Origin: Listeria ivanovii subsp. londoniensis
Lineage (GTDB): Bacteria > Bacillota > Bacilli > Lactobacillales > Listeriaceae
DNA length: 64,000 nt
Direction of reading: 5' to 3'
Assembly: GCF_000763495.1 (NCBI RefSeq)
Contig: NZ_CP009576.1
Location: 1,250,001-1,314,000, forward strand
The stretch's first letter is position 1. Each line of letters begins with the position of its first letter. A program made the translations under genes and the position numbers. Shown in pieces: positions 1-64,000 of the stretch. The notes below the pieces were generated by a model. The model worked only from the letters and a program-made list of their open reading frames with translations. It made no database searches and was not told the DNA's origin.

Positions 1-107
1 AATCTCCATCATACACGATGTATTTCTGGTTAATTACACTGACATTACTATTCGTTGGTGCGACGCTACACATGAAATTCCGCGAACGTTTCGTGGATTA
101 TTTATAG
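1..107 (+). CDS. tagG: Teichoic acid ABC exporter permease, C-terminal end (partial)
   Basis: Only the last 34 codons are in the window, read from position 3 to the TAG at 105-107. The translation holds a hydrophobic stretch (residues like [16 protein letters not shown]) followed by a basic tail ending FVDYL, as expected for the last membrane helix of an ABC-2 type permease. The stop overlaps an AGGAGG ribosome site that serves the next gene, tagH, so the two are co-translated. TagG is known to form the membrane channel that TagH powers to move wall teichoic acid outward. The call rests mainly on the tagH neighbour, because so little of the protein is visible. Confidence 0.75.
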
Positions 108-119
108 GAGGTTAGACAG

Positions 120-1130
120 ATGGGTAACAATATTAAAGTAGCATTTAAACATGTGTCGAAAGAATATGACCTCTATCAAAATAAATCAGATAAGATAAAA
201 GGCTTGTTCATGCCGAAAAGCCAAAAAATGCAATCTTTTTGGGCTTTGCGAGATGTCTCTTTTGATATTCATGATGGTGAAACTGTTGGACTTATTGGGA
301 TAAATGGTTCTGGTAAATCTACTATATCCAGTATAATGTCTGGTGTTATTCCTCCGACTCAAGGGGAGGTCGTTATTAATGGCGAAACGTCTTTAATTGC
401 TATCGCAGTAGGATTGAAAGGTCCACTTACTGGCTATGAAAATATTCGATTAAAATTATTAATGCACGGTATGAAAAGTTCTGAAATCAACAAATTGATG
501 CCAAGTATTATCGAATTTGCCGATATTGGTGACTTTATTAATCAACCAATTAAAAACTATTCAAGCGGAATGCGTTCTCGTTTAGGTTTTGCCATATCGG
601 TGCATACTAATCCTGATATTTTAGTCATCGATGAAGCGTTATCAGTGGGGGACCAGACTTTTTATGAGAAATGCGTAAATAAAATTAACGAATTTAAAGC
701 GCGTGGAAAAACAATTGTTTTCGTCAGTCACTCACTTGGGCAAGTAAAAAGCTTGTGTGACAGAATTATTTGGATGCACCATGGTGAAATAAGAGAAATG
801 GGCACGGCGCAAGAAGTTGCTCAAAAATATGACGAGTTTGTAAAATGGTTTAACAAACAACCAAATGATTATAAGAAAAAATATCAAAAAGAGCATAAAG
901 AAAGTCAAAAAGCACCTCAAAAAAAGGTTTATCCTAATCCAAATGCCAATAAATATCGATTAACACTTTTTGATAAATTCTTTTTAACTGCGTTGATCTT
1001 ACTGACAATTTTATTTGGTATTTTAGTAGCAACAGAAAAATCATTTAAAGGTTTAATTAGTGAGGGTACGGAAAATCAAATGGAACACATAGTACATTTA
1101 GATAGTAAACATATAAAAATTAAGTTGTAA
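120..1130 (+). CDS. tagH: Teichoic acid export ATP-binding protein TagH
   Basis: ATPase of the two-component ABC exporter that carries finished teichoic acid across the membrane. Seen: Walker [10 protein letters not shown] (about residues 60-68), signature YSSGM (147-151), Walker B DILVIDEA (166-173) and the switch histidine in FVSHS. After the ATPase there is a lysine-rich linker and a single membrane helix near 287-304, with a short outer tail. Bacillus TagH carries a longer C-terminal extension, so this 336-aa form is the short version. The ATG follows AGGAGG by 8 nt. It closes an operon with tagG; a strong terminator lies 130 bp downstream. Confidence 0.93.
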
Positions 1131-1261
1131 AATATTAGTAGAATCCCAAAAAGTTTGGGCTTAGTATAATAAAGTAGACACAAAGTTAAGAGGAAAAAGA
1201 AGTCTGCGCTGAGTGAGATATCCATGCAGACACACTATATTATTGGATATCAGAATATGAT

Positions 1262-1298
1262 AAAAGTGTGTTTCCGTGAAATGGAAGCGCGCTTTTTT
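1262..1298 (+). terminator. Rho-independent terminator after tagH
   Basis: AAAAGTGTGTTTCC (1262-1275) pairs with GGAAGCGCGCTTTT (1283-1296), counting G-U pairs, around a 7-nt loop, and runs into a T tract. It would end the tagGH transcript. Confidence 0.8.
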
Positions 1299-1319
1299 AT
1301 ATTATTATCTATGCATAAA

Positions 1320-1669
1320 AAAACACAAAAATAGCACTCTTTGTTAAAATTAAAGTACCAACAAAAACTAAACAAAGGAGTGCTATTTATGTATATCGAT
1401 TATAACATGGACCAATTAATTCTTCTAATGGATTTATCAATAATGATACCAGAAAATCATGTATGTCGGACGATTTTCCAGCAGCTAGAGGCTATCTAGA
1501 AGTAGATATTCAAGTTTGGCAAGGTTGTCCATCCTATTATGCAAAAGCTGTATAATAGGATGGACGAGAGTTCATAACTAATTCAACCATATATGCACAA
1601 CAAGTAATAAAACTTTTACGTGAAGTACAAGCTACTAAAGGAACAGATATATTACCAATTCAGTATAAA
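1320..1669 (+). pseudogene. IS1182-like transposase remnant
   Basis: An AATAGCACTC...GAGTGCTATT inverted pair (about 1333-1386) precedes an ATG at 1389 that opens MYIDYNMDQLILLMDL and runs into PENHVCRTI before a TAG at 1497. This start resembles the N-terminus of IS1182-family transposases (MYI.YNMDQ...IPENHL). Only 36 codons survive. Downstream is a perfect 14-bp hairpin (1527-1540 with 1552-1565) and then unrecognised sequence up to the convergent gene that ends at 1670. The whole 1131-1669 gap otherwise holds only the tagH terminator. Confidence 0.6.
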
Positions 1670-3676
1670 TTAGGATTTAGTGATATAAATAAGTTCTTTC
1701 AAGAAGTCCTTATAATAAGTCGATTCAAAATGAGAAAAAGAATGACCGAATGGATAGTTGAAATCACCAATATACGGTTTTTTTGAAAAATCAATAACTT
1801 GTGCTTCAGGCAATTTAGCTAGGAAGTAGTTATTTAATCGATTCCAAAAATAATTGTTTTTTTCGATAGCCATTTTATTTTTATAAGTTACTATTTTCCC
1901 ATTCTCATTATAGTAAGAAGTTGTAAAGCCACCTAAGTTTAAAATAACTTTATCAGCAGGAATTATTTCTGTTAATTGTGTGATGAATTGGTCTGCATAA
2001 CCTTTCCATTCATTAAAGAATTCTTCATTATTAATATGATCTAATATTCTTTCATAAGAGAGATCATTAAGTAGTTGGCTATTTTCTATTACGTACGATA
2101 ATGTTATTGCAGTTTTATTATTAAGCCAGATAACTGGCCGAATTACATCTGGATAGAGATCAATTAGTAAGTAGTCAGAATTGGAATTTTTGAGATTAGT
2201 GAAAAAGTTTTTTTCAAAGTCTCCCTCTACTGTAATTCGTTCACTAGGTATTATATCCTTATATCTTTTCAAATCAAATCCACTAGCTGATTCGGTCATC
2301 ACACTAATGATAGAAGAATGAAACTGTGTAAAGCTACATTCGAAAAATGCTTTATAATCTGGGTTAAAGTATGAAGAAGAGTTAAATGCGTTGCGGCTAA
2401 AGCAACTCCCCATAATAGCGATTTTAGTAAGATCTGATTTGGTTTTTGGAGCAATAATAGTATTACAAGAGAGATTATTTAAACTATTTCTAGATAATTG
2501 AGCTCGGAACTTGTTATCGTTAGTAGAAAAAAAATCAGAGGAATCAAGATTAATTTCATTTGGAACTAAAATAGGTAAATCAGGTGTGTTTTTGGAGCGA
2601 ATAAAAAAATCCCATGTCGCATCTGCTTTGTTTATAGGACCTGATAAAAAATCTTTTTTGTTTATTCGTACAGAATGCTTAGATAAGCTTTTTTTTAATG
2701 GCCAAATTTGCTCCACATTATATTCAAATATACCAGCCTTCTTATCTTGTCGCTTCAAAACAATTTGGCTTTCCGAAAACTTGTTTTCAAATTTAAACTG
2801 TAAAGTGATTTCCTTTCTATTTTCTTGTAATTGGCTTAATTTAACTAGTCCTTGTATATTTTTTTTGAAATAAAATGATAATCTATTAGAGCCAGTGACA
2901 TAAGACCTTAAAGTAGCAAAAAGTGGTGAGCCTACTTCAACTTCTCTTGGAATTGAGGTTTTTACGTCTGCATCAATTGATAGAAATGTAGGCAATCCTT
3001 TATTTGTTTCGGGAGGTGTTATATCAATGATAGCATCTAAAATATTCGTATCATCTACTAGCAAATCAGAGCATAAATCACTAACCAATATGGAAAAGAA
3101 AATCTTATTATCCTTAATAATGCCTAAATTAAAGGATTGTTGTTGCTCGTGAAATAGATAAAGACTGGGTGTAGGTCTACGCTTTAGATGTAGTTTTGCT
3201 GAAAACACCCCATCTGGAAGTAAAGGGTTAATTTGGATACTTCCAGACATAATATTTTCACTTAATGAAAAACTTTCTATTGAGGCAATAAGTTTTCTTG
3301 GTTTACTAACAAGTGTTAAGATACCTTCAGGGAATTCAAAATGATATTCGTAAAGTGAATTGTCTGGATAAAATGGTTTATTTATTATTGGTCCGTCTGT
3401 AATTAAATGTGTGTAGGGGAAATCGCCATTTACTTTAAATTTCCATGCAACTTCTAGGTCAGGTTGAGAAAAGTTTGCAAGTTCGTCCACGGAAATAACT
3501 GCTTTGAATGATTTTTTTTGTTGTGTAAAAGGAATGTTTAATTTTTGCTCAGGATGTTTATATTCTCGAATTTCATTGTAATAAGCTTGGATGCTATTGA
3601 TTTTCCCTTCAGAAAAACCAGATATTTCCCATGTTTTAGAATCGGTTAACTGAATTTCTTTTATATAAAATTTCAT
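1670..3676 (-). CDS. DUF6270-type SGNH-like protein in the WTA locus
   Basis: A 668-aa protein with no signal peptide or membrane helix. The N-terminal 400 residues look like beta-rich tandem domains. The C-terminal third carries MGSCFSRNAF (about residues 422-431), the hallmark of DUF6270 proteins, whose GSC/SR motif resembles the GDS block of SGNH esterases, plus a late histidine-rich stretch FGHSFSHFE near residue 650. Such proteins sit in polysaccharide and teichoic acid loci, and a role in acyl-group transfer or removal is plausible but unproven. It is transcribed against its neighbours. The start is preceded by AAGGAG (AGGAGTTAGAAATG on the minus strand). Confidence 0.6.
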   Translation of the reverse strand: MKFYIKEIQLTDSKTWEISGFSEGKINSIQAYYNEIREYKHPEQKLNIPFTQQKKSFKAVISVDELANFSQPDLEVAWKFKVNGDFPYTHLITDGPIINKPFYPDNSLYEYHFEFPEGILTLVSKPRKLIASIESFSLSENIMSGSIQINPLLPDGVFSAKLHLKRRPTPSLYLFHEQQQSFNLGIIKDNKIFFSILVSDLCSDLLVDDTNILDAIIDITPPETNKGLPTFLSIDADVKTSIPREVEVGSPLFATLRSYVTGSNRLSFYFKKNIQGLVKLSQLQENRKEITLQFKFENKFSESQIVLKRQDKKAGIFEYNVEQIWPLKKSLSKHSVRINKKDFLSGPINKADATWDFFIRSKNTPDLPILVPNEINLDSSDFFSTNDNKFRAQLSRNSLNNLSCNTIIAPKTKSDLTKIAIMGSCFSRNAFNSSSYFNPDYKAFFECSFTQFHSSIISVMTESASGFDLKRYKDIIPSERITVEGDFEKNFFTNLKNSNSDYLLIDLYPDVIRPVIWLNNKTAITLSYVIENSQLLNDLSYERILDHINNEEFFNEWKGYADQFITQLTEIIPADKVILNLGGFTTSYYNENGKIVTYKNKMAIEKNNYFWNRLNNYFLAKLPEAQVIDFSKKPYIGDFNYPFGHSFSHFESTYYKDFLKELIYITKS

Positions 3677-4082
3677 TTCTAACTCCTTAAAATTTAATTG
3701 TCACATGTATATTTTATCATAGAATAATAAAATCCCCTACGAAAATTAATCAAAAATGTATGCGCATATTGTAATTACTTAGGCTTAAGATGTAAGGTTT
3801 TTTTCTCTAAACTAAAAAATTGTGCTAGGGCAATATCAGCTAATTTAATTTTAATTCTATTATTTTTGTATCTGAATATAACTTAAGTATTAACCTACTT
3901 ATTGCTAGGCTGATTTTGTGTAGATAGTTGATAAACAGCCCTAAATAAGATATGCTGTATATACTGATTGCAGAAAAAGCGGAAAATATTTTTAAGAGTC
4001 GTGTGACCTTGTTAAAATTAAGGAAGAAGTTCTAAGTGAAAATATAGTACAATTAACAAATATTTTTATTGCAAATTTAATT

Positions 4083-4275
4083 ATGAATGATTTAATTACT
4101 GACAATAGCCAGATTATGTTCGTTGATGATGGAAGAAAAGACAAAACCCGGAAATTTAATGAGGGATATTCAGAATCAAATAACCATATATTGAGGCTTA
4201 ATTTAAGTCATAATTAAGAATACCAAGGGGAGTTATTAGCTGGACTTAAATCTGCGCATGTAAATTATCGAATTG
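4083..4275 (+). pseudogene. Decayed GT2 glycosyltransferase fragment
   Basis: From an ATG at 4083 the frame reads ITDNSQIMFVDDGRKDKT, then NNHILRLNLSHN, a TAA at 4215, and in the same frame YQGELLAGLKSA. This is the order of a dolichol-phosphate-mannose-type GT2 domain (FVDDGSKDKT, then LSRN...QGALLAGL). No intact frame exists on either side. The rest of the 3677-4539 gap shows nothing I recognise. Confidence 0.7.
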
Positions 4276-4539
4276 TGTTGTTCCAATTGAAGGAAATGTA
4301 TATTTTTATCAATTTGGAAATTTATACATTAATCGTAATAAGAAAAAAGATCATGCCCTTAGATTTAATGTTCTCTATACAGTTTAGAACCTCTAGTATC
4401 AAAAATATATATTGTGTTGGACTTAAGTGTAATGATTTTTTGCAAGGACTTACTGACTATAATATGTATCAATTATTATGATGCAGACTGCAGACAGAGG
4501 TATTTTGTGACATATTTTTTATTAGGGAGAGTCTATAAA

Positions 4540-6864
4540 ATGAATATTGATTCAAAAGAAAACATCGAACAGAATCGAGAGTCAGGAGTAAGCATAATCA
4601 TGCCACTTTTTAATGTGGAAGAAGTAATTCTTGAAACACTAGAAAGTATTCATGAGCAGACTTTTGAAAAGTATGAAGCTTTATTAATTGATGATGGATC
4701 AACAGATAAAACAACGGATATCGTAATGCAATATATAAAGGATAAACCACAATTTAAGTTATATAAACAAGCAAATGGCGGACCGGCTTCGGCAAGAAAT
4801 CATGGGCTGCGTTTGGCAAATAAAAAGTATATTTGTTTTGTAGATAGTGATGATATCATTCCTAACTATGCGTTACAACTTATGTATGATGGCGCAATAA
4901 CAACAGGTGCAAAATTAATTACGGGAGCAACCAAACGATTTAATTCAAAAGGTGAATGGTTTATCCCAATGCATATTAAATATAATATTGCAAAACCTGG
5001 AATGAAAACATTACTAAATAATCCAGAGTTATTTTATTCTATTGGACCATGTGCAAAATTATATCACCATTCTTTAATTGATGGTGTCTTCTTTCCTGAA
5101 AATATTCGTTATGGTGAAGATCAACCTTTTGTTTTACATGCTTTGCTTCAAGCAGAGAATATTTATACTGTAGAGAAAGTTGTTTATTATTATCGACTTC
5201 GAGACGGTGAATCTCAATCATTAACTCAATCTGTCAATAAAAATCCAATTCGTATTTTGAAATCTATTTTTCAGATATTTGATTATGGTGAAGCAGAACT
5301 ATTAAAAAATAATACTGAGTACGAGATAGCATTAAAATATTATCAGCGAGTTTCAAGTGTGGAGCTTTGGGGAGCTTTAAGAGCTGCTATTGAAAGTAGG
5401 AAAAGTGAAAATCAACAAATTGCTTTTACGATGATATTGGATTGGTTTAAAAATAAATCAGATGACTTTTTAAATATTATACCTTCATTTAGATATTTTT
5501 TATTACACAGTAGCATTGAACGAGTACGATATATAACAAAAGATAACAAAGAAAATTATCGCAAACTTATTGCTTATTTATGGAGCAGGCAGGGAGAAGA
5601 AGCAAAAAACGCATTTAAAAAAGCCTACCCAATTCATATGAAAGCAGTTTTGCAGATAATAGATAATAATGACTGGAAAGACGCGCGGAAAATCTCTTTA
5701 AAATTTATTATTCGACGTAAATTTAAAGCTCCAATTTTGATAAGTAAAGTAAGCAGAAGAATTGTATTTAAACTAGCTACCTGGTTACCACGGAAAAAAA
5801 ATCAAGTAGTTCTTGCTACAGAAAGAAGTACGCAGCTAGAGGGGAATTTACTAGCTATTTATGATTATTTGTTTTATAATGACATGCCTCAAAAAGTATA
5901 TGTATTTTTACGGAAAAATCGTAATTGGTTTGAAATGTTTCAACTATATTATGTACTAGGAAGAGCTCAGACTATTGTTTTAGATGATTATTATAATAAA
6001 ATTTACGGTTTAAAATTTAATAAAAAGTCTTATGTTGTACAGTCTTGGCATGCAACAGGAGCTTTCAAAAAATTTGGATTTAGTGCATTAGAAGGAACAG
6101 ATGCAAATACAAAAGAATTTGAAATACGTGCACATTCTCCATATACTGATGTACTCGTTAGTTCTGAAGGTATAATACCAGAATATATGGAAGCATTTAG
6201 AAAGAAAGCAAATCAAATTAAACCAATTGGCGTACCTCGTACAGATATATTTTTTGAACATGAATATGTGAACTACACGAAAGAAAAATATCAAAAAATG
6301 TATCCACAATTAAGAGAGAAAAAAGTCCTTCTTTATGCGCCAACATTTCGTGGGGGGCCAAACGAGCGCTTTAATTATAGTGTTGTACTTGATATTGCAG
6401 CATTGAAAAAAGAACTTGGTGATACTCATATCTTAATATTGAAGTTTCATCCGGTTATAAAAAATGTTTCATTCAATATAAAAGAAGATGATCCATTTAT
6501 CTTAAATTTATCAGTGAATCATGATATTAATGATTTAATGTTATTTAGTGATGCTTTGATTACAGATTATTCATCGGTTATTTTTGAATATAGCTTGATG
6601 AATCGCCCTATTTATTTCTTTGCTTACGATATTGATGAATATTTAGACGAAAGAGGATTTTATTTTGACTATAAGGCGACAATTCCTGGAGAAGTTTTTA
6701 AAGATACAACATCACTTATTAATTCAATTAAAAATGGAACTTACAATTACGCTGACCTTGAAACATTTAAAAAGAAATTCGTTGGAAGTTTAGATGGGAA
6801 TTCAACAAAACGTTTTGTGGAGACTTATATTACGAAAAATAATGAGGATGTGAACCATTTATGA
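4540..6864 (+). CDS. GT2 glycosyltransferase fused to CDP-glycerol glycerophosphotransferase
   Basis: A two-domain enzyme of about 774 aa. The N-terminal GT2 domain (about residues 18-250) shows SIIMPLFNVEE, the nucleotide-binding IDDGSTDKT, NGGPASARNHG and the metal-binding DSDD. The C-terminal half (from about 420) is a TagF/TagB-type transferase with QSWHATGAFKKFG, VGVPRTD-like IGVPRTD, LYAPTFRG, KFHP and ITDYSSVIFEY. Such fusions assemble WTA repeats that contain a sugar and a polyol phosphate. I chose ATG 4540, with GGGAGA about 8 nt upstream, over an upstream in-frame ATG at 4414 whose extension looks random. The stop overlaps the next start by 4 nt. Confidence 0.88.
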   Translation: MNIDSKENIEQNRESGVSIIMPLFNVEEVILETLESIHEQTFEKYEALLIDDGSTDKTTDIVMQYIKDKPQFKLYKQANGGPASARNHGLRLANKKYICFVDSDDIIPNYALQLMYDGAITTGAKLITGATKRFNSKGEWFIPMHIKYNIAKPGMKTLLNNPELFYSIGPCAKLYHHSLIDGVFFPENIRYGEDQPFVLHALLQAENIYTVEKVVYYYRLRDGESQSLTQSVNKNPIRILKSIFQIFDYGEAELLKNNTEYEIALKYYQRVSSVELWGALRAAIESRKSENQQIAFTMILDWFKNKSDDFLNIIPSFRYFLLHSSIERVRYITKDNKENYRKLIAYLWSRQGEEAKNAFKKAYPIHMKAVLQIIDNNDWKDARKISLKFIIRRKFKAPILISKVSRRIVFKLATWLPRKKNQVVLATERSTQLEGNLLAIYDYLFYNDMPQKVYVFLRKNRNWFEMFQLYYVLGRAQTIVLDDYYNKIYGLKFNKKSYVVQSWHATGAFKKFGFSALEGTDANTKEFEIRAHSPYTDVLVSSEGIIPEYMEAFRKKANQIKPIGVPRTDIFFEHEYVNYTKEKYQKMYPQLREKKVLLYAPTFRGGPNERFNYSVVLDIAALKKELGDTHILILKFHPVIKNVSFNIKEDDPFILNLSVNHDINDLMLFSDALITDYSSVIFEYSLMNRPIYFFAYDIDEYLDERGFYFDYKATIPGEVFKDTTSLINSIKNGTYNYADLETFKKKFVGSLDGNSTKRFVETYITKNNEDVNHL

Positions 6865-7880
6865 GTCTAGTAATTGAACAGCTTGTTATAAAAGATGAAG
6901 AGACAAGATGGGGAAGTCCGTATCTTTGTGAACAAGTAAAAAAAGCTGTTATGAATACCACAGCAGACTTCTTAGTAGTATGCTCTGAATCTAATCAAAG
7001 AACCTTATTACAAATAAATGACTATGTTAATCATTTTTATGAGAATATGGAGAATGCAGATATTCATCTATTTAATCAAAATCCTGTGTTTCTCCAATAT
7101 TTGCGTAAACTTCCAAATGAAGAAGTTTATGAGATGACTGAAAAACTTCAATTCGTTGATGAAAAAGTTTTAAAACCTGCTAGTACGTATTTGGAACGTG
7201 ATCCACATATGTTACTGGAGGAGATGGGACCGTATATTTTGTATAACATTACTTTTTTAAAAAAATATTTTGGGAAAGTGGTAGAAAAACCTCATTTAAT
7301 TGATATTTTTCAAAAAGCAAATATTGTGTATAAACACAACGTTTTGGAAGAAACGAAAAAGAATGAACCTAGGATGCAAGTAGTTGATTATTATACAATA
7401 AATGATATGATTGATTGCTGGAGTTTTTACAGAGCATTAGAGGGTAATTACACAAAGTTAGATTTGGTTTTACTGGATTTTGATAAAAACTTTTTTAACT
7501 ATCTGATTCGTACGAAATTAGGTCCAACTTTTCAAACAAATTTAAAAAATGGTGACTTAATAGACGCGCAAGAAAATTTAAAAGCACTTACTATTTTCCT
7601 TGAGAATCATAACAAACAGCTAGTAAGTGAACTAATATCAGTGGGTTATTTTTACTTGCAGTTTCCAGTTGAAAAATATTTGGTTTGGAGCGGAAATAAG
7701 TCATTCAGCGCAGTCTATTTACAATTTCTAAAGGTCCTTTTCGATAAAACGCATTATCAAACAAAACAATATTATTTGAGGCATTATCGACGTGCTACGA
7801 ATGCAGTGTATAAAGCAGTTGGTTTGAATTCTATGAAACCCATTGCTAAAGCTTATAAACTTTATTATGTATTAAGTTAA
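6861..7880 (+). CDS. Unknown protein coupled to the WTA transferase
   Basis: A 339-aa protein whose ATGA start overlaps the upstream stop, so it is translationally coupled to the glycosyl/glycerophosphate transferase and probably acts in the same pathway. I do not recognise a family. It has no signal peptide or membrane helix. The composition is rich in aromatic and acidic residues (IYLQFLKVLFDKTHYQTK near the end) and the tail is basic. A structural or specificity partner of the transferase is only a guess. It ends 22 bp before an IS150-like hairpin that would terminate the transcript. Confidence 0.6.
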   Translation: MSLVIEQLVIKDEETRWGSPYLCEQVKKAVMNTTADFLVVCSESNQRTLLQINDYVNHFYENMENADIHLFNQNPVFLQYLRKLPNEEVYEMTEKLQFVDEKVLKPASTYLERDPHMLLEEMGPYILYNITFLKKYFGKVVEKPHLIDIFQKANIVYKHNVLEETKKNEPRMQVVDYYTINDMIDCWSFYRALEGNYTKLDLVLLDFDKNFFNYLIRTKLGPTFQTNLKNGDLIDAQENLKALTIFLENHNKQLVSELISVGYFYLQFPVEKYLVWSGNKSFSAVYLQFLKVLFDKTHYQTKQYYLRHYRRATNAVYKAVGLNSMKPIAKAYKLYYVLS

Positions 7881-7902
7881 GGTATAAAAAACGATGTAGT
7901 GT

Positions 7903-7942
7903 GCTCCTAAAAGTTAGACCAAAAAATCTAACTTTTAGGAGC
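7903..7942. repeat. IS150-like left-end hairpin, acting as terminator
   Basis: GCTCCTAAAAGTTAGA (7903-7918) and TCTAACTTTTAGGAGC (7927-7942) form a perfect 16-bp stem. A near-identical structure starts the IS3-family remnant at 36039. Such hairpins sit at the left end of some IS3/IS150 elements and block incoming transcription. Confidence 0.7.
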
Positions 7943-8100
7943 GTATTTTAATTGGTTAAATGTGATTATAAATTAAAAAAACAAGTAATGGAAGTTTATC
8001 AAAGAAGGGGGAATCAAACTATCGATCAATTCTTTTCTATCTCCCATTTTTTCCTATGTTGGGAAATTGGAATTTGTCGAGTTGCACAGACGAAAAGGCA
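7943..8100 (+). pseudogene. IS150-like OrfA remnant
   Basis: After the hairpin a TTG at 7951 opens LVKCDYKLKKQVMEVY, which parallels the OrfA start at 36084 (TKYNFEFKLKIVQEY). The similarity stops after about 20 codons. The 93-aa frame starting at 7952 is therefore not a real gene. The remaining 8100-8270 sequence shows no recognisable feature. Confidence 0.55.
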
Positions 8101-8270
8101 AACAACATTATTCTTACATGAATATCCTATTACAAAATTAATGAATTTAATTAGGGGAAAACAAAGTATAATCTACTCAAAAATAGTTTGTTTTTTAAAG
8201 CTAACTTCAAGGGGCATGCAGTATAGTCAATGAGCAGATAGGCCTCTTTGTTTGGGGAATTGCTTATTTT

Positions 8271-8287
8271 TGTTACAAAAATGTAAT
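8271..8287 (+). promoter_or_regulatory. WalR (YycF) box upstream of autolysin
   Basis: TGTTAC-AAAAA-TGTAAT matches the WalR consensus TGTWAH-N5-TGTWAH at every defined position. It lies about 290 bp before the autolysin start, and a likely promoter follows within 40 bp. WalRK controls cell-wall hydrolases in Firmicutes. Confidence 0.7.
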
Positions 8288-8562
8288 TTATAAAGGTCTG
8301 AAATCTGGTAAACTATAGGTTAATAATGCTTTTAAAAGAGGAGGGGACAAAAAGCGAGAAATATATAAACGATAAAAATTAAGTGAACTGAGTTTGTACC
8401 TTCCATAGAGGAGTGGGAAATTTGCATTCCTTTTCAACAGTAATACTTATCTGTTTAAAACGTTCTCTAAAAATATTCACAAATAATAAATTTCTTAAAG
8501 TAGCTAAAATCTTAGCTTACTATAATTATGAACGTTATACAGTTATCACAAAAAAGAGTTTT

Positions 8563-10851
8563 ATGAAAGAGTGGTTGATTAGAATTAAATTCAAAAAAAT
8601 AATTTGTAATCTGATACTTATTCTTATATTAAGTATAGTATTATTCCCTACGATAAAAGCAAATGCAGCCTCAGATGATTTAAATTATTATGCTATTAAT
8701 GATATTAATTTACGTTCACAAAGAGATTTTTCAAGTAGTATAGTTACTGTCATTCCAAAAAATCAGAAAGCGATAGTAAAAGCTAATTCAGAAGATAAAG
8801 ACGGTTGGGTAGAGATTTCATATAAAGGTTATAAGGGTTATATGAAAATTAATTACTTAACGATGCTGAATCCCTTACAAAGTTACGGAGAATATTATGC
8901 TCCAAGTGCTGTAAATTTACGAGCGAACCGTGATTTTTCATCTGCAATAGTTGTTACGATTCCTGTTAATGCCTTAATGTATGTGGTAGATGGTTCAGTA
9001 GACAAGAACGGTTGGGTGCGGATTATTTATGAAGGTAGGGTTGGTTACATGAAACAAAACTACATTACAGTAAAAGACCCAACTAAAAATTATATCAATT
9101 ATTATGCACCAAATGCAATAAACATGAGAGAATCCAGAACTTTTGATTCACCAACAGTGACTACAATCCCAAAAAACCAACAATTTTATATGGAAGAAGG
9201 CACGACTGACACAAATGGTTGGGCAAAGATTTTGTATCAAGGAAAAGTTGGCTATATGAAAACTTATTATTTCTCTATAACAGACCCAACAAAAACATAT
9301 GGTATTTATTATGCACCAAACATCGTAAATCTACGAGCGGGCAGAAGTTTTGATACAGCGATAGTAGAATCAATACCTCAGAATCAACAACTGTATGTAG
9401 AAGATAATTCGAGGGACAAGCACGGCTGGGTGAAGATAATTTCTCAAAATGGTGTGGTTGGCTATATGAGAGACTGTTATTTAACGACTTATAACCCTAC
9501 AAAAACGTATTTTGAGAACTATGCTATAAGTGCTTTGAATATAAGAAGCAAGCCAGACTACAATTCAGAAACAATTATAGTAGCACCTAAAAACGCTAAA
9601 ATTTATGTGGAGCAAAATTCAAAGGACGCAAACGATTGGCTTAAGGTGGCATATAATGGGCGAGTTGGTTACATGAAATCTGCCTATATTACTGCTAAAG
9701 TGCCAAATGCAAAATATAGTATTAAATATGCAACAAGCAATATCAATTTACGCCAATCTAGAACTTACGATAGTAAAATAGTAGATGTTATTCCAGAAAG
9801 TGCGAAAGTAGAAATGGAAGTAGGAAGTCTAGATAGTAATAACTGGGCTAAATTTATTTATGGAAACACAGTTGGTTATATGAACGTTGCTTATTTTAGT
9901 GATAGTCCATATCAACCAATTAAAAAAACGTATAAAGAAACAGCCTATACTTCTACATTTTCAAATGCATTAACGAAAACGATGGCTGGCAATCCGCAAA
10001 CCGATAAGAAACCTGCTAACTCTTATATAAATGTAGAGGCCATTAAACTTACAGGAACTAACAAAGGTACAGCAATAACTGCTAATGGTCAGGTTAGAAG
10101 TACCGCTAGTAAAACTGGTTTCGTACAAGGGAAACTGAGAAATGGTGAAGCGATAACTATTTTAAATACGGTAACAGCAAGTGATGGTAGCAAATGGTAT
10201 AAATTCAATTTTAATCGGCAGTGGTTTAATGCCACACAAGAAGAAACATCTTATTATTTGAATCCGAATAATTTTGCTGAAAATTCAGCAACATATTTAC
10301 AATTTTTAGTTCTCTCTAAACCAGCAAATATTAATACAAATGAAGTTAACAAAAACATCCTTGCTGGAAAAGGTATATTAGCGAATAAAGCGAGTAGCTT
10401 TAGTAAAGCTGCAACGACCTATAATGTGAATGAGATTTATTTGATTTCACACGCTCTCTTAGAAACCGGGAATGGGACATCTCAGCTAGCTAATGGAGTT
10501 ACCGTAAGCAAGGTTGATGGAAAACCAGTTACACCGAAGAAGGTTTATAACATGTATGGTATTGGAGCGGTAGATAGTGATCCATTGCGTGGTGGTTCAG
10601 AATACGCCTATAAACAGGGCTGGGATACTCCAGAGAAAGCCATCATTGGTGGCGCTGGTTTTGTAGCACAGAATTATATCTCCAAAGGACAAGACACACT
10701 TTACAAAATGAGATATAATCCAGCTAACCCTGGCGTTCATTTATATGCTACTGATATAGGCTGGGCTTCAAAACAAACAAAAGGAATGCAAAATTTGTAT
10801 AATCAGTTATCAAGTTATACGCAACAGTTTGACGTTCCAAAATATAAATAA
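8563..10851 (+). CDS. Secreted autolysin: six SH3b repeats plus C-terminal glucosaminidase
   Basis: A 762-aa peptidoglycan hydrolase. From ATG 8563 the protein begins with a typical signal peptide (basic start, long hydrophobic core, cleavage after KANA). Six repeats of about 69 aa follow, each with NLR...IP.N and GW.KI.Y.G.VGYMK, typical of bacterial SH3 wall-binding domains. A linker domain precedes a GH73-type glucosaminidase region with ISHALLETGNGTSQLANG, where the glutamate is the likely catalytic acid. A strong GAGGAG followed by TTG at 8422 is in frame and would add 47 residues; signal-peptide form favours 8563. The serovar 4b Auto variant (AutIVb) is the probable identity, inferred from its position. 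Confidence 0.8.
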   Translation: MKEWLIRIKFKKIICNLILILILSIVLFPTIKANAASDDLNYYAINDINLRSQRDFSSSIVTVIPKNQKAIVKANSEDKDGWVEISYKGYKGYMKINYLTMLNPLQSYGEYYAPSAVNLRANRDFSSAIVVTIPVNALMYVVDGSVDKNGWVRIIYEGRVGYMKQNYITVKDPTKNYINYYAPNAINMRESRTFDSPTVTTIPKNQQFYMEEGTTDTNGWAKILYQGKVGYMKTYYFSITDPTKTYGIYYAPNIVNLRAGRSFDTAIVESIPQNQQLYVEDNSRDKHGWVKIISQNGVVGYMRDCYLTTYNPTKTYFENYAISALNIRSKPDYNSETIIVAPKNAKIYVEQNSKDANDWLKVAYNGRVGYMKSAYITAKVPNAKYSIKYATSNINLRQSRTYDSKIVDVIPESAKVEMEVGSLDSNNWAKFIYGNTVGYMNVAYFSDSPYQPIKKTYKETAYTSTFSNALTKTMAGNPQTDKKPANSYINVEAIKLTGTNKGTAITANGQVRSTASKTGFVQGKLRNGEAITILNTVTASDGSKWYKFNFNRQWFNATQEETSYYLNPNNFAENSATYLQFLVLSKPANINTNEVNKNILAGKGILANKASSFSKAATTYNVNEIYLISHALLETGNGTSQLANGVTVSKVDGKPVTPKKVYNMYGIGAVDSDPLRGGSEYAYKQGWDTPEKAIIGGAGFVAQNYISKGQDTLYKMRYNPANPGVHLYATDIGWASKQTKGMQNLYNQLSSYTQQFDVPKYK

Positions 10852-10858
10852 CTAAAAT

Positions 10859-10904
10859 AAAATGAGCTACTTCAATGTTTTTGGAGCTAGCTCATTTTAT
10901 TTTT
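10859..10904 (+). terminator. Terminator after autolysin
   Basis: AAAATGAGCTA (10859-10869) pairs perfectly with TAGCTCATTTT (10888-10898), followed by ATTTTT. The 27 bases covering the right half (10878-10904) recur at 11998-12024, on the far side of the IS element. Confidence 0.8.
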
Positions 10905-10922
10905 GTAAGGGTACAATAGATA

Positions 10923-11978
10923 TGTTACACTCTTAAACACAAAAAAAGACATTCCCATGTATAATTAAGCTACCAAACACAATCAACAGGAGGAATGTCT
11001 CTATGCCAAGTATAACAGAAGAAATGCGAGTTCGGGAAAAAATGTGTATCTATGCCCAAAAATATGGCGTCACCAAAGCAGCAAGAAGATATCAAACCAA
11101 CCGCCGGTTTATTTACCGACAATTAGCTAAATACGACGGAACAAAACAAAGCTTAGCTTTCCAATCAAGAAAACCTCACCGCCATCCTAATCAGCATCAA
11201 GAAAAGGAACTAATACTCCTTCGGAAAATGTATCGTCGCTTTGGCTTCGAAGGCCACGCGGAAGTATACGCGCAAACTTTAAAACGAGGTTATGAGCGAA
11301 GCTTTGGCGGAATGAAACGTGTCATTCGCGACCTGACCAAGCCAGCTCCTCCCAAAAAGAGAACCTGGAAACGAAATAACCAAGGACCTAAACAAACCAA
11401 ATCTTTTCCAGGAGAGCTAGTACAAGTTGATATTAAATATGTCCCTAAAGAGTGTATCCTCTGGAAAAGCCATCAAAAAAGTTATTACCAGATTACCGCC
11501 ATTGACACATTCAGTTCCAAGCGGATTTTACAAATTGTAGATGAAAAGTCTATGACGAATACCGTACGCTTTATCCAAACATTAGAAGAGAAAATGGCCT
11601 GCAAAATCCACGCTATCCAAACGGATAATGGGGCTGAATTCACCAAAGTAACGCCTGGTGCTACAGGGCTTACTAGCTTTGAACAAGTCCTTTTTGATAA
11701 GGGGATAACGTATCTAAAAACTAGACCTTATTCTCCTTGGCAAAATGGTATAGTAGAACGTTCGCACCGGATTGATGGAGAACGTTTTTACCATAGACAA
11801 AAATTCCGTTCACTCGAAGAACTCATTCGGAAAAATCAACGTTACCAAAATCGATACAACAATATTGCGAAGCAAAAACATCATTTTCAATCACCTAATC
11901 AAGTAATGAAAGCCTATTTCCAGCAACTTCATTCCAATATGGTCAGCTAATCATCCATCGAAATCTCTTTTTGTAACA
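10923..11978 (+). mobile_element. IS481-like insertion sequence
   Basis: The element spans from TGTTAC at 10923 to GTAACA at 11978, which are inverted 6-bp ends of the TGT...ACA kind seen in IS481-type elements. It carries one intact transposase gene. I see no clear short target duplication; instead a 27-bp repeat of terminator sequence lies 18-19 bp outside each end. The end coordinates are approximate. Confidence 0.55.
11003..11950 (+). CDS. DDE transposase (IS481/rve family)
   Basis: A 315-aa transposase. The N-terminus has a helix-turn-helix (YAQKYGVTKAARRYQTNRRF, residues about 14-33). The integrase core shows the DDE triad: VDIKYVP (first Asp), IQTDNGAEF (second Asp) and a late glutamate in GIVERSHRIDGE. 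The start has GGAGGA about 9 nt upstream. The frame is intact and all catalytic residues are present, so the element could be active. It lies between the autolysin and the next WTA gene in the same direction. Confidence 0.85.
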   Translation: MPSITEEMRVREKMCIYAQKYGVTKAARRYQTNRRFIYRQLAKYDGTKQSLAFQSRKPHRHPNQHQEKELILLRKMYRRFGFEGHAEVYAQTLKRGYERSFGGMKRVIRDLTKPAPPKKRTWKRNNQGPKQTKSFPGELVQVDIKYVPKECILWKSHQKSYYQITAIDTFSSKRILQIVDEKSMTNTVRFIQTLEEKMACKIHAIQTDNGAEFTKVTPGATGLTSFEQVLFDKGITYLKTRPYSPWQNGIVERSHRIDGERFYHRQKFRSLEELIRKNQRYQNRYNNIAKQKHHFQSPNQVMKAYFQQLHSNMVS

Positions 11979-11997
11979 TATGTTTGTGTTTTCTAGA

Positions 11998-12024
11998 TTT
12001 TTGGAGCTAGCTCATTTTATTTTT
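11998..12024 (+). repeat. Second copy of the autolysin terminator half
   Basis: These 27 bases (TTTTTGGAGCTAGC then TCATTTTATTTTT) are identical to 10878-10904. They retain the T tract but lack the left arm of the stem. Confidence 0.9.
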
Positions 12025-12027
12025 TCA

Positions 12028-12056
12028 TTGCACTACAATCTTTTTTTTGCTATATT
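12028..12056 (+). promoter_or_regulatory. SigA-type promoter for the DUF6020-like gene
   Basis: TTGCAC (12028-12033), a 17-bp spacer and TATATT (12051-12056) sit 33 bp before the start at 12089. Confidence 0.65.
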
Positions 12057-12088
12057 AAGGAATAGTAATACTTTGTTAGGAGTGAAGA

Positions 12089-13948
12089 ATGAGCGTGTTA
12101 AATAAAAAAAGAGTTATAGTTGGAGTTTTGCTATTATTATCAAGTTTTTTTATGATAGGCTATTACTCAGATTCATTAAAGGTGAATGTTAGTTGGCTTG
12201 TTTTCTTGTCATCATTGATTGTACTTTATTTTAGACAAGTAAAAAATTTTCAATTTCAGTGGTCGGCATCAATTACTGCAGTCATCTTAAGTTTATTTTG
12301 GATGGCTTCATCATATAATGGTGGACCCTATGGTGGGAATTTTCTTTTTAATAGTATCATTTTAATAGCAACTTTTTTTGCTATTACTGCATTTGTCTTA
12401 CTATTAATACAAGAGTTGAAAACTGAATATAAGATTCAGAATCAAAATAAACCAAAATGGACCTTATTTGCGCTCTTTTCCCTAATTCCTTTTTTTGTAT
12501 GGATGATGTCTTTTCTTGCCTATTTTCCAGCAAAAATGACTTTTGATTCTTACTTCCAATGGGCAATGGCTCACGGGGTTCGCCAATATAGTGAGTGGCA
12601 CCCAATGTTACATACTTTATGGATACAAGCTACTAGTTTTATCTATAATTCACCTGCTAGTTATATTTTTTCACAAATAGTAGTTGTTTCATTAATTGTT
12701 GGTTATGCAATTTACACACTTGTAAAAATGGGCGCAAGCAAATGGATAGGGTTAGCTATTTCTATAGGCTATGCTATCTATCCTGTGGCAATGATTTATT
12801 CAGCTACAGCATGGAAGGATTTTCCTTTTGCAGCCTTTATTCTACTTTTCACAGTGCTTATTTTGAAAATAGTCCAATCTAATGGGCAATGGCTAAAAAA
12901 TTGGTGGCACTTCGCAGCCTTTATTTTAGTAGCCTTTATTTGTATTAACTTAAGAAATAATGGGATTATGATAGTAGTAGTTTCCCTTGTTGTTTTACTT
13001 ATCTTCATGAAAAATTATCGACTTATTATTGGGGGAGTATTAGTTGGAACTCTGGGACTGAATTTTTTATTCGGTTTTGTTATGACAAATGGTTTACATG
13101 CACAATCCAACCCATTAAATCAGGCTTTAGCAATTCCTTCACAACAAATTGGTGCAACTTTTTATAATGATGGAGACTTTACTCCAGAACTGAAAGAATA
13201 TTTCACTTCTATTTTGCCAGAAGAAAACTGGAAAAAAGATTATAATCCATATACCGTGGATCCGATTAAACATGATGCTGAATATGATGCAACTGTTATT
13301 GAAGATGACTTTGGACTATATCTCAAAAACTGGTTTAAGCTACTTACACACAATTTTGGCATATATGTAGAAGCGTATCTGGATCAGATTGCGGTAATAT
13401 GGCAGTTTGACTCACCAGATGATTACAAAGTATTTTTTGATACACCGGCAGATATTCAAGATACGCGATATGATGTAAAAGCATTTGCCCATTATTTTCC
13501 AGATGGATTATCTGAGGAAGAAATGAACAAATTAGGTTATAAAAAATACGAAGAAGAATATAAGAGTGTAACTGGAAAAGAGGCAATTAGTTACAATGAG
13601 TATAAAGAGAGAATTAAAGATTCTATCCAACCACTTATCTCTGAAACTAAATCTGCTAGTATAAAGAAAATAATGGATGGCATTTATATGAAAACAACGC
13701 AAGAATGGCAAAATTATTTACTAAAAGGAGCAATACCACTTCTTTTCCTTATAATTGCAATCGCATCTGTTTGTTTCCAAAGTTCGAAAAAAAGATTGCT
13801 TATATTTGCCCCAGTAATTATGGCCGTAATAACTATAGCAGTTGCTATGCCAGCGACAGACTATAGATATTGTTATAGTTTTGTCTTTACTGTGCCAATT
13901 GTGTTCTTTGCTACTAAATTAAGAATTATTGAGAAAAATGAAATCTAA
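12089..13948 (+). CDS. Polytopic membrane protein, DUF6020-like, glycan modification
   Basis: A 619-aa membrane protein with about a dozen predicted helices. One large soluble loop lies at about residues 345-520, followed by two or three final helices. An aspartate-containing first outer loop (MTFDSYFQWAMAHG) and a nearby HPMLHTLW resemble GT-C lipid-linked sugar transferases of the DUF6020/YfhO type. It overlaps or abuts a GT2 gene of the dolichol-phosphate-sugar kind. Together they fit a three-component system that puts a sugar on WTA outside the membrane: a GT2 loads undecaprenyl phosphate and the GT-C transfers it. The substrate sugar is not visible. Confidence 0.7.
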   Translation: MSVLNKKRVIVGVLLLLSSFFMIGYYSDSLKVNVSWLVFLSSLIVLYFRQVKNFQFQWSASITAVILSLFWMASSYNGGPYGGNFLFNSIILIATFFAITAFVLLLIQELKTEYKIQNQNKPKWTLFALFSLIPFFVWMMSFLAYFPAKMTFDSYFQWAMAHGVRQYSEWHPMLHTLWIQATSFIYNSPASYIFSQIVVVSLIVGYAIYTLVKMGASKWIGLAISIGYAIYPVAMIYSATAWKDFPFAAFILLFTVLILKIVQSNGQWLKNWWHFAAFILVAFICINLRNNGIMIVVVSLVVLLIFMKNYRLIIGGVLVGTLGLNFLFGFVMTNGLHAQSNPLNQALAIPSQQIGATFYNDGDFTPELKEYFTSILPEENWKKDYNPYTVDPIKHDAEYDATVIEDDFGLYLKNWFKLLTHNFGIYVEAYLDQIAVIWQFDSPDDYKVFFDTPADIQDTRYDVKAFAHYFPDGLSEEEMNKLGYKKYEEEYKSVTGKEAISYNEYKERIKDSIQPLISETKSASIKKIMDGIYMKTTQEWQNYLLKGAIPLLFLIIAIASVCFQSSKKRLLIFAPVIMAVITIAVAMPATDYRYCYSFVFTVPIVFFATKLRIIEKNEI

Positions 13949-13961
13949 GGAGAGAATTATA

Positions 13962-14906
13962 TTGAATTTGAATGAAAAAGTGGCTGTACTTTTACCATGT
14001 TATAACGAAGAATTAACGATTGGTAAAGTGATTGATGATTTTAAGAAGAAGCTTCCTAATGCTGACATCTATGTATATGATAATAATTCTAAAGATAGAA
14101 CGTTTGAGATAGCGCAAGAGCACGGGGCAATCGTTCGAAAAGAAATGCGCCAAGGTAAAGGTAATGTAGTTCGTTCTATGTTCGCTGATATTGAAGCTGA
14201 TTACTATTTGATGGTCGATGGGGATGATACTTATCCGGCAGAATATTGTCATGAAATTTTAGAGGCACTTCGTAATAAAGAAGCAAATATGGTAATTGGT
14301 GATCGCTTGAGTAATGGAACTTATACAGAAGAAAACAAACGAAATTTTCATGACTTTGGTAATTCCCTTGTTCGTAACACCATTAATCGTATCTTTAAAA
14401 GTAATTTACGAGACATTATGACTGGTTATCGTGGCTTTGATCGTTACTTTGTTAAGACGATGCCAGTTTTAAGTCCTGGATTTGAAATTGAGACTGAAAT
14501 GAGTATTCATGCTTTAGAGAATCGCTTTTTAGTGAAAGAAATTGAAATAGATTACCGCGACCGTCCAGAAGGTAGTGAATCAAAACTAAATACTTTCAGT
14601 GACGGGTTTAAAGTCATTATGACAATAATAAAATTGTTTAAGAATAGTCGCCCGTTCTTATTCTTTAATTTATTAGCTTCTTTATTTGTAATTATAGGTG
14701 TAATTATTGGCTTACCGGTAATTATTCAGTTTGCTCAAATTGGCTTAGTATTAAAATTCCCAAGTGCATTACTTGCGACTGGAATAATTTTGATGGGGAT
14801 GCTGTTTTTCATCTGTGGTCTAATCCTTGATACAATTGCTCATCGAAATAGACAAATTTATTTCTTAGAACTGGTTAAATATCGTGAAAGAAACCCTATA
14901 GACTAA
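13962..14906 (+). CDS. GT2 polyprenyl-phosphate glycosyltransferase with two TM helices
   Basis: A 314-aa enzyme. The GT2 domain shows VAVLLPCYNEELTI, YDNNSKDRT and MVDGDDTYP (metal-binding DGD), then TGYRGFDRYF. Two membrane helices follow near residues 225-300. This is the CsbB/GtcA-partner type that makes undecaprenyl-phosphate sugar. I chose TTG 13962 because AAGGAGAG (13947-13954) sits 7 nt before it; the longer frame from TTG 13929 lacks a ribosome site. The gene starts 13 nt after the stop of the membrane protein, in one operon. Confidence 0.85.
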   Translation: MNLNEKVAVLLPCYNEELTIGKVIDDFKKKLPNADIYVYDNNSKDRTFEIAQEHGAIVRKEMRQGKGNVVRSMFADIEADYYLMVDGDDTYPAEYCHEILEALRNKEANMVIGDRLSNGTYTEENKRNFHDFGNSLVRNTINRIFKSNLRDIMTGYRGFDRYFVKTMPVLSPGFEIETEMSIHALENRFLVKEIEIDYRDRPEGSESKLNTFSDGFKVIMTIIKLFKNSRPFLFFNLLASLFVIIGVIIGLPVIIQFAQIGLVLKFPSALLATGIILMGMLFFICGLILDTIAHRNRQIYFLELVKYRERNPID

Positions 14907-14919
14907 TTCAGGTAAAATA

Positions 14920-14968
14920 AAAAAACGTATGAAATCTACTTTTGAGAAATAGATTTCATACGTTTTTT
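14920..14968. terminator. Bidirectional terminator between GT2 and gtaB
   Basis: ACGTATGAAATCTA pairs perfectly with TAGATTTCATACGT, flanked by A and T runs on both sides, so it serves both convergent genes. Confidence 0.9.
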
Positions 14969-14982
14969 TATTTTTATATGAA

Positions 14983-15870
14983 TTATTTTTTTGTTTTAGC
15001 ATGAATTTCAGCATAAAGCTCATCTACTAATTTGGCAACATCATCTTTAATCTCAGGATGTTTTAGAGCAAATTGCATCGTTGTTTTGATAAAACCGAAT
15101 TTATCGCCAACATCAAAACGTTCACCTTCGAAATCATAAGCGAAAACGCGTTGAATTTCGTTTAAGCTGTTTATTGCATCAGTTAATTGTATTTCGCCAC
15201 CTGCACCAGGTTTTTGTGTTTCTAGAAAATCAAAAATCTGTGGTGTTAATAAATATCTTCCTAAAATAGCAAGATCGGATGGTGCAGCACTTGGATCTGG
15301 TTTTTCTACAAAGCCATTCACATTGTATAAGTCTTTACTGTACTCGTCAATTGGATCAATAATACCATAACGATAAGTCTCATCATGTGGTACGGTTTGA
15401 ACTCCAATAATCGAGCTATGTGTTTTTTCATATTGTTGGATTAATTGCTTTGCACAAGGTGTTTTAGCTTGAACAATGTCATCACCAAGCATAACGATAA
15501 ATGGTTCGTTGCCGACAAATCCGCGAGCCTGGAGAATAGCATCGCCAAGACCTTTAGGCTTAGATTGACGAATGAAGTGAAGATTTATATTCGTTGTTTC
15601 TTCAATTAAATGAAGTAATTCGAGCTTGTTTTTTTCACGTAAGTTGGATTCAAGCTCAGGTACAGAGTCAAAATGATCTTCAATAGCTCGTTTACCTTTA
15701 CCTGTTACGATTAGAATATCTTCAATTCCAGATTCAACAGCTTCCTCTACAATATATTGAATGGTAGGTTTGTCAACGATTGGAAGGATTTCTTTTGGCA
15801 TTGCTTTTGTAGCAGGGAGAAATCTAGTTCCTAATCCCGCTGCTGGTATAACTGCTTTTTTTACTTTCAT
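14983..15870 (-). CDS. gtaB: UTP--glucose-1-phosphate uridylyltransferase
   Basis: Makes UDP-glucose from UTP and glucose-1-phosphate, the donor for WTA glucosylation and glycolipid anchors. The 295-aa length is standard. Seen: the nucleotide-binding [16 protein letters not shown] at residues 12-27, [16 protein letters not shown] (metal/nucleotide) and GFVEKPDP. The C-terminus is lysine-rich. On the minus strand AGGAGCG lies 6 nt before the ATG. It is convergent to the GT2 gene and has its own promoter upstream. Confidence 0.95.
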
Positions 15871-15910
15871 TTAAACGCTCCTTTAAAATAATATTGCTCT
15901 AATAAACTTT

Positions 15911-15940
15911 ATTATACGCCATTCATTGATAGCAATTCAA
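15911..15940 (-). promoter_or_regulatory. gtaB promoter
   Basis: On the minus strand TTGAAT (15940-15935), an 18-bp spacer and TATAAT (15916-15911) lie about 40 bp before the gtaB start. Confidence 0.6.
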
Positions 15941-16024
15941 GTTGGACACTAAATAGCGTAGTTTTACTATGTTATCTTGACATTTAGGGCCATTTGTAAT
16001 AGATTGAAGAAAGTAAATAAAAAA

Positions 16025-16212
16025 AGTATCATAATATTTGTGTCGTTAAAGAAACGAATGCAGGATCAGGAATGTCTGGTACTAATTGTTTAAGCATTGC
16101 TAAGGTTGCAAATGATTTTGACCTAGAAAAAGTACGGGCTTTTAAAGAAAGGTTCTTTGATGACTTAGATGGAAAGTCTGCTGAACGGATTGTGAAAGAA
16201 CTTATTAAGTAA
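16025..16212 (+). pseudogene. C-terminal fragment of a CDP-glycerol transferase
   Basis: An open frame without a start reads DLEKVRAFKERFFDDLDG then KSAERIVKELIK before the TAA at 16210. It aligns with the tail of the intact fusion enzyme at 4540 (DLETFKKKFVGSLDG, then NSTKRFVETYITK). It is therefore the stump of a TagB/TagF-like gene just upstream of tarI. The remainder of 15871-16276 holds only promoters. Confidence 0.65.
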
Positions 16213-16230
16213 GTTTTAGCTTTTAAAATG

Positions 16231-16239
16231 TGGTATAAT
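16231..16239 (+). promoter_or_regulatory. Extended -10 promoter for tarI
   Basis: TGGTATAAT gives a TG-N-TATAAT extended -10 (TATAAT at 16234-16239), 38 bp before the tarI start. No good -35 is visible, which is usual for this promoter class. Confidence 0.6.
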
Positions 16240-16276
16240 AAACACTGTTAAAAAAACAGTTAAAGGAGATTAGAGA

Positions 16277-16990
16277 ATGATATACGCTCAAATTTTAGCT
16301 GGAGGAAAAGGTACGCGAATGGGTAACGTTAGCATGCCGAAACAATTTCTACCTCTAAATGGTAAACCAACTATTGTTCATACGGTAGAAAAATTTATTT
16401 TAAATACTCGTTTTGATAAAATTCTTATTTCTTCACCAAAAGAATGGATGAATCATGCAGAGGACAACATTAAAAAATATATTTCTGATGACCGTATTGT
16501 GGTAATTGAAGGCGGAGAAGACAGAAATGAAACAATTATGAATGGGATTCGTTTTGTGGAAAAAACATATGGCTTAACTGATGAGGATGTCATTGTTACA
16601 CATGATGCAGTTCGTCCGTTTTTAACACATCGAATTATTGAAGAAAATATTGATGCGGCACTTGAAACAGGAGCTGTTGACACTGTAATTGAAGCACTTG
16701 ATACGATTGTTGAATCAAGTAACCATAACTTTATTACAGATATTCCTGTCAGAGATCATATGTATCAAGGACAAACACCTCAAAGCTTTAATATGAAAAA
16801 AGTTTATAATCACTATCAAAACTTAACAACGGAAGAAAAACAAATTCTAACAGATGCTTGTAAGATTTGTTTGCTTGCTGGTGAAAAAGTGAAATTAGTT
16901 AAAGGCGAAATCTTCAATATCAAGATTACGACCCCTTATGATTTGAAAGTAGCAAATGCGATTATTCAGGAGCGGATAGCCAATGATTAA
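16277..16990 (+). CDS. tarI: Ribitol-5-phosphate cytidylyltransferase
   Basis: Forms CDP-ribitol from CTP and ribitol-5-phosphate for poly-ribitol-phosphate WTA. The 237-aa IspD-family protein shows [10 protein letters not shown] at residues 8-17, PKQFLPL, a conserved THDAVRPF and QTPQSF. IspD itself is very similar, but the adjoining reductase of the TarJ type marks this as TarI. AAAGGAG stands 10 nt before the ATG. The gene overlaps tarJ by 8 nt. Confidence 0.92.
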
Positions 16991-18008
16991 TCAAGTATAT
17001 AGACTTGTTTCAGAAAGACAGTTTGAAGTTGCCAATGTGGATGAAAGTTTAACGGATGATGTTGTAGTTGTAAGACCAACACATTTATCTATTTGCGCGG
17101 CAGACCAACGTTACTATACAGGTTCTAGAGGGAAAGAAATGCTATCTAAAAAACTTCCGATGGCTCTGATTCATGAAGGTGTCGGCGAAGTAGTTTATGA
17201 TGCAACTAAAGCGTTTAAACCAGGAACTAAAGTAGTGATGATACCAAATACACCATTTGCCAGCGATCCTGTAATCGCGGAGAATTATTTGCAATCAAGT
17301 AAATTCCGTTCAAGTGGTTATGATGGTTTAATGCAAGACTATGTATTTATGCGGAGAGACCGTGTGATTGCATTACCAGATGATATTAATATGAAAGTAG
17401 CAGCATTTTCTGAACTCATTTCTGTTGCTGTTCATGCGATTTTACGATTTGAATCAAAAAGTAATGCTAACCGTGAAACTTTCGGTGTATGGGGCGACGG
17501 AAATTTAGGTTTTATCACTTCTTTATTACTAAAATCTTGGTATCCTGAAAGTAAAGTATATATTTTCGGTAAAACACCTTACAAATTAGATTTCTTTTCA
17601 TTTGTAGATGGTGCTTATTCAATTGATGATGTACCAGCCGATTTAGTTATTGATCAAGCATTTGAATGTGCTGGCGGAATGGGTAGCCAATATGCTGTAA
17701 GTCAAATTATTGATGTGATTAAACCAGAAGGAACGATTTCATTGCTAGGTGTATCGGAATATCCGATCGAGTTTAATTCACGCATGGTGTTGGAAAAAGG
17801 GCTGACTGTATACGGAAGTAGTCGCAGCGGTCGAGTTGATTTTGAAAAAACAGTAGAATTTTTATCAACAAACAAACGAGGCGTAGAATATTTGCAAAAC
17901 CTTGTTGGAGAAGTTCATTCTGTTCATTCCATTCAAGATGTTATTGAATCATTTGAAGCTGATTTACGTAGCCCATGGGGTAAAAGCGTTATGGAGTGGA
18001 AGATATAA
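16983..18008 (+). CDS. tarJ: Ribulose-5-phosphate reductase
   Basis: NADPH-dependent medium-chain dehydrogenase that reduces ribulose-5-phosphate to ribitol-5-phosphate, the substrate of TarI. Seen: the zinc-ligand region [10 protein letters not shown] (Cys near residue 37), IHEGVGEVV (His-Glu), and the Rossmann [10 protein letters not shown]. 341 aa is the family length. The start lies inside the end of tarI, which implies coupled translation of the two steps. Confidence 0.92.
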
Positions 18009-18018
18009 TAAAAACATT

Positions 18019-18127
18019 GGGGAGTTTAGGTCATAAGCCGGTGATATTTGTTTGCTAAAGTAGATTTAGGAGGCAAGTTATTCGAATGCGTTTATTCGAA
18101 AATCATTTGCTTTATCCTAAACTTCCC
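18019..18127 (+). ncRNA. Structured intergenic RNA element after tarJ
   Basis: GGGGAGTTTAGG (18019-18030) pairs with CCTAAACTTCCC (18116-18127) with one bulge, closing a 109-nt domain. Inside it is a second arm, AGGCAAG with the later TTTGCTTT, and a TTCGAA...TTCGAA hairpin. No T tract follows, so it does not look like a plain terminator. It fills the whole gap before the next gene and could be a leader or processed RNA. Confidence 0.45.
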
Positions 18128-18153
18128 AGCTTTTATATGGAGAGGGTAGTAGA

Positions 18154-19527
18154 ATGAAATTTGCGATTATAATTCCTTTTTACAATGCTGAAAAAAGGTT
18201 AAAAGTATCCATAAATAGTGTTATTAAGCAGTCCTACCGTTTTTTAGAACATGTCGAGGTGCTGCTTATTAATGATGGAAGCACGGATAATAGCGGGATT
18301 ATTGCTAATCATTACGCAAAAAAATATCCCAATAATATTCGCGTGTTAAACATTCCTAACGGTGGACCTGCGAAAGCGAGAAACATTGGAATACATAATG
18401 TACGAGAAGATACTGACTTTGTCGGCTTTTTAGATGCAGACGATGTTTTATCTAGTAATATGTTAGAAAAGATGGCAGTTTTTTTGAATCAATCTAACGT
18501 AAATATGGTAGTACCTGCTTTTTATTATTTAGATGATTTTGGTAAAAAACAAAAAATTGCTCCACATAAATTAAATTATCGTTTTAAGAATGGCAATCGA
18601 ATGGTGAATATTGAGGAAGAACCTCAGGCAATTCATTATTATATCGGGGGAACTTTTTTACGTTATAAGAGCTTGCAAGAATTTTCGTTTGCGGAGGAGC
18701 TTTATTTTGGGGAAGATCAGCTCTTAATTACGCAATTTTTATTGAAGAATCGAACGTACGGATTAATTGCGGATGCGGGTTACTATTACTATCGCGATAT
18801 GAAACAAAAGGGTTCGCTTGTAAGTTCTTCTTGGAAAAAAAACGAAAGGTATACAGCTTTTCTTGAGAAGGTATACCAAACATATATAGCAGATTCTCAA
18901 AAGGAATTTGGAAGCGTCATTCCTTATATAAAAACACTTATTGCTTATCATGCGAAGTTGTTTTTTTATAAGGAGAATGTGTATTTTAAAGAGGTACTAA
19001 ATGAGGCTGAACAAGAAGGCTTTGTGGTTGAACTACAGCGAATATTGAAGGTAGTCGGAGCTAATACGATTTTGGCTCTAGACACACCGCTTGTTGTAAA
19101 AGAAATGATGCTTTCGATTATGCGAAATGGTTGGCCAGTGCAGTTTGAAATGGAACCATTAAGTGAGGTACCGCTAGTTAGTATAAAGGAAGTCTATCGA
19201 ATAGGTAAGCCAGCTGTAGTGGAACTATCGCTAGAAGAACAACGGCAGTCTTTGCCAAATGAAGGACATTTTGTTCTCGGCACAAGTACTGACAGCTCAT
19301 CTGCTAAGTTAATCACACGTAAATCTGACCAAAAAATTTGGGATATTTCGGTAAGAACGGCTGGAAGTATAGAGCGAGCGGTGTTTAATTTAAAACCATT
19401 TCAAAATAAAGTAGCAATCTTTTACATCGATAGGCATAAAAAAACGTCAATTATCGAGTTACGTGTTATGAATAGCTTATTGGCAAAAATAAAACGAAAT
19501 ATCAAATTAAAACGAGATTTTAAATAA
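18154..19527 (+). CDS. GT2 family glycosyltransferase (WTA)
   Basis: A 457-aa cytoplasmic enzyme. The N-terminal GT2 domain (residues 1-240) shows FAIIIPFYNAE, LLINDGSTDNS, NGGPAKARNIG, LDADD (metal site) and FGEDQLL. The C-terminal 200 residues are a beta-rich region similar to the end domain of WTA glycosyltransferases such as TarS/TarQ-type enzymes, ending in a very basic tail. It most likely adds a sugar to the polyol-phosphate chain. GGAGAGGG lies 7 nt upstream. The next gene starts 21 bp on. Confidence 0.82.
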   Translation: MKFAIIIPFYNAEKRLKVSINSVIKQSYRFLEHVEVLLINDGSTDNSGIIANHYAKKYPNNIRVLNIPNGGPAKARNIGIHNVREDTDFVGFLDADDVLSSNMLEKMAVFLNQSNVNMVVPAFYYLDDFGKKQKIAPHKLNYRFKNGNRMVNIEEEPQAIHYYIGGTFLRYKSLQEFSFAEELYFGEDQLLITQFLLKNRTYGLIADAGYYYYRDMKQKGSLVSSSWKKNERYTAFLEKVYQTYIADSQKEFGSVIPYIKTLIAYHAKLFFYKENVYFKEVLNEAEQEGFVVELQRILKVVGANTILALDTPLVVKEMMLSIMRNGWPVQFEMEPLSEVPLVSIKEVYRIGKPAVVELSLEEQRQSLPNEGHFVLGTSTDSSSAKLITRKSDQKIWDISVRTAGSIERAVFNLKPFQNKVAIFYIDRHKKTSIIELRVMNSLLAKIKRNIKLKRDFK

Positions 19528-19548
19528 AGGGTGGGAGGGAATATCCTG

Positions 19549-20703
19549 ATGAAGTTAGTACAAAAGGTATATTATCTGCTATTTAGGTTGGTGGGATTTT
19601 TACCTCGACAAAAGCAATTGGTGATGTTTGAAAGCTTTTCTGGAAAACAATATAGTTGTAATCCACGAGCGATTTTTGAATATATGGAAAAAAATAATCC
19701 AGAATATGAATTACTCTGGAGTGTGAATCCGAAATATGTCGAACTTTTCAAAGTGCAGGGTGTCCCATATGTTACACGTTTCTCAGTAAGTTGGTTATTT
19801 AAAATGGGACTGGCAAAATATTGGATTTCTAATAGTCGACTGCCATTAGAGCTACCGAAACCTAAAAAAACAATCTATGTGCAAACTTGGCACGGGACTC
19901 CTTTAAAGAAACTTGGGGTTGATATTGAAGAAGTTCATATGCCGGGACAAACGACGGAACAATACAAAGCAGATTTTGTAAAAGAAGCGCAGAAATGGGA
20001 TTATTTAATTGCGCCTAATGCATATTCTAGTGCTATTTTTAGACAAGCGTTTGGATTTACTGGTGAAATGATTGAATCGGGATATCCACGTAATGATATT
20101 TTATTTAGTGCGGACAAAGACGTGAAAATCGCAAATATCAAAAAAGCATTAAATATTTCAGAAGATAAAAAAGTTGTTTTATATGCCCCAACATGGCGGG
20201 ATAATGATTTTTACGAAGCAGGAAAATACAAATTTGATTTAAAAATAGATATTGCTCAAATGCAAGAAAAATTGGGAGATGAAGTAGTTTTGCTTGTTCG
20301 GATGCATTATCTAGTTGCGGAACATTTTGATTTTGCGCAATATGGAGATTTTGTACGAGATGCATCAAAACATGAAGATATTCGTGATTTATATTTAGTG
20401 AGTGATTTGTTAATTACTGATTATTCTTCTGTATTTTTTGATTATGCGAATTTGAAACGGCCGATGTTGTTTTATACGTATGATTTGGCTGAATATCGTG
20501 ATACGCTCCGTGGTTTTTATTTTGACTTTGAAAAAAATGCTCCCGGACCACTAGTCGAAACTAACGAGCAATTAATGGATGAGCTTGGTAAAATGCTTGT
20601 CAATCCGCCTGAAATAGAAAGTAGTTTTTTAGAGCAATTTTGTACTTGGGAAGACGGACATGCGGCAGAAAAAACAGTGAATATTGTTTTTGCTAAAAAA
20701 TAG
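19549..20703 (+). CDS. CDP-glycerol/ribitol glycerophosphotransferase
   Basis: A 384-aa TagB/TagF-family enzyme that transfers polyol phosphate from a CDP donor to the teichoic acid chain. Seen: amphipathic N-terminus, QTWHGTPLKKLG (catalytic His), YAPTWRDN, RMHY, SDLLITDYSSVFFDYA and RGFYFDFE, GP. I chose ATG 19549 with GGGAGGG 9 nt upstream rather than the in-frame GTG at 19531. Whether it acts as primer, linker or polymerase enzyme cannot be told from motifs. It is followed by a second family member after 11 bp. Confidence 0.88.
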   Translation: MKLVQKVYYLLFRLVGFLPRQKQLVMFESFSGKQYSCNPRAIFEYMEKNNPEYELLWSVNPKYVELFKVQGVPYVTRFSVSWLFKMGLAKYWISNSRLPLELPKPKKTIYVQTWHGTPLKKLGVDIEEVHMPGQTTEQYKADFVKEAQKWDYLIAPNAYSSAIFRQAFGFTGEMIESGYPRNDILFSADKDVKIANIKKALNISEDKKVVLYAPTWRDNDFYEAGKYKFDLKIDIAQMQEKLGDEVVLLVRMHYLVAEHFDFAQYGDFVRDASKHEDIRDLYLVSDLLITDYSSVFFDYANLKRPMLFYTYDLAEYRDTLRGFYFDFEKNAPGPLVETNEQLMDELGKMLVNPPEIESSFLEQFCTWEDGHAAEKTVNIVFAKK

Positions 20704-20714
20704 GCGGTGGAAAA

Positions 20715-21866
20715 ATGAAAAAAATAGCAATTTATATTTATATGTTGGCTGTTAAAGTAGTGAGCGGTTTAGCAAGACTTTTTCCTATGCAGCAAAAAGT
20801 GGTGTTTTTAATTAGTTTTGAAGAGAATCCCGCAGCTATTATTAAGCAAATGGAGCTTGATAAATTTACGCCTAATACGATTATTTTTTATGATCCACGT
20901 ATAAATGTAACAAACATTTCACGAGATTTTCTAAAGCTAAAACCTAAAAATATAGCTCAATTTATTCCATTAATGTTTCATCTTAATACGGCAAAAGTAG
21001 TTGTAACTGATAATTATTTTGTGGAATTAGCTGGGGCAAAATGGAGAAAAGGTGCTTCTTGTATTCAAATTTGGCATGCAAATGGTGCGCTGAAGAAGTT
21101 TGGCTGGGAAGATAAAGCAGCGCAAAAAAGAACCACAGCAGATAAAAAACGATTTCAAGCTGTTTATCAACGTTTTACGAATGTCGTCGTTGGGTCTGAT
21201 GAAATGGCTTTGATTTTCCAAAAATCGTTTTTATTAGATGAAAAACAGCTATTAAAGATTGGCGTGCCTAGAACCGATTATTTTTTTGATAAGGAGAAGT
21301 TGAAAGCAAATTATGATTGGACCTTTCAATCGTTAAATCTTTCCAATAGAAAACAGCTATTGTATGCTCCTACTTTTCGTGATGATGAGCTACAAAACAC
21401 ATCTTTACACTTAGATATTGCTGAAATGGAACGAGCACTGGGTGAGGAGTATCAATTAATTTTAAAATTACATCCTTCGATTAGTAATGATTTAGAAAAG
21501 TTGGATAGTGACTTTGTCGTCTATGTAGATAAAGAAACACCCATTGAAACCTTGCTTCCAGTGGTGGATATTTTAATTACAGATTATTCATCGATTCCAT
21601 TTGAATTTGCTTTACTTGAAAAGCCGATGATTTTTTATACGTATGATTTGCAAGCATATGATAAAGCACGTGGTCTTTCAGATGGTTTTTTAGAAACGAT
21701 TCCAGGTAACTGTGTTTTTACAACTGTAGAACTTATTGAAGAGATTAAAAAGGCGTCCTTCGATTTAGAAAAAGTTCGTCAATTTGCCTTGAAATGGAAT
21801 AAATATTCAGATGGATCTTCCAGCGAACGATTTGTTTCGCTTTTAAAAGAAAGACTAGAAAAGTAA
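20715..21866 (+). CDS. CDP-glycerol glycerophosphotransferase, TagB-like
   Basis: A 383-aa paralogue of the previous gene and about the size of TagB/TarB, which adds the first glycerol phosphate to the lipid-linked disaccharide. Seen: hydrophobic membrane-binding N-terminus, QIWHANGALKKFGW, IGVPRTDYFF, YAPTFRDD, KLHP and ITDYSSIPFEFALL. The CDP-glycerol maker tagD follows in the same direction, which favours the TagB role. The start has GGCGGTGG about 5 nt upstream. Confidence 0.86.
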   Translation: MKKIAIYIYMLAVKVVSGLARLFPMQQKVVFLISFEENPAAIIKQMELDKFTPNTIIFYDPRINVTNISRDFLKLKPKNIAQFIPLMFHLNTAKVVVTDNYFVELAGAKWRKGASCIQIWHANGALKKFGWEDKAAQKRTTADKKRFQAVYQRFTNVVVGSDEMALIFQKSFLLDEKQLLKIGVPRTDYFFDKEKLKANYDWTFQSLNLSNRKQLLYAPTFRDDELQNTSLHLDIAEMERALGEEYQLILKLHPSISNDLEKLDSDFVVYVDKETPIETLLPVVDILITDYSSIPFEFALLEKPMIFYTYDLQAYDKARGLSDGFLETIPGNCVFTTVELIEEIKKASFDLEKVRQFALKWNKYSDGSSSERFVSLLKERLEK

Positions 21867-21899
21867 GACTGCTAACCAGTAGAGAATTTTTTTATTTCT

Positions 21900-21908
21900 T
21901 GATATACT
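21900..21908 (+). promoter_or_regulatory. Extended -10 promoter for tagD
   Basis: TGATATACT gives TG-N-TATACT, 22 bp before the tagD start. This would allow tagD to be expressed separately from the upstream transferases. Confidence 0.45.
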
Positions 21909-21930
21909 ACTAAAGAAAGTAGGTGGGCTG

Positions 21931-22314
21931 ATGAAAAAAGTAATTACATATGGCACATTTGATTTAATTCATTGGGGGCATATTCGCTTATTAGAACGAG
22001 CTAAAGCGCTTGGAGATTATCTGATTGTCGCAATTTCAACAGATGAGTTCAATCGAATCAAGCATAAAGAGGCATACCATAACTTTGAGCACCGCAAACT
22101 GATTTTAGAAGCGATTAGATATGTGGATGAAGTAATCCCAGAAAGCAACTGGGAACAAAAACTAGAAGATGTACAAAGTCGTGATATTGATGTCTTTGTA
22201 ATGGGAGATGATTGGGAAGGCGAATTTGACTTTCTAAAACCATATTGCGAAGTGGTTTATTTACCACGTACAGACGGAATTTCTACCTCAAAGATAAAAG
22301 ATGATTTAAAATAG
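21931..22314 (+). CDS. tagD: Glycerol-3-phosphate cytidylyltransferase
   Basis: Makes CDP-glycerol for WTA linkage units. The 127-aa length is standard. Seen: GTFDLIHWGHIRLLERA with the HxGH nucleotide-binding motif (residues 14-17), VAISTDEFN, MGDDWEG and the C-terminal RTDGISTSKI. The ribosome site GTGGG lies before the ATG. It is the last WTA gene of the window. Confidence 0.95.
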   Translation: MKKVITYGTFDLIHWGHIRLLERAKALGDYLIVAISTDEFNRIKHKEAYHNFEHRKLILEAIRYVDEVIPESNWEQKLEDVQSRDIDVFVMGDDWEGEFDFLKPYCEVVYLPRTDGISTSKIKDDLK

Positions 22315-22431
22315 TAGTGGCACAAAATGAGTACTCCAGTAATGTTTAATTATTAGGTGGTAGGCTTGTTTTGTGCTATTATTATGTATAAATGATAACT
22401 AATAAGAACAGTTACGATAGGAGCAAGAGAA

Positions 22432-23922
22432 ATGACAAATTTATTTCAAGATGATAGTCTCACGCTACATACAGACCTTTATCAACTAAATATGATGAAA
22501 GCGTATTTTGACGATGGACTTCATGAGCGTAGATCGGTATTTGAAGTTTTTTTCCGAGATATGCCATTTGATTCAGGTTTTGTTGTATTTGCTGGACTAG
22601 AACGAATTATTCATTATATGCAAAATTTGCGTTTTACGGAAACGGATATTACCTATTTACATGATGAGCTTGGTTTTGACGGGCCATTTTTAGAATATTT
22701 ACGAACATTTAAATTTAAAGGAAATATTCTTGCAGCGAAAGAAGGCGAGTTTGTTTTTAAAACAGAACCTATCTTGCAAGTGGAAGCAAGCCTGGCAGAA
22801 GCACAATTAATCGAAACTGCTTTGCTTAACATTGTGAACTTCCAAACGCTGATTGCGACAAAAGCAGCCCGAATTCGTTCAGTAATTGACGACGAAACGT
22901 TTGCGGAATTTGGAACGAGACGCGCGCAAGAAATGGATGCAGCAATTTGGGGCACAAGGGCGGCTTATATCGGTGGTTGTGATTCAACGAGTAATGTTCG
23001 AGCTGGAAAGATTTTCGGCATTCCTGTCTCCGGCACGATGGCACATGCGATGGTTCAAGCTTACCGCGATGAACTGGAAGCATTTAGAAGTTATGCTAAA
23101 ACACATTTTGATTCCATTTTCTTAGTAGATACATACGATACTTTAAAATCTGGAGTTCCAAATGCGATCAAAGTAGCACAAGAAATGGGGGACAAAATCA
23201 ACTTTATCGGCATTCGTTTAGATAGTGGAGACATGGCTTTCTTATCCAAAAAAGCCCGCCAAATGTTAGATGATGCTGGTTTCACCGAAGCGAAGATTTT
23301 TGCTTCAAGTGATTTAGATGAACATACGATTTTGTCATTAAAAGCTCAAAAAGCGAAAATTGATTCATGGGGTGTTGGTACGAAATTAATTACTGCCTAC
23401 GATCAACCTGCACTTGGAGCCGTTTATAAAATGGCTGCTATTGCGGATGAGAATGATATTTTACAAGACTCAATTAAACTTTCCAGTAATACAGAAAAAG
23501 TTTCGACTCCTGGCAAGAAAAAAGTCTACCGAATTATTACGAATGAAGAAGGTTTAAAAGCAGAAGGAGACTATATTGCTTTAGAGGATGAATCGCTTGA
23601 AAACGTCGATAAATTAACCATGTTCCACCCAGTGCATACGTACATTATGAAAACGGTGGAAAATTTTACAGCTCGTGAGCTACTCGTACCGATTTTTAAA
23701 GATGGCGAATTAGTATATGAAATGCCAACTTTAGACGAAATTAAAGCCTATAAAGAAGAAAATCTGGCACTGCTTTGGGATGAGTATAAACGTACGGTTC
23801 GCCCGGAGCAATACCCAGTTGATTTAAGTGTGAAATGTTGGAAAAACAAAATGCGCAATATCGAAAAAGTCCGGAAGAGTGTTCAATTACATTCACCAGT
23901 TGAATTAGATATGCCGTTTTAG
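22432..23922 (+). CDS. pncB: Nicotinate phosphoribosyltransferase
   Basis: First step of NAD salvage: nicotinate plus PRPP gives nicotinate mononucleotide. The 496-aa size fits the long Gram-positive form. Seen: [12 protein letters not shown] near the start, [43 protein letters not shown] and GVGTKLI. GATAGGAGC lies about 10 nt upstream. nadE follows after 8 bp, so donor and final amidation steps are made together. Confidence 0.95.
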
Positions 23923-23933
23923 GAGGAATTATG

Positions 23934-24758
23934 ATGGATATCAGAAAAAGAATTTTAGCAGATATGCAAGTAGCAGAAACAATTGATGCTCGGGCAGAAA
24001 TTAGAAAAAGTGTCGATTTTTTAAAAGCATATTTAACAAAGAATCCGTTCTTAAAAAGCTTTGTTCTTGGGATTTCTGGTGGGCAAGATTCCACGTTAGC
24101 AGGAAAATTAGCACAAATGGCGATAAGCGAACTTCGCGCAGAAACGGCTGACGAGGAGTATCAGTTTTTCGCGGTGAGCTTACCCTACGGAATTCAACTA
24201 GATGAATCGGACCGTCAAGATGCCCTGGATTTTATGCAACCAGACAACAGACTGACCGTCAATATTAAAGCTTCAGTGGACGCAAGTGTGGCGGCCCTTA
24301 GTGAAGCGGGCGTGGAGCTATCTGATTTTGCTAAAGGAAATGAGAAAGCGCGCGAACGGATGAAAGTTCAATACGCGATTGCGGCAATGAATAAAGGTGT
24401 AGTCGTTGGAACAGATCACTCGGCAGAAGCAGTTACTGGTTTTTATACGAAATATGGCGATGGGGGAACAGATATTAACCCGCTATTTCGCTTAAATAAA
24501 CGCCAAGGCAAGGCACTTCTAAAAGAGCTTGGTTGCCCGGAACATTTATATATGAAAAAACCGACTGCTGATTTAGAAGATAATAAACCAGCCCTTCCCG
24601 ATGAAGTAGCTCTAGGTGTTACTTACGACCAAATTGATGATTATTTGGAAGGGAAAACAGTTCCAGCAGAAGCAGCAGCAAAAATTGAAAACTGGTTTAT
24701 TAAAACAGAGCATAAGCGCCATATGGCAATCACGATATTGGATGATTTCTGGAAATAG
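23934..24758 (+). CDS. nadE: NH3-dependent NAD+ synthetase
   Basis: Amidates nicotinic acid adenine dinucleotide to NAD with ATP and ammonia. The 274-aa protein shows the PP-loop [10 protein letters not shown] (about residues 44-53), [21 protein letters not shown] and [13 protein letters not shown]. There is no glutaminase domain, hence the ammonia-dependent form. Two adjacent ATGs (23931 and 23934) follow AGGAGG; the second has the better spacing of 7 nt. The ribosome site overlaps the pncB stop region. Confidence 0.95.
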
Positions 24759-24770
24759 GAGGTTGTTTAA

Positions 24771-25079
24771 ATGAAAGTTGGTTATGGATTATTAACGGCA
24801 TTTTATACACATCCTGGAGAGCGAGATCAGTTAGCGTCTATTTTGCTTGAAGCAGCAGAAAGTTTGGAAGAATATAATACGTGTATCCAGTACATCGTTA
24901 GTGTTTCAGAGACAGAAGCGGAGACGATTTTTGTTTCAGAAATCTGGGTCGACAAAGGTCATCATGAAGCTTCTCTTGATAACATTGCTGTAAAGAGCAT
25001 GATTGCAAAAGCTAAACCGCTAATCAAAGAAGTCAAACGCATCCAAGAACTAGATATCCTTGGCGGCAAAGGAATGTAG
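24771..25079 (+). CDS. Antibiotic biosynthesis monooxygenase-like (ABM) domain protein
   Basis: A 102-aa single-domain protein. MKVGYGLLTAFYTHPGERDQ followed by LLEAAE, then VSVSETEAETIFVSEIWVDKGHHEA, matches the dimeric ferredoxin-like ABM/YgiN fold. Members oxidise quinols or small aromatics, or act as heme-binding partners; the substrate is unknown here. It follows nadE by 12 bp with AGGAGG and ends at a terminator, so it closes the pncB-nadE operon. Confidence 0.75.
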   Translation: MKVGYGLLTAFYTHPGERDQLASILLEAAESLEEYNTCIQYIVSVSETEAETIFVSEIWVDKGHHEASLDNIAVKSMIAKAKPLIKEVKRIQELDILGGKGM

Positions 25080-25093
25080 ATATGCAAAACAAG

Positions 25094-25125
25094 AATGATT
25101 CTGGGATTTTCCAGAGTCATTTTTT
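25094..25125 (+). terminator. Terminator overlapping the next ribosome site
   Basis: AATGATTCTGG (25094-25104) pairs with CCAGAGTCATT (25111-25121), then TTTTT. The T tract runs directly into the TTGGAGG ribosome site of the EIIB gene. Confidence 0.8.
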
Positions 25126-25137
25126 GGAGGGATGAAG

Positions 25138-25542
25138 TTGAAAACATTAATGATTGTCTGCGCTGGCGGAGCGACTTCCAGCTTAATGGCACAAAACGTG
25201 GTGAAAAGTGCGGTTTCAGAAGGATTGGATGCTGTACTTGTTTTTCCAGAAGATGTGAAGTACCACGATCGTTTCCGTGAAAATTTTGGCGAGCGAGATT
25301 TAGTTGTTGTAATGGGTCCCGTTGGCGCAATAACGGCTGGGAAATTCCGCGATTATAAAGAACAAGTCGATGCAGTGCTAGTCGCGCCACAAGTAAAATA
25401 CATGTATAAAACTGTAGAAGAAGTTTTAGGGGAGCTTGAAATCCCTTGTGCTAATATAAATTCACTTGATTTTGGTCGAATGCGCGGCGATAAAATCCTC
25501 GTCCAAGGTTTAGGGCTGATAGACCAGAAAAATTCCAAATAA
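25138..25542 (+). CDS. PTS lactose/cellobiose-type EIIB protein
   Basis: A stand-alone 134-aa EIIB domain. LKTLMIVCAGGATSSLMA carries the cysteine that is phosphorylated in this family (about residue 8), set in the usual P-loop. Later VVMGPVGAI, VLVAPQVKYMYK and CANINSLDFGRMRGDK fit the fold. No EIIA or EIIC gene is adjacent, so its sugar partner must lie elsewhere or it is regulatory. I chose TTG 25138, 7 nt after TTGGAGG (25124-25130), over ATG 25132, which is only 1 nt from it. Confidence 0.8.
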   Translation: MKTLMIVCAGGATSSLMAQNVVKSAVSEGLDAVLVFPEDVKYHDRFRENFGERDLVVVMGPVGAITAGKFRDYKEQVDAVLVAPQVKYMYKTVEEVLGELEIPCANINSLDFGRMRGDKILVQGLGLIDQKNSK

Positions 25543-25573
25543 GGTGTTGCAACTTTAGAGGGGACACGTTAAA

Positions 25574-25600
25574 ATGAAAGAAGATGAAAAGGACAAGTGA
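25574..25600 (+). CDS. Eight-codon leader ORF upstream of guaA (tentative)
   Basis: GAGGGG (25558-25563) precedes ATG 25574 and the frame MKEDEKDK, whose TGA lies in the loop region of the terminator hairpin at 25587-25611. The very charged peptide may be chance. If translated, ribosomes would cover the left arm of the stem and reduce termination. Confidence 0.25.
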   Translation: MKEDEKDK

Positions 25601-25617
25601 TTTGTCCTTTTCTTATT
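25587..25617 (+). terminator. Terminator between EIIB and guaA
   Basis: AAAAGGACAA (25587-25596) pairs with TTGTCCTTTT (25602-25611), followed by CTTATT. A second palindrome, AACCGCAA-AT-TTGCGGTT (25631-25648), stands between it and guaA. Confidence 0.7.
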
Positions 25618-25671
25618 AGTACCGTGAAGTAACCGCAAATTTGCGGTTTCATTTTATAGATAAGGGTGGTT

Positions 25672-27228
25672 TTGTTTAAAATTATGAAAGACTTTACCGA
25701 GCAAGAGAAAATTATCGTTCTAGACTTTGGTAGCCAGTATAACCAACTTATTACGCGCCGTATCCGTGATTTCGGTGTGTACAGTGAATTACATCCGCAT
25801 ACTATCACTCTCGAAGAAATGAAAGCACTAAATCCAACGGGAATTATTTTTTCAGGAGGACCAAACAGCGTATACGACAAAGACGCTTTTCGTGCGGATG
25901 AAAGAATTTTTGACATGGGGATTCCGATTTTAGGAATTTGTTACGGAATGCAACTAATGACTGTCCATTTTGCCGGAAAAGTAGAAGCAGCAAAAGACCG
26001 TGAATACGGAAAAGCAGATATCCATGTAGAAGTACCTAACCGTTTATTTGCCGGACTTCCAACCGATCAAGTAGTTTGGATGAGCCACGGAGACTTAGTA
26101 GTGAAAGAACCAGCTGGCTTTGAAGTAACGACAACAAGCCCATCTTGTCCGATTGCCGGAATTGCTGACGAAGCTCGCCAACTCTACGGGGTACAATTCC
26201 ATCCAGAAGTACGTCACTCTGAATACGGAAACGAATTACTGAAGAATTTTGCATTAAACATCTGTGGCTGTAAAGGTGACTGGACAATGGAAAACTTTAG
26301 CGAAGTCGAAATCGCTAAAATCCAAGAAATCGTTGGCGACAAAAAAGTCTTGCTAGCGCTTTCTGGTGGCGTTGATTCTTCTGTTGTTGGTGTGTTAATC
26401 CATAAAGCAATTGGTGACCAACTAACCTGTATTTTCGTTGACCACGGCTTGCTTCGTAAAGGTGAAGCAGACCAAGTAATGGCGACTCTACAAGGTGAAT
26501 TCAATATGAACATCATCAAAGTAGATGCGAAAAAACGCTTCATGGACAAATTAGCAGGCGTTTCTGACCCAGAACAAAAACGCAAAATCATCGGTAACGA
26601 ATTCATTTACGTTTTTGATGATGAAGCAAACAAACTAGATGGCGTAGAATTTCTCGCACAAGGAACACTTTACACCGACATTATCGAAAGTGGTACAGCA
26701 ACCGCCCAAACAATCAAATCACATCACAACGTTGGCGGCTTACCAGAAGATATGCAATTTAAACTAATCGAACCACTAAACACGCTTTTCAAAGATGAAG
26801 TTCGTGCCCTTGGAACCGAACTTGGCATGCCTGACGCAATCGTGTGGCGCCAACCATTCCCGGGTCCAGGTCTTGGAATCCGCGTACTTGGCGAAATCAC
26901 CGAAGAAAAACTAGAAATCGTTCGTGATTCTGATTATATTTTACGCGAAGAAATCAAAAAAGCCGGTTTAGAACGCGAAATCTGGCAATACTTCACAGCA
27001 CTTCCAAATATCCGTAGCGTTGGTGTTATGGGTGACGGAAGAACGTATGACCATACTGTGGTTGTTCGTGCGGTGACGAGTATTGATGGAATGACAGCGG
27101 ATTGGGCTCGTATTCCGTGGGATGTGCTGGAGAAGATTTCGGTGCGGATTGTGAATGAAGTAGCTCATGTGAACCGGGTTGTTTATGATATTACGAGTAA
27201 ACCGCCTGCTACGGTGGAGTGGGAGTAA
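25672..27228 (+). CDS. guaA: GMP synthase (glutamine-hydrolysing)
   Basis: Converts XMP to GMP with glutamine and ATP. The class I amidotransferase domain shows GICYGMQ (nucleophile Cys) and GVQFHPE (His-Glu). The synthetase domain has the PP-loop [10 protein letters not shown] and, near the end, KPPATVEWE. From TTG 25672 the protein is 518 aa; AAGG lies 6 nt before it. ATG 25684 is a shorter option but 14 nt or more from any ribosome site. The 3' flank is the integration site of the island that follows, a known hotspot for elements in Gram-positives. Confidence 0.95.
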
Positions 27229-27236
27229 AGAAAGGT

Positions 27237-27280
27237 GAGTCGTAAATCCTTTAGTATAAAGGGTTTACGGCTCTTTTTTT
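27237..27280 (+). terminator. guaA terminator
   Basis: GAGTCGTAAATCCTTT (27237-27252) pairs with AAAGGGTTTACGGCTC (27258-27273), then seven Ts. Confidence 0.9.
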
Positions 27281-27286
27281 ATTTGA

Positions 27287-27301
27287 ATTGCACTTTTTAT
27301 A
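27287..27301 (+). repeat. Putative attL
   Basis: ATTGCACTTTTTATA, identical to 34982-34996. It lies 7 bp beyond the guaA terminator and includes the stop codon of the integrase. Confidence 0.7.
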
Positions 27302-28286
27302 ATTCTTGCCGTATAAACTTTTTCGTGTGTTTATTTCTTGGTGATGTATCTAGGTTTTCGATGGGTGGGGTGTAACTGATTATTCCTTTTAGTTTAGTGG
27401 CTACTTCAAAATTACTATTTGGATAAAGGTGTCCATAAGTTCCGAGTGTAGTTTCAATATCTTCATGACCTAATCGCTCTTTAATAATAAGCGGATTTTC
27501 TCCCATACTTATTAGTAGTGATGCATGAGAATGTCGCAATGCGTGGAAGCGTATTCTATGAATTCCAGCTTTTTTAGCGAAGCGAGCTATAGCATAACTG
27601 ATAGTATGTTTCTGACACGGGGGGTTATTGTAACTGATAATAAATCCAGTGTCTAATATGTTTTGTTGTGTATTTTTCCACTCTTTTAGTAGTTGTAATG
27701 TATCTACATCTAGAACAATTTGGAGGGTACTGGCTCTAGTTTTAGGTTCTACAAAATAATATTCATTTATATTTCTATAAAAAAGTGTTTTTGTGATACT
27801 GAGAATTCCAGTTTCAAAATCAATGTCGTCCCATTGTAATGTTGTTGCTTCACCAATTCGTATACCAGTCATAAAGAGTAACCAAATAGAAATAAATAAA
27901 AAATGTTGATAATAGTCTTCTTTAAAAATACATGATATGACTTTTTCAAATTCTTCTTTTGTCCAAAATTCGACTTTTGTCTTTTGTTTTTTTACATTAC
28001 CTATTATCTTTGCGGGATTAACTTCTGCTAAGTTTAGAACAACAGCTCTATCCATTGCTATTGAAAAAATACCTTGAACACCACGTACATAAGAAGCACT
28101 TAATTTTTTTATTAGAGATAGCTGCCAACTTTGAATAAGAAGGGGATCAATTCCATTAACAGGAAATTTATAGAAATACTTGAAATATTTTTTAATACTA
28201 GATTCTCTATTTTCATAAGTTCGTAATTTTACTTGTGATTTGTACCATGGAAGAAATATTTCTTCAGTGAAATATTTAAATGTCAT
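27297..28286 (-). CDS. Tyrosine integrase, core-binding and catalytic domains (split)
   Basis: A 329-aa fragment carrying the SAM-like core-binding domain (residues 1-100) and catalytic domain. Catalytic residues seen: Arg in TGIRIGEA, Lys region TKTLF, HALRHSHAS (HxxR), GHEDI (His) and the tyrosine in TTLGTYGHLYPN. The arm-binding domain normally fused in front is encoded by the overlapping upstream frame, joined by an ATGA stop-start. A frameshift of one base would fuse them. The enzyme would integrate and excise the island at the guaA end. Confidence 0.85.
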   Translation of the reverse strand: MTFKYFTEEIFLPWYKSQVKLRTYENRESSIKKYFKYFYKFPVNGIDPLLIQSWQLSLIKKLSASYVRGVQGIFSIAMDRAVVLNLAEVNPAKIIGNVKKQKTKVEFWTKEEFEKVISCIFKEDYYQHFLFISIWLLFMTGIRIGEATTLQWDDIDFETGILSITKTLFYRNINEYYFVEPKTRASTLQIVLDVDTLQLLKEWKNTQQNILDTGFIISYNNPPCQKHTISYAIARFAKKAGIHRIRFHALRHSHASLLISMGENPLIIKERLGHEDIETTLGTYGHLYPNSNFEVATKLKGIISYTPPIENLDTSPRNKHTKKFIRQEL

Positions 28287-28474
28287 TTCATCTGTTTTTC
28301 TGCTAATTCTTCTGGTTTCATTAGGATTAATCGAGAGTATTCCTCTTTTGCTTCTTTTATTGTTTTGAAGCTACTAGAATATTTTTGGATTTTCTTCCCA
28401 TCAGAATCGTAACCTAGGTTTGCTCTGAAATAATATGTTCCGTTTTTTGCTTTTTTAATTGGGCTTGTTGCCAT
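28283..28474 (-). CDS. Integrase arm-type DNA-binding domain (split part)
   Basis: A 63-aa protein matching the N-terminal AP2-like arm-binding domain of Tn916-type integrases: SPIKKAKNGTYYFRANLGYD, then KKIQKYSSSFKTIKEA. GGAGGA lies 6 nt before its ATG. Its stop overlaps the start of the catalytic part by 4 nt (ATGA). The two pieces could still work together by reinitiation and pairing, or the gene could be inactivated. Confidence 0.75.
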   Translation of the reverse strand: MATSPIKKAKNGTYYFRANLGYDSDGKKIQKYSSSFKTIKEAKEEYSRLILMKPEELAEKQMK

Positions 28475-28517
28475 GTTTATCCTCCTTAGATAATATGCAA
28501 GAAGTTTTAATCAGGCT

Positions 28518-28682
28518 CTATTTTTCGCTTCTAAAAGTAATACCTAGTAGTTCTTCTACCGTTTCTCGTGGCACTTTATCTAATTTCTTTGCTTGATAGT
28601 ATGTGTGTCCTTTACTTATCATTAGCTTCTTTGCTTGTCTAATAATATCTGCTGAGAATGAAGGACCATAGCCTAGGGGGAC
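28518..28682 (-). pseudogene. DUF3173 gene truncated by IS insertion
   Basis: The surviving part reads LGYGPSFSADIIRQAKKLM then KGHTYYQAKKLDKVPRETVEELLGI, the pattern of DUF3173, small proteins that sit next to integrases of ICEs and may act as excision factors. The first codons have been replaced by the end of an IS3-family element, so the apparent start is IS sequence. Beyond the IS the minus strand reads KKSIIDL in one frame, which may be the missing start, but no start codon is visible there. Confidence 0.65.
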
Positions 28683-28720
28683 TGACCCAAGAAAGTGAGA
28701 CAAATATAAAGACCCTGTAA

Positions 28721-29566
28721 TTAGGTTGTTTGTTGCCGAAAGTCATGAGGAGATAAATAACCTAATTTTTGTTGAATACGAATAGTATTATAATATGTTA
28801 TATATTCTAACACAGTTTGTGTTACAATTGTTTTAGAACTTGTAGTTTTGGGTTCTAAGTAGAACGTTTCAGCCTTTAGTAAAGAATGAAATGATTCAAT
28901 GCAGGCATTATCAGCAGGTGTTCCTTTGCGGGACATGCTCATGGAAATGCCTTTTTCTTTAACCCTGTTTTGAAAAGCAAATGCAGTGTACACTGAACCT
29001 TGATTGCTATGTAAGGTACATGGTTGAGTTAATTCTGGCAGTTGATTTAAAGTATCTAGTACCAATTCAACATCTTGAGTTTCACCAATGGTTTGAGCGA
29101 TAATTTGCCCGTCATATAAATCCATGATTGATGATAGATATTTTTTTGTTGGAAGATAGGTAATGTCAGTTACCAATTTTTCTAATGATCGGCTTGCTTT
29201 AAAGTCACACTCAAGTAGATTTGGTGCTACCAAATGTAGTTTTCCTGGTCGTGGGAGCTTTCTTTTCTTTTTCACCCGACATTGCCACCCAAAGTGTTTT
29301 ATAATCTTTTGTACTGTGTTCTTACTTATTTGATACGCTCTTTTTAGGAGTGCAGTGATTTTACGATAGCCATAACGAAATTTATGTTGTATACAGAGTT
29401 CCCCAATAGATTGAATCTTCCATGCCCAAACTTGTTGATGACTGATTAATTGCTTCTTCCAACGATAGTAGGTCGATCGAGCTACATTCAATGCTTCAAG
29501 GATGACGCAGAGTGGTGTAATAGACTTAAAATAAGCAACTACTTGGATGACAACTTGTGGGACCAA
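28721..29566 (-). pseudogene. IS3-family OrfB transposase, catalytic Asp lost
   Basis: A 281-aa frame with HTH_21 and rve domains. The first catalytic Asp is present (VTDITYLPTKKY) and the glutamate too (NACIESFHSLLKAE), but the second motif reads LHSNQGSVY where active relatives have HSDQG. This Asp-to-Asn change should abolish transposition. The frame continues upstream as KKAHRIGKEL, out of phase with orfA. Confidence 0.8.
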
Positions 29567-29592
29567 CTCCTTTCCAATGCGATGTGCTTTTT

Positions 29593-29868
29593 TTAGATTT
29601 CATTTTGTTGTTCCAGAAACTTAATCCGATTTTCTGTGCGTTCTTGATCAGATACATCTTCTGGACCAAAGCCAAACGAATATTGTTTACCTACTGGCTG
29701 ACTCAAACGATAATGTTCATTGTTTTGATACCAACGCCACCATGTTTTCACTTGAGTTTTATTTTTAATATTTAGTTCTAACATAATTTGTTTTGTGGTA
29801 TAGCCTTATTTTTTCATTTCTATTGCGTTTTGTTTTACTTCTAGTGGATACATTACTCTTGTTCCCAT
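29593..29868 (-). pseudogene. IS3-family OrfA with premature stop
   Basis: From ATG 29868 the frame reads MGTRVMYPLEVKQNAIEMKK, hits a TAA at 29808-29806, and continues in phase as GYTTKQIMLELNIKNKT to the LEQQNEI end. A CAA-to-TAA change explains the stop. At its end GAAATCT-AAAAAAAG seems to lack one T, which separates it from orfB. Confidence 0.8.
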
Positions 29869-30029
29869 TAGAAAAACACCTCTTCAATTTCATATATAAT
29901 TCTATTATATATTTCAACTTATGGGGTGTTTTTATTTTGTCTCACTTTTTTGGGGCACTGCAAATCTATAATAGATTTTTTGTGTTTTTTTCTATGAAAA
30001 TATATATATTATTTTAAATTTAAAATCAG

Positions 30030-30200
30030 TTATTCTGATTCGCTTGAACTTTTTGAACAAGTCAAATCTACTTGAGAAATTAACCAATCAATCATATAAT
30101 CTTCTATTTTAATATTTAGCTGGCGGTATAACTTTAATGTTGATAACCGCTCTGTATCATCATGTTTATCCCAATATTCATCAATAGTTACCATGTTCAT
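30030..30200 (-). CDS. Small unknown protein of the island (56 aa)
   Basis: Begins MNMVTIDEYWDKHDDTER and ends CSKSSSESE. A GGGGTGA ribosome site lies 5 nt before the ATG. The composition (acidic, with IKIEDYMIDWLIS) looks like a real folded small protein and it lies in the usual place for accessory genes of an integrase module. I do not recognise a family. Confidence 0.5.
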   Translation of the reverse strand: MNMVTIDEYWDKHDDTERLSTLKLYRQLNIKIEDYMIDWLISQVDLTCSKSSSESE

Positions 30201-30432
30201 TACTGTCACCCCAATTTTAATGATGATAGAAATATTATATGTCGAAATGGTGAAAAAGGATAAAAGTTATTCCTGTTATTTTACTCATATCAGTGTATTT
30301 TAGCTACGTAATCAGATAAAATAATTATGGATAAGATATATAAACATTGGTAAAGCTTTTATAGTTTAATCTAAATGTCCGAGTAAGATATTAGTGGGAC
30401 TATAAGGCTTTTTCTTATCCTGCCTTATTCAT

Positions 30433-30492
30433 TTAGCCACCAACTAAAACAGAAATACAGACACTTATAACAACAGGTAATATGTTTACCAT
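30433..30492 (-). CDS. Short hydrophobic peptide, SHP-like (19 aa)
   Basis: MVNILPVVISVCISVLVGG, with GGGAAGTG (30505-30498) 5 nt before the ATG. It is divergent from the Rgg-like gene at 30580, with an 87-bp shared gap. Streptococcal SHP pheromones are about 20-23 aa, hydrophobic, end in IIVGG-like tails and lie beside rgg genes. Against this, the basic N-terminus of typical SHPs is missing. A small membrane toxin or chance ORF are alternatives. Confidence 0.4.
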   Translation of the reverse strand: MVNILPVVISVCISVLVGG

Positions 30493-30579
30493 TTTTTCAC
30501 TTCCCGACAATCAAATAATAGCATAGAGAGAGTTATATTTAATTTTGACTACAAAAATAGACAGAGGGGATGAAGTTTA

Positions 30580-30813
30580 ATGGAAATGAGATCTGGAGCA
30601 ACATTGAAAAAGATTCGGGTGTATTGTAATTCAAAAGAGCGAGATGTTTATGAATCAATTATGTCACGGGCACATTTATACCAAATAGAAAAAAACATTC
30701 AAATGCCATCATGGCATATTGTCGTAGCTATGTTGCAAAAATATACGATGACGTTAGCTGAATTTGAATACATTCATAATGATTATCAGCTCGATCCAAT
30801 TCAATCTCTATGA
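30580..30813 (+). CDS. Rgg-like HTH protein, truncated
   Basis: A 77-aa protein. TLKKIRVYCNSKERDVYESI then MSRAHLYQIEKNIQMPS and LQKYTMTLAEFEYIHNDY fit the XRE-type HTH that opens Rgg/RRNPP regulators, including the EFEYI end of the domain. Full Rgg proteins have about 200 further residues of helical repeats that bind the peptide; here a stop follows directly and no such region is readable downstream. It may be a stump or a stand-alone DNA-binding protein. GAGGGG lies 10 nt before the ATG. Confidence 0.6.
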   Translation: MEMRSGATLKKIRVYCNSKERDVYESIMSRAHLYQIEKNIQMPSWHIVVAMLQKYTMTLAEFEYIHNDYQLDPIQSL

Positions 30814-30911
30814 TTGAGTATTAGAGGATAGTTTTAAAAAATTGGTAATAATAAAATTTGAAGCAGGTAAAATATTTTCGGTTTATTAAGATCAAAGAAT
30901 TAAAGTGTGGA

Positions 30912-30929
30912 TAAATGTAAGTACATTTA
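30912..30929 (+). promoter_or_regulatory. Perfect dyad just before the STAND gene
   Basis: TAAATGTA-AG-TACATTTA has two perfect 8-bp arms and ends 3 nt before the CTGGGAGGGG ribosome region. It could be an operator, or fold over the leader RNA. Confidence 0.4.
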
Positions 30930-30950
30930 AGCTGGGAGGGGAAAACTACT

Positions 30951-33900
30951 ATGTCAAAAATAAATGAAATTCAAAAAGCGATAATTCAACTAGAAGGCGG
31001 AGCTTTTCAAAGTCTCATGGACGCATATTTATATGTTAAGTATGGATATTCTAACATTTCTGAGCTTGGTTCACATATAGGAACTAATAAGACTACAAAA
31101 GGGAGTCCTGATTCTTTCATAAGAAAAGAGAATGGGAAATATATATTGATAACATACGGAACGGTATTACATACAAGCTATGCGAAAATAGCAGACGATA
31201 TAAAAAAATGTTTGGATAGTACTAAAACGGATATTGATATTGGAGATATTGATGAAATTATCGCCTGTCATACTTCAAGTCGATTAACACCTAATGAAAA
31301 CAAGCAATTATATGAGCTTTTTAAAAATATTACTTTAGTAGGAATTGGAGAAGTAGCTAAAGATCTTTATTTTTACTATCAATCATTGGCAAAAGACCAT
31401 CTAGGTGTAGGAATTGATACAGATCAAATTTTGACAGTAACAGAGTTTTATAATAAAAATGCGCATAGTAGTTTTAGCACACCGTTAGAAATGCCTTTAT
31501 TAGGCAGAAATACCGAAAAAGATGATTTGGTAGAAGCTTTAGGTACATATAATTTAGTTTTAATAAATGGCAAGGCTGGAGTTGGAAAAACAAGACTAGC
31601 ATTAGAAGTGTGTGTGAACTATGCAAAGGAAAATAATGTCGATTTAAAATGTGTGAAACAAAATGGAGAATCTATTTATGATGATTTAGCAAGCCATTTT
31701 ATAGATAATAAAAATTATTTGATTTTTATTGATGATGCGAACCAACTTAGTCAATTAAGTCATTTACTGGATATGGCTGTAGATATTAATCGCAAGTACA
31801 CAATGAAACTTGTACTAACTGTTAGAGATTATGCAACAAAAAAAATAGAAGATAATATTAAAACTAAGTTATTTCCTTATGTTTATGAACTTGCCCCACT
31901 TTCATCTGAGAATATTGAACAAGTCATTAAAGAAAATTTAGGTATAAATAATACTATGATAGTTAAGCGAATTTTAGATATTTCTTCAGGTAGCTTGAGG
32001 ATAGCCATAATGGCGGGAACATGTGTTAATAAGAAATTATTTGATCAGGTGAAAAATGTATATGAAATATATAGAAACTATTATAGTGATATTTTAGTAG
32101 GTATGAATAAAAACCACTTGATTATTGCAAGTCTTATTGCTTTTTCAGATTCTATGCGACTTAACTCGGAACATGTGATTTATCAGTTAGCAAAAGAGCA
32201 AGGAATTAATAGCGCAACATTCAATGAAGTAAGTAAAGAACTTCACGAATTAGAAGTTGTTGATATTTTTGAAAATTCAGCTATAAAATTTAATGAAGAG
32301 TCATTTGGGAACTATTTGTTATATTTTGTATTGTATGAGAAAAGATGGATAACGATAGCTGAGTTAATAGATAAAACTTTGTTGGATTTCCCAAGTCGGT
32401 TGAGTTATACAATTTCAACATTATTGAGCCTATTTAATAATCAGGATCTAGAAGATTATATTACTGTAGAAATTAGAAAGTTATGGGAGAGTAAATTCAA
32501 GTATAGAAGTGTTCAAGATAAGTGGGCTTTTGTGAAAATATTCAAATATTTTATTATAGAACCAGCGCTACTATTTACAAAGATAGAAATAGATAAGTTA
32601 GAAAAAATTGATGTGGATTTTTTGAAATATGATTTTGAAGAGAAAAGTAATCATCTGATGATAAAATCTGATTTAATGGAGAGCCTGATATCATATAAAT
32701 ATACTGATAGATTTCAAGATGCTATAGAACTAGCTATATATTATATGCAGCATAATAATAATTACCCAATGGATTTTTATTTCTTATTTAGTAAATATTG
32801 GACAATTGATAAAGATTCTCACACCTTTAACTATCAAAAAGAAACTATGTTAGTGAATACATTGTATCAATATTATCAAGGCGAAAATGATGATAAGATA
32901 GCTGTTGTTTTAATATCTCTTATAGGCTCTCTTCTGAAATTTCAGTTTGATAGTTCAAATTATATTAAAAATAATAAAGTTGAATTTTCACAGTATGGAC
33001 TATTGGACTCTAAGGCGCTGTTAGATCTCAGAAAAAAATGTATTGAAGTATTGGCAGTGTTATATCAAAACAATAATTATAAATTGAAAATATTAAACCT
33101 ACTAGATAATTATAGTTTTAGAGAGCAAACTACAACTAATTTGAATATAGCTATTCAAGATATTGTCAATATAGGGACTTTTCTTGAGAAGAACTTGTCT
33201 CAAGAAAAATTTGATGAATGTGTAGTGCTCAAATATTTTTTCGATTTGGCAGAACGATTAGAGCTAAGTAATCAAAAAGAATCTTTTATGGCATTTCAAA
33301 AAAATGAAAGTTTTATGTTATACACTGTATTAACTAGGGATGAATACTGTCGCAAAGATTGGAAAAAATATAAGGAAATTAAAGATAATGAACTTAGAGA
33401 AATAGCTCGTACAATTACAGAGAAAGATTTTATAAATCTGATTATTATGTTTAAGTCTAAAAAAATATCATGTAATGACTGGGATTTTGAAAATAATATG
33501 ATTATGCTTTTATTAAATTTATCAAATGATGATTACTTTATTAGCTGCTGTGAAGTATTAATGGAGCATAATGTTTCTGTGGCAATGAATATTCATGCTA
33601 TACTGCAAAAGATGATGAATATCAAAGGATATGATGATAGTAAAGTTTTGATTGAAAAATATAGTTTTCAAGAAAGAGATACATGGATAACAACCTTATT
33701 TTCACTACTAAATCCTGAGGAAATGTCAAAAAAACGAAGTGAAGATATAATATTATTAATTGATGAACAACAGAGTTTTTCTAGAAATATGTTAGAGGTA
33801 AGCGTTATAATGGCAGCTAACATAAACAATGATCATTTTGCAGTTGATTATCTCATAAAAATAATACAAAAAAATAAAGAAAACCTATTCATTTTCCCTG

Positions 33901-34634
33901 AGTTTTTTATTAGAACAGATACTGATGAAATAGAGGAATTGTATGACACTTTTACTAGCACGGATAGAAAGAATATACTGGCTGATATATATCTATTAGC
34001 TATACAAGATAATAGAGGACATTTTGATTATGATTATAAATGGTTTCTTTTTTTCTATAGCAAAAATAAAGATATCTTAAAACAAATAATTGCAATAGAA
34101 TTAAGAGAGTATCGGGCAAAAGATAGTGTTTTACAGGGAGTCTGGAAAATAGTAGATTTTAAGAAAGTAATGAATGAGATAGTTACTTTCGTTTACGAGA
34201 ATACAGATATTAATTTCGGCAAATTAGAATATATAAAAAGCATTTTTGCTGTAAAAGATTCAGAACATAAAATTAATAATTGGATATTAGACTACATTAA
34301 GGAAAATGCTACTAATATTGAAATGATGAAATTTATTTTTAGTATAATTTGTAATTTGAATTATTTTATTAAGAAAGAGGCAGTAACTACTTTTTGTAAA
34401 TTTAATAACTCATTTATTGATTTTTTGAAAATAAACATTTTGAAAACATGTTGGTCTTGGTCTGGCAGTGAAGTACCATATATAGATGAAGAAATATTAT
34501 TTATTGAAGAGCTAAATAAAAATCTAATTGGGTTAGATTTTATAGAGCATAGAAACGAACTATCTAGGATTGCAGTTAACTTAGTAAAAGAAAAGGATAG
34601 GGTTTTAGTAAAAGAATTCATCGAGCAGAGATAA
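30951..34634 (+). CDS. STAND-type NTPase with nuclease-like N-terminus, putative anti-phage protein
   Basis: A 1227-aa protein, cargo of the island. Residues 1-150 match a PD-(D/E)xK-like domain that opens Avs-type and related defence proteins: QLEGGAFQSLMDAYLY, GTNKTTKGSPDSF (44-56, candidate Asp 54), then YILITYGT where the E/Q-x-K element should be and reads T-Y-G. Residues 180-400 are a P-loop domain: Walker A GKAGVGKT (207-214), Walker B YLIFIDDAN (256-264), TVRDYA (290-295), then APLSSENI. The remaining 800 residues are helical, the position of the sensor in STAND proteins. Low GC and AT-rich codons set it apart from the chromosome. GGGAGGGG lies 10 nt upstream. Confidence 0.65.
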   Translation: MSKINEIQKAIIQLEGGAFQSLMDAYLYVKYGYSNISELGSHIGTNKTTKGSPDSFIRKENGKYILITYGTVLHTSYAKIADDIKKCLDSTKTDIDIGDIDEIIACHTSSRLTPNENKQLYELFKNITLVGIGEVAKDLYFYYQSLAKDHLGVGIDTDQILTVTEFYNKNAHSSFSTPLEMPLLGRNTEKDDLVEALGTYNLVLINGKAGVGKTRLALEVCVNYAKENNVDLKCVKQNGESIYDDLASHFIDNKNYLIFIDDANQLSQLSHLLDMAVDINRKYTMKLVLTVRDYATKKIEDNIKTKLFPYVYELAPLSSENIEQVIKENLGINNTMIVKRILDISSGSLRIAIMAGTCVNKKLFDQVKNVYEIYRNYYSDILVGMNKNHLIIASLIAFSDSMRLNSEHVIYQLAKEQGINSATFNEVSKELHELEVVDIFENSAIKFNEESFGNYLLYFVLYEKRWITIAELIDKTLLDFPSRLSYTISTLLSLFNNQDLEDYITVEIRKLWESKFKYRSVQDKWAFVKIFKYFIIEPALLFTKIEIDKLEKIDVDFLKYDFEEKSNHLMIKSDLMESLISYKYTDRFQDAIELAIYYMQHNNNYPMDFYFLFSKYWTIDKDSHTFNYQKETMLVNTLYQYYQGENDDKIAVVLISLIGSLLKFQFDSSNYIKNNKVEFSQYGLLDSKALLDLRKKCIEVLAVLYQNNNYKLKILNLLDNYSFREQTTTNLNIAIQDIVNIGTFLEKNLSQEKFDECVVLKYFFDLAERLELSNQKESFMAFQKNESFMLYTVLTRDEYCRKDWKKYKEIKDNELREIARTITEKDFINLIIMFKSKKISCNDWDFENNMIMLLLNLSNDDYFISCCEVLMEHNVSVAMNIHAILQKMMNIKGYDDSKVLIEKYSFQERDTWITTLFSLLNPEEMSKKRSEDIILLIDEQQSFSRNMLEVSVIMAANINNDHFAVDYLIKIIQKNKENLFIFPEFFIRTDTDEIEELYDTFTSTDRKNILADIYLLAIQDNRGHFDYDYKWFLFFYSKNKDILKQIIAIELREYRAKDSVLQGVWKIVDFKKVMNEIVTFVYENTDINFGKLEYIKSIFAVKDSEHKINNWILDYIKENATNIEMMKFIFSIICNLNYFIKKEAVTTFCKFNNSFIDFLKINILKTCWSWSGSEVPYIDEEILFIEELNKNLIGLDFIEHRNELSRIAVNLVKEKDRVLVKEFIEQR

Positions 34635-35237
34635 TTTGTTTTTAGGATCATTGAAAAATATAAACATTTGTATAAATCGAGCAAATTAAATTAAAGTAGT
34701 TTCCAAATCCACTGCTATTATATGTTGTAAATAGGAATTAAATTTTAACCATTAATCAATTTTTGTTGATGCATGTGCAATAACTACATAAGATTCTAGA
34801 AACGGAAGTATCTCGTTTTTACTGATGTAAAGAAATTAAATGTATACAACTTAGTTTGTGCTTATTAGAAGGAAAATAAATTTAAAAAAAGAAGACCATT
34901 TCTATTCGGTCTTCTCTTCTCATAACTATATTGAATATCAGAGGCAATTACTTTCCAAAGCCTGAGCGAGACTAAAACTTCATTGCACTTTTTATATTTT
35001 TGACTTCAGTATAAAGAGTTTTATATTTCTTTAAAACTCTTTATTATCAACGATATTTGCCAATACTCCATACATAGGTTATGGAGTGGGAATAAGGCAA
35101 AAAGCTTTGGAAATCCTTATTTATAGGGACTCTCAAGGCTTTTTCTTTATTTTTGATAACAGTTATGTATATTTTGGTATAATGTAATCATGTATTTTTA
35201 AACTATACTTTATAAACTTAAAAAGGAGGTACTAAAT
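34635..35237. other. Island right end and flanking hairpins, no gene
   Basis: Contains a hairpin GAAGACC/GGTCTTC (34891-34914) with a T tract only on the minus strand, attR (34982-34996), an AAAGAGTTTTA/TAAAACTCTTT hairpin (35013-35042), and a plus-strand terminator AAAAAGCTTTG/CAAGGCTTTTT (35099-35144). A TGGTATAAT extended -10 at 35175-35183 probably serves the gene at 35238. No coding frame is convincing. Confidence 0.6.
34982..34996 (+). repeat. Putative attR
   Basis: ATTGCACTTTTTATA, identical to the putative attL at 27287-27301. Confidence 0.7.
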
Positions 35238-35639
35238 TTGGACAGTACTAGCATACTTACTATATTAATTAGCATTTTGAGTTCATCTATATTTACCCTT
35301 ATTTTATCAACTTTGTTTTTTGACCCCTTCAAAGATAGAAAAAAATATATATTTGAAGAAAAACAACGCATATACATTAGTATTATTACGTTTGCTCAAA
35401 TTGCTTTATATCCAAAAGAAACAGGATTTGTTGCTACTATTGAATATGAAACAAAAGACATGAATCTCACTGAACGCTCTGATATAGCTCTCAATAATAT
35501 ACAAATATTCATACCAAGAGTAGCCTTACTTACTAAGAATCCTCGTTTAATAACCCCAATTAATAATTTTTTAAAAGAACAAAATGAAGAATCTTTCAAT
35601 CTGATGATAGATGTTTTGAGAAAAGATTTATTCAAGTAA
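35238..35639 (+). CDS. Small membrane-anchored protein of unknown function
   Basis: A 133-aa protein starting with TTG, 7 nt after a perfect AAGGAGGT (35223-35230). Residues 4-28 are one strong membrane helix (ILTILISILSSSIFTLILST), followed by a cytosolic-type domain. I recognise no family. It lies just outside the right att repeat, so it belongs to older accessory DNA rather than the island proper. Confidence 0.65.
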   Translation: MDSTSILTILISILSSSIFTLILSTLFFDPFKDRKKYIFEEKQRIYISIITFAQIALYPKETGFVATIEYETKDMNLTERSDIALNNIQIFIPRVALLTKNPRLITPINNFLKEQNEESFNLMIDVLRKDLFK

Positions 35640-35679
35640 CTTTTTTAGATTTACAACTACTGTACTTCCGCTTGCTAAA

Positions 35680-35728
35680 CTTGATTTTTCATAAAGAAAT
35701 ACAACCCATTTCTTTATGAAAAATCAAG
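35680..35728. repeat. Perfect 21-bp inverted repeat
   Basis: CTTGATTTTTCATAAAGAAAT (35680-35700) is fully complementary to 35708-35728 around a 7-base loop. No T tract follows on either strand. Confidence 0.85.
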
Positions 35729-35789
35729 TGGAATTAGTTGGTGTTGCTTGTAACTAAAAAGAGGTACTTCTTTTTGGAATACACGTTGT

Positions 35790-36038
35790 TTATTTATGCA
35801 GATTATTTTTTCTTAATATTAATTCCTTCCACTTTAAAAAAAGCGAGATAAAACCATTTGATATATATGGGTTACAATGGATACCATCCAAGGTCACGAA
35901 TGTTTCTCCTGACTTATCTAACTCACTTTGAGTGATGATTGGTTTTGAACTTGAAATAGCTACCCAAATACTCTTATATTTTTTGTCTTTCATGAGAAGA
36001 TCATACGTGTACCCATCAATCTCTCCCGTGCGCTTGAA
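35790..36038 (-). pseudogene. 3' fragment of an unknown gene cut by an IS150-like element
   Basis: The 67-aa frame from ATG 35993 has no ribosome site. The same frame stays open upstream as FKRTGEIDGYTYDLLMKDKK to the IS hairpin at 36039, which suggests that the true gene started beyond the insertion. The remaining protein includes SSSKPIITQSELDKSGETF. Family unknown. Confidence 0.5.
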
Positions 36039-37130
36039 CCGACCTCCAAAAGTTAGACTAAAAATCTAACTTTTGGAGGTCGGTATTTTTATTACAAAGT
36101 ATAATTTTGAATTTAAATTAAAAATAGTTCAAGAATATCTTGACAGTAAAGGCGGTTACACATATCTAGCCAAAAAACATGGTGTCAAAACGGAGCAACA
36201 AGGTCGGAAAAGGGTAAAAGCTTACCAACAATTGGTATAGAAGGACTTTTACAAAAGCAGCAAAATAGACATTATTCTGTTCAAGAGAAGTTAAATGCGA
36301 TAGTTTTATACTAAACAAGTGAGTTATCTTATCGTGAAATTGCCAATCAAATTGGTCTCAATAATCCCACATTAATTGTTAGTTGGATGAAAAGATTTCG
36401 GGAAGATGGGAGTAGATGGAATCTCAAAAACGAAAGGACGTTTACCTAAAATGGCTGCAAAAAAAGAAAATCATCTGCACAAGATAACTTAGATTGAAAA
36501 GCTTGAAAAAGAAAAACACTTGTTAAAAAATAGAGCTGGCTTATTTAAAGGAGTTGAGAAGGCTGCGTTTAGGGGACAAACGCAAAATGAGAGAATTGCA
36601 CGAATCATTCACAGTCTCCGAAGATGCTTCCGATTAACCGAAATCTTAGAAACCCTGCGGTTTCCTAAATCTACTTGCATGTACTGGCAAAAGCATTTGG
36701 ATGGAGAAAATCTGACAGAAAAGATATAGAATGAGGTAAAAGATATTCGTAAAACACATCTTAATTACGGCTATAGACGATTGACGCAAGAACTTAAACG
36801 TCATGGCTTCTAAATAAATAAAAAGAAGGCACAACGCTTAATTCAAAAATTGGGATTACAAGTCAAATCATTCACCCGTAAATCTTGGAAGTATAATTCC
36901 CTATAGAGGAAATGTAGGGGAAATTACCAAAAATCGCGTAAAAAGACACTTTTATACTGCTATACCTCAACCACAGATACGACGGGGTTTAAATATTTTG
37001 AAACAGATTCCTCTGGTATACTTCGTCAGAAGAAAATGTATTTAAATCCTTTTATGGATTTGTATAATAACGAAATAATTAGCTATAATACCTCAAAACG
37101 TCCTACTGCTCAAGCAATTATGACTTCTAT
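36039..37130 (+). pseudogene. IS150-like (IS3 family) element, decayed and truncated
   Basis: Starts with a 19-bp perfect hairpin CCGACCTCCAAAAGTTAGA (36039-36057 with 36065-36083). Then follow OrfA (TKYNFEFKLKIVQEYLDSKG) and OrfB pieces in several frames: KLEKEKHLLKNRAGLF, ERIARIIHSLRRCFRL, HLNYGYRRLTQEL and MYLNPFMDLYNNEIISYN. Many stops interrupt it. The end of OrfB and the right end are missing; the sequence stops at the oxidoreductase gene. Confidence 0.85.
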
Positions 37131-37145
37131 TCCATTTCCTTCTTG

Positions 37146-38153
37146 TCACTCATCAAACCTTATGATTACCTTCCCCTCTGGATGTCCGGTTGCGACTAGC
37201 TCTAAGGCTTGATTGATGTCCTCTAACTGAAATTTTGTTGGATTAATAGCTGGGATAATCTGATTTTTTTCGACAATCTTAGAGACTTGTTCCAATTGTT
37301 TTCCATCTGCCCGAACAAAAATAAAATGATATTCGATATTTTTTTCTTTTGCTTTTTTATCATACTTGGAGCCAGCTAAACTAAATAAAAATTGCTTCCA
37401 TTTTGGTAGTCCTTGGCTTATTGCAAAACTTTTATTAGGGCCTGTTAAAAGACTTAATAAACGACCACCTGATTTGATAATTGCTAATTCTCGTTCAAAT
37501 TCGGATGCACCTAATGTATCAATCACAAAATCGACTGGTTCTAGTACTTCCCAATAATTTTCTGTTTTATAGTCGATAAAGCGATCTGCACCAACTGCTA
37601 AAGTTTGTTCTTTAGCGGTAATGTTTCCTGATACAATAACATTTAATCCCATTGATTTTGCAATAGGGATGGCCATTTGACCAAAACTACCTGATCCTCC
37701 TGCAATAAATACGGTCTGACCTGCTTTAGCGTTTAATTTTTCGTGCAGACCTTGATAAGCTGTTAGACCTGTTAAGGGAACCGCTGCTCCTGTAACAAAA
37801 TCTAAATGGCTAGGTAAAAACCATATGGCAGTTGCATCAACAGCGACATATTCTGCAAAAGCACCAATATGTTCTATCGGTAGTCGAGTGTAGACAGCAT
37901 CTCCAACTTTAAAGCCTTGGACATTGTCGCCAACTTTCTCAACTATACCCGTTAATTCATTCCCAAGAGTGAAAGGCATAGAAAAATTTTGGATTAGTTT
38001 TACTGAACCAGTTATGTTCAGAATTTCTAGCGGATTAACAGCAGCCGCTTTCACTTTTATTAATACTTGGGTATCCAAAATGGGGGGGATCGGTATTTCT
38101 GTAATATTCGCATGTAGTTCTTTTGAATATTTGCTGATTTGTGCTGCTTTCAT
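37146..38153 (-). CDS. NADPH:quinone oxidoreductase-like zinc-less MDR protein
   Basis: A 335-aa medium-chain reductase. Seen: GroES-like N-domain with VNPLEIL and LGNELTGIVEKVG, then the Rossmann motif FIAGGSGSFGQMAI and GADRFIDYK. No catalytic zinc cysteine cluster, so it is of the quinone or enal reductase type. A TetR operator lies 65 bp upstream that matches the one before the tetR gene, so the gene should be induced together with the SDR, probably by a reactive electrophile. Confidence 0.85.
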   Translation of the reverse strand: MKAAQISKYSKELHANITEIPIPPILDTQVLIKVKAAAVNPLEILNITGSVKLIQNFSMPFTLGNELTGIVEKVGDNVQGFKVGDAVYTRLPIEHIGAFAEYVAVDATAIWFLPSHLDFVTGAAVPLTGLTAYQGLHEKLNAKAGQTVFIAGGSGSFGQMAIPIAKSMGLNVIVSGNITAKEQTLAVGADRFIDYKTENYWEVLEPVDFVIDTLGASEFERELAIIKSGGRLLSLLTGPNKSFAISQGLPKWKQFLFSLAGSKYDKKAKEKNIEYHFIFVRADGKQLEQVSKIVEKNQIIPAINPTKFQLEDINQALELVATGHPEGKVIIRFDE

Positions 38154-38218
38154 TTTTGAATCACCATTCTTTCATTTTATTTGACTGTTTGTAAAAATAG
38201 ATAATTTACATATATTTA

Positions 38219-38240
38219 TTAGAACGTTCATTCTAATATT
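38219..38240. promoter_or_regulatory. TetR operator copy 1 (oxidoreductase)
   Basis: TTAGAACGTTCATTCTAATATT, shared at 20 of 22 bases with 39621-39642. It contains the dyad TTAGAA...TTCTAA and lies directly before the oxidoreductase. Confidence 0.7.
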
Positions 38241-38255
38241 GCTAAAAAATAAAAA

Positions 38256-39005
38256 CTACAGCGTAAATATTGGGAAAATAGCATTTCTTAAAGTGAATTC
38301 ATTTTTTTCATTTACCATGCCTACTGTATAATTACTTTCATAAAGTGCGACTAAGTAGGAAGCAACTTCTTGGGGTGTTCGTATTGGATAATTATTAGAA
38401 GATAAATCAGTAGCATTTGAATCATTGGCTTGTTGAATAAATGCAGTAGCGGTAAGGGCAGGTGCTAAGACTTTGGCTTGTAGTTGTGCATTTTTCAACT
38501 CGGCAGCAAGTCCTTCTGTTAGGACACTGATAAAAAACTTGGAAGCAGAATATCCAACATTTCCCAAAGCGATTACATAGCCCATTGCGGAAGAAACATT
38601 AATTAGTTGTGTGCCTTGTGTTTGGGCATAATCTTTAGCGTATAGAGTTGATAATATAGTTGTTGCTGATATATTTACATCAATCATTTGTTCCAATTGT
38701 TTTAAATCACTATTTACTAATGTTTCTGAACTACCAACACCAGCATTGTTAATCCATGTTTCAACTTCATACTGTTGCAATGAATCATATAGTGAATATA
38801 CTTGCTCTTTATCGGATAAATCACTTGTTTTTATGATGATATCCAAGTTAGCATATTGTTTTTGGATCTTTTTTTGTAATGCAATTAATTGTTTTTCTCG
38901 TCTTGCAATAAGGATTAGATTTTTTTCTTTTTCAGCAAAAGCTAATGCAGTTTCATAGCCTATACCTGAACTTGCGCCAGTAATAACTGTGAACTTTTTA
39001 CTCAT
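38256..39005 (-). CDS. Short-chain dehydrogenase/reductase
   Basis: A 249-aa SDR. Seen: cofactor motif TGASSGIGYE (residues 7-16), WINNAGVGSS, catalytic Ser in NVSSAMGY and YSASKFF (Tyr-x-x-x-Lys). The substrate is unknown. The gene follows tetR by 15 bp in the same direction, so the two form an operon under the operator at 39621. Confidence 0.88.
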   Translation of the reverse strand: MSKKFTVITGASSGIGYETALAFAEKEKNLILIARREKQLIALQKKIQKQYANLDIIIKTSDLSDKEQVYSLYDSLQQYEVETWINNAGVGSSETLVNSDLKQLEQMIDVNISATTILSTLYAKDYAQTQGTQLINVSSAMGYVIALGNVGYSASKFFISVLTEGLAAELKNAQLQAKVLAPALTATAFIQQANDSNATDLSSNNYPIRTPQEVASYLVALYESNYTVGMVNEKNEFTLRNAIFPIFTL

Positions 39006-39020
39006 ATCTCTACCTACTTT

Positions 39021-39596
39021 CTATTTAATTATTGACAAGGTTGTTTTTACAATGGTGTGTAACTTTATTTGGTCATTGGTAGTTTTCGCTAGTACTCTTA
39101 TGCCAACCCAAGCATTATGCAAATAACTTGCTAGCTCTTGTAAATTTTTATTTTTTGAAATTTCTCCTTTATTCATAGCTTCCACTAATAGCTGATAAAG
39201 ATACATTTCACTTTTATCAAATAGTTCTTGTATTTTCTTTTTTATTGGTTCATCTAACAAAGATAATTCTGCTGCTGAATTTACAATTAAACAACCTTTA
39301 GGGCTTTCATTATTTACTGAAGATACACTCAAAAATAATGTTTCAAGTTTTTCTTTTATTGTCATATCTTGTTTTACTTGTTGTTTAATAATTTGATTAA
39401 GTCGAAATTCATAACAATCAAGTGATTTTAAGAATAGCTCATGTTTATCTCCAAAAGTGTCATAAATACTACGACGATGGATTCCCATATGATCAACCAG
39501 ATCCTGCATAGATGTTTTCTCATAGCCTTTTTCCCAAAAGATTTGCATTGCTTTATTTAAAACTATTTGTTCATCAAACTGCTTCACTCTTCCCAA
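39021..39596 (-). CDS. TetR/AcrR family repressor
   Basis: A 191-aa regulator. The N-terminal HTH reads ALNKAMQIFWEKGYEKTS-like sequence (NKAMQIFWEKGYEKTSMQDL) followed by MGIHRRSIYDTFGDK. The C-terminal part is the ligand pocket (TetR_C, with the SPKGCLIVNSAAEL segment of the YxaF/QacR-like group). It probably represses itself, the SDR and the oxidoreductase through the two matching operators. Confidence 0.9.
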   Translation of the reverse strand: MGRVKQFDEQIVLNKAMQIFWEKGYEKTSMQDLVDHMGIHRRSIYDTFGDKHELFLKSLDCYEFRLNQIIKQQVKQDMTIKEKLETLFLSVSSVNNESPKGCLIVNSAAELSLLDEPIKKKIQELFDKSEMYLYQLLVEAMNKGEISKNKNLQELASYLHNAWVGIRVLAKTTNDQIKLHTIVKTTLSIIK

Positions 39597-39620
39597 TGAT
39601 AATTCATCCTTTCTAAAATA

Positions 39621-39642
39621 TTAGAACGCTCATTCTTATATT
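39621..39642. promoter_or_regulatory. TetR operator copy 2 (tetR-SDR operon)
   Basis: TTAGAACGCTCATTCTTATATT lies 25 bp before the tetR start and matches the site at 38219. Confidence 0.7.
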
Positions 39643-40063
39643 ATCAAAATATTAGTTATAAGTAAATAGTAACCTTTGATTCTGTCCCGAATGTCTTATT
39701 ATTTTCAAGTAAAATAACTCTGCTTTTCAATTATTGGTTATATAGCCAAAATTCCCTTTTACGTATGTCATAATATTAAAGTCTTTTGGAAAGTTGGAAT
39801 GTAAAAAAATTCAACTGTTTCATTTATTTCCAAATGCTATTTTTGTTTAACAATTTTTCTTGTAAATGATATAGTAAAAATGATAATACACAATTATTCA
39901 AATGACAAAAGTTTAAAAGGAAACTCAATCAAAACATCTTCTTCGTGATTTCTGCTGTTTAGTAGAATCTTCACTAAATGCGTGAATCTATTACAAGAAA
40001 CAATAAAAAAGCGAACTAAATTTATATTTTATCATTGTACGTTTAGCAATTTGGAGGCTGATT
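39643..40063. other. Gap without recognised gene
   Basis: AT-rich sequence with no convincing coding frame, repeat or RNA. It separates the TetR regulon from the run of small immunity-like genes. Confidence 0.5.
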
Positions 40064-40165
40064 ATGAATCAATTTGAAATAGATAATATGTTTGAAGATA
40101 AGGTATTTGTGAATTTTATCTGTGGTGAAGACACTCAATGGTTTTTGGGGTGTTATTATGAGTAA
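40064..40165 (+). CDS. 33-aa ORF overlapping the next gene
   Basis: MNQFEIDNMFEDKVFVNFIC followed by GEDTQWFLGCYYE, with TTGGAGG 6 nt before the ATG. Its stop lies 8 nt inside the next gene. It may be the stump of a former immunity-like gene or a coupled small protein. Confidence 0.35.
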   Translation: MNQFEIDNMFEDKVFVNFICGEDTQWFLGCYYE

Positions 40166-40574
40166 TATGATAGAGTTATTAGAACAATCATGGGCAGAGG
40201 GGCACCTACCTATCATGCAAGGTATTGTAAAAAAAGATGGATTATATTATGAGATTAAGTATGAAGAAAATCGGATGAAAACAGCTAATCCCATTTCATT
40301 TTCATTTGATTTCACAGGGGATGACTTCAGTGAAATTGATAGTTTCTTTAAGACCACTATTAATAATTACACTCTTTATTGTGGGGAGGGAAGTTGGGGC
40401 GGTGACGGTTTTATTTACATAGAAGATACTAAAACGAAGCAATTGTTATGGTGTTTATTTGATGACCGCATTAATCCTATAATGAAATGCAGCATATCGA
40501 AAGATAAACTGATTGCTGAAAATAATAATTCAATTCAATATATATTTGATTTTCAAAATCCGGAAAAACTTTAA
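40158..40574 (+). CDS. Immunity-like protein of unknown family (138 aa)
   Basis: Starts at ATG 40158 (MSNMIELLEQSWAEGHLP) with GGGGTG 6 nt upstream; the longer frame from 40122 has no ribosome site. A small, acidic, single-domain cytosolic protein with many aromatics (SWGGDGFIYIEDTKTKQ). Size, acidity and grouping with similar small unrelated genes fit orphan immunity genes of polymorphic toxins, but no toxin is present here. Function unproven. Confidence 0.5.
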   Translation: MSNMIELLEQSWAEGHLPIMQGIVKKDGLYYEIKYEENRMKTANPISFSFDFTGDDFSEIDSFFKTTINNYTLYCGEGSWGGDGFIYIEDTKTKQLLWCLFDDRINPIMKCSISKDKLIAENNNSIQYIFDFQNPEKL

Positions 40575-40654
40575 CTTGCTTTTAAAAGTTGCTTTGTGTG
40601 GTATGGTTGAGCGGTTAATTCAACGGATATTATTTATATTTGGAGGTAGTTAAA

Positions 40655-40945
40655 ATGACTGACTTACAAGGCTTTCATAATAAAGTAATGAATTTAATGG
40701 TTAAATTAAGAAATGAAAATATATTTGATGATGCCTTGTATGACGAGATTTTTGGAACCCTTGAAATTTTTGTTGAAGAATGGAAAACACACGATAGCAT
40801 TCCAAAAAAGACATTTATAATTTGCCTCTACTTAATTGATTTTTTAGCAGGTGGTAGCCGTTTTTTATCAGAAGAAGATAACGAAAAGCTTGAAGATGCT
40901 ATGCAATACATGAACTTTTCACAACCCTGGAGGATTAGATTATAA
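40655..40945 (+). CDS. Immunity-like small helical protein (96 aa)
   Basis: Starts at ATG 40655 with GGAGGT about 9 nt upstream. The sequence is helical and acidic (DDALYDEIFGTLEIFVEEW, LSEEDNEKLEDAMQYM). It resembles small immunity proteins in general character only; I cannot name a family. It is the second gene in a run of three small genes in the same direction. Confidence 0.5.
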   Translation: MTDLQGFHNKVMNLMVKLRNENIFDDALYDEIFGTLEIFVEEWKTHDSIPKKTFIICLYLIDFLAGGSRFLSEEDNEKLEDAMQYMNFSQPWRIRL

Positions 40946-41193
40946 GCATTATCTAATTATGGAGTTGTTATATATAATAAAAAAATCGGTGTTTCTCATT
41001 AAACTAGATATGTTCACAAAATTTAAATATTTTTGAGCGGTTTTATGAATTACCAGTATATGAATTGTTAGCGTAAATATGGAATAATAAAAACAAAGCA
41101 AATTGCTTTTATTTAATGGAAAAAGTTAAACCAAAAACGCTACTAACAAAGAACAATAATCCTACAAAAAAATACCCAAGGAGGTAAGGAAAT

Positions 41194-41724
41194 ATGATTC
41201 CATCTTATTTAAAAGAGGTAGCTAGAAAAGTAACTATCGATGATTATTTGCATTTGGAAATCACAACTAAGGATGTAGACGAATATTTTGAAATTTTTTA
41301 TTGCGGAATGATTTGGAAAAGTGGGGATGATCAATTAATTACAGCAGAAGATATGAAGGTTCCCCTTAAAATCGTTGCTAAAAGTACACTTACAAATAAA
41401 GAAATAGTACTTTTTGATGGCGCTTTTTATGGATATGATAATATGTTTTGTGATGTTTATGACCAAAAGGCAATTGATAATCGGGAATTAATACAGTATC
41501 CTCTGAATAACATTGTTAAAATTAATTTTTTAGTTGGGATAGGAATAGATTATGAAAGTGAAAAAGAAAATTACGACTTTGATGAAGATGGTAATGTGTT
41601 ATTAATTGATGGTCGATATATTTCTTGGGAAGACACCAAAGCTGATGGATTTGACTTCCTAGAAATAACTGCAATAGATGAAAATGGTCAGTCTTATTCA
41701 ATTATGAGTGAAGAACTTGCTTAA
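41194..41724 (+). CDS. Immunity-like protein of unknown family (176 aa)
   Basis: AAGGAGGT precedes ATG 41194 by 9 nt. Strongly acidic, single-domain (YESEKENYDFDEDGNVLLID, GRYISWEDTKADGFDF). No signal peptide or membrane helix. The preceding 248 bp show no other gene. Function unknown; the company of other small acidic genes suggests an orphan immunity protein. Confidence 0.5.
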   Translation: MIPSYLKEVARKVTIDDYLHLEITTKDVDEYFEIFYCGMIWKSGDDQLITAEDMKVPLKIVAKSTLTNKEIVLFDGAFYGYDNMFCDVYDQKAIDNRELIQYPLNNIVKINFLVGIGIDYESEKENYDFDEDGNVLLIDGRYISWEDTKADGFDFLEITAIDENGQSYSIMSEELA

Positions 41725-41880
41725 AGCTTATTAGCATTTTTTTAAATTGATGTGTGTGACAAGCAGGATCCTGAAGCCATTCTTGCTTGAATATTATTTT
41801 TAATTATCATTTTCATTAGCGCGCTTTGGGTGGACTTAATGGAATCAGCAAAATTATATAATAGACAAGGAGAATTTTAA

Positions 41881-41990
41881 GTGGGTTTAAAGAAAAAATC
41901 AAACCGTTTCACTAGATAGAACAGACTGATAGTGAATTTTCATTAGTGTTATATGTGGAAGATTACAGTATATTGCTAGTGATTAAATAA
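41881..41990 (+). pseudogene. Remnant of a further small gene
   Basis: AAGGAG precedes GTG 41881. With one frameshift and one stop, it would read GFKEKIKPFH, then IEQTDSEFSLVLYVEDYSIL to a TAA at 41988. It looks like a decayed member of the same small-gene run. The rest of 41725-42058 is empty. Confidence 0.4.
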
Positions 41991-42058
41991 GTATCAGAGT
42001 AAAAATAGTGGTGACAGTTGATAAAACGGATTTAAATATAGCGAATATGGAGGAAAAT

Positions 42059-42508
42059 ATGACTTATGAAGAGCTTTTAGATGAAGAGTTTGGTGCAAGT
42101 GAGTTAATTCATTATGAGAATCAAAATAAGGAATATCGAGGTATGTTATTAAAAACTATCCCCAAAAACCAAATAATTCGGACGCGATTAGCAAAGAAAA
42201 CAGATAAAAAAGCAGGATACTTTGTTGCTTTTTGGGAGAAAAATAACGAAAATACTAATGTTGCTTATGATAAGAAGAATCCGGCAGATTTTTTATGTAT
42301 TGTTGTTACGGATAACCACTTACAAGGTGTATTTGTCTTTCCGAAGCAAGTCTTGGTGGAGAAAGGTATTTTGAGAAGTGCGGGGGCTAAAGGGAAGATG
42401 GCAGCTAGATTTTATCCTGCTTGGTGTCGAGATTTAAATAAAACGGCGCAGAAAACACAAGATTGGCAGTTAGCATTTTTTAAAGATTATACTACAGAGG
42501 AGAGTTAA
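42059..42508 (+). CDS. MepB family protein
   Basis: A protein of about 149 aa resembling MepB of the staphylococcal mepRAB locus: EYRGMLLKTIP, RTRLAKKTDKKAGYFVAFWEK, FVFPKQVLVEKGILRS and GKMAARFYPAW. Its biochemical role is unknown. I chose ATG 42059, 5 nt after GGAGG; an in-frame GTG at 42008 would add 17 residues but has no ribosome site. There is no adjoining MATE pump or MarR regulator. Confidence 0.75.
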   Translation: MTYEELLDEEFGASELIHYENQNKEYRGMLLKTIPKNQIIRTRLAKKTDKKAGYFVAFWEKNNENTNVAYDKKNPADFLCIVVTDNHLQGVFVFPKQVLVEKGILRSAGAKGKMAARFYPAWCRDLNKTAQKTQDWQLAFFKDYTTEES

Positions 42509-42604
42509 CCACTGTTTTTAATGAATAGGTCTAACTCCTTCATAAGAGAAATTATTTTGGTTGGAAGTATCCAAATAGGATAGCAACTAAATATTGCATG
42601 TTCA

Positions 42605-42650
42605 ATAAAAACCACATTTGATAATGATTATCATTATCAAATGTGGTTTT
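42605..42650 (+). promoter_or_regulatory. Fur box inside a perfect palindrome (terminator-like)
   Basis: The centre GATAATGATTATCATTATC is the exact classical 19-bp Fur box. It lies in a 43-bp perfect inverted repeat (AAAACCACATTTGATAATGA... and its complement) ending in TTTTTT. The box also covers the -35 (TTATCA, 42634-42639) of a promoter with TATAAT at 42657-42662. Confidence 0.85.
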
Positions 42651-42662
42651 TTGTGATATAAT
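42634..42662 (+). promoter_or_regulatory. Promoter of the ABC exporter operon
   Basis: TTATCA, 17-bp spacer, TATAAT. The Fur box overlaps the -35, so iron-loaded Fur would block transcription. Confidence 0.65.
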
Positions 42663-42696
42663 AAACAAAGATTTATTAGAAGGGGTATGCAAAAAC

Positions 42697-42795
42697 ATGG
42701 GGAAAATAACAAAGAAAACGGCTAATAGAGCCAAAAAAACAAGTTATATGAAAAAGCAATATCCATATATGATTGGGGGAAACAATAATGATTGA
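42697..42795 (+). CDS. 32-aa basic leader ORF (tentative)
   Basis: MGKITKKTANRAKKTSYMKK then QYPYMIGGNNND; the stop overlaps the start of the ABC gene by 8 nt. AGAAGGGG lies upstream but at long spacing. Very basic; it may couple translation or be chance. Confidence 0.3.
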   Translation: MGKITKKTANRAKKTSYMKKQYPYMIGGNNND

Positions 42796-44503
42796 TAAAC
42801 GTCTCTTCCAATTGGTCGAAAAAAAGCCATTAATTTTGCTAATTCTTTTCCGTACTATCCATTTAGGGCTAATGATTACTTTGTGGTTCATTTTTGCTCA
42901 ACAATTAACGAATTATTTAGATGGACAAAGGATCGATATATATTATTTAGTTGGCACGGTTGCGCTCGTTTTAATTGGCAAATCAGTGCTTACAAAATTA
43001 ATGGAAAAGCAAACCTACAAAGCTTCTGCAGAATTACGTTTGTCAATGCGACGGGCGGTTATGGCAAAAGCATTTCGATTAGGGAATAACGAGGGGCAAT
43101 TAAAAGCGTCCACTTTAACACAGCTTGCGGTGGATGGGATTGAACAGCTCGAAATTTATTATGCGCGTTTTTTACCGCAGTTATTTTATTGTTTGATTGC
43201 TTCATTGATGATTTTTGGCAGTTTGGTTGGGTTTGCGTGGCAGCCAGCAGTAGTATTACTTATTTGTATGCCGATGATTCCAGTTGTAATTATGGCGATA
43301 ATGAAAATGGCAAAGAAAATTTTGAGTGGTTACTGGTCGGATTATACGAACCTGGGTGCTAAATTTCATGAAAATTTGAGCGGGTTTAGTATTTTAAAAG
43401 CTTACGACCAAGATAAGTATAAACAAGAAGAAATTGCAACGGATGCTGAACGGTTTCGTAAGGTGACGATGAGTCTTTTATCGATGCAACTAAATTCAAT
43501 TACGATTATGGATATTATTTCCTATAGTGGAGCAGCTCTCGGTATTGGTATTGCATTAATTGCTTATACAAATGAAGCAATTAGTACGGTGGGTGTGTTG
43601 ATGTTCCTTTTACTAAGTGCCGAGTTTTTTATTCCAATGCGCCAATTGGGCTCATTGTTTCATGTTGCGATGAACGGAATTAGTGCTTGTAGTAAATTAT
43701 TTGCTTATTTGGAACTAGAAGAGCATCTGTACGGAACAAAAGAACTAAAAGCACCATTGAAAATTATTGAAGCTCGCGAATTGGTTTATACATATAACAA
43801 AGCAAACTTGCCTACCCTTCAAAAGATAACAGCTAGTTTTAGTCGTGGTAGTTTTTCAGCACTTGTTGGAAAATCGGGGTCTGGAAAAAGCACTTTTGCA
43901 CGTGTGTTATTACAACAATTAACTGGTTATCAAGGTGAAATTAGTTGGAACAATCTAGCGCTTACAGATTTAAGTGAGGAGACTATTCGCGAGCAAAGTC
44001 TAATGGTAGATCATCATGGTTATCTCTATGCAGATAGTATTCGTGCAAATTTGATAATGGGAAATAAGCAAATAAGTGATGGTGACTTATGGGCTGTGTT
44101 AGAGCGTGTTTGTTTAGCAGATTTTGTAAAAGAATTACCAGAACAATTGGCAGAAACTTTACAAGAAAATGGAAGTAACTTATCAGGTGGACAGCGACAA
44201 AGGCTTATCCTAGCACGTGCGTTACTAAGGGAAGCAGAACTTTATGTTTTTGATGAAATCACATCTGGCGTGGACTTAGAGAGCGAAAAAATTATTTTGG
44301 CAGTTATACAAAAATTAGCCAAAGAGAAAATAGTGCTTTTTATTTCGCATCGTTTATATAATGTTTTGGAGGCGGACCAAGTGCTGGTATTTGAATCTGG
44401 AAAATTAGTGGAAATTGGCAAATCGGCGCAGTTACAACAAGATTCAAGTTATTTTAAAAATTACTTTTCAGAAGAATCACAGTTGCTCAAAGGGGGTGCT
44501 TAA
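42788..44503 (+). CDS. ABC exporter half, CydD-like
   Basis: A 571-aa half-transporter: six membrane helices (residues 1-310) and an ATPase with Walker A GKSGSGKST, signature LSGGQRQR and Walker B YVFDEITSG. The SGV after Walker B replaces the usual SALD-like sequence. The start is ATG 42788 with GGGGGAA 6 nt upstream. It pairs with the next gene as a heterodimer. Fur control suggests a role in iron, heme or redox metabolism; the cargo is unknown. Confidence 0.88.
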   Translation: MIDKRLFQLVEKKPLILLILFRTIHLGLMITLWFIFAQQLTNYLDGQRIDIYYLVGTVALVLIGKSVLTKLMEKQTYKASAELRLSMRRAVMAKAFRLGNNEGQLKASTLTQLAVDGIEQLEIYYARFLPQLFYCLIASLMIFGSLVGFAWQPAVVLLICMPMIPVVIMAIMKMAKKILSGYWSDYTNLGAKFHENLSGFSILKAYDQDKYKQEEIATDAERFRKVTMSLLSMQLNSITIMDIISYSGAALGIGIALIAYTNEAISTVGVLMFLLLSAEFFIPMRQLGSLFHVAMNGISACSKLFAYLELEEHLYGTKELKAPLKIIEARELVYTYNKANLPTLQKITASFSRGSFSALVGKSGSGKSTFARVLLQQLTGYQGEISWNNLALTDLSEETIREQSLMVDHHGYLYADSIRANLIMGNKQISDGDLWAVLERVCLADFVKELPEQLAETLQENGSNLSGGQRQRLILARALLREAELYVFDEITSGVDLESEKIILAVIQKLAKEKIVLFISHRLYNVLEADQVLVFESGKLVEIGKSAQLQQDSSYFKNYFSEESQLLKGGA

Positions 44504-44504
44504 A

Positions 44505-46151
44505 ATGACAGAATGGGTGATTGTTCGTTGGTTATTAGGCTTTGTTAAACCGTTAAAGCTGCGAATGATTATGGCAATTTTACTTGGTATTATTAGTAAT
44601 TTATCGGTGATTGCGATTTCTTTAATTGGAGCATATGGAATTTTGGCGGTTGTTTTAGGACAAGCTCTGAGTCCGCAAAAGTGGCTTATCGTAATGGTGG
44701 GCTGTGGAATAATTCGTGGGCTGGCGAGGTACGCGGAACAGTATTTAAATCACGATATTGCTTTTCGATTATTAGCGATTATTCGGGAACGAATTTTTGC
44801 GACGCTTAGAAAACTTGGGCCTGCACGCTTATCTGGTAAAAAAAGTGGTGACTTAATTACGGCAATTACAACCGATGTGGAAGCTTTGGAAGTGTTTTTT
44901 GCGCATACTATTTCACCAGTTTTCATTGCGCTTGGAACGACGATAGTGACAGTGGGCTATTTAGGGACTTATGATGTTGGTTTAGCGTTAATACTTTTCA
45001 TTGGTCAAGTTTTAGTTGGTATCGTTTTACCAGTAATTAGTTATAACCGAAACAAGCAGATTGGAGCGGATTATCAAAGGGAATTTGTTGGGTTAAATCA
45101 AGCAGTGATGGAAAATGTTGCTAGTTTACAAGATGTTTTTCAATTTAAATTAGGGAAAAAGCGCTTAGCTATGTTAAATGAGAGCGGGCAAAAGTTGAAT
45201 AGGCAGTATCAAAAGAAATTAAAACAGGGAACTCAGCTACAAATTTTGAGTGAATGGGTTTTGATTGGAACTGCTGCTTTGGTTTTAGGGTTAGGAAGTT
45301 TCTGGCAATTACCAGTGGAAACTGTTTTAATTGGGACAGTGTTAAGTTTAGGTTCTTTTGGGTCGGTGTTAGCGTTAAATGGCTTAGGAACGGCTTTGTT
45401 AACTACTTTTGCTAGTGGGAAACGGTTGAATGCTTTAACGGAAGAAAAAACAACGGTTGTTTTTGACGGTCAGCTAGAATTAACGGATTTTGAAAAAGCA
45501 GAACTTGATAAAGTAAGTTTTAGCTATGATGGCAACCAGTCAATTTTGAGTGAGGTGTCGCTTGATTTGCCAAATGGAAAATGGTTAGGAATTGGTGGAG
45601 AAAGTGGTAGTGGGAAAAGTACGTTGATGAAAATTCTGATGCGATATTTTGATCCAGAGGGGCAAGTTAGCTTAAATGGAAAAAATCTTCCAAATCTTAA
45701 AGAATCATCACTGCATCAACTTGAAGGCGTGATGGAGCAAAGTACATTTTTATTTGAAGATACACTTGGTAATAATATTCGGTTAGGGAAAAAGGATGCA
45801 ACTTTGGAAGAAGTAAAAGAAGCCGCGAGAAAAGCCGCTTTAGACGAGTGGATTGAAACTTTACCAGAGGGATATGATACGAAAGTTGGCGGTCAAGCAC
45901 GGAATTTATCTGATGGGGAACGCCAACGAATTGGCCTAGCACGACTATTTCTTCATGATGCGCCGCTTTTACTGCTCGATGAACCAACGAGTAATTTGGA
46001 TTATGTGAATGAGCAGGCGATTCTTACAACTTTACGCTCAGAGGTTAAGGATAAAACGGTTTTGGTAATTTCCCACCGTGAAACAACGCTGGATTTAGCG
46101 GAAGAGCGGATTTATTTGGAGAAAGGGAAGTTGAATAGGATTATAAAATAA
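44505..46151 (+). CDS. ABC exporter half, CydC-like
   Basis: A 548-aa half-transporter that begins 1 nt after the preceding stop (ATG 44505, GGGGGTG upstream). Six membrane helices, then Walker A GESGSGKST, signature LSDGERQR and Walker B LLLLDEPTSNLD. The LSDGE signature differs from the canonical LSGGQ in the partner gene, so the two ATP sites are probably unequal, as in many heterodimeric exporters. Confidence 0.88.
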   Translation: MTEWVIVRWLLGFVKPLKLRMIMAILLGIISNLSVIAISLIGAYGILAVVLGQALSPQKWLIVMVGCGIIRGLARYAEQYLNHDIAFRLLAIIRERIFATLRKLGPARLSGKKSGDLITAITTDVEALEVFFAHTISPVFIALGTTIVTVGYLGTYDVGLALILFIGQVLVGIVLPVISYNRNKQIGADYQREFVGLNQAVMENVASLQDVFQFKLGKKRLAMLNESGQKLNRQYQKKLKQGTQLQILSEWVLIGTAALVLGLGSFWQLPVETVLIGTVLSLGSFGSVLALNGLGTALLTTFASGKRLNALTEEKTTVVFDGQLELTDFEKAELDKVSFSYDGNQSILSEVSLDLPNGKWLGIGGESGSGKSTLMKILMRYFDPEGQVSLNGKNLPNLKESSLHQLEGVMEQSTFLFEDTLGNNIRLGKKDATLEEVKEAARKAALDEWIETLPEGYDTKVGGQARNLSDGERQRIGLARLFLHDAPLLLLDEPTSNLDYVNEQAILTTLRSEVKDKTVLVISHRETTLDLAEERIYLEKGKLNRIIK

Positions 46152-46160
46152 ATTTAATAG

Positions 46161-46198
46161 AAACAGCCTGTCTACAGAAATATTTACAGGCTGTTTTT
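46161..46198. terminator. Terminator after the ABC operon
   Basis: AAACAGCCTGT (46161-46171) pairs with ACAGGCTGTTT (46186-46196), then TT. It can also serve the convergent ABM gene. Confidence 0.85.
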
Positions 46199-46203
46199 GG
46201 CTC

Positions 46204-46503
46204 TCACAATTCTACTTTCTCGGAGCTTTCGAAAAATTCTATCGTATCAAGTTCAGCTTGGAAAAATTCTTTTGTGTAAGTTTGATCGTGGTGTGTATAA
46301 AAAGCAGTTTGATTTTCCCAGATTTCCCAAAGAGCAAACCGACCTGTTGTTTTTTCTAATGGAACGACTTTAAACATGATACATCCAGTTTCTGCTATGG
46401 TTTGCTCTCTTAATTTTGCCAAGTGTTCGACAGGTTGCTCGTAAGGCACTTTCCCAGTTGTTTGAATAACCGCAGTACAATATAAATAATGATCAGTTCT
46501 CAT
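46204..46503 (-). CDS. ABM domain protein, putative quinol monooxygenase
   Basis: A 99-aa single ABM domain: MRTDHYLYCTAVIQTTGK, HLAKLREQTIAETGCIMFKV and FALWEIWENQTAFYTHHDQTYTKEFF are typical of YgiN-type proteins. I chose ATG 46503 with AGGAGGAG upstream; the longer frame from 46611 would run into the MerR promoter. It is divergent from a MerR regulator 67 bp away and is its likely target. Confidence 0.8.
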   Translation of the reverse strand: MRTDHYLYCTAVIQTTGKVPYEQPVEHLAKLREQTIAETGCIMFKVVPLEKTTGRFALWEIWENQTAFYTHHDQTYTKEFFQAELDTIEFFESSEKVEL

Positions 46504-46535
46504 TTCTTCTCCTCCTTTTAATATGTTAAGCTTAA

Positions 46536-46556
46536 AGTATGGAGTACACTCGGTAG
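46536..46556. promoter_or_regulatory. Likely MerR operator/promoter region
   Basis: AAGTATGGAGTACACT carries an imperfect dyad in the 67-bp gap between the divergent ABM and merR starts. The exact site is tentative. Confidence 0.35.
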
Positions 46557-46570
46557 CAAGGAGGAATTCA

Positions 46571-46918
46571 ATGTTTATTAAAGAATTTTCGAATAAAACG
46601 GGACTATCCATTGATACACTTCGATATTATGAGGAAGAAAAATTATTAATACCAGCACGAAATGAAAAAAATTACCGAATATACAGTGAGGAAGATTTTT
46701 GTTGGGTGCAGTTATTGCTCAAAATGAAACAAACAGGTATGACACTAAGAAATATGAAAGAGTTTGCGAGATTGCAAAAGCTTGGAGATACTTCATTGCC
46801 AGATAGGATGAAGATGCTAGACAGACATTTGGAAGCTCTTTATGAACAGCAAGCAAATCTTACTGAGACTATTTCTTTTGTAGGGAATAAAATGGACACA
46901 TACAAAAAAAGGTTGTGA
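46571..46918 (+). CDS. MerR family regulator
   Basis: A 115-aa regulator. The N-terminal winged HTH reads FIKEFSNKTGLSIDTLRYYE then EEKLLIPARNEKNYRIYSEED, and a long coiled helix follows. No metal-binding cysteines are seen at the end, so it fits the stress- or ligand-responsive members. ATG 46571 has AAGGAGGA upstream. The next gene starts 7 bp on, so it is probably in the same transcript. Confidence 0.88.
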   Translation: MFIKEFSNKTGLSIDTLRYYEEEKLLIPARNEKNYRIYSEEDFCWVQLLLKMKQTGMTLRNMKEFARLQKLGDTSLPDRMKMLDRHLEALYEQQANLTETISFVGNKMDTYKKRL

Positions 46919-46925
46919 AATACAG

Positions 46926-47261
46926 ATGAAAATGAAAAAATTAAAGTTAAAAATCACGGTTGATAGGCCAATTGGTTACAAAGATAAATTTGGTAATACA
47001 TATCCAATAAATTACGGTTTTGTAAGCGGAATTATCGGCGGGGATGACGAAGAGCAGGATGTTTATATTATTTCTAGTAAAGTGGATGAGCCATTGACAA
47101 CTTTTACAGGGGAACTCATTGCAATTATCACTAGAAAAGATGATGTCGAGGAAAAATGGATAGCAACTTCCCTAGGGGAACAACTTTCCTTAGAAGAAAT
47201 GACAAAAAAAGTTTATTTTATCGAACAATATTTTGATTCGGAAATAGAACTGATTGATTAA
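46926..47261 (+). CDS. Inorganic pyrophosphatase-like protein
   Basis: A 111-aa protein. ITVDRPIGYKDKFGNTYPIN followed by YGFVSGIIGGDDEEQDVYII recalls the core of family I pyrophosphatases (YP.NYG.V.G...GD...D). It is shorter than true enzymes (about 170 aa) and lacks part of the metal-binding set, so activity is uncertain. It lies in a run merR - this gene - GH3. Confidence 0.6.
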   Translation: MKMKKLKLKITVDRPIGYKDKFGNTYPINYGFVSGIIGGDDEEQDVYIISSKVDEPLTTFTGELIAIITRKDDVEEKWIATSLGEQLSLEEMTKKVYFIEQYFDSEIELID

Positions 47262-47278
47262 GAAAAGGAGTTTTCAAG

Positions 47279-49498
47279 ATGAAAAAATATAAAGTAACTG
47301 ACAAAGATACCTATGTTTTAATTGAAAATGAAAATGGGGCAACTCTAGGCCTTGCAAAAGACAGCACAGTAGAAATTTTAGAAATAGATGGCTTTGCTTT
47401 TAAAGATTTAAATAAAAACGGCCGCCTAGATCCTTATGAAGATTGGCGTTTACCGATGGAGGAACGAATTACGGATTTAGTTTCACAATTGCCGCTGGAA
47501 GAGATTGCGGGATTAATGCTTTATAGTGGGCACCAAAGTGTGGCAACAACCGGGCGATTTGCGGAGATGTTTGCGGGGACTTATGCTGGCTTATCTTTAA
47601 AGGAAAATAAGCAGGCAAAAATTTCTGATATTACCGATCAGCAAAAGGCATTTTTAAAAGAGGATAGATTGCGTCATGTGTTATTAACAGCAGTGGAAAA
47701 CACCGAAGCTGCCGTGACTTGGAATAACCAAATGCAAGCTTTTGTGGAAAACTTGGATTTTGGGATTCCGATTAATATGAGTAGCGATCCACGCCATACG
47801 AGTGAAGCGAATACAGAATTTAATGCAGGTTCTGGTGGCGATATTTCCAAATGGCCGGAACCGCTCGGACTTGCTGCCACTTTCAATCCAGAGGTAGTAA
47901 AACAATTTGGTGAGATTGCTTCATTAGAATATCGCGCGTTAGGGATTACAACAGCATTATCGCCACAAGTCGATATTGCAACCGAGCCACGTTGGATGCG
48001 GTTTAACGGGACTTTTGGTGAAGATAGCAAGCTGAGTGCGGATATGGCAAAAGCTTATTGTGAAGGCTTCCAAAATAGTGACGCAGGCTTTGGAAGTGAT
48101 AGTGTTAATGCGATGGTGAAACATTGGCCCGGTGGCGGTAGTGGGGAAGCTGGTCGAGATGCGCATTATGCTTACGGAAAATATGCCGTGTACCCGGGGG
48201 ATAATTTTAATGAGCATTTAATACCATTTACGGAAGGCGCCTTTAAACTAGATAAAACGGGTTACGCAAGCGCTATTATGCCCTATTATACAATTTCCTA
48301 CAATCAAACTCCCAGTAATGTTGGCAATGGCTTTAACCGTTATTTAGTTCAAGATTTACTACGTGGTAAATATAAATATGATGGGGTTGTTTGTACTGAT
48401 TGGAATATTACGCACGACAATCACAGTATGAGTCAATTTATTTCTGGGAAAAGTTGGGGTGTGGAAGATAAATCAGTGGAAGAACGGCATTATCAATCGA
48501 TTTTAGCAGGCGTTGATCAGTTTGGTGGAAACAATGATTTAAAACCAGTACTTGCTGCCTATGAAATGGGTAAAGCGCAATTTGGTGAAGATGTGATGCG
48601 CAACCGCTTCGAACAAAGTGCGCACCGCTTATTACGCAACATTTTTCAAACAGGCTTATTCGAAAACCCTTACTTATCGCTAGCAAAATCCAAAGAAATA
48701 TGTGGAAATCCTACTTATATGGAAGCTGGATTTGAGGCACAGAAAAAATCAGTGGTACTTCTTAAAAATAAAAAACAAGTCTTACCACTGGCGAAAAAGT
48801 TAAAAGTATATATTCCGGAGCGAACTCGTCCAGAAACGTTTGATTGGTTTGGCAAAAAGATTGCTGCAACAAGTCAGTTTCCGGTAGATAAACAAATAGT
48901 AGCTAAATTTTATCAATTAGTAGAAGACCCAAAGGAAGCTGATTTTGCGCTTGTCTTTATCGAATCACCACAGTCTGTTGCCTATACCGAACAAGATGGC
49001 TACTTGCCAATTTCTTTACAATATCGGCCGTATACTGCTAAACTTGCTCGTGAAATCAGTATTGCTGGTGGAGATCCGCTTGAGGAGTCAACTAATCGTT
49101 CTTATAAAAACAAAACGAATAAAACGACAAACGAATCTGATTTAGATGCCATTTTAACAACGAAAAAAATAATGGGAAATAAACCAGTAATTGTTTGTTT
49201 AGATAGTGCCAATCCGACAGTTGTCGCTGAGTTCGAAACTGCAATTGATGGCTTGTTAGTTCATTTTTCCGCTACCACGCAAGCATTACTAACGATTCTT
49301 TGCGGCGAAACAGAACCAAGTGGCTTATTACCATTCCAAATGCCAGCAAGTATGGATGTCGTTGAAACACAAAAAGAAGATGTTGCGCATGATATGACGC
49401 CTTACACAGACGAACTTGGACATGCTTATGATTTTGCTTATGGGTTGGATTTTTCTGGCGTGATTGAGGATGAACGTGTTCGGAAATATAAAAAGTAG
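47279..49498 (+). CDS. Glycoside hydrolase family 3 enzyme
   Basis: A 739-aa cytosolic GH3 protein without signal peptide. Seen: FKDLNKNGRLDPYEDWRLP near residues 40-58, the TIM-barrel motif VKHWPGGGSGEAGRDAH, the nucleophile Asp in GVVCTDWNITHDN, and a C-terminal alpha/beta domain (VVLLKNKKQVLPL, ALVFIESP). Relatives act as beta-glucosidases or on other beta-linked sugars; substrate not deducible. AAAGGAG lies 9 nt upstream. Confidence 0.88.
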   Translation: MKKYKVTDKDTYVLIENENGATLGLAKDSTVEILEIDGFAFKDLNKNGRLDPYEDWRLPMEERITDLVSQLPLEEIAGLMLYSGHQSVATTGRFAEMFAGTYAGLSLKENKQAKISDITDQQKAFLKEDRLRHVLLTAVENTEAAVTWNNQMQAFVENLDFGIPINMSSDPRHTSEANTEFNAGSGGDISKWPEPLGLAATFNPEVVKQFGEIASLEYRALGITTALSPQVDIATEPRWMRFNGTFGEDSKLSADMAKAYCEGFQNSDAGFGSDSVNAMVKHWPGGGSGEAGRDAHYAYGKYAVYPGDNFNEHLIPFTEGAFKLDKTGYASAIMPYYTISYNQTPSNVGNGFNRYLVQDLLRGKYKYDGVVCTDWNITHDNHSMSQFISGKSWGVEDKSVEERHYQSILAGVDQFGGNNDLKPVLAAYEMGKAQFGEDVMRNRFEQSAHRLLRNIFQTGLFENPYLSLAKSKEICGNPTYMEAGFEAQKKSVVLLKNKKQVLPLAKKLKVYIPERTRPETFDWFGKKIAATSQFPVDKQIVAKFYQLVEDPKEADFALVFIESPQSVAYTEQDGYLPISLQYRPYTAKLAREISIAGGDPLEESTNRSYKNKTNKTTNESDLDAILTTKKIMGNKPVIVCLDSANPTVVAEFETAIDGLLVHFSATTQALLTILCGETEPSGLLPFQMPASMDVVETQKEDVAHDMTPYTDELGHAYDFAYGLDFSGVIEDERVRKYKK

Positions 49499-49555
49499 CA
49501 AAATGACACAAAAAGAGGGGGCTAACAAAATGCTAGACTTCTCTTTTGATATAGT

Positions 49556-49909
49556 TTAGGGAGCGACTATTTTCGTCCCTTGATGAAAAGTAAGTTTCCA
49601 AGCGCCGTTTTCAAGTACCCATAAATTACTTCTCATTGTATAAGTATTTTCCACGGTATCTTTTAGTTTATAGTAGCTAAGCACTTTTGTTGGATCCATT
49701 ATTTTTATCGCGTAGTCGATTATTTCTAGCGGATTGGTACTTAAAGAGGTTAGTGATTTATAATACGCATAGTCTGTTATTTGACCGCTTTTTGTTATCT
49801 CTATATAAGACTCGCTTAAAATAGCGATAATTTTTTCCATAGATTGCCGGTTATCCGTGGATAAATGAATTTCGTCTAACTTTTGAAAATTTTCCTTTGT
49901 TAATTCCAT
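49556..49909 (-). CDS. DUF4440/SnoaL-like protein
   Basis: A 117-aa protein with the cone-like NTF2 fold pattern: ESYIEITKSGQITDYAYYKS in the middle and RSNLWVLENGAWKLTFHQGT at the end. Members of DUF4440 are small ligand-binding or scaffold proteins with no fixed function. AAAGGATGGG lies upstream on the minus strand. Confidence 0.7.
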   Translation of the reverse strand: MELTKENFQKLDEIHLSTDNRQSMEKIIAILSESYIEITKSGQITDYAYYKSLTSLSTNPLEIIDYAIKIMDPTKVLSYYKLKDTVENTYTMRSNLWVLENGAWKLTFHQGTKIVAP

Positions 49910-49933
49910 TTATACCCATCCTTTCAATAAAAA

Positions 49934-50075
49934 GGGGGCTAGGACATAACTAAAACTCAGAAATAAAAATTGAAAAATAGAAAAGCAGAAATCATTGTAT
50001 AGAGCCATTTCTGAAAATGGAATAGACATGATTTCTGCTTGTTTTTCATTTTAAAGATCTATATGTCCCAGCCTC
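49934..50075. repeat. Listeria-type intergenic palindromic element
   Basis: Outer arms GGGGCTAGGACATA and TATGTCCCAGCCTC enclose a second perfect 13-bp pair, AAGCAGAAATCAT (49983-49995) and ATGATTTCTGCTT (50028-50040), and an inner CCATTT/AATGG hairpin. T runs flank the stem. Elements with GGGACATA ends recur in Firmicute genomes; here it may terminate clpP. Confidence 0.65.
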
Positions 50076-50080
50076 TTTGT

Positions 50081-50653
50081 TTATTTTAAGCCATCGCGAT
50101 TTTCAATAATTTCACTTACGATACCATAATCTTTTGCTTCGTTTACAGATAACCAGAAGTTGCGGTCAGTATCTTTGGAAATTTTTTCGTAAGTTTGACC
50201 AGTTGCTTCAGCGATTAGACGATTAATTCGTTCACGCATCCGGATAATTTCTTTTGCTTCGATTTCGATTTCGGTGCTTTGGCCTTGGACGCCGCCAGCT
50301 GGTTGGTGAATCATGTAGCGGGTATTTGGTAAGCTAAAGCGGTTTTCTTTTTCGGCAGCTAAGTAGATAGTAATTCCGGCGCTTGCAACCCAGCCAGTTC
50401 CAACGACTTTGACTGTTGGCTTAATGAATTTAATCATATCATGAATTGTATCACCAGCTTCGACGTGTCCGCCTTGGCTATTGATGAAAATGGTAATTGG
50501 CTCATCACTGATAGATTCTAGTAACAAGAGTTGCTTTGAAACGTCTTCTGCTAGCTCCTGGTTAATTTCGCCATAAATTAAAACCGTACGTGTATCAATT
50601 AGTTTTTGGGTAAGGATGTTGGTGATGTTTTCATTATTTTTATTGTCTGCCAT
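50081..50653 (-). CDS. clpP: ClpP1 protease subunit
   Basis: A 190-aa Clp serine peptidase that forms rings with ClpP2 and works with Clp ATPases. Seen: nucleophile Ser in GWVASAGITIY (canonical ClpP has MAASMG), His in YMIHQPAGG, and the third triad position in DTDRNFWLS, where canonical ClpP has DRDFWMS. The Asn instead of Asp is a known trait of Listeria ClpP1 and explains its low activity alone. GGAGGA lies upstream on the minus strand. Confidence 0.93.
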   Translation of the reverse strand: MADNKNNENITNILTQKLIDTRTVLIYGEINQELAEDVSKQLLLLESISDEPITIFINSQGGHVEAGDTIHDMIKFIKPTVKVVGTGWVASAGITIYLAAEKENRFSLPNTRYMIHQPAGGVQGQSTEIEIEAKEIIRMRERINRLIAEATGQTYEKISKDTDRNFWLSVNEAKDYGIVSEIIENRDGLK

Positions 50654-50790
50654 GAAAAATTCCTCCTTAAAAGCCTTGTATTAGTTGTATCACAAGTATC
50701 TTAGCACAATGGTCGAAAATGGTCAAACATTTTGAATAGAGTTAACCTCATAAAAAGAAAACGCGTTTTTCCGCGCTTTCTTAAGAGCAA

Positions 50791-51198
50791 TTATTCAAAA
50801 ACCAGCTGCCATGTAACGCCGTATTTATCGGTAACCCACGCGACTTTTCGTAGCAATTCAACTGCTTCTGGCCCCATCATCACTGTTCCTTCTTTGGAAA
50901 GTTTATCAAATAAATCATCAAATTCACTTTCCGTACTAGCGAAGTAAATGGTAGAAGTGGACCAACTGAAATCTGGTGAGGCGTTATTTGTCATGTCCAT
51001 TACCATGAAGGCAGCATTTTTAATTTCAAAAGTGCCGTTTAATACTTTGCCAATGTCACCGCCTTGTTCTGGTTTGGTAAAATAGGTGAGGGAGATTTTT
51101 TTTGCATCTGGAAAAGTTGCTAGATAAAAATTCATTGCTTCTTCGGCGTTTCCATTAAAAGTAAGGAAAGTCGAAACAGGCTTTGCATAATTAAACAT
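50791..51198 (-). CDS. VOC family (PhnB/3-demethylubiquinone methyltransferase-like) protein
   Basis: A 135-aa glyoxalase-fold protein: VSTFLTFNGNAEEAMNFYLA, IGKVLNGTFEI, FSWSTSTIYFASTESEFD and AWVTDKYGVTWQLVFE are typical of the PhnB-like group. Metal ligands are not complete, and these proteins are usually of unknown function. GGAGG lies upstream. A CG-rich hairpin and T run (50757-50782) end its transcript. Confidence 0.85.
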   Translation of the reverse strand: MFNYAKPVSTFLTFNGNAEEAMNFYLATFPDAKKISLTYFTKPEQGGDIGKVLNGTFEIKNAAFMVMDMTNNASPDFSWSTSTIYFASTESEFDDLFDKLSKEGTVMMGPEAVELLRKVAWVTDKYGVTWQLVFE

Positions 51199-51289
51199 TT
51201 GTTCTACCTCCTTTTGATTTATTTCTAATATACCCGTAATTTAATGGAATTATGTGTTAAAATGAAGAAAAATGTGCGGGGGATAGACG

Positions 51290-51760
51290 ATGAAGTATCC
51301 GATTATGTTAGATTTAACTGGGAAAAAAGTGGTGATCATTGGTGGTGGAAAGGTAGCACTTCGTAAGGCCCAGGGATTAGTGGAGGCGGCTGCGGATGTG
51401 CTAGTCGTTGGTTTAACTGTTTTACCAGAGATAAAGGAGCTAGGTATTCAAGTTTTAGAAGAACCTTACCGAAAAGAGCATCTTTACGGAGCTTTTCTAG
51501 TATTTATTTGTACAGATAATCGCGAAGTAAATCAAGCAGTTGCCGAGGATGCTTCAGCTGATCAATTAGTTAATGATACGACTAATCAAGCGAATGCTGC
51601 TTTTTTTAATATGGCAACAGTGACAAAAGATGAGTTAGTCATTGGGATTTCGACAGGTGGCGGAAATCCAAGCTATGCCAAAAAAGTAAAACTCGAAATA
51701 GCTAATCTAGTAGAAAAACTAGAAACGGAAGAAATTGCTTATCGTGTCAGAAAGAATTAA
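51290..51760 (+). CDS. Precorrin-2 dehydrogenase/siroheme synthase N-domain
   Basis: A 156-aa NAD-binding protein: MLDLTGKKVVIIGGGKVALR gives the Rossmann GGGKVA motif, and later FICTDNREVNQAVAED and NMATVTKDELVIGISTGGGN fit the SirC/CysG N-terminal domain that oxidises precorrin-2 to sirohydrochlorin. It lacks the SAM methyltransferase part. Near the cob-pdu cluster it would contribute to the tetrapyrrole route. CGGGGG lies upstream. Confidence 0.85.
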   Translation: MKYPIMLDLTGKKVVIIGGGKVALRKAQGLVEAAADVLVVGLTVLPEIKELGIQVLEEPYRKEHLYGAFLVFICTDNREVNQAVAEDASADQLVNDTTNQANAAFFNMATVTKDELVIGISTGGGNPSYAKKVKLEIANLVEKLETEEIAYRVRKN

Positions 51761-51805
51761 ACGAGAGCTAAAAACCAATCGAAAAAATGGTTTTTAGCTC
51801 TCGTT
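51760..51805. terminator. Bidirectional terminator
   Basis: AACGAGAGCTAAAAACCA (51760-51777) pairs perfectly with 51788-51805, between convergent genes. Confidence 0.9.
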
Positions 51806-51810
51806 TGGTT

Positions 51811-52425
51811 TTAAGCAATGTTTCTAGTTTGAATGTCTTCTTGAAATGCAGCTTTTCCTTTAGCCGTCAATCTAGGATAAATCAAGCTCCATAAACAATC
51901 AAAGGGGCTTTCTTTCGCACTAGTAAATGCTTCTTGATTAGGTGTCCAATATATTTTGATCATGTTTAATACATCAATTAAAGCATTGATTTGTCCGGGG
52001 ACTTCTTCTGCTAACATATCGCCATTTTGTTGTAAGTTTTGAAAGGCTGCTTGTAATTTTTGTTTTCTTTTTTGAATGGCAGCGACTTGCACTTCGTATA
52101 CTTTTGGACTAATAGATGCTAGTTCGCCGTAATGCGCGAAAAAGTAATCTTCTTGTTTTTGATGCGATACACCGAGTAAGAAGAAGTCATTTAGCTCAGA
52201 AATAGTCGTTGGAGTTTCTGGAGCTTGAAAATTTTCATATTGGTCAATAATGACTGCTTCAATTAAATCTTCCTTTTTTTTGAAGTGATAGGTTAAGTTG
52301 CCCACACTGATGTTTAATTTGTCCGCAATATTTCGAACGGAGACATTAGCATAACCTTGTTCATGGAAAAGCTTAAAGGCAGTCTCGATAATTTCTTGTT
52401 TCGTATCTTTTTTCATATCAATCAT
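51811..52425 (-). CDS. TetR/AcrR family regulator
   Basis: A 204-aa repressor: N-terminal HTH (IIETAFKLFHEQGYANVSVR then NIADKLNISVGNLTYHFKKK) and a helical ligand domain. It is divergent from an SDR gene with two repeated operators between them, so it most likely controls itself and the SDR. ATG 52425 or 52416 (MIDMKKD) are both possible starts; ATGATTGATATG follows an AAGAGGG. Confidence 0.9.
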   Translation of the reverse strand: MIDMKKDTKQEIIETAFKLFHEQGYANVSVRNIADKLNISVGNLTYHFKKKEDLIEAVIIDQYENFQAPETPTTISELNDFFLLGVSHQKQEDYFFAHYGELASISPKVYEVQVAAIQKRKQKLQAAFQNLQQNGDMLAEEVPGQINALIDVLNMIKIYWTPNQEAFTSAKESPFDCLWSLIYPRLTAKGKAAFQEDIQTRNIA

Positions 52426-52459
52426 CCCTCTTATCTAAATCAGCTATTTATTGACATTG

Positions 52460-52509
52460 TAGTACGGTTGTGCTAATCTGTCAACATAACAACTAGTACG
52501 AGTGTGCTA
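52460..52509. promoter_or_regulatory. Two TetR operator copies
   Basis: TAGTACGGTTGTGCTA (52460-52475) and TAGTACGAGTGTGCTA (52494-52509) share 14 of 16 bases, each an imperfect dyad TAGYAC-N4-GTRCTA, 34 bp apart in the tetR-SDR gap. Confidence 0.75.
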
Positions 52510-52555
52510 AAAAGAGTCGTGAATCCAAAATAATAAGCTAAAGGAGTAAGCGAAT

Positions 52556-53464
52556 ATGACAAAGAATAAGAAAACAATCATGATTACTGGTGGGAATTCA
52601 GGATTAGGTTTTGCGGCCGCTAAAATAATTGCAAGTAGATACAAAGATTATCAGATTCTACTTGCTTGTCGGAATCTCGAAAAAGCAAATATGGCAGTAA
52701 ATGAACTACAGAAAAGTACGGATAATCAGAATATCATTGCGATGGAATTGGATGTATCTTCGCTTCTTTCTGTCAGAAAATTTGTTGCTAACTTTCAGGC
52801 GGCGGATTTAGGTTTATTAGATGGTGTTTTGTGTAATGCCGGGATAAATGGAAATAATACTGGGCTTACAACAGACGGCTTTGATGTCGTATTTGAGACA
52901 AACCATTTAGGACACTTTTTATTAACGAATTTGTTAGTTCCTTTTATGCGAGAAGACGGACGAATTGTGGTTGTGAGTAGTGATATGCACAATCCACCTG
53001 GTGATAAATTAACCTGGCCGGGAGTTCCTGCTTTGGCATATCCGATAGAACCTTTAAAAACTCATTTTAGTCGTTATTCTTATTCGAAGCTATGTAATTT
53101 GTATTTCACGTATTCATTAGTAGAAAAATTAGCATATACGAAATCGAAAATTACCGTGAATGCCTTTAATCCGGGATTGTTGACAACGACTAATTTTGCG
53201 CCGGATAAATCACGTTTTACGGAAGAGTTTATGAAACAAATCGAGGATCGTATCGGCACCTTAGAAGTATCAAGTGAAGCTTTAGCAAATTTGATGACAG
53301 ATTCCAAATATGATCATGTTACTGGGAAATATTTTGATCGAGGTGTAGAAAGCTTGTCTTCTCCATTATCTTATGATGAAAATAACCGAACTGAATTATG
53401 GAAGAAAAGCATTGCGTATACGGAGTTAAAAGTTACGGAGACACTTCCTGAATTAATAAAATAA
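52556..53464 (+). CDS. SDR oxidoreductase, protochlorophyllide reductase-like
   Basis: A 302-aa SDR: ITGGNSGLGFAAAK (cofactor), ACRNLEKA, GVLCNAGINGNN, VVSSDMHNPPG (Ser) and YSYSKLCNLYF (Tyr-x-x-x-Lys). The length and NPG(L/W)L motif match the WWOX/protochlorophyllide-reductase-like SDR group; in a Listeria the substrate is more likely a xenobiotic or lipid carbonyl. Divergent from its probable repressor. A terminator CCTCTG/CAGAGG with seven Ts follows at 53474-53500. Confidence 0.87.
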   Translation: MTKNKKTIMITGGNSGLGFAAAKIIASRYKDYQILLACRNLEKANMAVNELQKSTDNQNIIAMELDVSSLLSVRKFVANFQAADLGLLDGVLCNAGINGNNTGLTTDGFDVVFETNHLGHFLLTNLLVPFMREDGRIVVVSSDMHNPPGDKLTWPGVPALAYPIEPLKTHFSRYSYSKLCNLYFTYSLVEKLAYTKSKITVNAFNPGLLTTTNFAPDKSRFTEEFMKQIEDRIGTLEVSSEALANLMTDSKYDHVTGKYFDRGVESLSSPLSYDENNRTELWKKSIAYTELKVTETLPELIK

Positions 53465-53473
53465 TGTTTGTAG

Positions 53474-53500
53474 CCTCTGTTTTTTAGCAGAGGTTTTTTT
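53474..53500 (+). terminator. Terminator after SDR
   Basis: CCTCTG (53474-53479) pairs with CAGAGG (53488-53493), then TTTTTTT. Confidence 0.8.
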
Positions 53501-53554
53501 ATTCTATTATATTGCTGTCTTTTCCCTTGCAAAATTTTACTATAGATTTTGGAA

Positions 53555-53582
53555 TGTAAACGCTCTATCATGGAAGTATACT
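53555..53582 (+). promoter_or_regulatory. pduS promoter with cre-like site
   Basis: TGTAAACGCTCTAT (53555-53568) resembles the CcpA site TGWAANCGNTNWCA except at its end, and overlaps a possible -35; TATACT lies at 53577-53582. Confidence 0.5.
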
Positions 53583-53613
53583 GAAAAACTTTTTAAGAGG
53601 GTGTTGAAGCCAA

Positions 53614-54969
53614 ATGTCTATTTTAGAAAAAATTAAAGATGCTGGCGTTGTTGGTTGTGGTGGAGCGGGTTTCCCGACGCATGCCAAGTTTAGCGGAGAA
53701 GTGGAATATTTAATTATTAATGCGGCTGAATGTGAACCGCTACTAAAAACCGATCATTTTGTGATGAGAAACCATGCAGTAGAAACGATTAAAGCAATTG
53801 AAATGGTTAAAAGCCAAGTAGGTGCGGAGTTTGCGGTGGTTGCAACGAAGCGTTACTACACAGAAGAAATTGCGGCATTACGAGCAGCAATTCAAGAATT
53901 AGATTCCAGTGTCACGATTCACGAGATGGATAATGTCTATCCCACTGGTGATGAGCAAGTAATGGTATTTGAAGTAACTGGGCGAGTAGTTCCACCGAGC
54001 GGAATTCCGTTAATGGTTGGTTGTATCGTTTCGAATGTTTCGACGATGTGGAATGTCTTTCACGCGATTGATGACGATGCTCCCGTGATTCGGAAACAAT
54101 TAACCGTTACTGGAGCAGTCGGGGAACCGAAACTTTTAGATGTGCCGGTGGGAACGCCATTTGAAGTATGTTTGGCTGCAGCAGGTGGTACGAATTTATC
54201 CGAGTATTTATTTTTAGATGGTGGACCAATGATGGGGAAATTAAACAACCAATCCACCCTTGCTGAAAAAGTGGTAACGAAAACAACTTCAGGGTTGATT
54301 GTTGCGGAAGATACGGGCTATTTGCATAAACTTCATTATCAAACAGTAGAGCAAATTTTTAATGAAACAAAATCGGCTTGTATTCAGTGTACACTTTGCA
54401 CAGATTTATGCCCGCGTAAACAGCTTGGCCACGATATTCATCCTCATAAAGTTATGCGTCATTTTGCTGTTGCGGAAGATATTTCGGCGATTAAAGATGA
54501 TCCGATTTGGGAAGAAGCTATGATTTGTTGTGAGTGTGGAATTTGTGAAGTAATCGCTTGTCCAATGGGTCTGTCCCCACGCCAAGTGAATATTCATGTG
54601 AAAAAAGAACTTCTAAAACAAGGAATACGTTATCAAACCGACAAAAAAGAATTTACGCCTGACCCAATGCGTGAGTATAAAGCCATTGCCCCGAAAAATA
54701 TTTTAATCAAAATGGGCTTGCAACAATATGCTGATATTCATCTAGAGAAAATGCATTATTTAGAAGTGGATGAAGTGTTTATTCCAACAAAAATGCACAT
54801 TGGCGCGCCGTCCATTCCAGTTGTCAGTGAAGGCGAGTTAGTAAAAAAAGGCGACTTAATTGCTAAAATTCCTGATACGGCTTTAGGTGCTAATATTCAT
54901 GCGAGCATTGATGGCCAGATTATTCGTATTACCGAAGACAAAGTTCATATTAAGAAGGTGATGTCATGA
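53614..54969 (+). CDS. pduS: Cobalamin reductase PduS
   Basis: Reduces cob(III)/cob(II)alamin so that the adenosylated cofactor of diol dehydratase can be remade inside the microcompartment. The 451-aa flavoprotein shows an RnfC-like NAD/FMN domain (GCGGAGFPTHAKF, residues 12-24, and INAAECEPLLKTD), an SLBB region, and two 4Fe-4S motifs, CIQCTLCTDLCPRK and CCECGICEVIACPMG. The start has AGAGGGTG upstream. It heads the operon pduSTUV-cblS-cobUSC, and its stop overlaps pduT. Confidence 0.93.
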   Translation: MSILEKIKDAGVVGCGGAGFPTHAKFSGEVEYLIINAAECEPLLKTDHFVMRNHAVETIKAIEMVKSQVGAEFAVVATKRYYTEEIAALRAAIQELDSSVTIHEMDNVYPTGDEQVMVFEVTGRVVPPSGIPLMVGCIVSNVSTMWNVFHAIDDDAPVIRKQLTVTGAVGEPKLLDVPVGTPFEVCLAAAGGTNLSEYLFLDGGPMMGKLNNQSTLAEKVVTKTTSGLIVAEDTGYLHKLHYQTVEQIFNETKSACIQCTLCTDLCPRKQLGHDIHPHKVMRHFAVAEDISAIKDDPIWEEAMICCECGICEVIACPMGLSPRQVNIHVKKELLKQGIRYQTDKKEFTPDPMREYKAIAPKNILIKMGLQQYADIHLEKMHYLEVDEVFIPTKMHIGAPSIPVVSEGELVKKGDLIAKIPDTALGANIHASIDGQIIRITEDKVHIKKVMS

Positions 54970-55520
54970 AAATGGATACGTTGGGATTTTTAGAACTAAA
55001 TAGTATTTCTAAAGGAATTGAAGCGGTAGATACCATGCTTAAAGCCGCAAATTCAGAATTGATTTATGCAAAAGCAAGCTGTCCAGGTAAATATTATATT
55101 TTAATTGCTGGAACAGTTGATTCAGTTGCGCAATCAATTGAAGCAGGCACGAAGATTGGTGCTGCAAATATTGTGGGCAACTTAGTGATTCCGCGAGTGT
55201 CGGATCAAGTTATTAAGGCCATTAATAAAACAGAAGTACCGGACGAAATGAATGCAGTTGGTGTGATGGAATATTATTCTTGTTCCGGTTCAATTATTGC
55301 CGCCGATGCAGCAGTGAAGGCCGCAGATGTACAGTTAATGGACATTCGGCTAGCCACAGGTATTGCAGGGAAATCATTTGTGGTTCTTACTGGTGATACG
55401 GCGGCATGTGAAGCAGCAGTAGAAGCAGGGCTTGCTGCAGCGAAGGAAGAAGCACTTTTAATTAATAAAGTAGTGATTCCTCGTCCGCGGAAAGAAGTTT
55501 TCGAGAGTTTAATTTATTAA
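54966..55520 (+). CDS. pduT: BMC shell protein PduT
   Basis: A 184-aa tandem-domain shell protein that forms trimers with a 4Fe-4S cluster in the pore. Both BMC repeats are visible: LGFLELNSISKGIEAVDTML and VGVMEYYSCSGSIIAADAAV. The cysteine in YYSCSGS is the cluster ligand of the family. It may pass electrons from PduS across the shell, in line with overlap of the two genes (ATGA). Confidence 0.93.
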   Translation: MKMDTLGFLELNSISKGIEAVDTMLKAANSELIYAKASCPGKYYILIAGTVDSVAQSIEAGTKIGAANIVGNLVIPRVSDQVIKAINKTEVPDEMNAVGVMEYYSCSGSIIAADAAVKAADVQLMDIRLATGIAGKSFVVLTGDTAACEAAVEAGLAAAKEEALLINKVVIPRPRKEVFESLIY

Positions 55521-55526
55521 AAAGAT

Positions 55527-55614
55527 AACACTATATTGTCACTGGCTTTCCACAAAAGGTGCGCACTGACTGAGGTTGCGTGCCTTTTGTCGAATCTGAC
55601 AAAATAGTGGTGTT
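55527..55614 (+). ncRNA. Long hairpin between pduT and pduU
   Basis: AACACTATATTGTCA (55527-55541) pairs with TGACAAAATAGTGGTGTT (55597-55614), and inside AAAAGGTGCGCA (55554-55565) pairs with TGCGTGCCTTTT (55577-55588) with G-U pairs. A weak TTTT follows. It could attenuate or protect the distal transcript. Confidence 0.5.
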
Positions 55615-55668
55615 TTAGTATGTTAGGATTACTTTGAGAGAGTTTGTCTAGATAAAGGAGTGTATATA

Positions 55669-56019
55669 ATGAGTTTTGATGATAATAAAGAACGTGTAAT
55701 TCAAGAATATGTACCAGGTAAACAGGTGACACTCGCACATTTAATTGCCAACCCTAACCGTGATATTTATACAAAATTAGGGTTAGAAGAAGGCGCAAGT
55801 GCGATTGGTATTTTGACTATAACTCCAAGTGAAGCATCCATTATTGCAAGTGATATTGCAACTAAATCAGGTGATGTGCGAATTGGTTTTATCGATCGTT
55901 TTAGCGGATCAGTTGTCTTAACCGGAGATGTGTCTTCGGTGGAATCAGCTTTACAACAAGTGGTTTATACCTTACATGAAATTTTGGATTTCTCTATTCC
56001 AAAACTTACTAGGAGCTGA
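55669..56019 (+). CDS. pduU: BMC shell protein PduU
   Basis: A 116-aa circularly permuted BMC protein of the PduU/EutS group: [20 protein letters not shown] at the start forms the small beta-barrel, then [18 protein letters not shown] and [20 protein letters not shown]. It makes hexamers with a plugged pore. I chose ATG 55669 with AAAGGAG 8 nt upstream over an ATG 9 nt earlier. Confidence 0.92.
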
Positions 56020-56024
56020 GTCGC

Positions 56025-56456
56025 TTGAAGAAAATGATGGTAATGGGCTCGGTTGGTTGTGGAAAAACAACACTGTGCCAGAAATTGCATGGTTATGATA
56101 TTTTATATAAGAAAACGCAGGCTGTGGAGTATTTTCAAGAAATGATTGATACGCCAGGAGAGTTTGTACAACATCGACAACTTTATAGTGCGCTTACGGT
56201 GACAGCGGCAGATGCGGCAGTTATCGCGATTTTACAAAGTGTCACGGAGAAAAAACAGACATTTTCACCAATGTTTGCTAGTATTTTTGCTAAACCGGTT
56301 ATTGGGATTGTCACAAAAGTGGATTTAGCAGAGACGGATCAAGATATTGAGCGGGCTGAACGAGAATTAAGAATGGCTGGCGCGAAGAAAATCTTTTATA
56401 TTTCGTCAGTAGAAGAAACTGGCATAGAAGAACTACGAACGTATTTGGAAGATTAA
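56025..56456 (+). CDS. pduV: PduV/EutP GTPase-like protein
   Basis: A 143-aa Ras-like protein: P-loop MGSVGCGKTT (about residues 6-15), DTPGEFV and VTKVDLAETD. It is associated with the outer face of microcompartments in Salmonella and may guide their placement. It starts with TTG 56025, 9 nt after AGGAG. Confidence 0.9.
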   Translation: MKKMMVMGSVGCGKTTLCQKLHGYDILYKKTQAVEYFQEMIDTPGEFVQHRQLYSALTVTAADAAVIAILQSVTEKKQTFSPMFASIFAKPVIGIVTKVDLAETDQDIERAERELRMAGAKKIFYISSVEETGIEELRTYLED

Positions 56457-56481
56457 TTTTTTATAGGTGGAGGTGCTGTTT

Positions 56482-57240
56482 ATGCCTCAAGTGAGGGATT
56501 TATCTATTATTGATGTACCAAGTGGTTGTGTTTTAACAAGTTGTGATATTAGTGCAGGTTTTGGGGAGAAAATTCATGATAGTTTAGCTGTTGCCCCTGA
56601 AGTGACGGGGCAATTAACGCTACGAGTGGCATTACTCGAAATGATTGCAACTGGTGCAGAAGTGGTGGCGGTAAGCGATGTAGTTGGTGCAGAAATGGAG
56701 CCAACCGGAAGACGAGTTATCGCCGGATTAAAGAACGAATTAAAAAAAGCTAATTTAGAACATATTGAACTGAATGGTAGTACAGAAGAAAATATCGAAG
56801 TATCAGCGACAAGTGTAGGTGTGCTTGTGACTGGATTTGCGACTAGAGCGGCACTGAAAATAACCAATGTGCATCAAGCTGCGGTCTTATTTGCGTTTGG
56901 AAAGCCATTTGTTGGTGAAGAAGTTTTGCAAAATATGGATCAAATGCCTGATTACGAGTTAGTGAAGCGACTAATTGCAAATAGCGCCGTTTTAGAAGTC
57001 GTACCTGTTGGCTCGAAAGGAATGGCTTACGAGGCGCACCTTTTGGCCGAAACAAATGATTGTGTCTTTATTCCTGATGAAACGCTAACGGTAGCAAAAA
57101 TGAAGAAAACTGCTGGCCCGGCTTCTGTTATTTTGGCAGCTGTAAAAGCAAATGTATCGGCAAAATTTTGGGAGAAGTTTCCTAGTGCTAAACGGTTAGG
57201 CGATATACGCAGAAAAGAGGATTTATCATGGGAGAAATGA
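56482..57240 (+). CDS. cblS: Alpha-ribazole kinase CblS
   Basis: A 252-aa protein of the AIR synthase-related (PurM-like) fold. In Listeria, CblS phosphorylates salvaged alpha-ribazole to alpha-ribazole phosphate, replacing the missing CobT route. Seen: VPSGCVLTSCDISAGFGEK at the start, VALLEMIATGAEVVAVSDVV and GVLVTGFATRAALK, consistent with that fold. Identity rests on fold, size and place before cobUSC. ATG 56482 has GGAGGTG upstream. It overlaps cobU by 13 nt. Confidence 0.85.
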   Translation: MPQVRDLSIIDVPSGCVLTSCDISAGFGEKIHDSLAVAPEVTGQLTLRVALLEMIATGAEVVAVSDVVGAEMEPTGRRVIAGLKNELKKANLEHIELNGSTEENIEVSATSVGVLVTGFATRAALKITNVHQAAVLFAFGKPFVGEEVLQNMDQMPDYELVKRLIANSAVLEVVPVGSKGMAYEAHLLAETNDCVFIPDETLTVAKMKKTAGPASVILAAVKANVSAKFWEKFPSAKRLGDIRRKEDLSWEK

Positions 57241-57785
57241 TACTTGTAACAGGTGGCGCTAGGAGCGGAAAAAGTAACTTTGCGGAAAAAGAAGCTTCAA
57301 AAGCAAGTAGCGTTTTATATGTTGCCACCGGGATTGCTTTTCCAGATGATACCGAATTTCAAGCGAGAATTAAAAAACATCAACAATCAAGGCCGGCAAA
57401 CTGGGAAACGCATGAAGCTTTTCAGGGAATTCCGGCCTATTTAGGAAAACGTGCGGATCGTTATGAGGTTGTTTTACTGGATTGTGTAACGATGTTAGTG
57501 ACTAATTTATTTTTTGATTTACTGAAAGAGCAAGAACTAACTAATCAATTGGCAGATGAAATTGAAACGAAAATCCAGTCAGTTATTCAAGAAATTTTAC
57601 ATGCTGGAAAAAAATCGACTGCCACACTTATTTTTGTGACAAATGAAATTGGGCTTGGTGTCGTCCCAGAAGACAAAATGACGCGGATTTTCAGGGATAT
57701 TATCGGGCGAGTAAATCAACAAATCGCATTGCAAGCAGATGAAGTATATTTTGTTGTAAGTGGCATTCCGAAAAGGTGGAAATAG
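57228..57785 (+). CDS. cobU: Adenosylcobinamide kinase/guanylyltransferase
   Basis: Phosphorylates adenosylcobinamide and then joins GMP, giving AdoCbi-GDP. The 185-aa protein shows the P-loop [12 protein letters not shown] (residues 8-19), the guanylylated His region [17 protein letters not shown], and [11 protein letters not shown], then [13 protein letters not shown]. Its start lies inside the end of cblS, suggesting coupling. Confidence 0.95.
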
Positions 57786-57786
57786 C

Positions 57787-58533
57787 ATGAAAACATTGAT
57801 TTTATTGATTCAATTTTTTACACGAATTCCTGTGCCAGTGGAAATTAATATGGCGGAGATTAACTTGAAGAAAGGGAGCGTGTTGTTACCTTTTGTCGGG
57901 TTAATTATTGGGGCTTGGAACTGGCTTGTTTTTTCGTTAGTCGATTTTGTTATGCCGCTTCCAGTAGCGATTATTGCGGGACTTTTTGCCGAAATTATTA
58001 TTACTGGTGGTTTTCATGTGGATGCGCTGGCTGATACAGCAGATGGACTTTTTTCTTCTCGTAAAAAAGAGCGGATGCTGGAAATTATGAAAGATAGCCG
58101 AGTTGGGGCGAATGGTGTTATTGCCATTTGTTTTTATTTTCTATTCTATGCGGCGCTATTTATTTCAGTTCCTGATGCCACGCAAATTGGCTGGTTATTT
58201 TTAGTCTTGCCAGTAGTTGCTAAAGGTGTGACGATGTTGCTATTTATAAAAATGAGCTATACTGGATCGAAGGAAGGTCTGGGCGCTATTTTTCTAGGGG
58301 TTTCATTCTGGACAATTGCTTTTTCTCAAGTCATTGTTTTGGTGGTTGTAGGTTTGTTTTTCTCTTATGTTGGGGTGCTTTCGTATGCGCTTGTGGTGTT
58401 GTTTACTGTGATTTATCGGGCTTTCGTGTATAAACGAATTGGCGGGATGAATGGCGATACACTTGGCGCTGGAGGACAGATGGGGCAACTCGTTTGTTTG
58501 TTTTGTCTGGTGTTAATTTGGGGGTTGATTTGA
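57787..58533 (+). CDS. cobS: Cobalamin (5'-phosphate) synthase
   Basis: Membrane enzyme that joins AdoCbi-GDP with alpha-ribazole (phosphate). The 248-aa protein has six or more membrane helices and the metal-binding motif [20 protein letters not shown] with [11 protein letters not shown] 57787 lies 1 nt after the cobU stop with AGGTGG upstream. Confidence 0.94.
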
Positions 58534-59109
58534 TTGCAGCTTATTTTTGTTAGACACGGAGAAACAGACATGAATCAAGCAAAAAAATATTGTGGAAAAT
58601 TAGATGTCTCGTTAAATGCTACTGGTCAAAAACAGATGGAACTTTTGCAGGGGAAATTAGCTTCGTATCCGATTGATTTAGTTGTTACAAGTGATTTGAA
58701 ACGGGTAAAAGAATCTGCAGTGATTTTGAGTGATGCGAAAACAGTTCATTTTTCTGCGTTAAATGAACTGGATTTCGGTGATTTTGAAGGGCTTACGTAT
58801 CAGGAAATTAGTGAGCTGTTTCCTGATGCTTGGAAGGCTTACTGCGATAATTGGCAGACAGCAAACTTTCCGAATGGTGAAAACTTTCCGGTGTTTTACA
58901 AACGTGTAATGGGAAAACTTCATGCAGAATGGGAAAATTGGCAAAAGTTAAATACGGTTTTAATAGTAGGCCATCTAGGGGTTTTACGGTTAATCGTGCT
59001 TTTTTTACAAAAACAGAAAATAGCACAATATTGGGATGCTGATTTTAAACAAGGGTTTTATTCGCTGTGGGACAATGAGTCAGCTAGTTTTACAATTTAT
59101 AATGAATAA
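58534..59109 (+). CDS. cobC: Alpha-ribazole phosphatase (histidine phosphatase family)
   Basis: Removes the 5'-phosphate at the end of cobalamin assembly. The 191-aa protein shows the phosphohistidine motif FVRHGETDMN (His near residue 8), TSDLKRVKESA, ELDFGDFEGLTY and the second His in VGHLGVLRL. It starts at TTG 58534 directly after the cobS stop with GGGGG upstream. General phosphoglycerate mutase-like phosphatase is the alternative, but the operon supports CobC. Confidence 0.85.
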   Translation: MQLIFVRHGETDMNQAKKYCGKLDVSLNATGQKQMELLQGKLASYPIDLVVTSDLKRVKESAVILSDAKTVHFSALNELDFGDFEGLTYQEISELFPDAWKAYCDNWQTANFPNGENFPVFYKRVMGKLHAEWENWQKLNTVLIVGHLGVLRLIVLFLQKQKIAQYWDADFKQGFYSLWDNESASFTIYNE

Positions 59110-59179
59110 TAGATTATTGTTGTTTTGGTAATACAGGCTTTTTTTATAAAAGATTTATGATAAGATGTAGGTAATTAAA

Positions 59180-59420
59180 TAGGTCTTATGTTGGTGGAAT
59201 GTATGTACATTTCTGAAAGAGGAATTCGGTGAGATGCCGAAACTGCCCCCGCAACTGTAAGGTGGACAAAAATGGAGATTGCCACTGTACGCGACTTTAG
59301 CGTATGGGAAGGTTCGATTTTTGGAAGAAGCCAAGTCAGGATACTCGCCAAATGAGACGGAAAGCAACACTTTTTCGGGGTCCTAAAAAGCGTATGCGAG
59401 TGAACATAGCGATTTTATTT
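59180..59420 (+). ncRNA. Cobalamin (B12) riboswitch driving RNA antisense to pocR
   Basis: Conserved elements are visible in order: GAATTCGGTGAGATGCCGAA, CTGCCCCCGCAACTGTAA, GCCACTG, TATGGGAAGG and the B12 box GCCAAGTCAGGATACTCGCC (about 59330-59349). It faces into the 3' end of pocR, which lies on the other strand. In L. monocytogenes such a riboswitch (with AspocR) is known: with B12 the transcript stops early, without B12 it runs on as antisense to pocR. The expression platform (59370-59470) has competing hairpins. Confidence 0.9.
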
Positions 59421-59478
59421 GCTATGTAGATAACTCTCATTCGATTTTGGATGGAAGTTTTTTTGTTTTCCGGGAATG

Positions 59479-59509
59479 AAAAAAGTCACATTCCATAAGT
59501 GAACATGAC
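59479..59509 (-). terminator. pocR terminator
   Basis: On the minus strand GTCATGTTC pairs with GAATGTGAC (59509-59485), followed by six Ts (59484-59479). Confidence 0.75.
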
Positions 59510-59518
59510 TTATAGTAA

Positions 59519-60403
59519 TCATTTTAACGTTTCCCGGTAACCCTTTGGTGTGATATCGAATTCTTTACGGAAGACTTTACAGAAATAACTGGTTTGTGTG
59601 AAGCCTAAGTTTCTTGCTACATTATCAATCGACCAACGCGGATTTTTCAACATATCCTTTGCAAGCGACATTTTCTTTTGGTTGACGTAATTGATGAAGT
59701 TAACGCCCATTTCTTTTTTAAACAGTTTACTGAAATAATAAGAGCTTAAGTAAACATGACTTGCTACTTCATCTAATGTAATCGGGCGGTTTAGGTTCTT
59801 TTCAATGTATTTGAGTGCTTTGCGAATTTCTTTATTATCTTCATGATGTGCTACTTTGGTATGATGGAAAACAATTTTTTGTTTCTGTTCTTCGCGTCCT
59901 TTTTCCATTTCGGATTTTAAGTAGTACTGCGAAATAATCGTCAGCATTTCTGCGGATGAGTTGATTTTTTTTGCGCTAAAAACAGGTACAGAGCGAAACG
60001 CGGAAATAAGATCTTTATCATTTTTCCAGTCAGTTTCTTCTGTTTGAATGTTACCAACTTGGCTATTTTCTTCACAAATGACTTGACCACTTAATAAAAA
60101 GCCACTAAGTTGATTTTCGACGACGATTGGAACAGAAAAATCTGTTAATCCGGCGTGGCAGCGGTAAATAAGTGGTTTGCCAGTTTTGGAAGCTTCGAGC
60201 CCACCGAACATATCACATTTTTGGCATAACGAGCGATATTTTGGATTGGAACGAATAAGTTGGCAAAAAGGAGTAAAGTTACAAAATCTAGAAACTTCGG
60301 TGCCGTGGATATCGACAACAACCGATGCTAGACTTGTTGCAGCTGAAAATTCATCCATGACTTTTTCAAGAAGTATTTCGTTGCTTTTGGACTGTAGTAA
60401 CAT
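59519..60403 (-). CDS. pocR: PocR, AraC-family activator of pdu and cob genes
   Basis: A 294-aa regulator. The N-terminal PocR sensor domain has a cysteine-rich stretch (FCNFTPFCQLIR, LCQKCDMFGG, YRCHAGLTDF) that senses propanediol-type ligands. The C-terminal AraC HTH pair reads LDEVASHVYLSSYYFSKLFK and VARNLGFTQTSYFCKVFRKE. I chose ATG 60403 (MLLQSKSNEIL) with AAGGGG upstream; the longer frame from 60487 covers the promoter. Antisense RNA from the B12 riboswitch runs over the gene. Confidence 0.93.
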   Translation of the reverse strand: MLLQSKSNEILLEKVMDEFSAATSLASVVVDIHGTEVSRFCNFTPFCQLIRSNPKYRSLCQKCDMFGGLEASKTGKPLIYRCHAGLTDFSVPIVVENQLSGFLLSGQVICEENSQVGNIQTEETDWKNDKDLISAFRSVPVFSAKKINSSAEMLTIISQYYLKSEMEKGREEQKQKIVFHHTKVAHHEDNKEIRKALKYIEKNLNRPITLDEVASHVYLSSYYFSKLFKKEMGVNFINYVNQKKMSLAKDMLKNPRWSIDNVARNLGFTQTSYFCKVFRKEFDITPKGYRETLK

Positions 60404-60447
60404 AGTGATTCCCCTTTCGGCGATACTTGGCGTGATTAGTCGCTTTA

Positions 60448-60475
60448 AGTATAGCATATTTATAATGCGCTTACA
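60448..60475 (-). promoter_or_regulatory. pocR promoter with cre-like site
   Basis: On the minus strand TGTAAGCGCATTAT (60475-60462) resembles a CcpA site and overlaps the -35 area; TATACT lies at 60453-60448. Confidence 0.5.
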
Positions 60476-60576
60476 TTTTCTTGCCATGAAGATAACAATA
60501 TATTGCTACGACCAATTTCATAGAGGAAAGCCCAAACCATGCATGAGGGGATGGATTTTTGTCGTTATTTTTTTTT

Positions 60577-60621
60577 AAGGCGCAAAATTGTGTTAAAACA
60601 CGATTTGCGTCTTCTTTTTTT
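60577..60621 (+). terminator. Plus-strand terminator upstream of pduA
   Basis: AAGGCGCAAA (60577-60586) pairs with TTTGCGTCTT (60604-60613) plus an inner GTGTT/ACAC, then CTTTTTTT. No plus-strand gene ends here, so it probably ends the long antisense RNA from the riboswitch, or attenuates a pduA leader. Confidence 0.7.
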
Positions 60622-60705
60622 ATTCTTGGAAGTGCCAACTATTTATACTGCTAATTGCATATACTGAGAGAGTAAAATACTTATTTTCAAGAAGGAGGTA
60701 CACCC

Positions 60706-60993
60706 ATGCAAGAAGCACTAGGTTTAGTTGAAACTAAAGGGCTAGTTGGCGCCATTGAAGCCGCTGACGCCATGGTTAAATCAGCTAATGTAACGCTAAC
60801 TGGGTACGAAAAAATCGGGTCTGGACTTGTTACAGTCATGGTTCGCGGTGATGTTGGTGCAGTTAAAGCAGCAACAGAAGCAGGAGCGGCGGCAGCAAGG
60901 AATGTCGGCACGGTAATGAGTACACATGTTATTCCTCGTCCACACACAGATGTGGAAGAAATTTTACCAGTAAGGGTGAAGTCAGATGAGTGA
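60706..60993 (+). CDS. pduA: BMC shell protein PduA
   Basis: A 95-aa hexameric shell protein whose pore admits propanediol. A single BMC domain covers the protein: [40 protein letters not shown] and [22 protein letters not shown] lies 9 nt before the ATG. It starts the structural pdu operon and overlaps pduB by 8 nt. The promoter is expected between 60625 and 60690 under PocR. Confidence 0.95.
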
Positions 60994-61789
60994 GCAAAAT
61001 AAGCTGATTGACGAAATTCTGAAACAGGTAATGGAAACGGTGGGTAATGACCCGGAAAAATTAGTAGAGGATGGAGGCTCACATCAAATGAGTGAAAAAG
61101 CAGTTCAATTAACAGAATTTGTTGGAACAGCGATTGGAGATACAATCGGCCTAGTGATTGCAAATGTAGATGGTCAACTTTTAGAAGCAATGAAGCTTGA
61201 AAAGTCGTATCGTTCTATTGGTATTTTAGGAGCCCGTACAGGTGCAGGCCCACATATTATGGCAGCAGATGAAGCCGTAAAAGCAACGAACACAGAAGTA
61301 GTGAAAATCGAATTACCACGAGATACAAAAGGCGGTGCAGGTCACGGTTCTTTAATTATCTTCGGTGGAAATGATGTTTCTGACGTAAAACGCGCAGTAG
61401 AAGTGGCGCTTAATGAATTAGATAAAACTTTCGGTGATGTATACGGCAACGAGGCTGGTCATATTGAACTTCAATATACAGCACGTGCGAGTCATGCACT
61501 TGAAAAAGCATTTGGCGCACCGGTTGGCAAAGCTTTCGGAATTATTGTTGGTGGCCCAGCTGGAATCGGTGTTGTCATGGCTGATACAGCAGTGAAATCC
61601 GCTAACGTAGATGTGGTGGCTTATTCTTCACCAGCTGACGGAACAAGCTTCTCCAATGAAGTGATTCTTTGTATTTCAGGAGATTCTGGTGCAGTACGTC
61701 AAGCAGTTGTTTCAGCACGTGAAATTGGTAAAAAATTACTTGGAGCTTTAGGGGATGAACCGAAAAATGATCGTCCATCCTACATTTAG
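60986..61789 (+). CDS. pduB: BMC shell protein PduB (with internal PduB' start)
   Basis: A 267-aa tandem BMC trimer protein and a major shell component. Repeats: [20 protein letters not shown] and [20 protein letters not shown]. The first 34 residues are a helical extension. An internal ATG at 61088 ([11 protein letters not shown]) with GGAGG 10 nt upstream would give the shorter PduB', as in Salmonella. The N-terminal extension is known to link shell and enzyme core. Confidence 0.94.
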
Positions 61790-61807
61790 AACGGAGGGTA
61801 ACGACTG

Positions 61808-63472
61808 ATGAAATCAAAACGCTTTGAAGAATTAGCAAAACGCCCGGTTAATCAAGATGGTTTTGTAAAGGAATGGATTGAAGAAGGCTTAATTGCGATG
61901 GAAAGCCCAAACGATCCAAAACCTAGTATTAAAATAGAAAATGGTAAAGTAGTCGAAATGGATAACAAAAAATTAGCTGAATTTGACTTAATTGACCATT
62001 TTATCGCTAAATATGGCATTGATTTATCGCGTGTAGAAGAAGTTATGCAAATGGATTCCGTGAAGCTAGCAAATATGCTTTGTGATCCAAATGTTCCGCG
62101 TGAAAAAATCGTTTTACTTACAACTGCAATGACACCGGCAAAAATTGTAGAAGTAGTTTCACAAATGAATGTGGTGGAAATGATGATGTCCATGCAAAAA
62201 ATGCGTTCACGTCGAACTCCAACTACACAGGCTCACGTAACTAATTTACGTGATAATCCAGTACAAATCGCAGCAGATGCAGCAGAAGCAGCTATTCGTG
62301 GTTTTGATGAGCAAGAAACAACCGTTGCGGTAGTTCGTTATGCACCGTTTAATGCACTTAGCTTACTAGTTGGTTCACAAACTGGTCGTGGCGGCGTACT
62401 TACACAATGTTCCTTAGAAGAAGCAACCGAATTAGAACTAGGTATGCGTGGTTTAACTTGTTATGCAGAAACTATTTCCGTTTATGGAACAGAACCAGTA
62501 TTCACAGATGGAGATGACACACCTTGGTCCAAGGGGATTTTGGCTAGTGCTTATGCTTCTCGTGGTCTGAAAATGCGTTTCACTTCAGGAACAGGTTCCG
62601 AAGTTCAAATGGGCTATGCAGAAGGAAAATCGATGCTTTACCTAGAATCCCGCTGTATTTTCATTACAAAAGCAGCCGGTGTTCAAGGACTTCAAAATGG
62701 ATCAATTAGTTGTATCGGGATTCCAGGAGCAGTACCAAGTGGAATTCGTGCCGTACTTGCAGAGAATTTAATCGCAGTAATGCTTGATCTCGAAGTTGCT
62801 TCTGGTAATGACCAAACATTCTCGCACTCTGATATTCGTCGTACAGCCCGTTTACTAATGCAATTTTTACCAGGAACAGATTATATTTCCTCTGGTTATA
62901 GTGCAACTCCAAACTACGATAATATGTTCGCTGGTTCCAATTTTGATGCAGATGATTTTGATGATTACAATATTTTACAACGTGATTTAAAAGTAGACGG
63001 TGGTTTAACGCCGGTTACTGAAGAAGAAGTTGTTACAGTTAGAAATAAAGCAGCACGTGTTATCCAAGTTGTGTTTGAACAATTAGGTCTTCCAAAAGTG
63101 ACGGATGAAGAAGTAGAAGCAGCAACTTACGCACGTGGAAGTAAAGATATGCCAGAACGTAACATGGTAGAAGATATTAAAGCAGCAGCAGAAATGATGG
63201 ACCGCGGTGTAACTGGTCTGGATGTTGTTAAAGCGTTATCTGCTGGTGGATTTGATGATGTTGCCGAAAGCGTACTAAATATGTTGAAACAACGTGTATC
63301 TGGAGACTTCCTGCATACTTCAGCAATTATTGATAAAGACTGGAATGTTATTAGTTCGGTCAATGATTTAAATGATTACGCTGGTCCAGGAACTGGTTAT
63401 CGCTTAGAAGGCGAACGCTGGGAAAAACTAAAAGATATCGCTGTTGCAGTCGATGCAAACGAATTAGACTAA
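61808..63472 (+). CDS. pduC: Propanediol dehydratase large subunit
   Basis: Catalytic subunit of the adenosylcobalamin-dependent diol dehydratase, which turns 1,2-propanediol into propionaldehyde. The 554-aa length is standard. Seen: [20 protein letters not shown] at the start, [58 protein letters not shown] and the potassium/substrate region with [21 protein letters not shown] lies upstream. Confidence 0.97.
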
Positions 63473-63509
63473 GCTACTTCCCATTTTTTTAAAAGGAGGA
63501 CTAAAAGAC

Positions 63510-64000
63510 ATGGTTGAAATTAACGAAAAAGTACTTCGCGGAATTATTGCAGAAGTGCTAGATGAATTACAGCTAAAAGAAGATAAAGTTTCTTTCCAAA
63601 AAGAAGCGCCTGCTGTAGCTGTTTCAGGAGAATGTTTTCTAACAGAAGTTGGGGAAGCGGAACCTGGCAGACAAAAAGATGAAGTTGTGATCGCAGTTGC
63701 TCCAGCTTTTGGAAAATACCAAACAAAAAATATTGTGGGTGTACCACATAAACAAATTTTACGTGAAGTGATTGCTGGAATTGAAGAAGAGGGATTAAAA
63801 GCACGTGTTGTTCGTGTATTCCGTTCTTCTGATGTAGCATTCGTCGCAGTAGAAGGAGATAAATTAAGTGGTTCTGGTATTTGTATCGGAATTCAGTCAC
63901 GTGGAACAGCTTTAATCCACCAAAAAGACTTACAACCACTTTCCAACTTAGAACTTTTCCCACAAGCACCACTGATTACGCTAGAAACTTACCGGGCAAT
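63510..64000 (+). CDS. pduD: Propanediol dehydratase medium subunit (partial, runs off window)
   Basis: The first 163 codons are present. [20 protein letters not shown] is an amphipathic helix like the encapsulation peptide that targets PduD to the shell, then a linker, then the core domain ([56 protein letters not shown]). AAAGGAGG lies upstream of the ATG. The 3' end is outside the window. Confidence 0.94.

Follow-up and report, generated by a model that had tools for sequence, protein, structure and literature searches.

Directly behind guaA, the 64,000-nucleotide stretch of the Listeria ivanovii subsp. londoniensis chromosome that we analysed (the window) carries a small insert with a tyrosine integrase, an insertion sequence and one very large gene, in the following termed the cargo. 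The features are:

27216..27228, plus strand: attL, the final 13 bases of guaA (GGAGTGGGAGTAA), matching the published guaA core GAGTGGGA as given in PMC9376610
27287..27301, plus strand: left copy of the 15-mer ATTGCACTTTTTATA, exact match, inside the element
27297..28286, minus strand: tyrosine integrase, core-binding and catalytic part, 329 aa (Pfam Phage_integrase 1.2e-23, Phage_int_SAM_3 1.6e-6)
28283..28474, minus strand: arm-binding part of the integrase, a separate 63-aa ORF (Pfam Arm-DNA-bind_4 1.9e-9)
28518..28703, minus strand: DUF3173 gene without a start (Pfam DUF3173 6.6e-21, model positions 10-57 of 58)
28683..29957, minus strand: IS3-family element with 22-bp inverted ends (91%) (NCBIfam transpos_IS3 9.3e-72)
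28721..29566, minus strand: IS3-family transposase inside this element
30030..30209, minus strand: 59-aa ORF with no Pfam, NCBIfam or PADLOC match
30580..30813, plus strand: 77-aa ORF, weak HTH (Pfam HTH_31 0.017, below cut-off; PADLOC HTH_VI 0.00062)
30951..31400, plus strand: cargo residues 1-150, restriction-endonuclease-like N-terminal domain (from structure model and conserved residues)
31491..32540, plus strand: cargo residues 181-530, STAND NTPase and the helical domains following it
32541..34634, plus strand: cargo residues 531-1227 and stop codon, helical-repeat C-terminus, putative sensor (from model and low identity to relatives)
34886..35082, plus strand: right end of the element, common to four further elements of the genus
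34982..34996, plus strand: right copy of the 15-mer ATTGCACTTTTTATA, exact match, inside the element
35083..35095, plus strand: attR GGAGTGGGAATAA, with a guaA-type hairpin directly after it

The 3'-end repeat of guaA, GGAGTGGGARTAA, lies at 27216-27228, where the gene ends at 27228, and again at 35083-35095, and the spacing of the two copies corresponds to an insert of 7,867 bp. Between guaA and position 45000, the plus strand holds no guaA-type core besides these two, and such a core was present in 1 of 500 shuffles of the 9.9-kb region. The sequence 3' of the second copy matches the guaA locus L085 (genome G011) from the guaA end onward (77.8% in 63 columns). In L086 (G001) and L087 (G015), as in L085, guaA continues directly into a hairpin; for L086 and L087, the likeness to the right side of the window was judged by eye. 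We read all three as empty sites, by inspection in each case and additionally by alignment for L085; they stem from other species of the genus, not from strains of this one. Both marks of a guaA-specific element were hence found, the duplicated 3' end around the insert and the empty sites in relatives, here of other species. At its right end (34886-35106), the element shares 73-77% identity with the right ends of L079, L080 and L081, and of L082 from 34931, each of which has a core of the same kind as attR. The G+C content is 29.5% in the island, 43.2% in guaA and 33.7% in the right flank. Judged from these sequence comparisons, the insert is bounded by the copies of the guaA 3' end and not, as the preliminary description had proposed, by the 15-mer. 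According to published accounts, GIsul2 inserts at GAGTGGGA of guaA (PMC9376610), ICELm1 and Tn5801_B23 lie downstream of guaA in Listeria monocytogenes (PMC8386393), and the targets of ICEs include guaA, rpsI and rumA.

The exact 15-bp direct repeat around the integrase and the cargo is indeed there, and the window holds no third match with up to two mismatches. As such, the repeat is little evidence, given that in 42 of 200 dinucleotide shuffles of the island some exact 15-mer repeat appeared. In contrast, a 15-mer common to both end zones arose in none of 2000 shuffles. The placement close to both element ends is not chance and calls for an explanation, but one other than an attachment site. 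That role, suggested earlier on the strength of the exact repeat, is highly improbable: an empty site was expected to carry exactly one copy, but L085, L086 and L087 contain none at up to two mismatches, and their match to the window resumes at the guaA core at 35083, past the right 15-mer. The homology to the right ends of other elements moreover runs through the 15-mer up to the guaA core, from which it follows that the 15-mers lie inside the element. A copy with one mismatch is found inside the right ends of L079 and L082, and a variant with two mismatches near the left end of L079; in the right ends of L080 and L081, no form with two or fewer mismatches occurs. In 29 loci of genus and family (L002-L030), the first 1.5 kb behind guaA contain the exact 15-mer in no case and a two-mismatch form in two (L002, L012). 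The 15-mers might possibly be arm-type sites for the arm domain of the integrase.

A tyrosine integrase between the two 15-mers had been noticed before, as had the position of the island behind guaA, and both are borne out. The Pfam domains of the integrase are, however, spread over two ORFs of 63 and 329 aa that overlap by 4 bases, whereas relatives of the integrase are single ORFs (382 aa with both parts in L108, 406 aa in L136). The first codons of the DUF3173 ORF fall within the end of the IS3-family element (IS arm 28683-28704), which interrupts the gene at its start. This IS has no second full-length match in the genome and one partial match (70%). It also makes up most of what had been taken for regulatory genes between integrase and cargo; only the DUF3173 fragment, the 59-aa ORF and the 77-aa ORF with its HTH score below cut-off remain of these. 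Among the eight ORFs scanned, none belongs to a relaxase or conjugation family. With a split integrase frame and a DUF3173 gene cut by the IS, the mobility module looks damaged, and the idea of a self-contained unit is not supported. From its sequence, the island is probably fixed and unable to excise by itself, while the cargo ORF is intact.

The cargo is an uninterrupted ORF of 1227 aa (30951-34634, plus strand), whose architecture we derived from Pfam and two overlapping structure models. Its earlier assignment as a STAND protein is supported by nSTAND3 (PF20720), which scores 36.1 bits against a gathering cut-off of 27.2, with Walker A (GKAGVGKTR, 207-215) and Walker B (LIFIDDAN, 257-264) both present. 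NACHT stays below its cut-off (25.8 versus 26.7 bits), so that nSTAND3 fits better. No Pfam name matched the N-terminal domain, which is modelled with a helix at 16-31, strands at 55-58 and 64-70, a helix at 76-87 and a strand at 100-107; pLDDT is below 50 for residues 41-50. The C-terminal portion (residues 481-1227) has a mean pLDDT of 80.6. Pfam and models together thus show a predicted three-part build of endonuclease-like domain, nSTAND3/NLR-type NTPase and long helical-repeat C-terminus. The protein had not been recognised by name, and the search with defence models agrees: in PADLOC 2023 no model fits beyond the NTPase, and the families listed at E up to 1 are PDC-S01, mad8 and TRIP13, with no Avs-named model among them.

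Relatives of the cargo at E ≤ 1e-10 occur in 16 of 395 genomes of the order, and its N-terminal profile finds 8 of 398 genomes in a class sample (E ≤ 1e-10) and 3 of 398 in a phylum sample (E ≤ 1e-5), this genome included each time. The gene is not core in the genus, as had been anticipated: among the 22 named of 25 genus genomes, a match was present in this genome and in G003 alone; the G003 copy (26% identity) lies elsewhere in the chromosome. A pattern-based scan of named genomes yielded 55 loci, mostly from Bacillota, with others in Fusobacteriota, Bacteroidota, Chloroflexota, Gastranaerophilales, Dojkabacteria, a Bacteriovorax MAG and two methanogen MAGs. Of the methanogen loci, L144 hardly differs from the locus of a Bacteroidales MAG (L145), with branch lengths near zero, and binning errors are therefore possible. 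Matches were also present in 15 plasmid records, 13 of them from Leptospira; the one homologue inspected has Glu at the motif position discussed below. No relatives were found in phage records or viral contigs. The family is thus mainly one of Bacillota, with scattered members in Bacteroidota and Chloroflexota, on Leptospira plasmids and in some archaeal MAGs. Over its full length, the window protein shares 21-28% identity with relatives (38-row alignment). Group mean identity is 40-45% in residues 1-150, 30-33% in 181-360 and 17-20% in 521-1227.

For the comparison of neighbourhoods, we used 64 homologue loci, some of them fragments or near-copies, together with the window (65 in total), after removing L094, L095, L098, L099 and L105 as duplicates of named loci and leaving out L107 and L108. 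In four of the 65, guaA is near the cargo gene, namely in the window, Enterococcus sp. 665A (L136), Alkalibacterium pelagium (L161) and a Clostridiales MAG (L109). In L136, two guaA-type cores (13829 and 5927, about 7.9 kb apart) enclose Int, DUF3173, REP, HTH and the homologue; relative to guaA, the order of Int and cargo there is opposite to that in the window. In the available stretches of L161 and L109, no second guaA core of such an element was recognised. Upstream of the homologue, rplM-rpsI is found in 4/65 loci (L100, L101, L140, L142; Pfam-checked in L101), and a rumA-like methyltransferase piece of more than 100 aa, at a distance of about 300 bases or less, in 9/65 (cluster C0; Pfam-checked in L113). 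Three homologues (L104, L106, L153) are located within BREX clusters with BrxC, an Eco57I-type methylase and PglZ, as checked by Pfam in L104. One or more neighbours were scanned in 29 loci, the neighbours being chosen by hand, large ORFs first, with no matched control; 9 of these loci showed a defence-type gene: BREX in L104, restriction-modification in L155, L134, L125 and L163, GmrSD in L158, KAP in L109 and Schlafen-type genes in L139 and L097. The scanned neighbours also included ordinary genes (OmpA, S-adenosylhomocysteine hydrolase, HAD, sugar hydrolase). Going by these contexts, relatives of the cargo are found on mobile elements as well as in defence loci.

We infer an anti-phage function of the cargo. 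In our reading, to which we assign a probability of about two-thirds, the 7,867-bp insert is a guaA-specific island, probably not self-excising, and the product of its one large intact gene is an NLR-like (STAND) sensor of phages that acts as a single protein. The divergent C-terminal repeats would bind a phage protein, upon which the NTPase would oligomerise and the N-terminal domains would be brought together and switched on. Nucleic acid would then be damaged and phage production halted, often at the cost of the cell; the infected cell would be arrested or killed. Sensing, oligomerisation and effect are presumed here by analogy to Avs and NLR proteins; according to PMC12931631, the nucleases of Avs1-4 are activated by phage proteins (terminase, portal or another one). 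Counted against the sensor reading were that PADLOC 2023 offers no defence model beyond the NTPase, that residue 68 is Thr, that relatives are missing from the phage records and viral contigs, that the hand-chosen neighbours include ordinary genes, and that the N-terminal domain, barely tested in this respect, has no solved-nuclease match. Alternatively, the STAND protein could serve another role, excluding rival plasmids or islands or contributing to regulation or maintenance of the element. Its carriage by site-specific elements would suit this, as would the copy in L096 between ArdA and an AAA_10 gene, an arrangement as in conjugative elements, and STAND proteins do include regulators such as MalT, which is among the fold-comparison matches of the cargo. 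Yet relatives reside within BREX clusters and adjoin restriction genes, and the Pfam scan of the cargo revealed no DNA-binding output domain; we thus regard such a role as improbable.

For the sensor, DNA cleavage by the N-terminal domain is the least certain step and remains uncertain because the acidic residue of the motif is replaced by Thr in the window protein. The family shows no or hardly any variation at F19, Q20, D24, P53, D54, K79 and D83. P53-D54, providing the first Asp of a PD-(D/E)XK motif, is present in 51 of 51 full-length rows. The acidic residue (or Gln) of the motif would be expected at residue 68, on the second confident strand of the model, where 28 rows have Glu, 22 have Met and only the window protein has Thr. 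The homologue of Vagococcus lutrae (L113) is an example of the Glu type, that of Enterococcus sp. 665A (L136) of the Met type. At residue 70, Gly occupies the place expected for X-K, and the invariant K79 lies on the next helix. The order of model elements fits an alpha-beta-beta-beta-alpha-beta core, with residues 41-50 at pLDDT below 50 and the domain covered by no nuclease match; the fold comparison, which barely tested this part, gave no solved nuclease for it. In a quick tree, 19 of 23 non-Glu rows, among them the window protein, fall on one side of a branch with support 99, and a single group of all 23 is weakly rejected (p-AU 0.02). The window protein forms a long branch and its position is unsure; from the tree, the swap at residue 68 is old and was perhaps made twice. 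The non-acidic residue raises the alternative that the sensor is the same but the N-terminal domain of the window protein and its Met relatives is a pseudo-nuclease, acting without cleavage, e.g., by nucleic-acid binding, nucleotide turnover or scaffolding. In agreement with this, nearly half of the full-length rows have Met or Thr, truncated homologues with a readable motif have Glu or Met only, and no other part of the protein is as well conserved as this domain in either the Glu or the non-Glu group. However, Q20, D24, D54, K79 and D83 are retained in both groups, so metal binding might still be conceivable, and the distant forms of the domain have Gln at this position. We hence consider a pseudo-nuclease rather unlikely. 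Slightly more doubtful still is the wider idea that Met and Thr lineages turned a nuclease-fold effector non-cleaving or differently catalytic while Glu lineages keep the nuclease. The same receptor scaffold would then bear two effector chemistries and be distributed by islands at guaA, rpsI and rumA.

Among known systems, Avs/AVAST are anti-phage STAND proteins, of which Avs1-4 have nucleases and Avs5 has Sir2, and PADLOC contains Avs models. Like them, the cargo unites an effector, a STAND NTPase and a repeat sensor in a single protein; it differs in its N-terminal domain, which has no Pfam name, and in the lack of an Avs-named model among the PADLOC families listed for it. With bacterial NACHT/NLR-like proteins it shares the NLR-type NTPase, although its NACHT score is below cut-off and nSTAND3 is the better fit. 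A distant form of its N-terminal domain is fused to NACHT in G573; others are found in proteins of 337 aa (G1005) and 320 aa (G919). As for the island, it agrees with the guaA elements (ICELm1 and Tn5801_B23 in Listeria, streptococcal guaA ICEs, GIsul2) in insertion at the guaA 3' end, the core GAGTGGGA and the integrase. In contrast to these, it has a split integrase frame and a defence-type cargo, and none of its eight scanned ORFs matched a family for conjugation or a relaxase; a REP protein is present in the Enterococcus element L136. The cargo is thus built like immune receptors of plants and animals and most likely is a bacterial virus sensor of a family unnamed in PADLOC 2023. If so, an Avs/NLR-like family with its own effector domain would join the known bacterial STAND immune proteins, and this receptor type would travel on small site-specific islands, mainly in Bacillota. 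Glu versus Met or Thr on one scaffold could then serve as a natural experiment to ask if nuclease activity is necessary for an NLR effector.

Behind guaA in two other genomes of the genus (G005 and G019, loci L080 and L081), three to four guaA-type cores, of the kind that bounds the island in the window, lie in a row, and G019 carries a second copy of the guaA 3′ end that is 94% identical. These core rows and the additional guaA 3′ end apparently result from tandem accretion of elements at the guaA site. In a further genome of the genus (G004, 83% complete), guaA (C1:1066951-1070078) was matched in several separate pieces only.

In the window, the island and the region to its right contain additional small features:
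28820-28917 (+), match to rli23, a Listeria small RNA of the antisense type (Rfam)
30433-30492 (-), 19-codon ORF with a hydrophobic product
35238-37146, right of attR, a 133-aa ORF and transposase-like remnants

The rli23 match lies on the strand opposite to the IS3 transposase gene and, at 40.7 bits, stays below the gathering score of 45. Between the insertion sequence and the HTH gene, the 19-codon ORF is preceded by a Shine-Dalgarno-like stretch; its fold showed nothing unusual, and no relatives were found among the fetched loci. Right of attR, a family search with the 133-aa ORF gave no hit above the cut-off, and copies of the transposase-like remnants were matched elsewhere in the genus.

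Distant forms of the cargo N-terminal domain also occur without an NTPase, at the N-termini of a 337-aa protein in G1005 (L174 1432-2445) and a 320-aa protein in G919 (L175 1480-2442). In both, the PD motif is followed by QAT; a Pfam search with the 337-aa protein returned no known family. In G573, a distant form is fused to a NACHT domain in a protein of 1094 aa (L169 6060-9344 (-)).

In 11 of the 65 loci (64 homologue loci and the window), the cargo homologue has a RhuM-family gene, assigned by BLAST cluster, in its vicinity; in one of them, L110 (13787-14809), Pfam confirmed the assignment. In G003 (L093, noted at 5975-7155), the neighbourhood of the distant cargo homologue includes a Cro/CI-type regulator, together with an ORF resembling Fst toxin, the latter match being slightly below the cut-off (35.3 versus 36 bits); both neighbours are present again in L099. 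In G251 (L096 7074-14021), a cargo homologue has an antirestriction gene (ArdA) on one side and an AAA_10 gene on the other, an arrangement like that known from conjugative elements.
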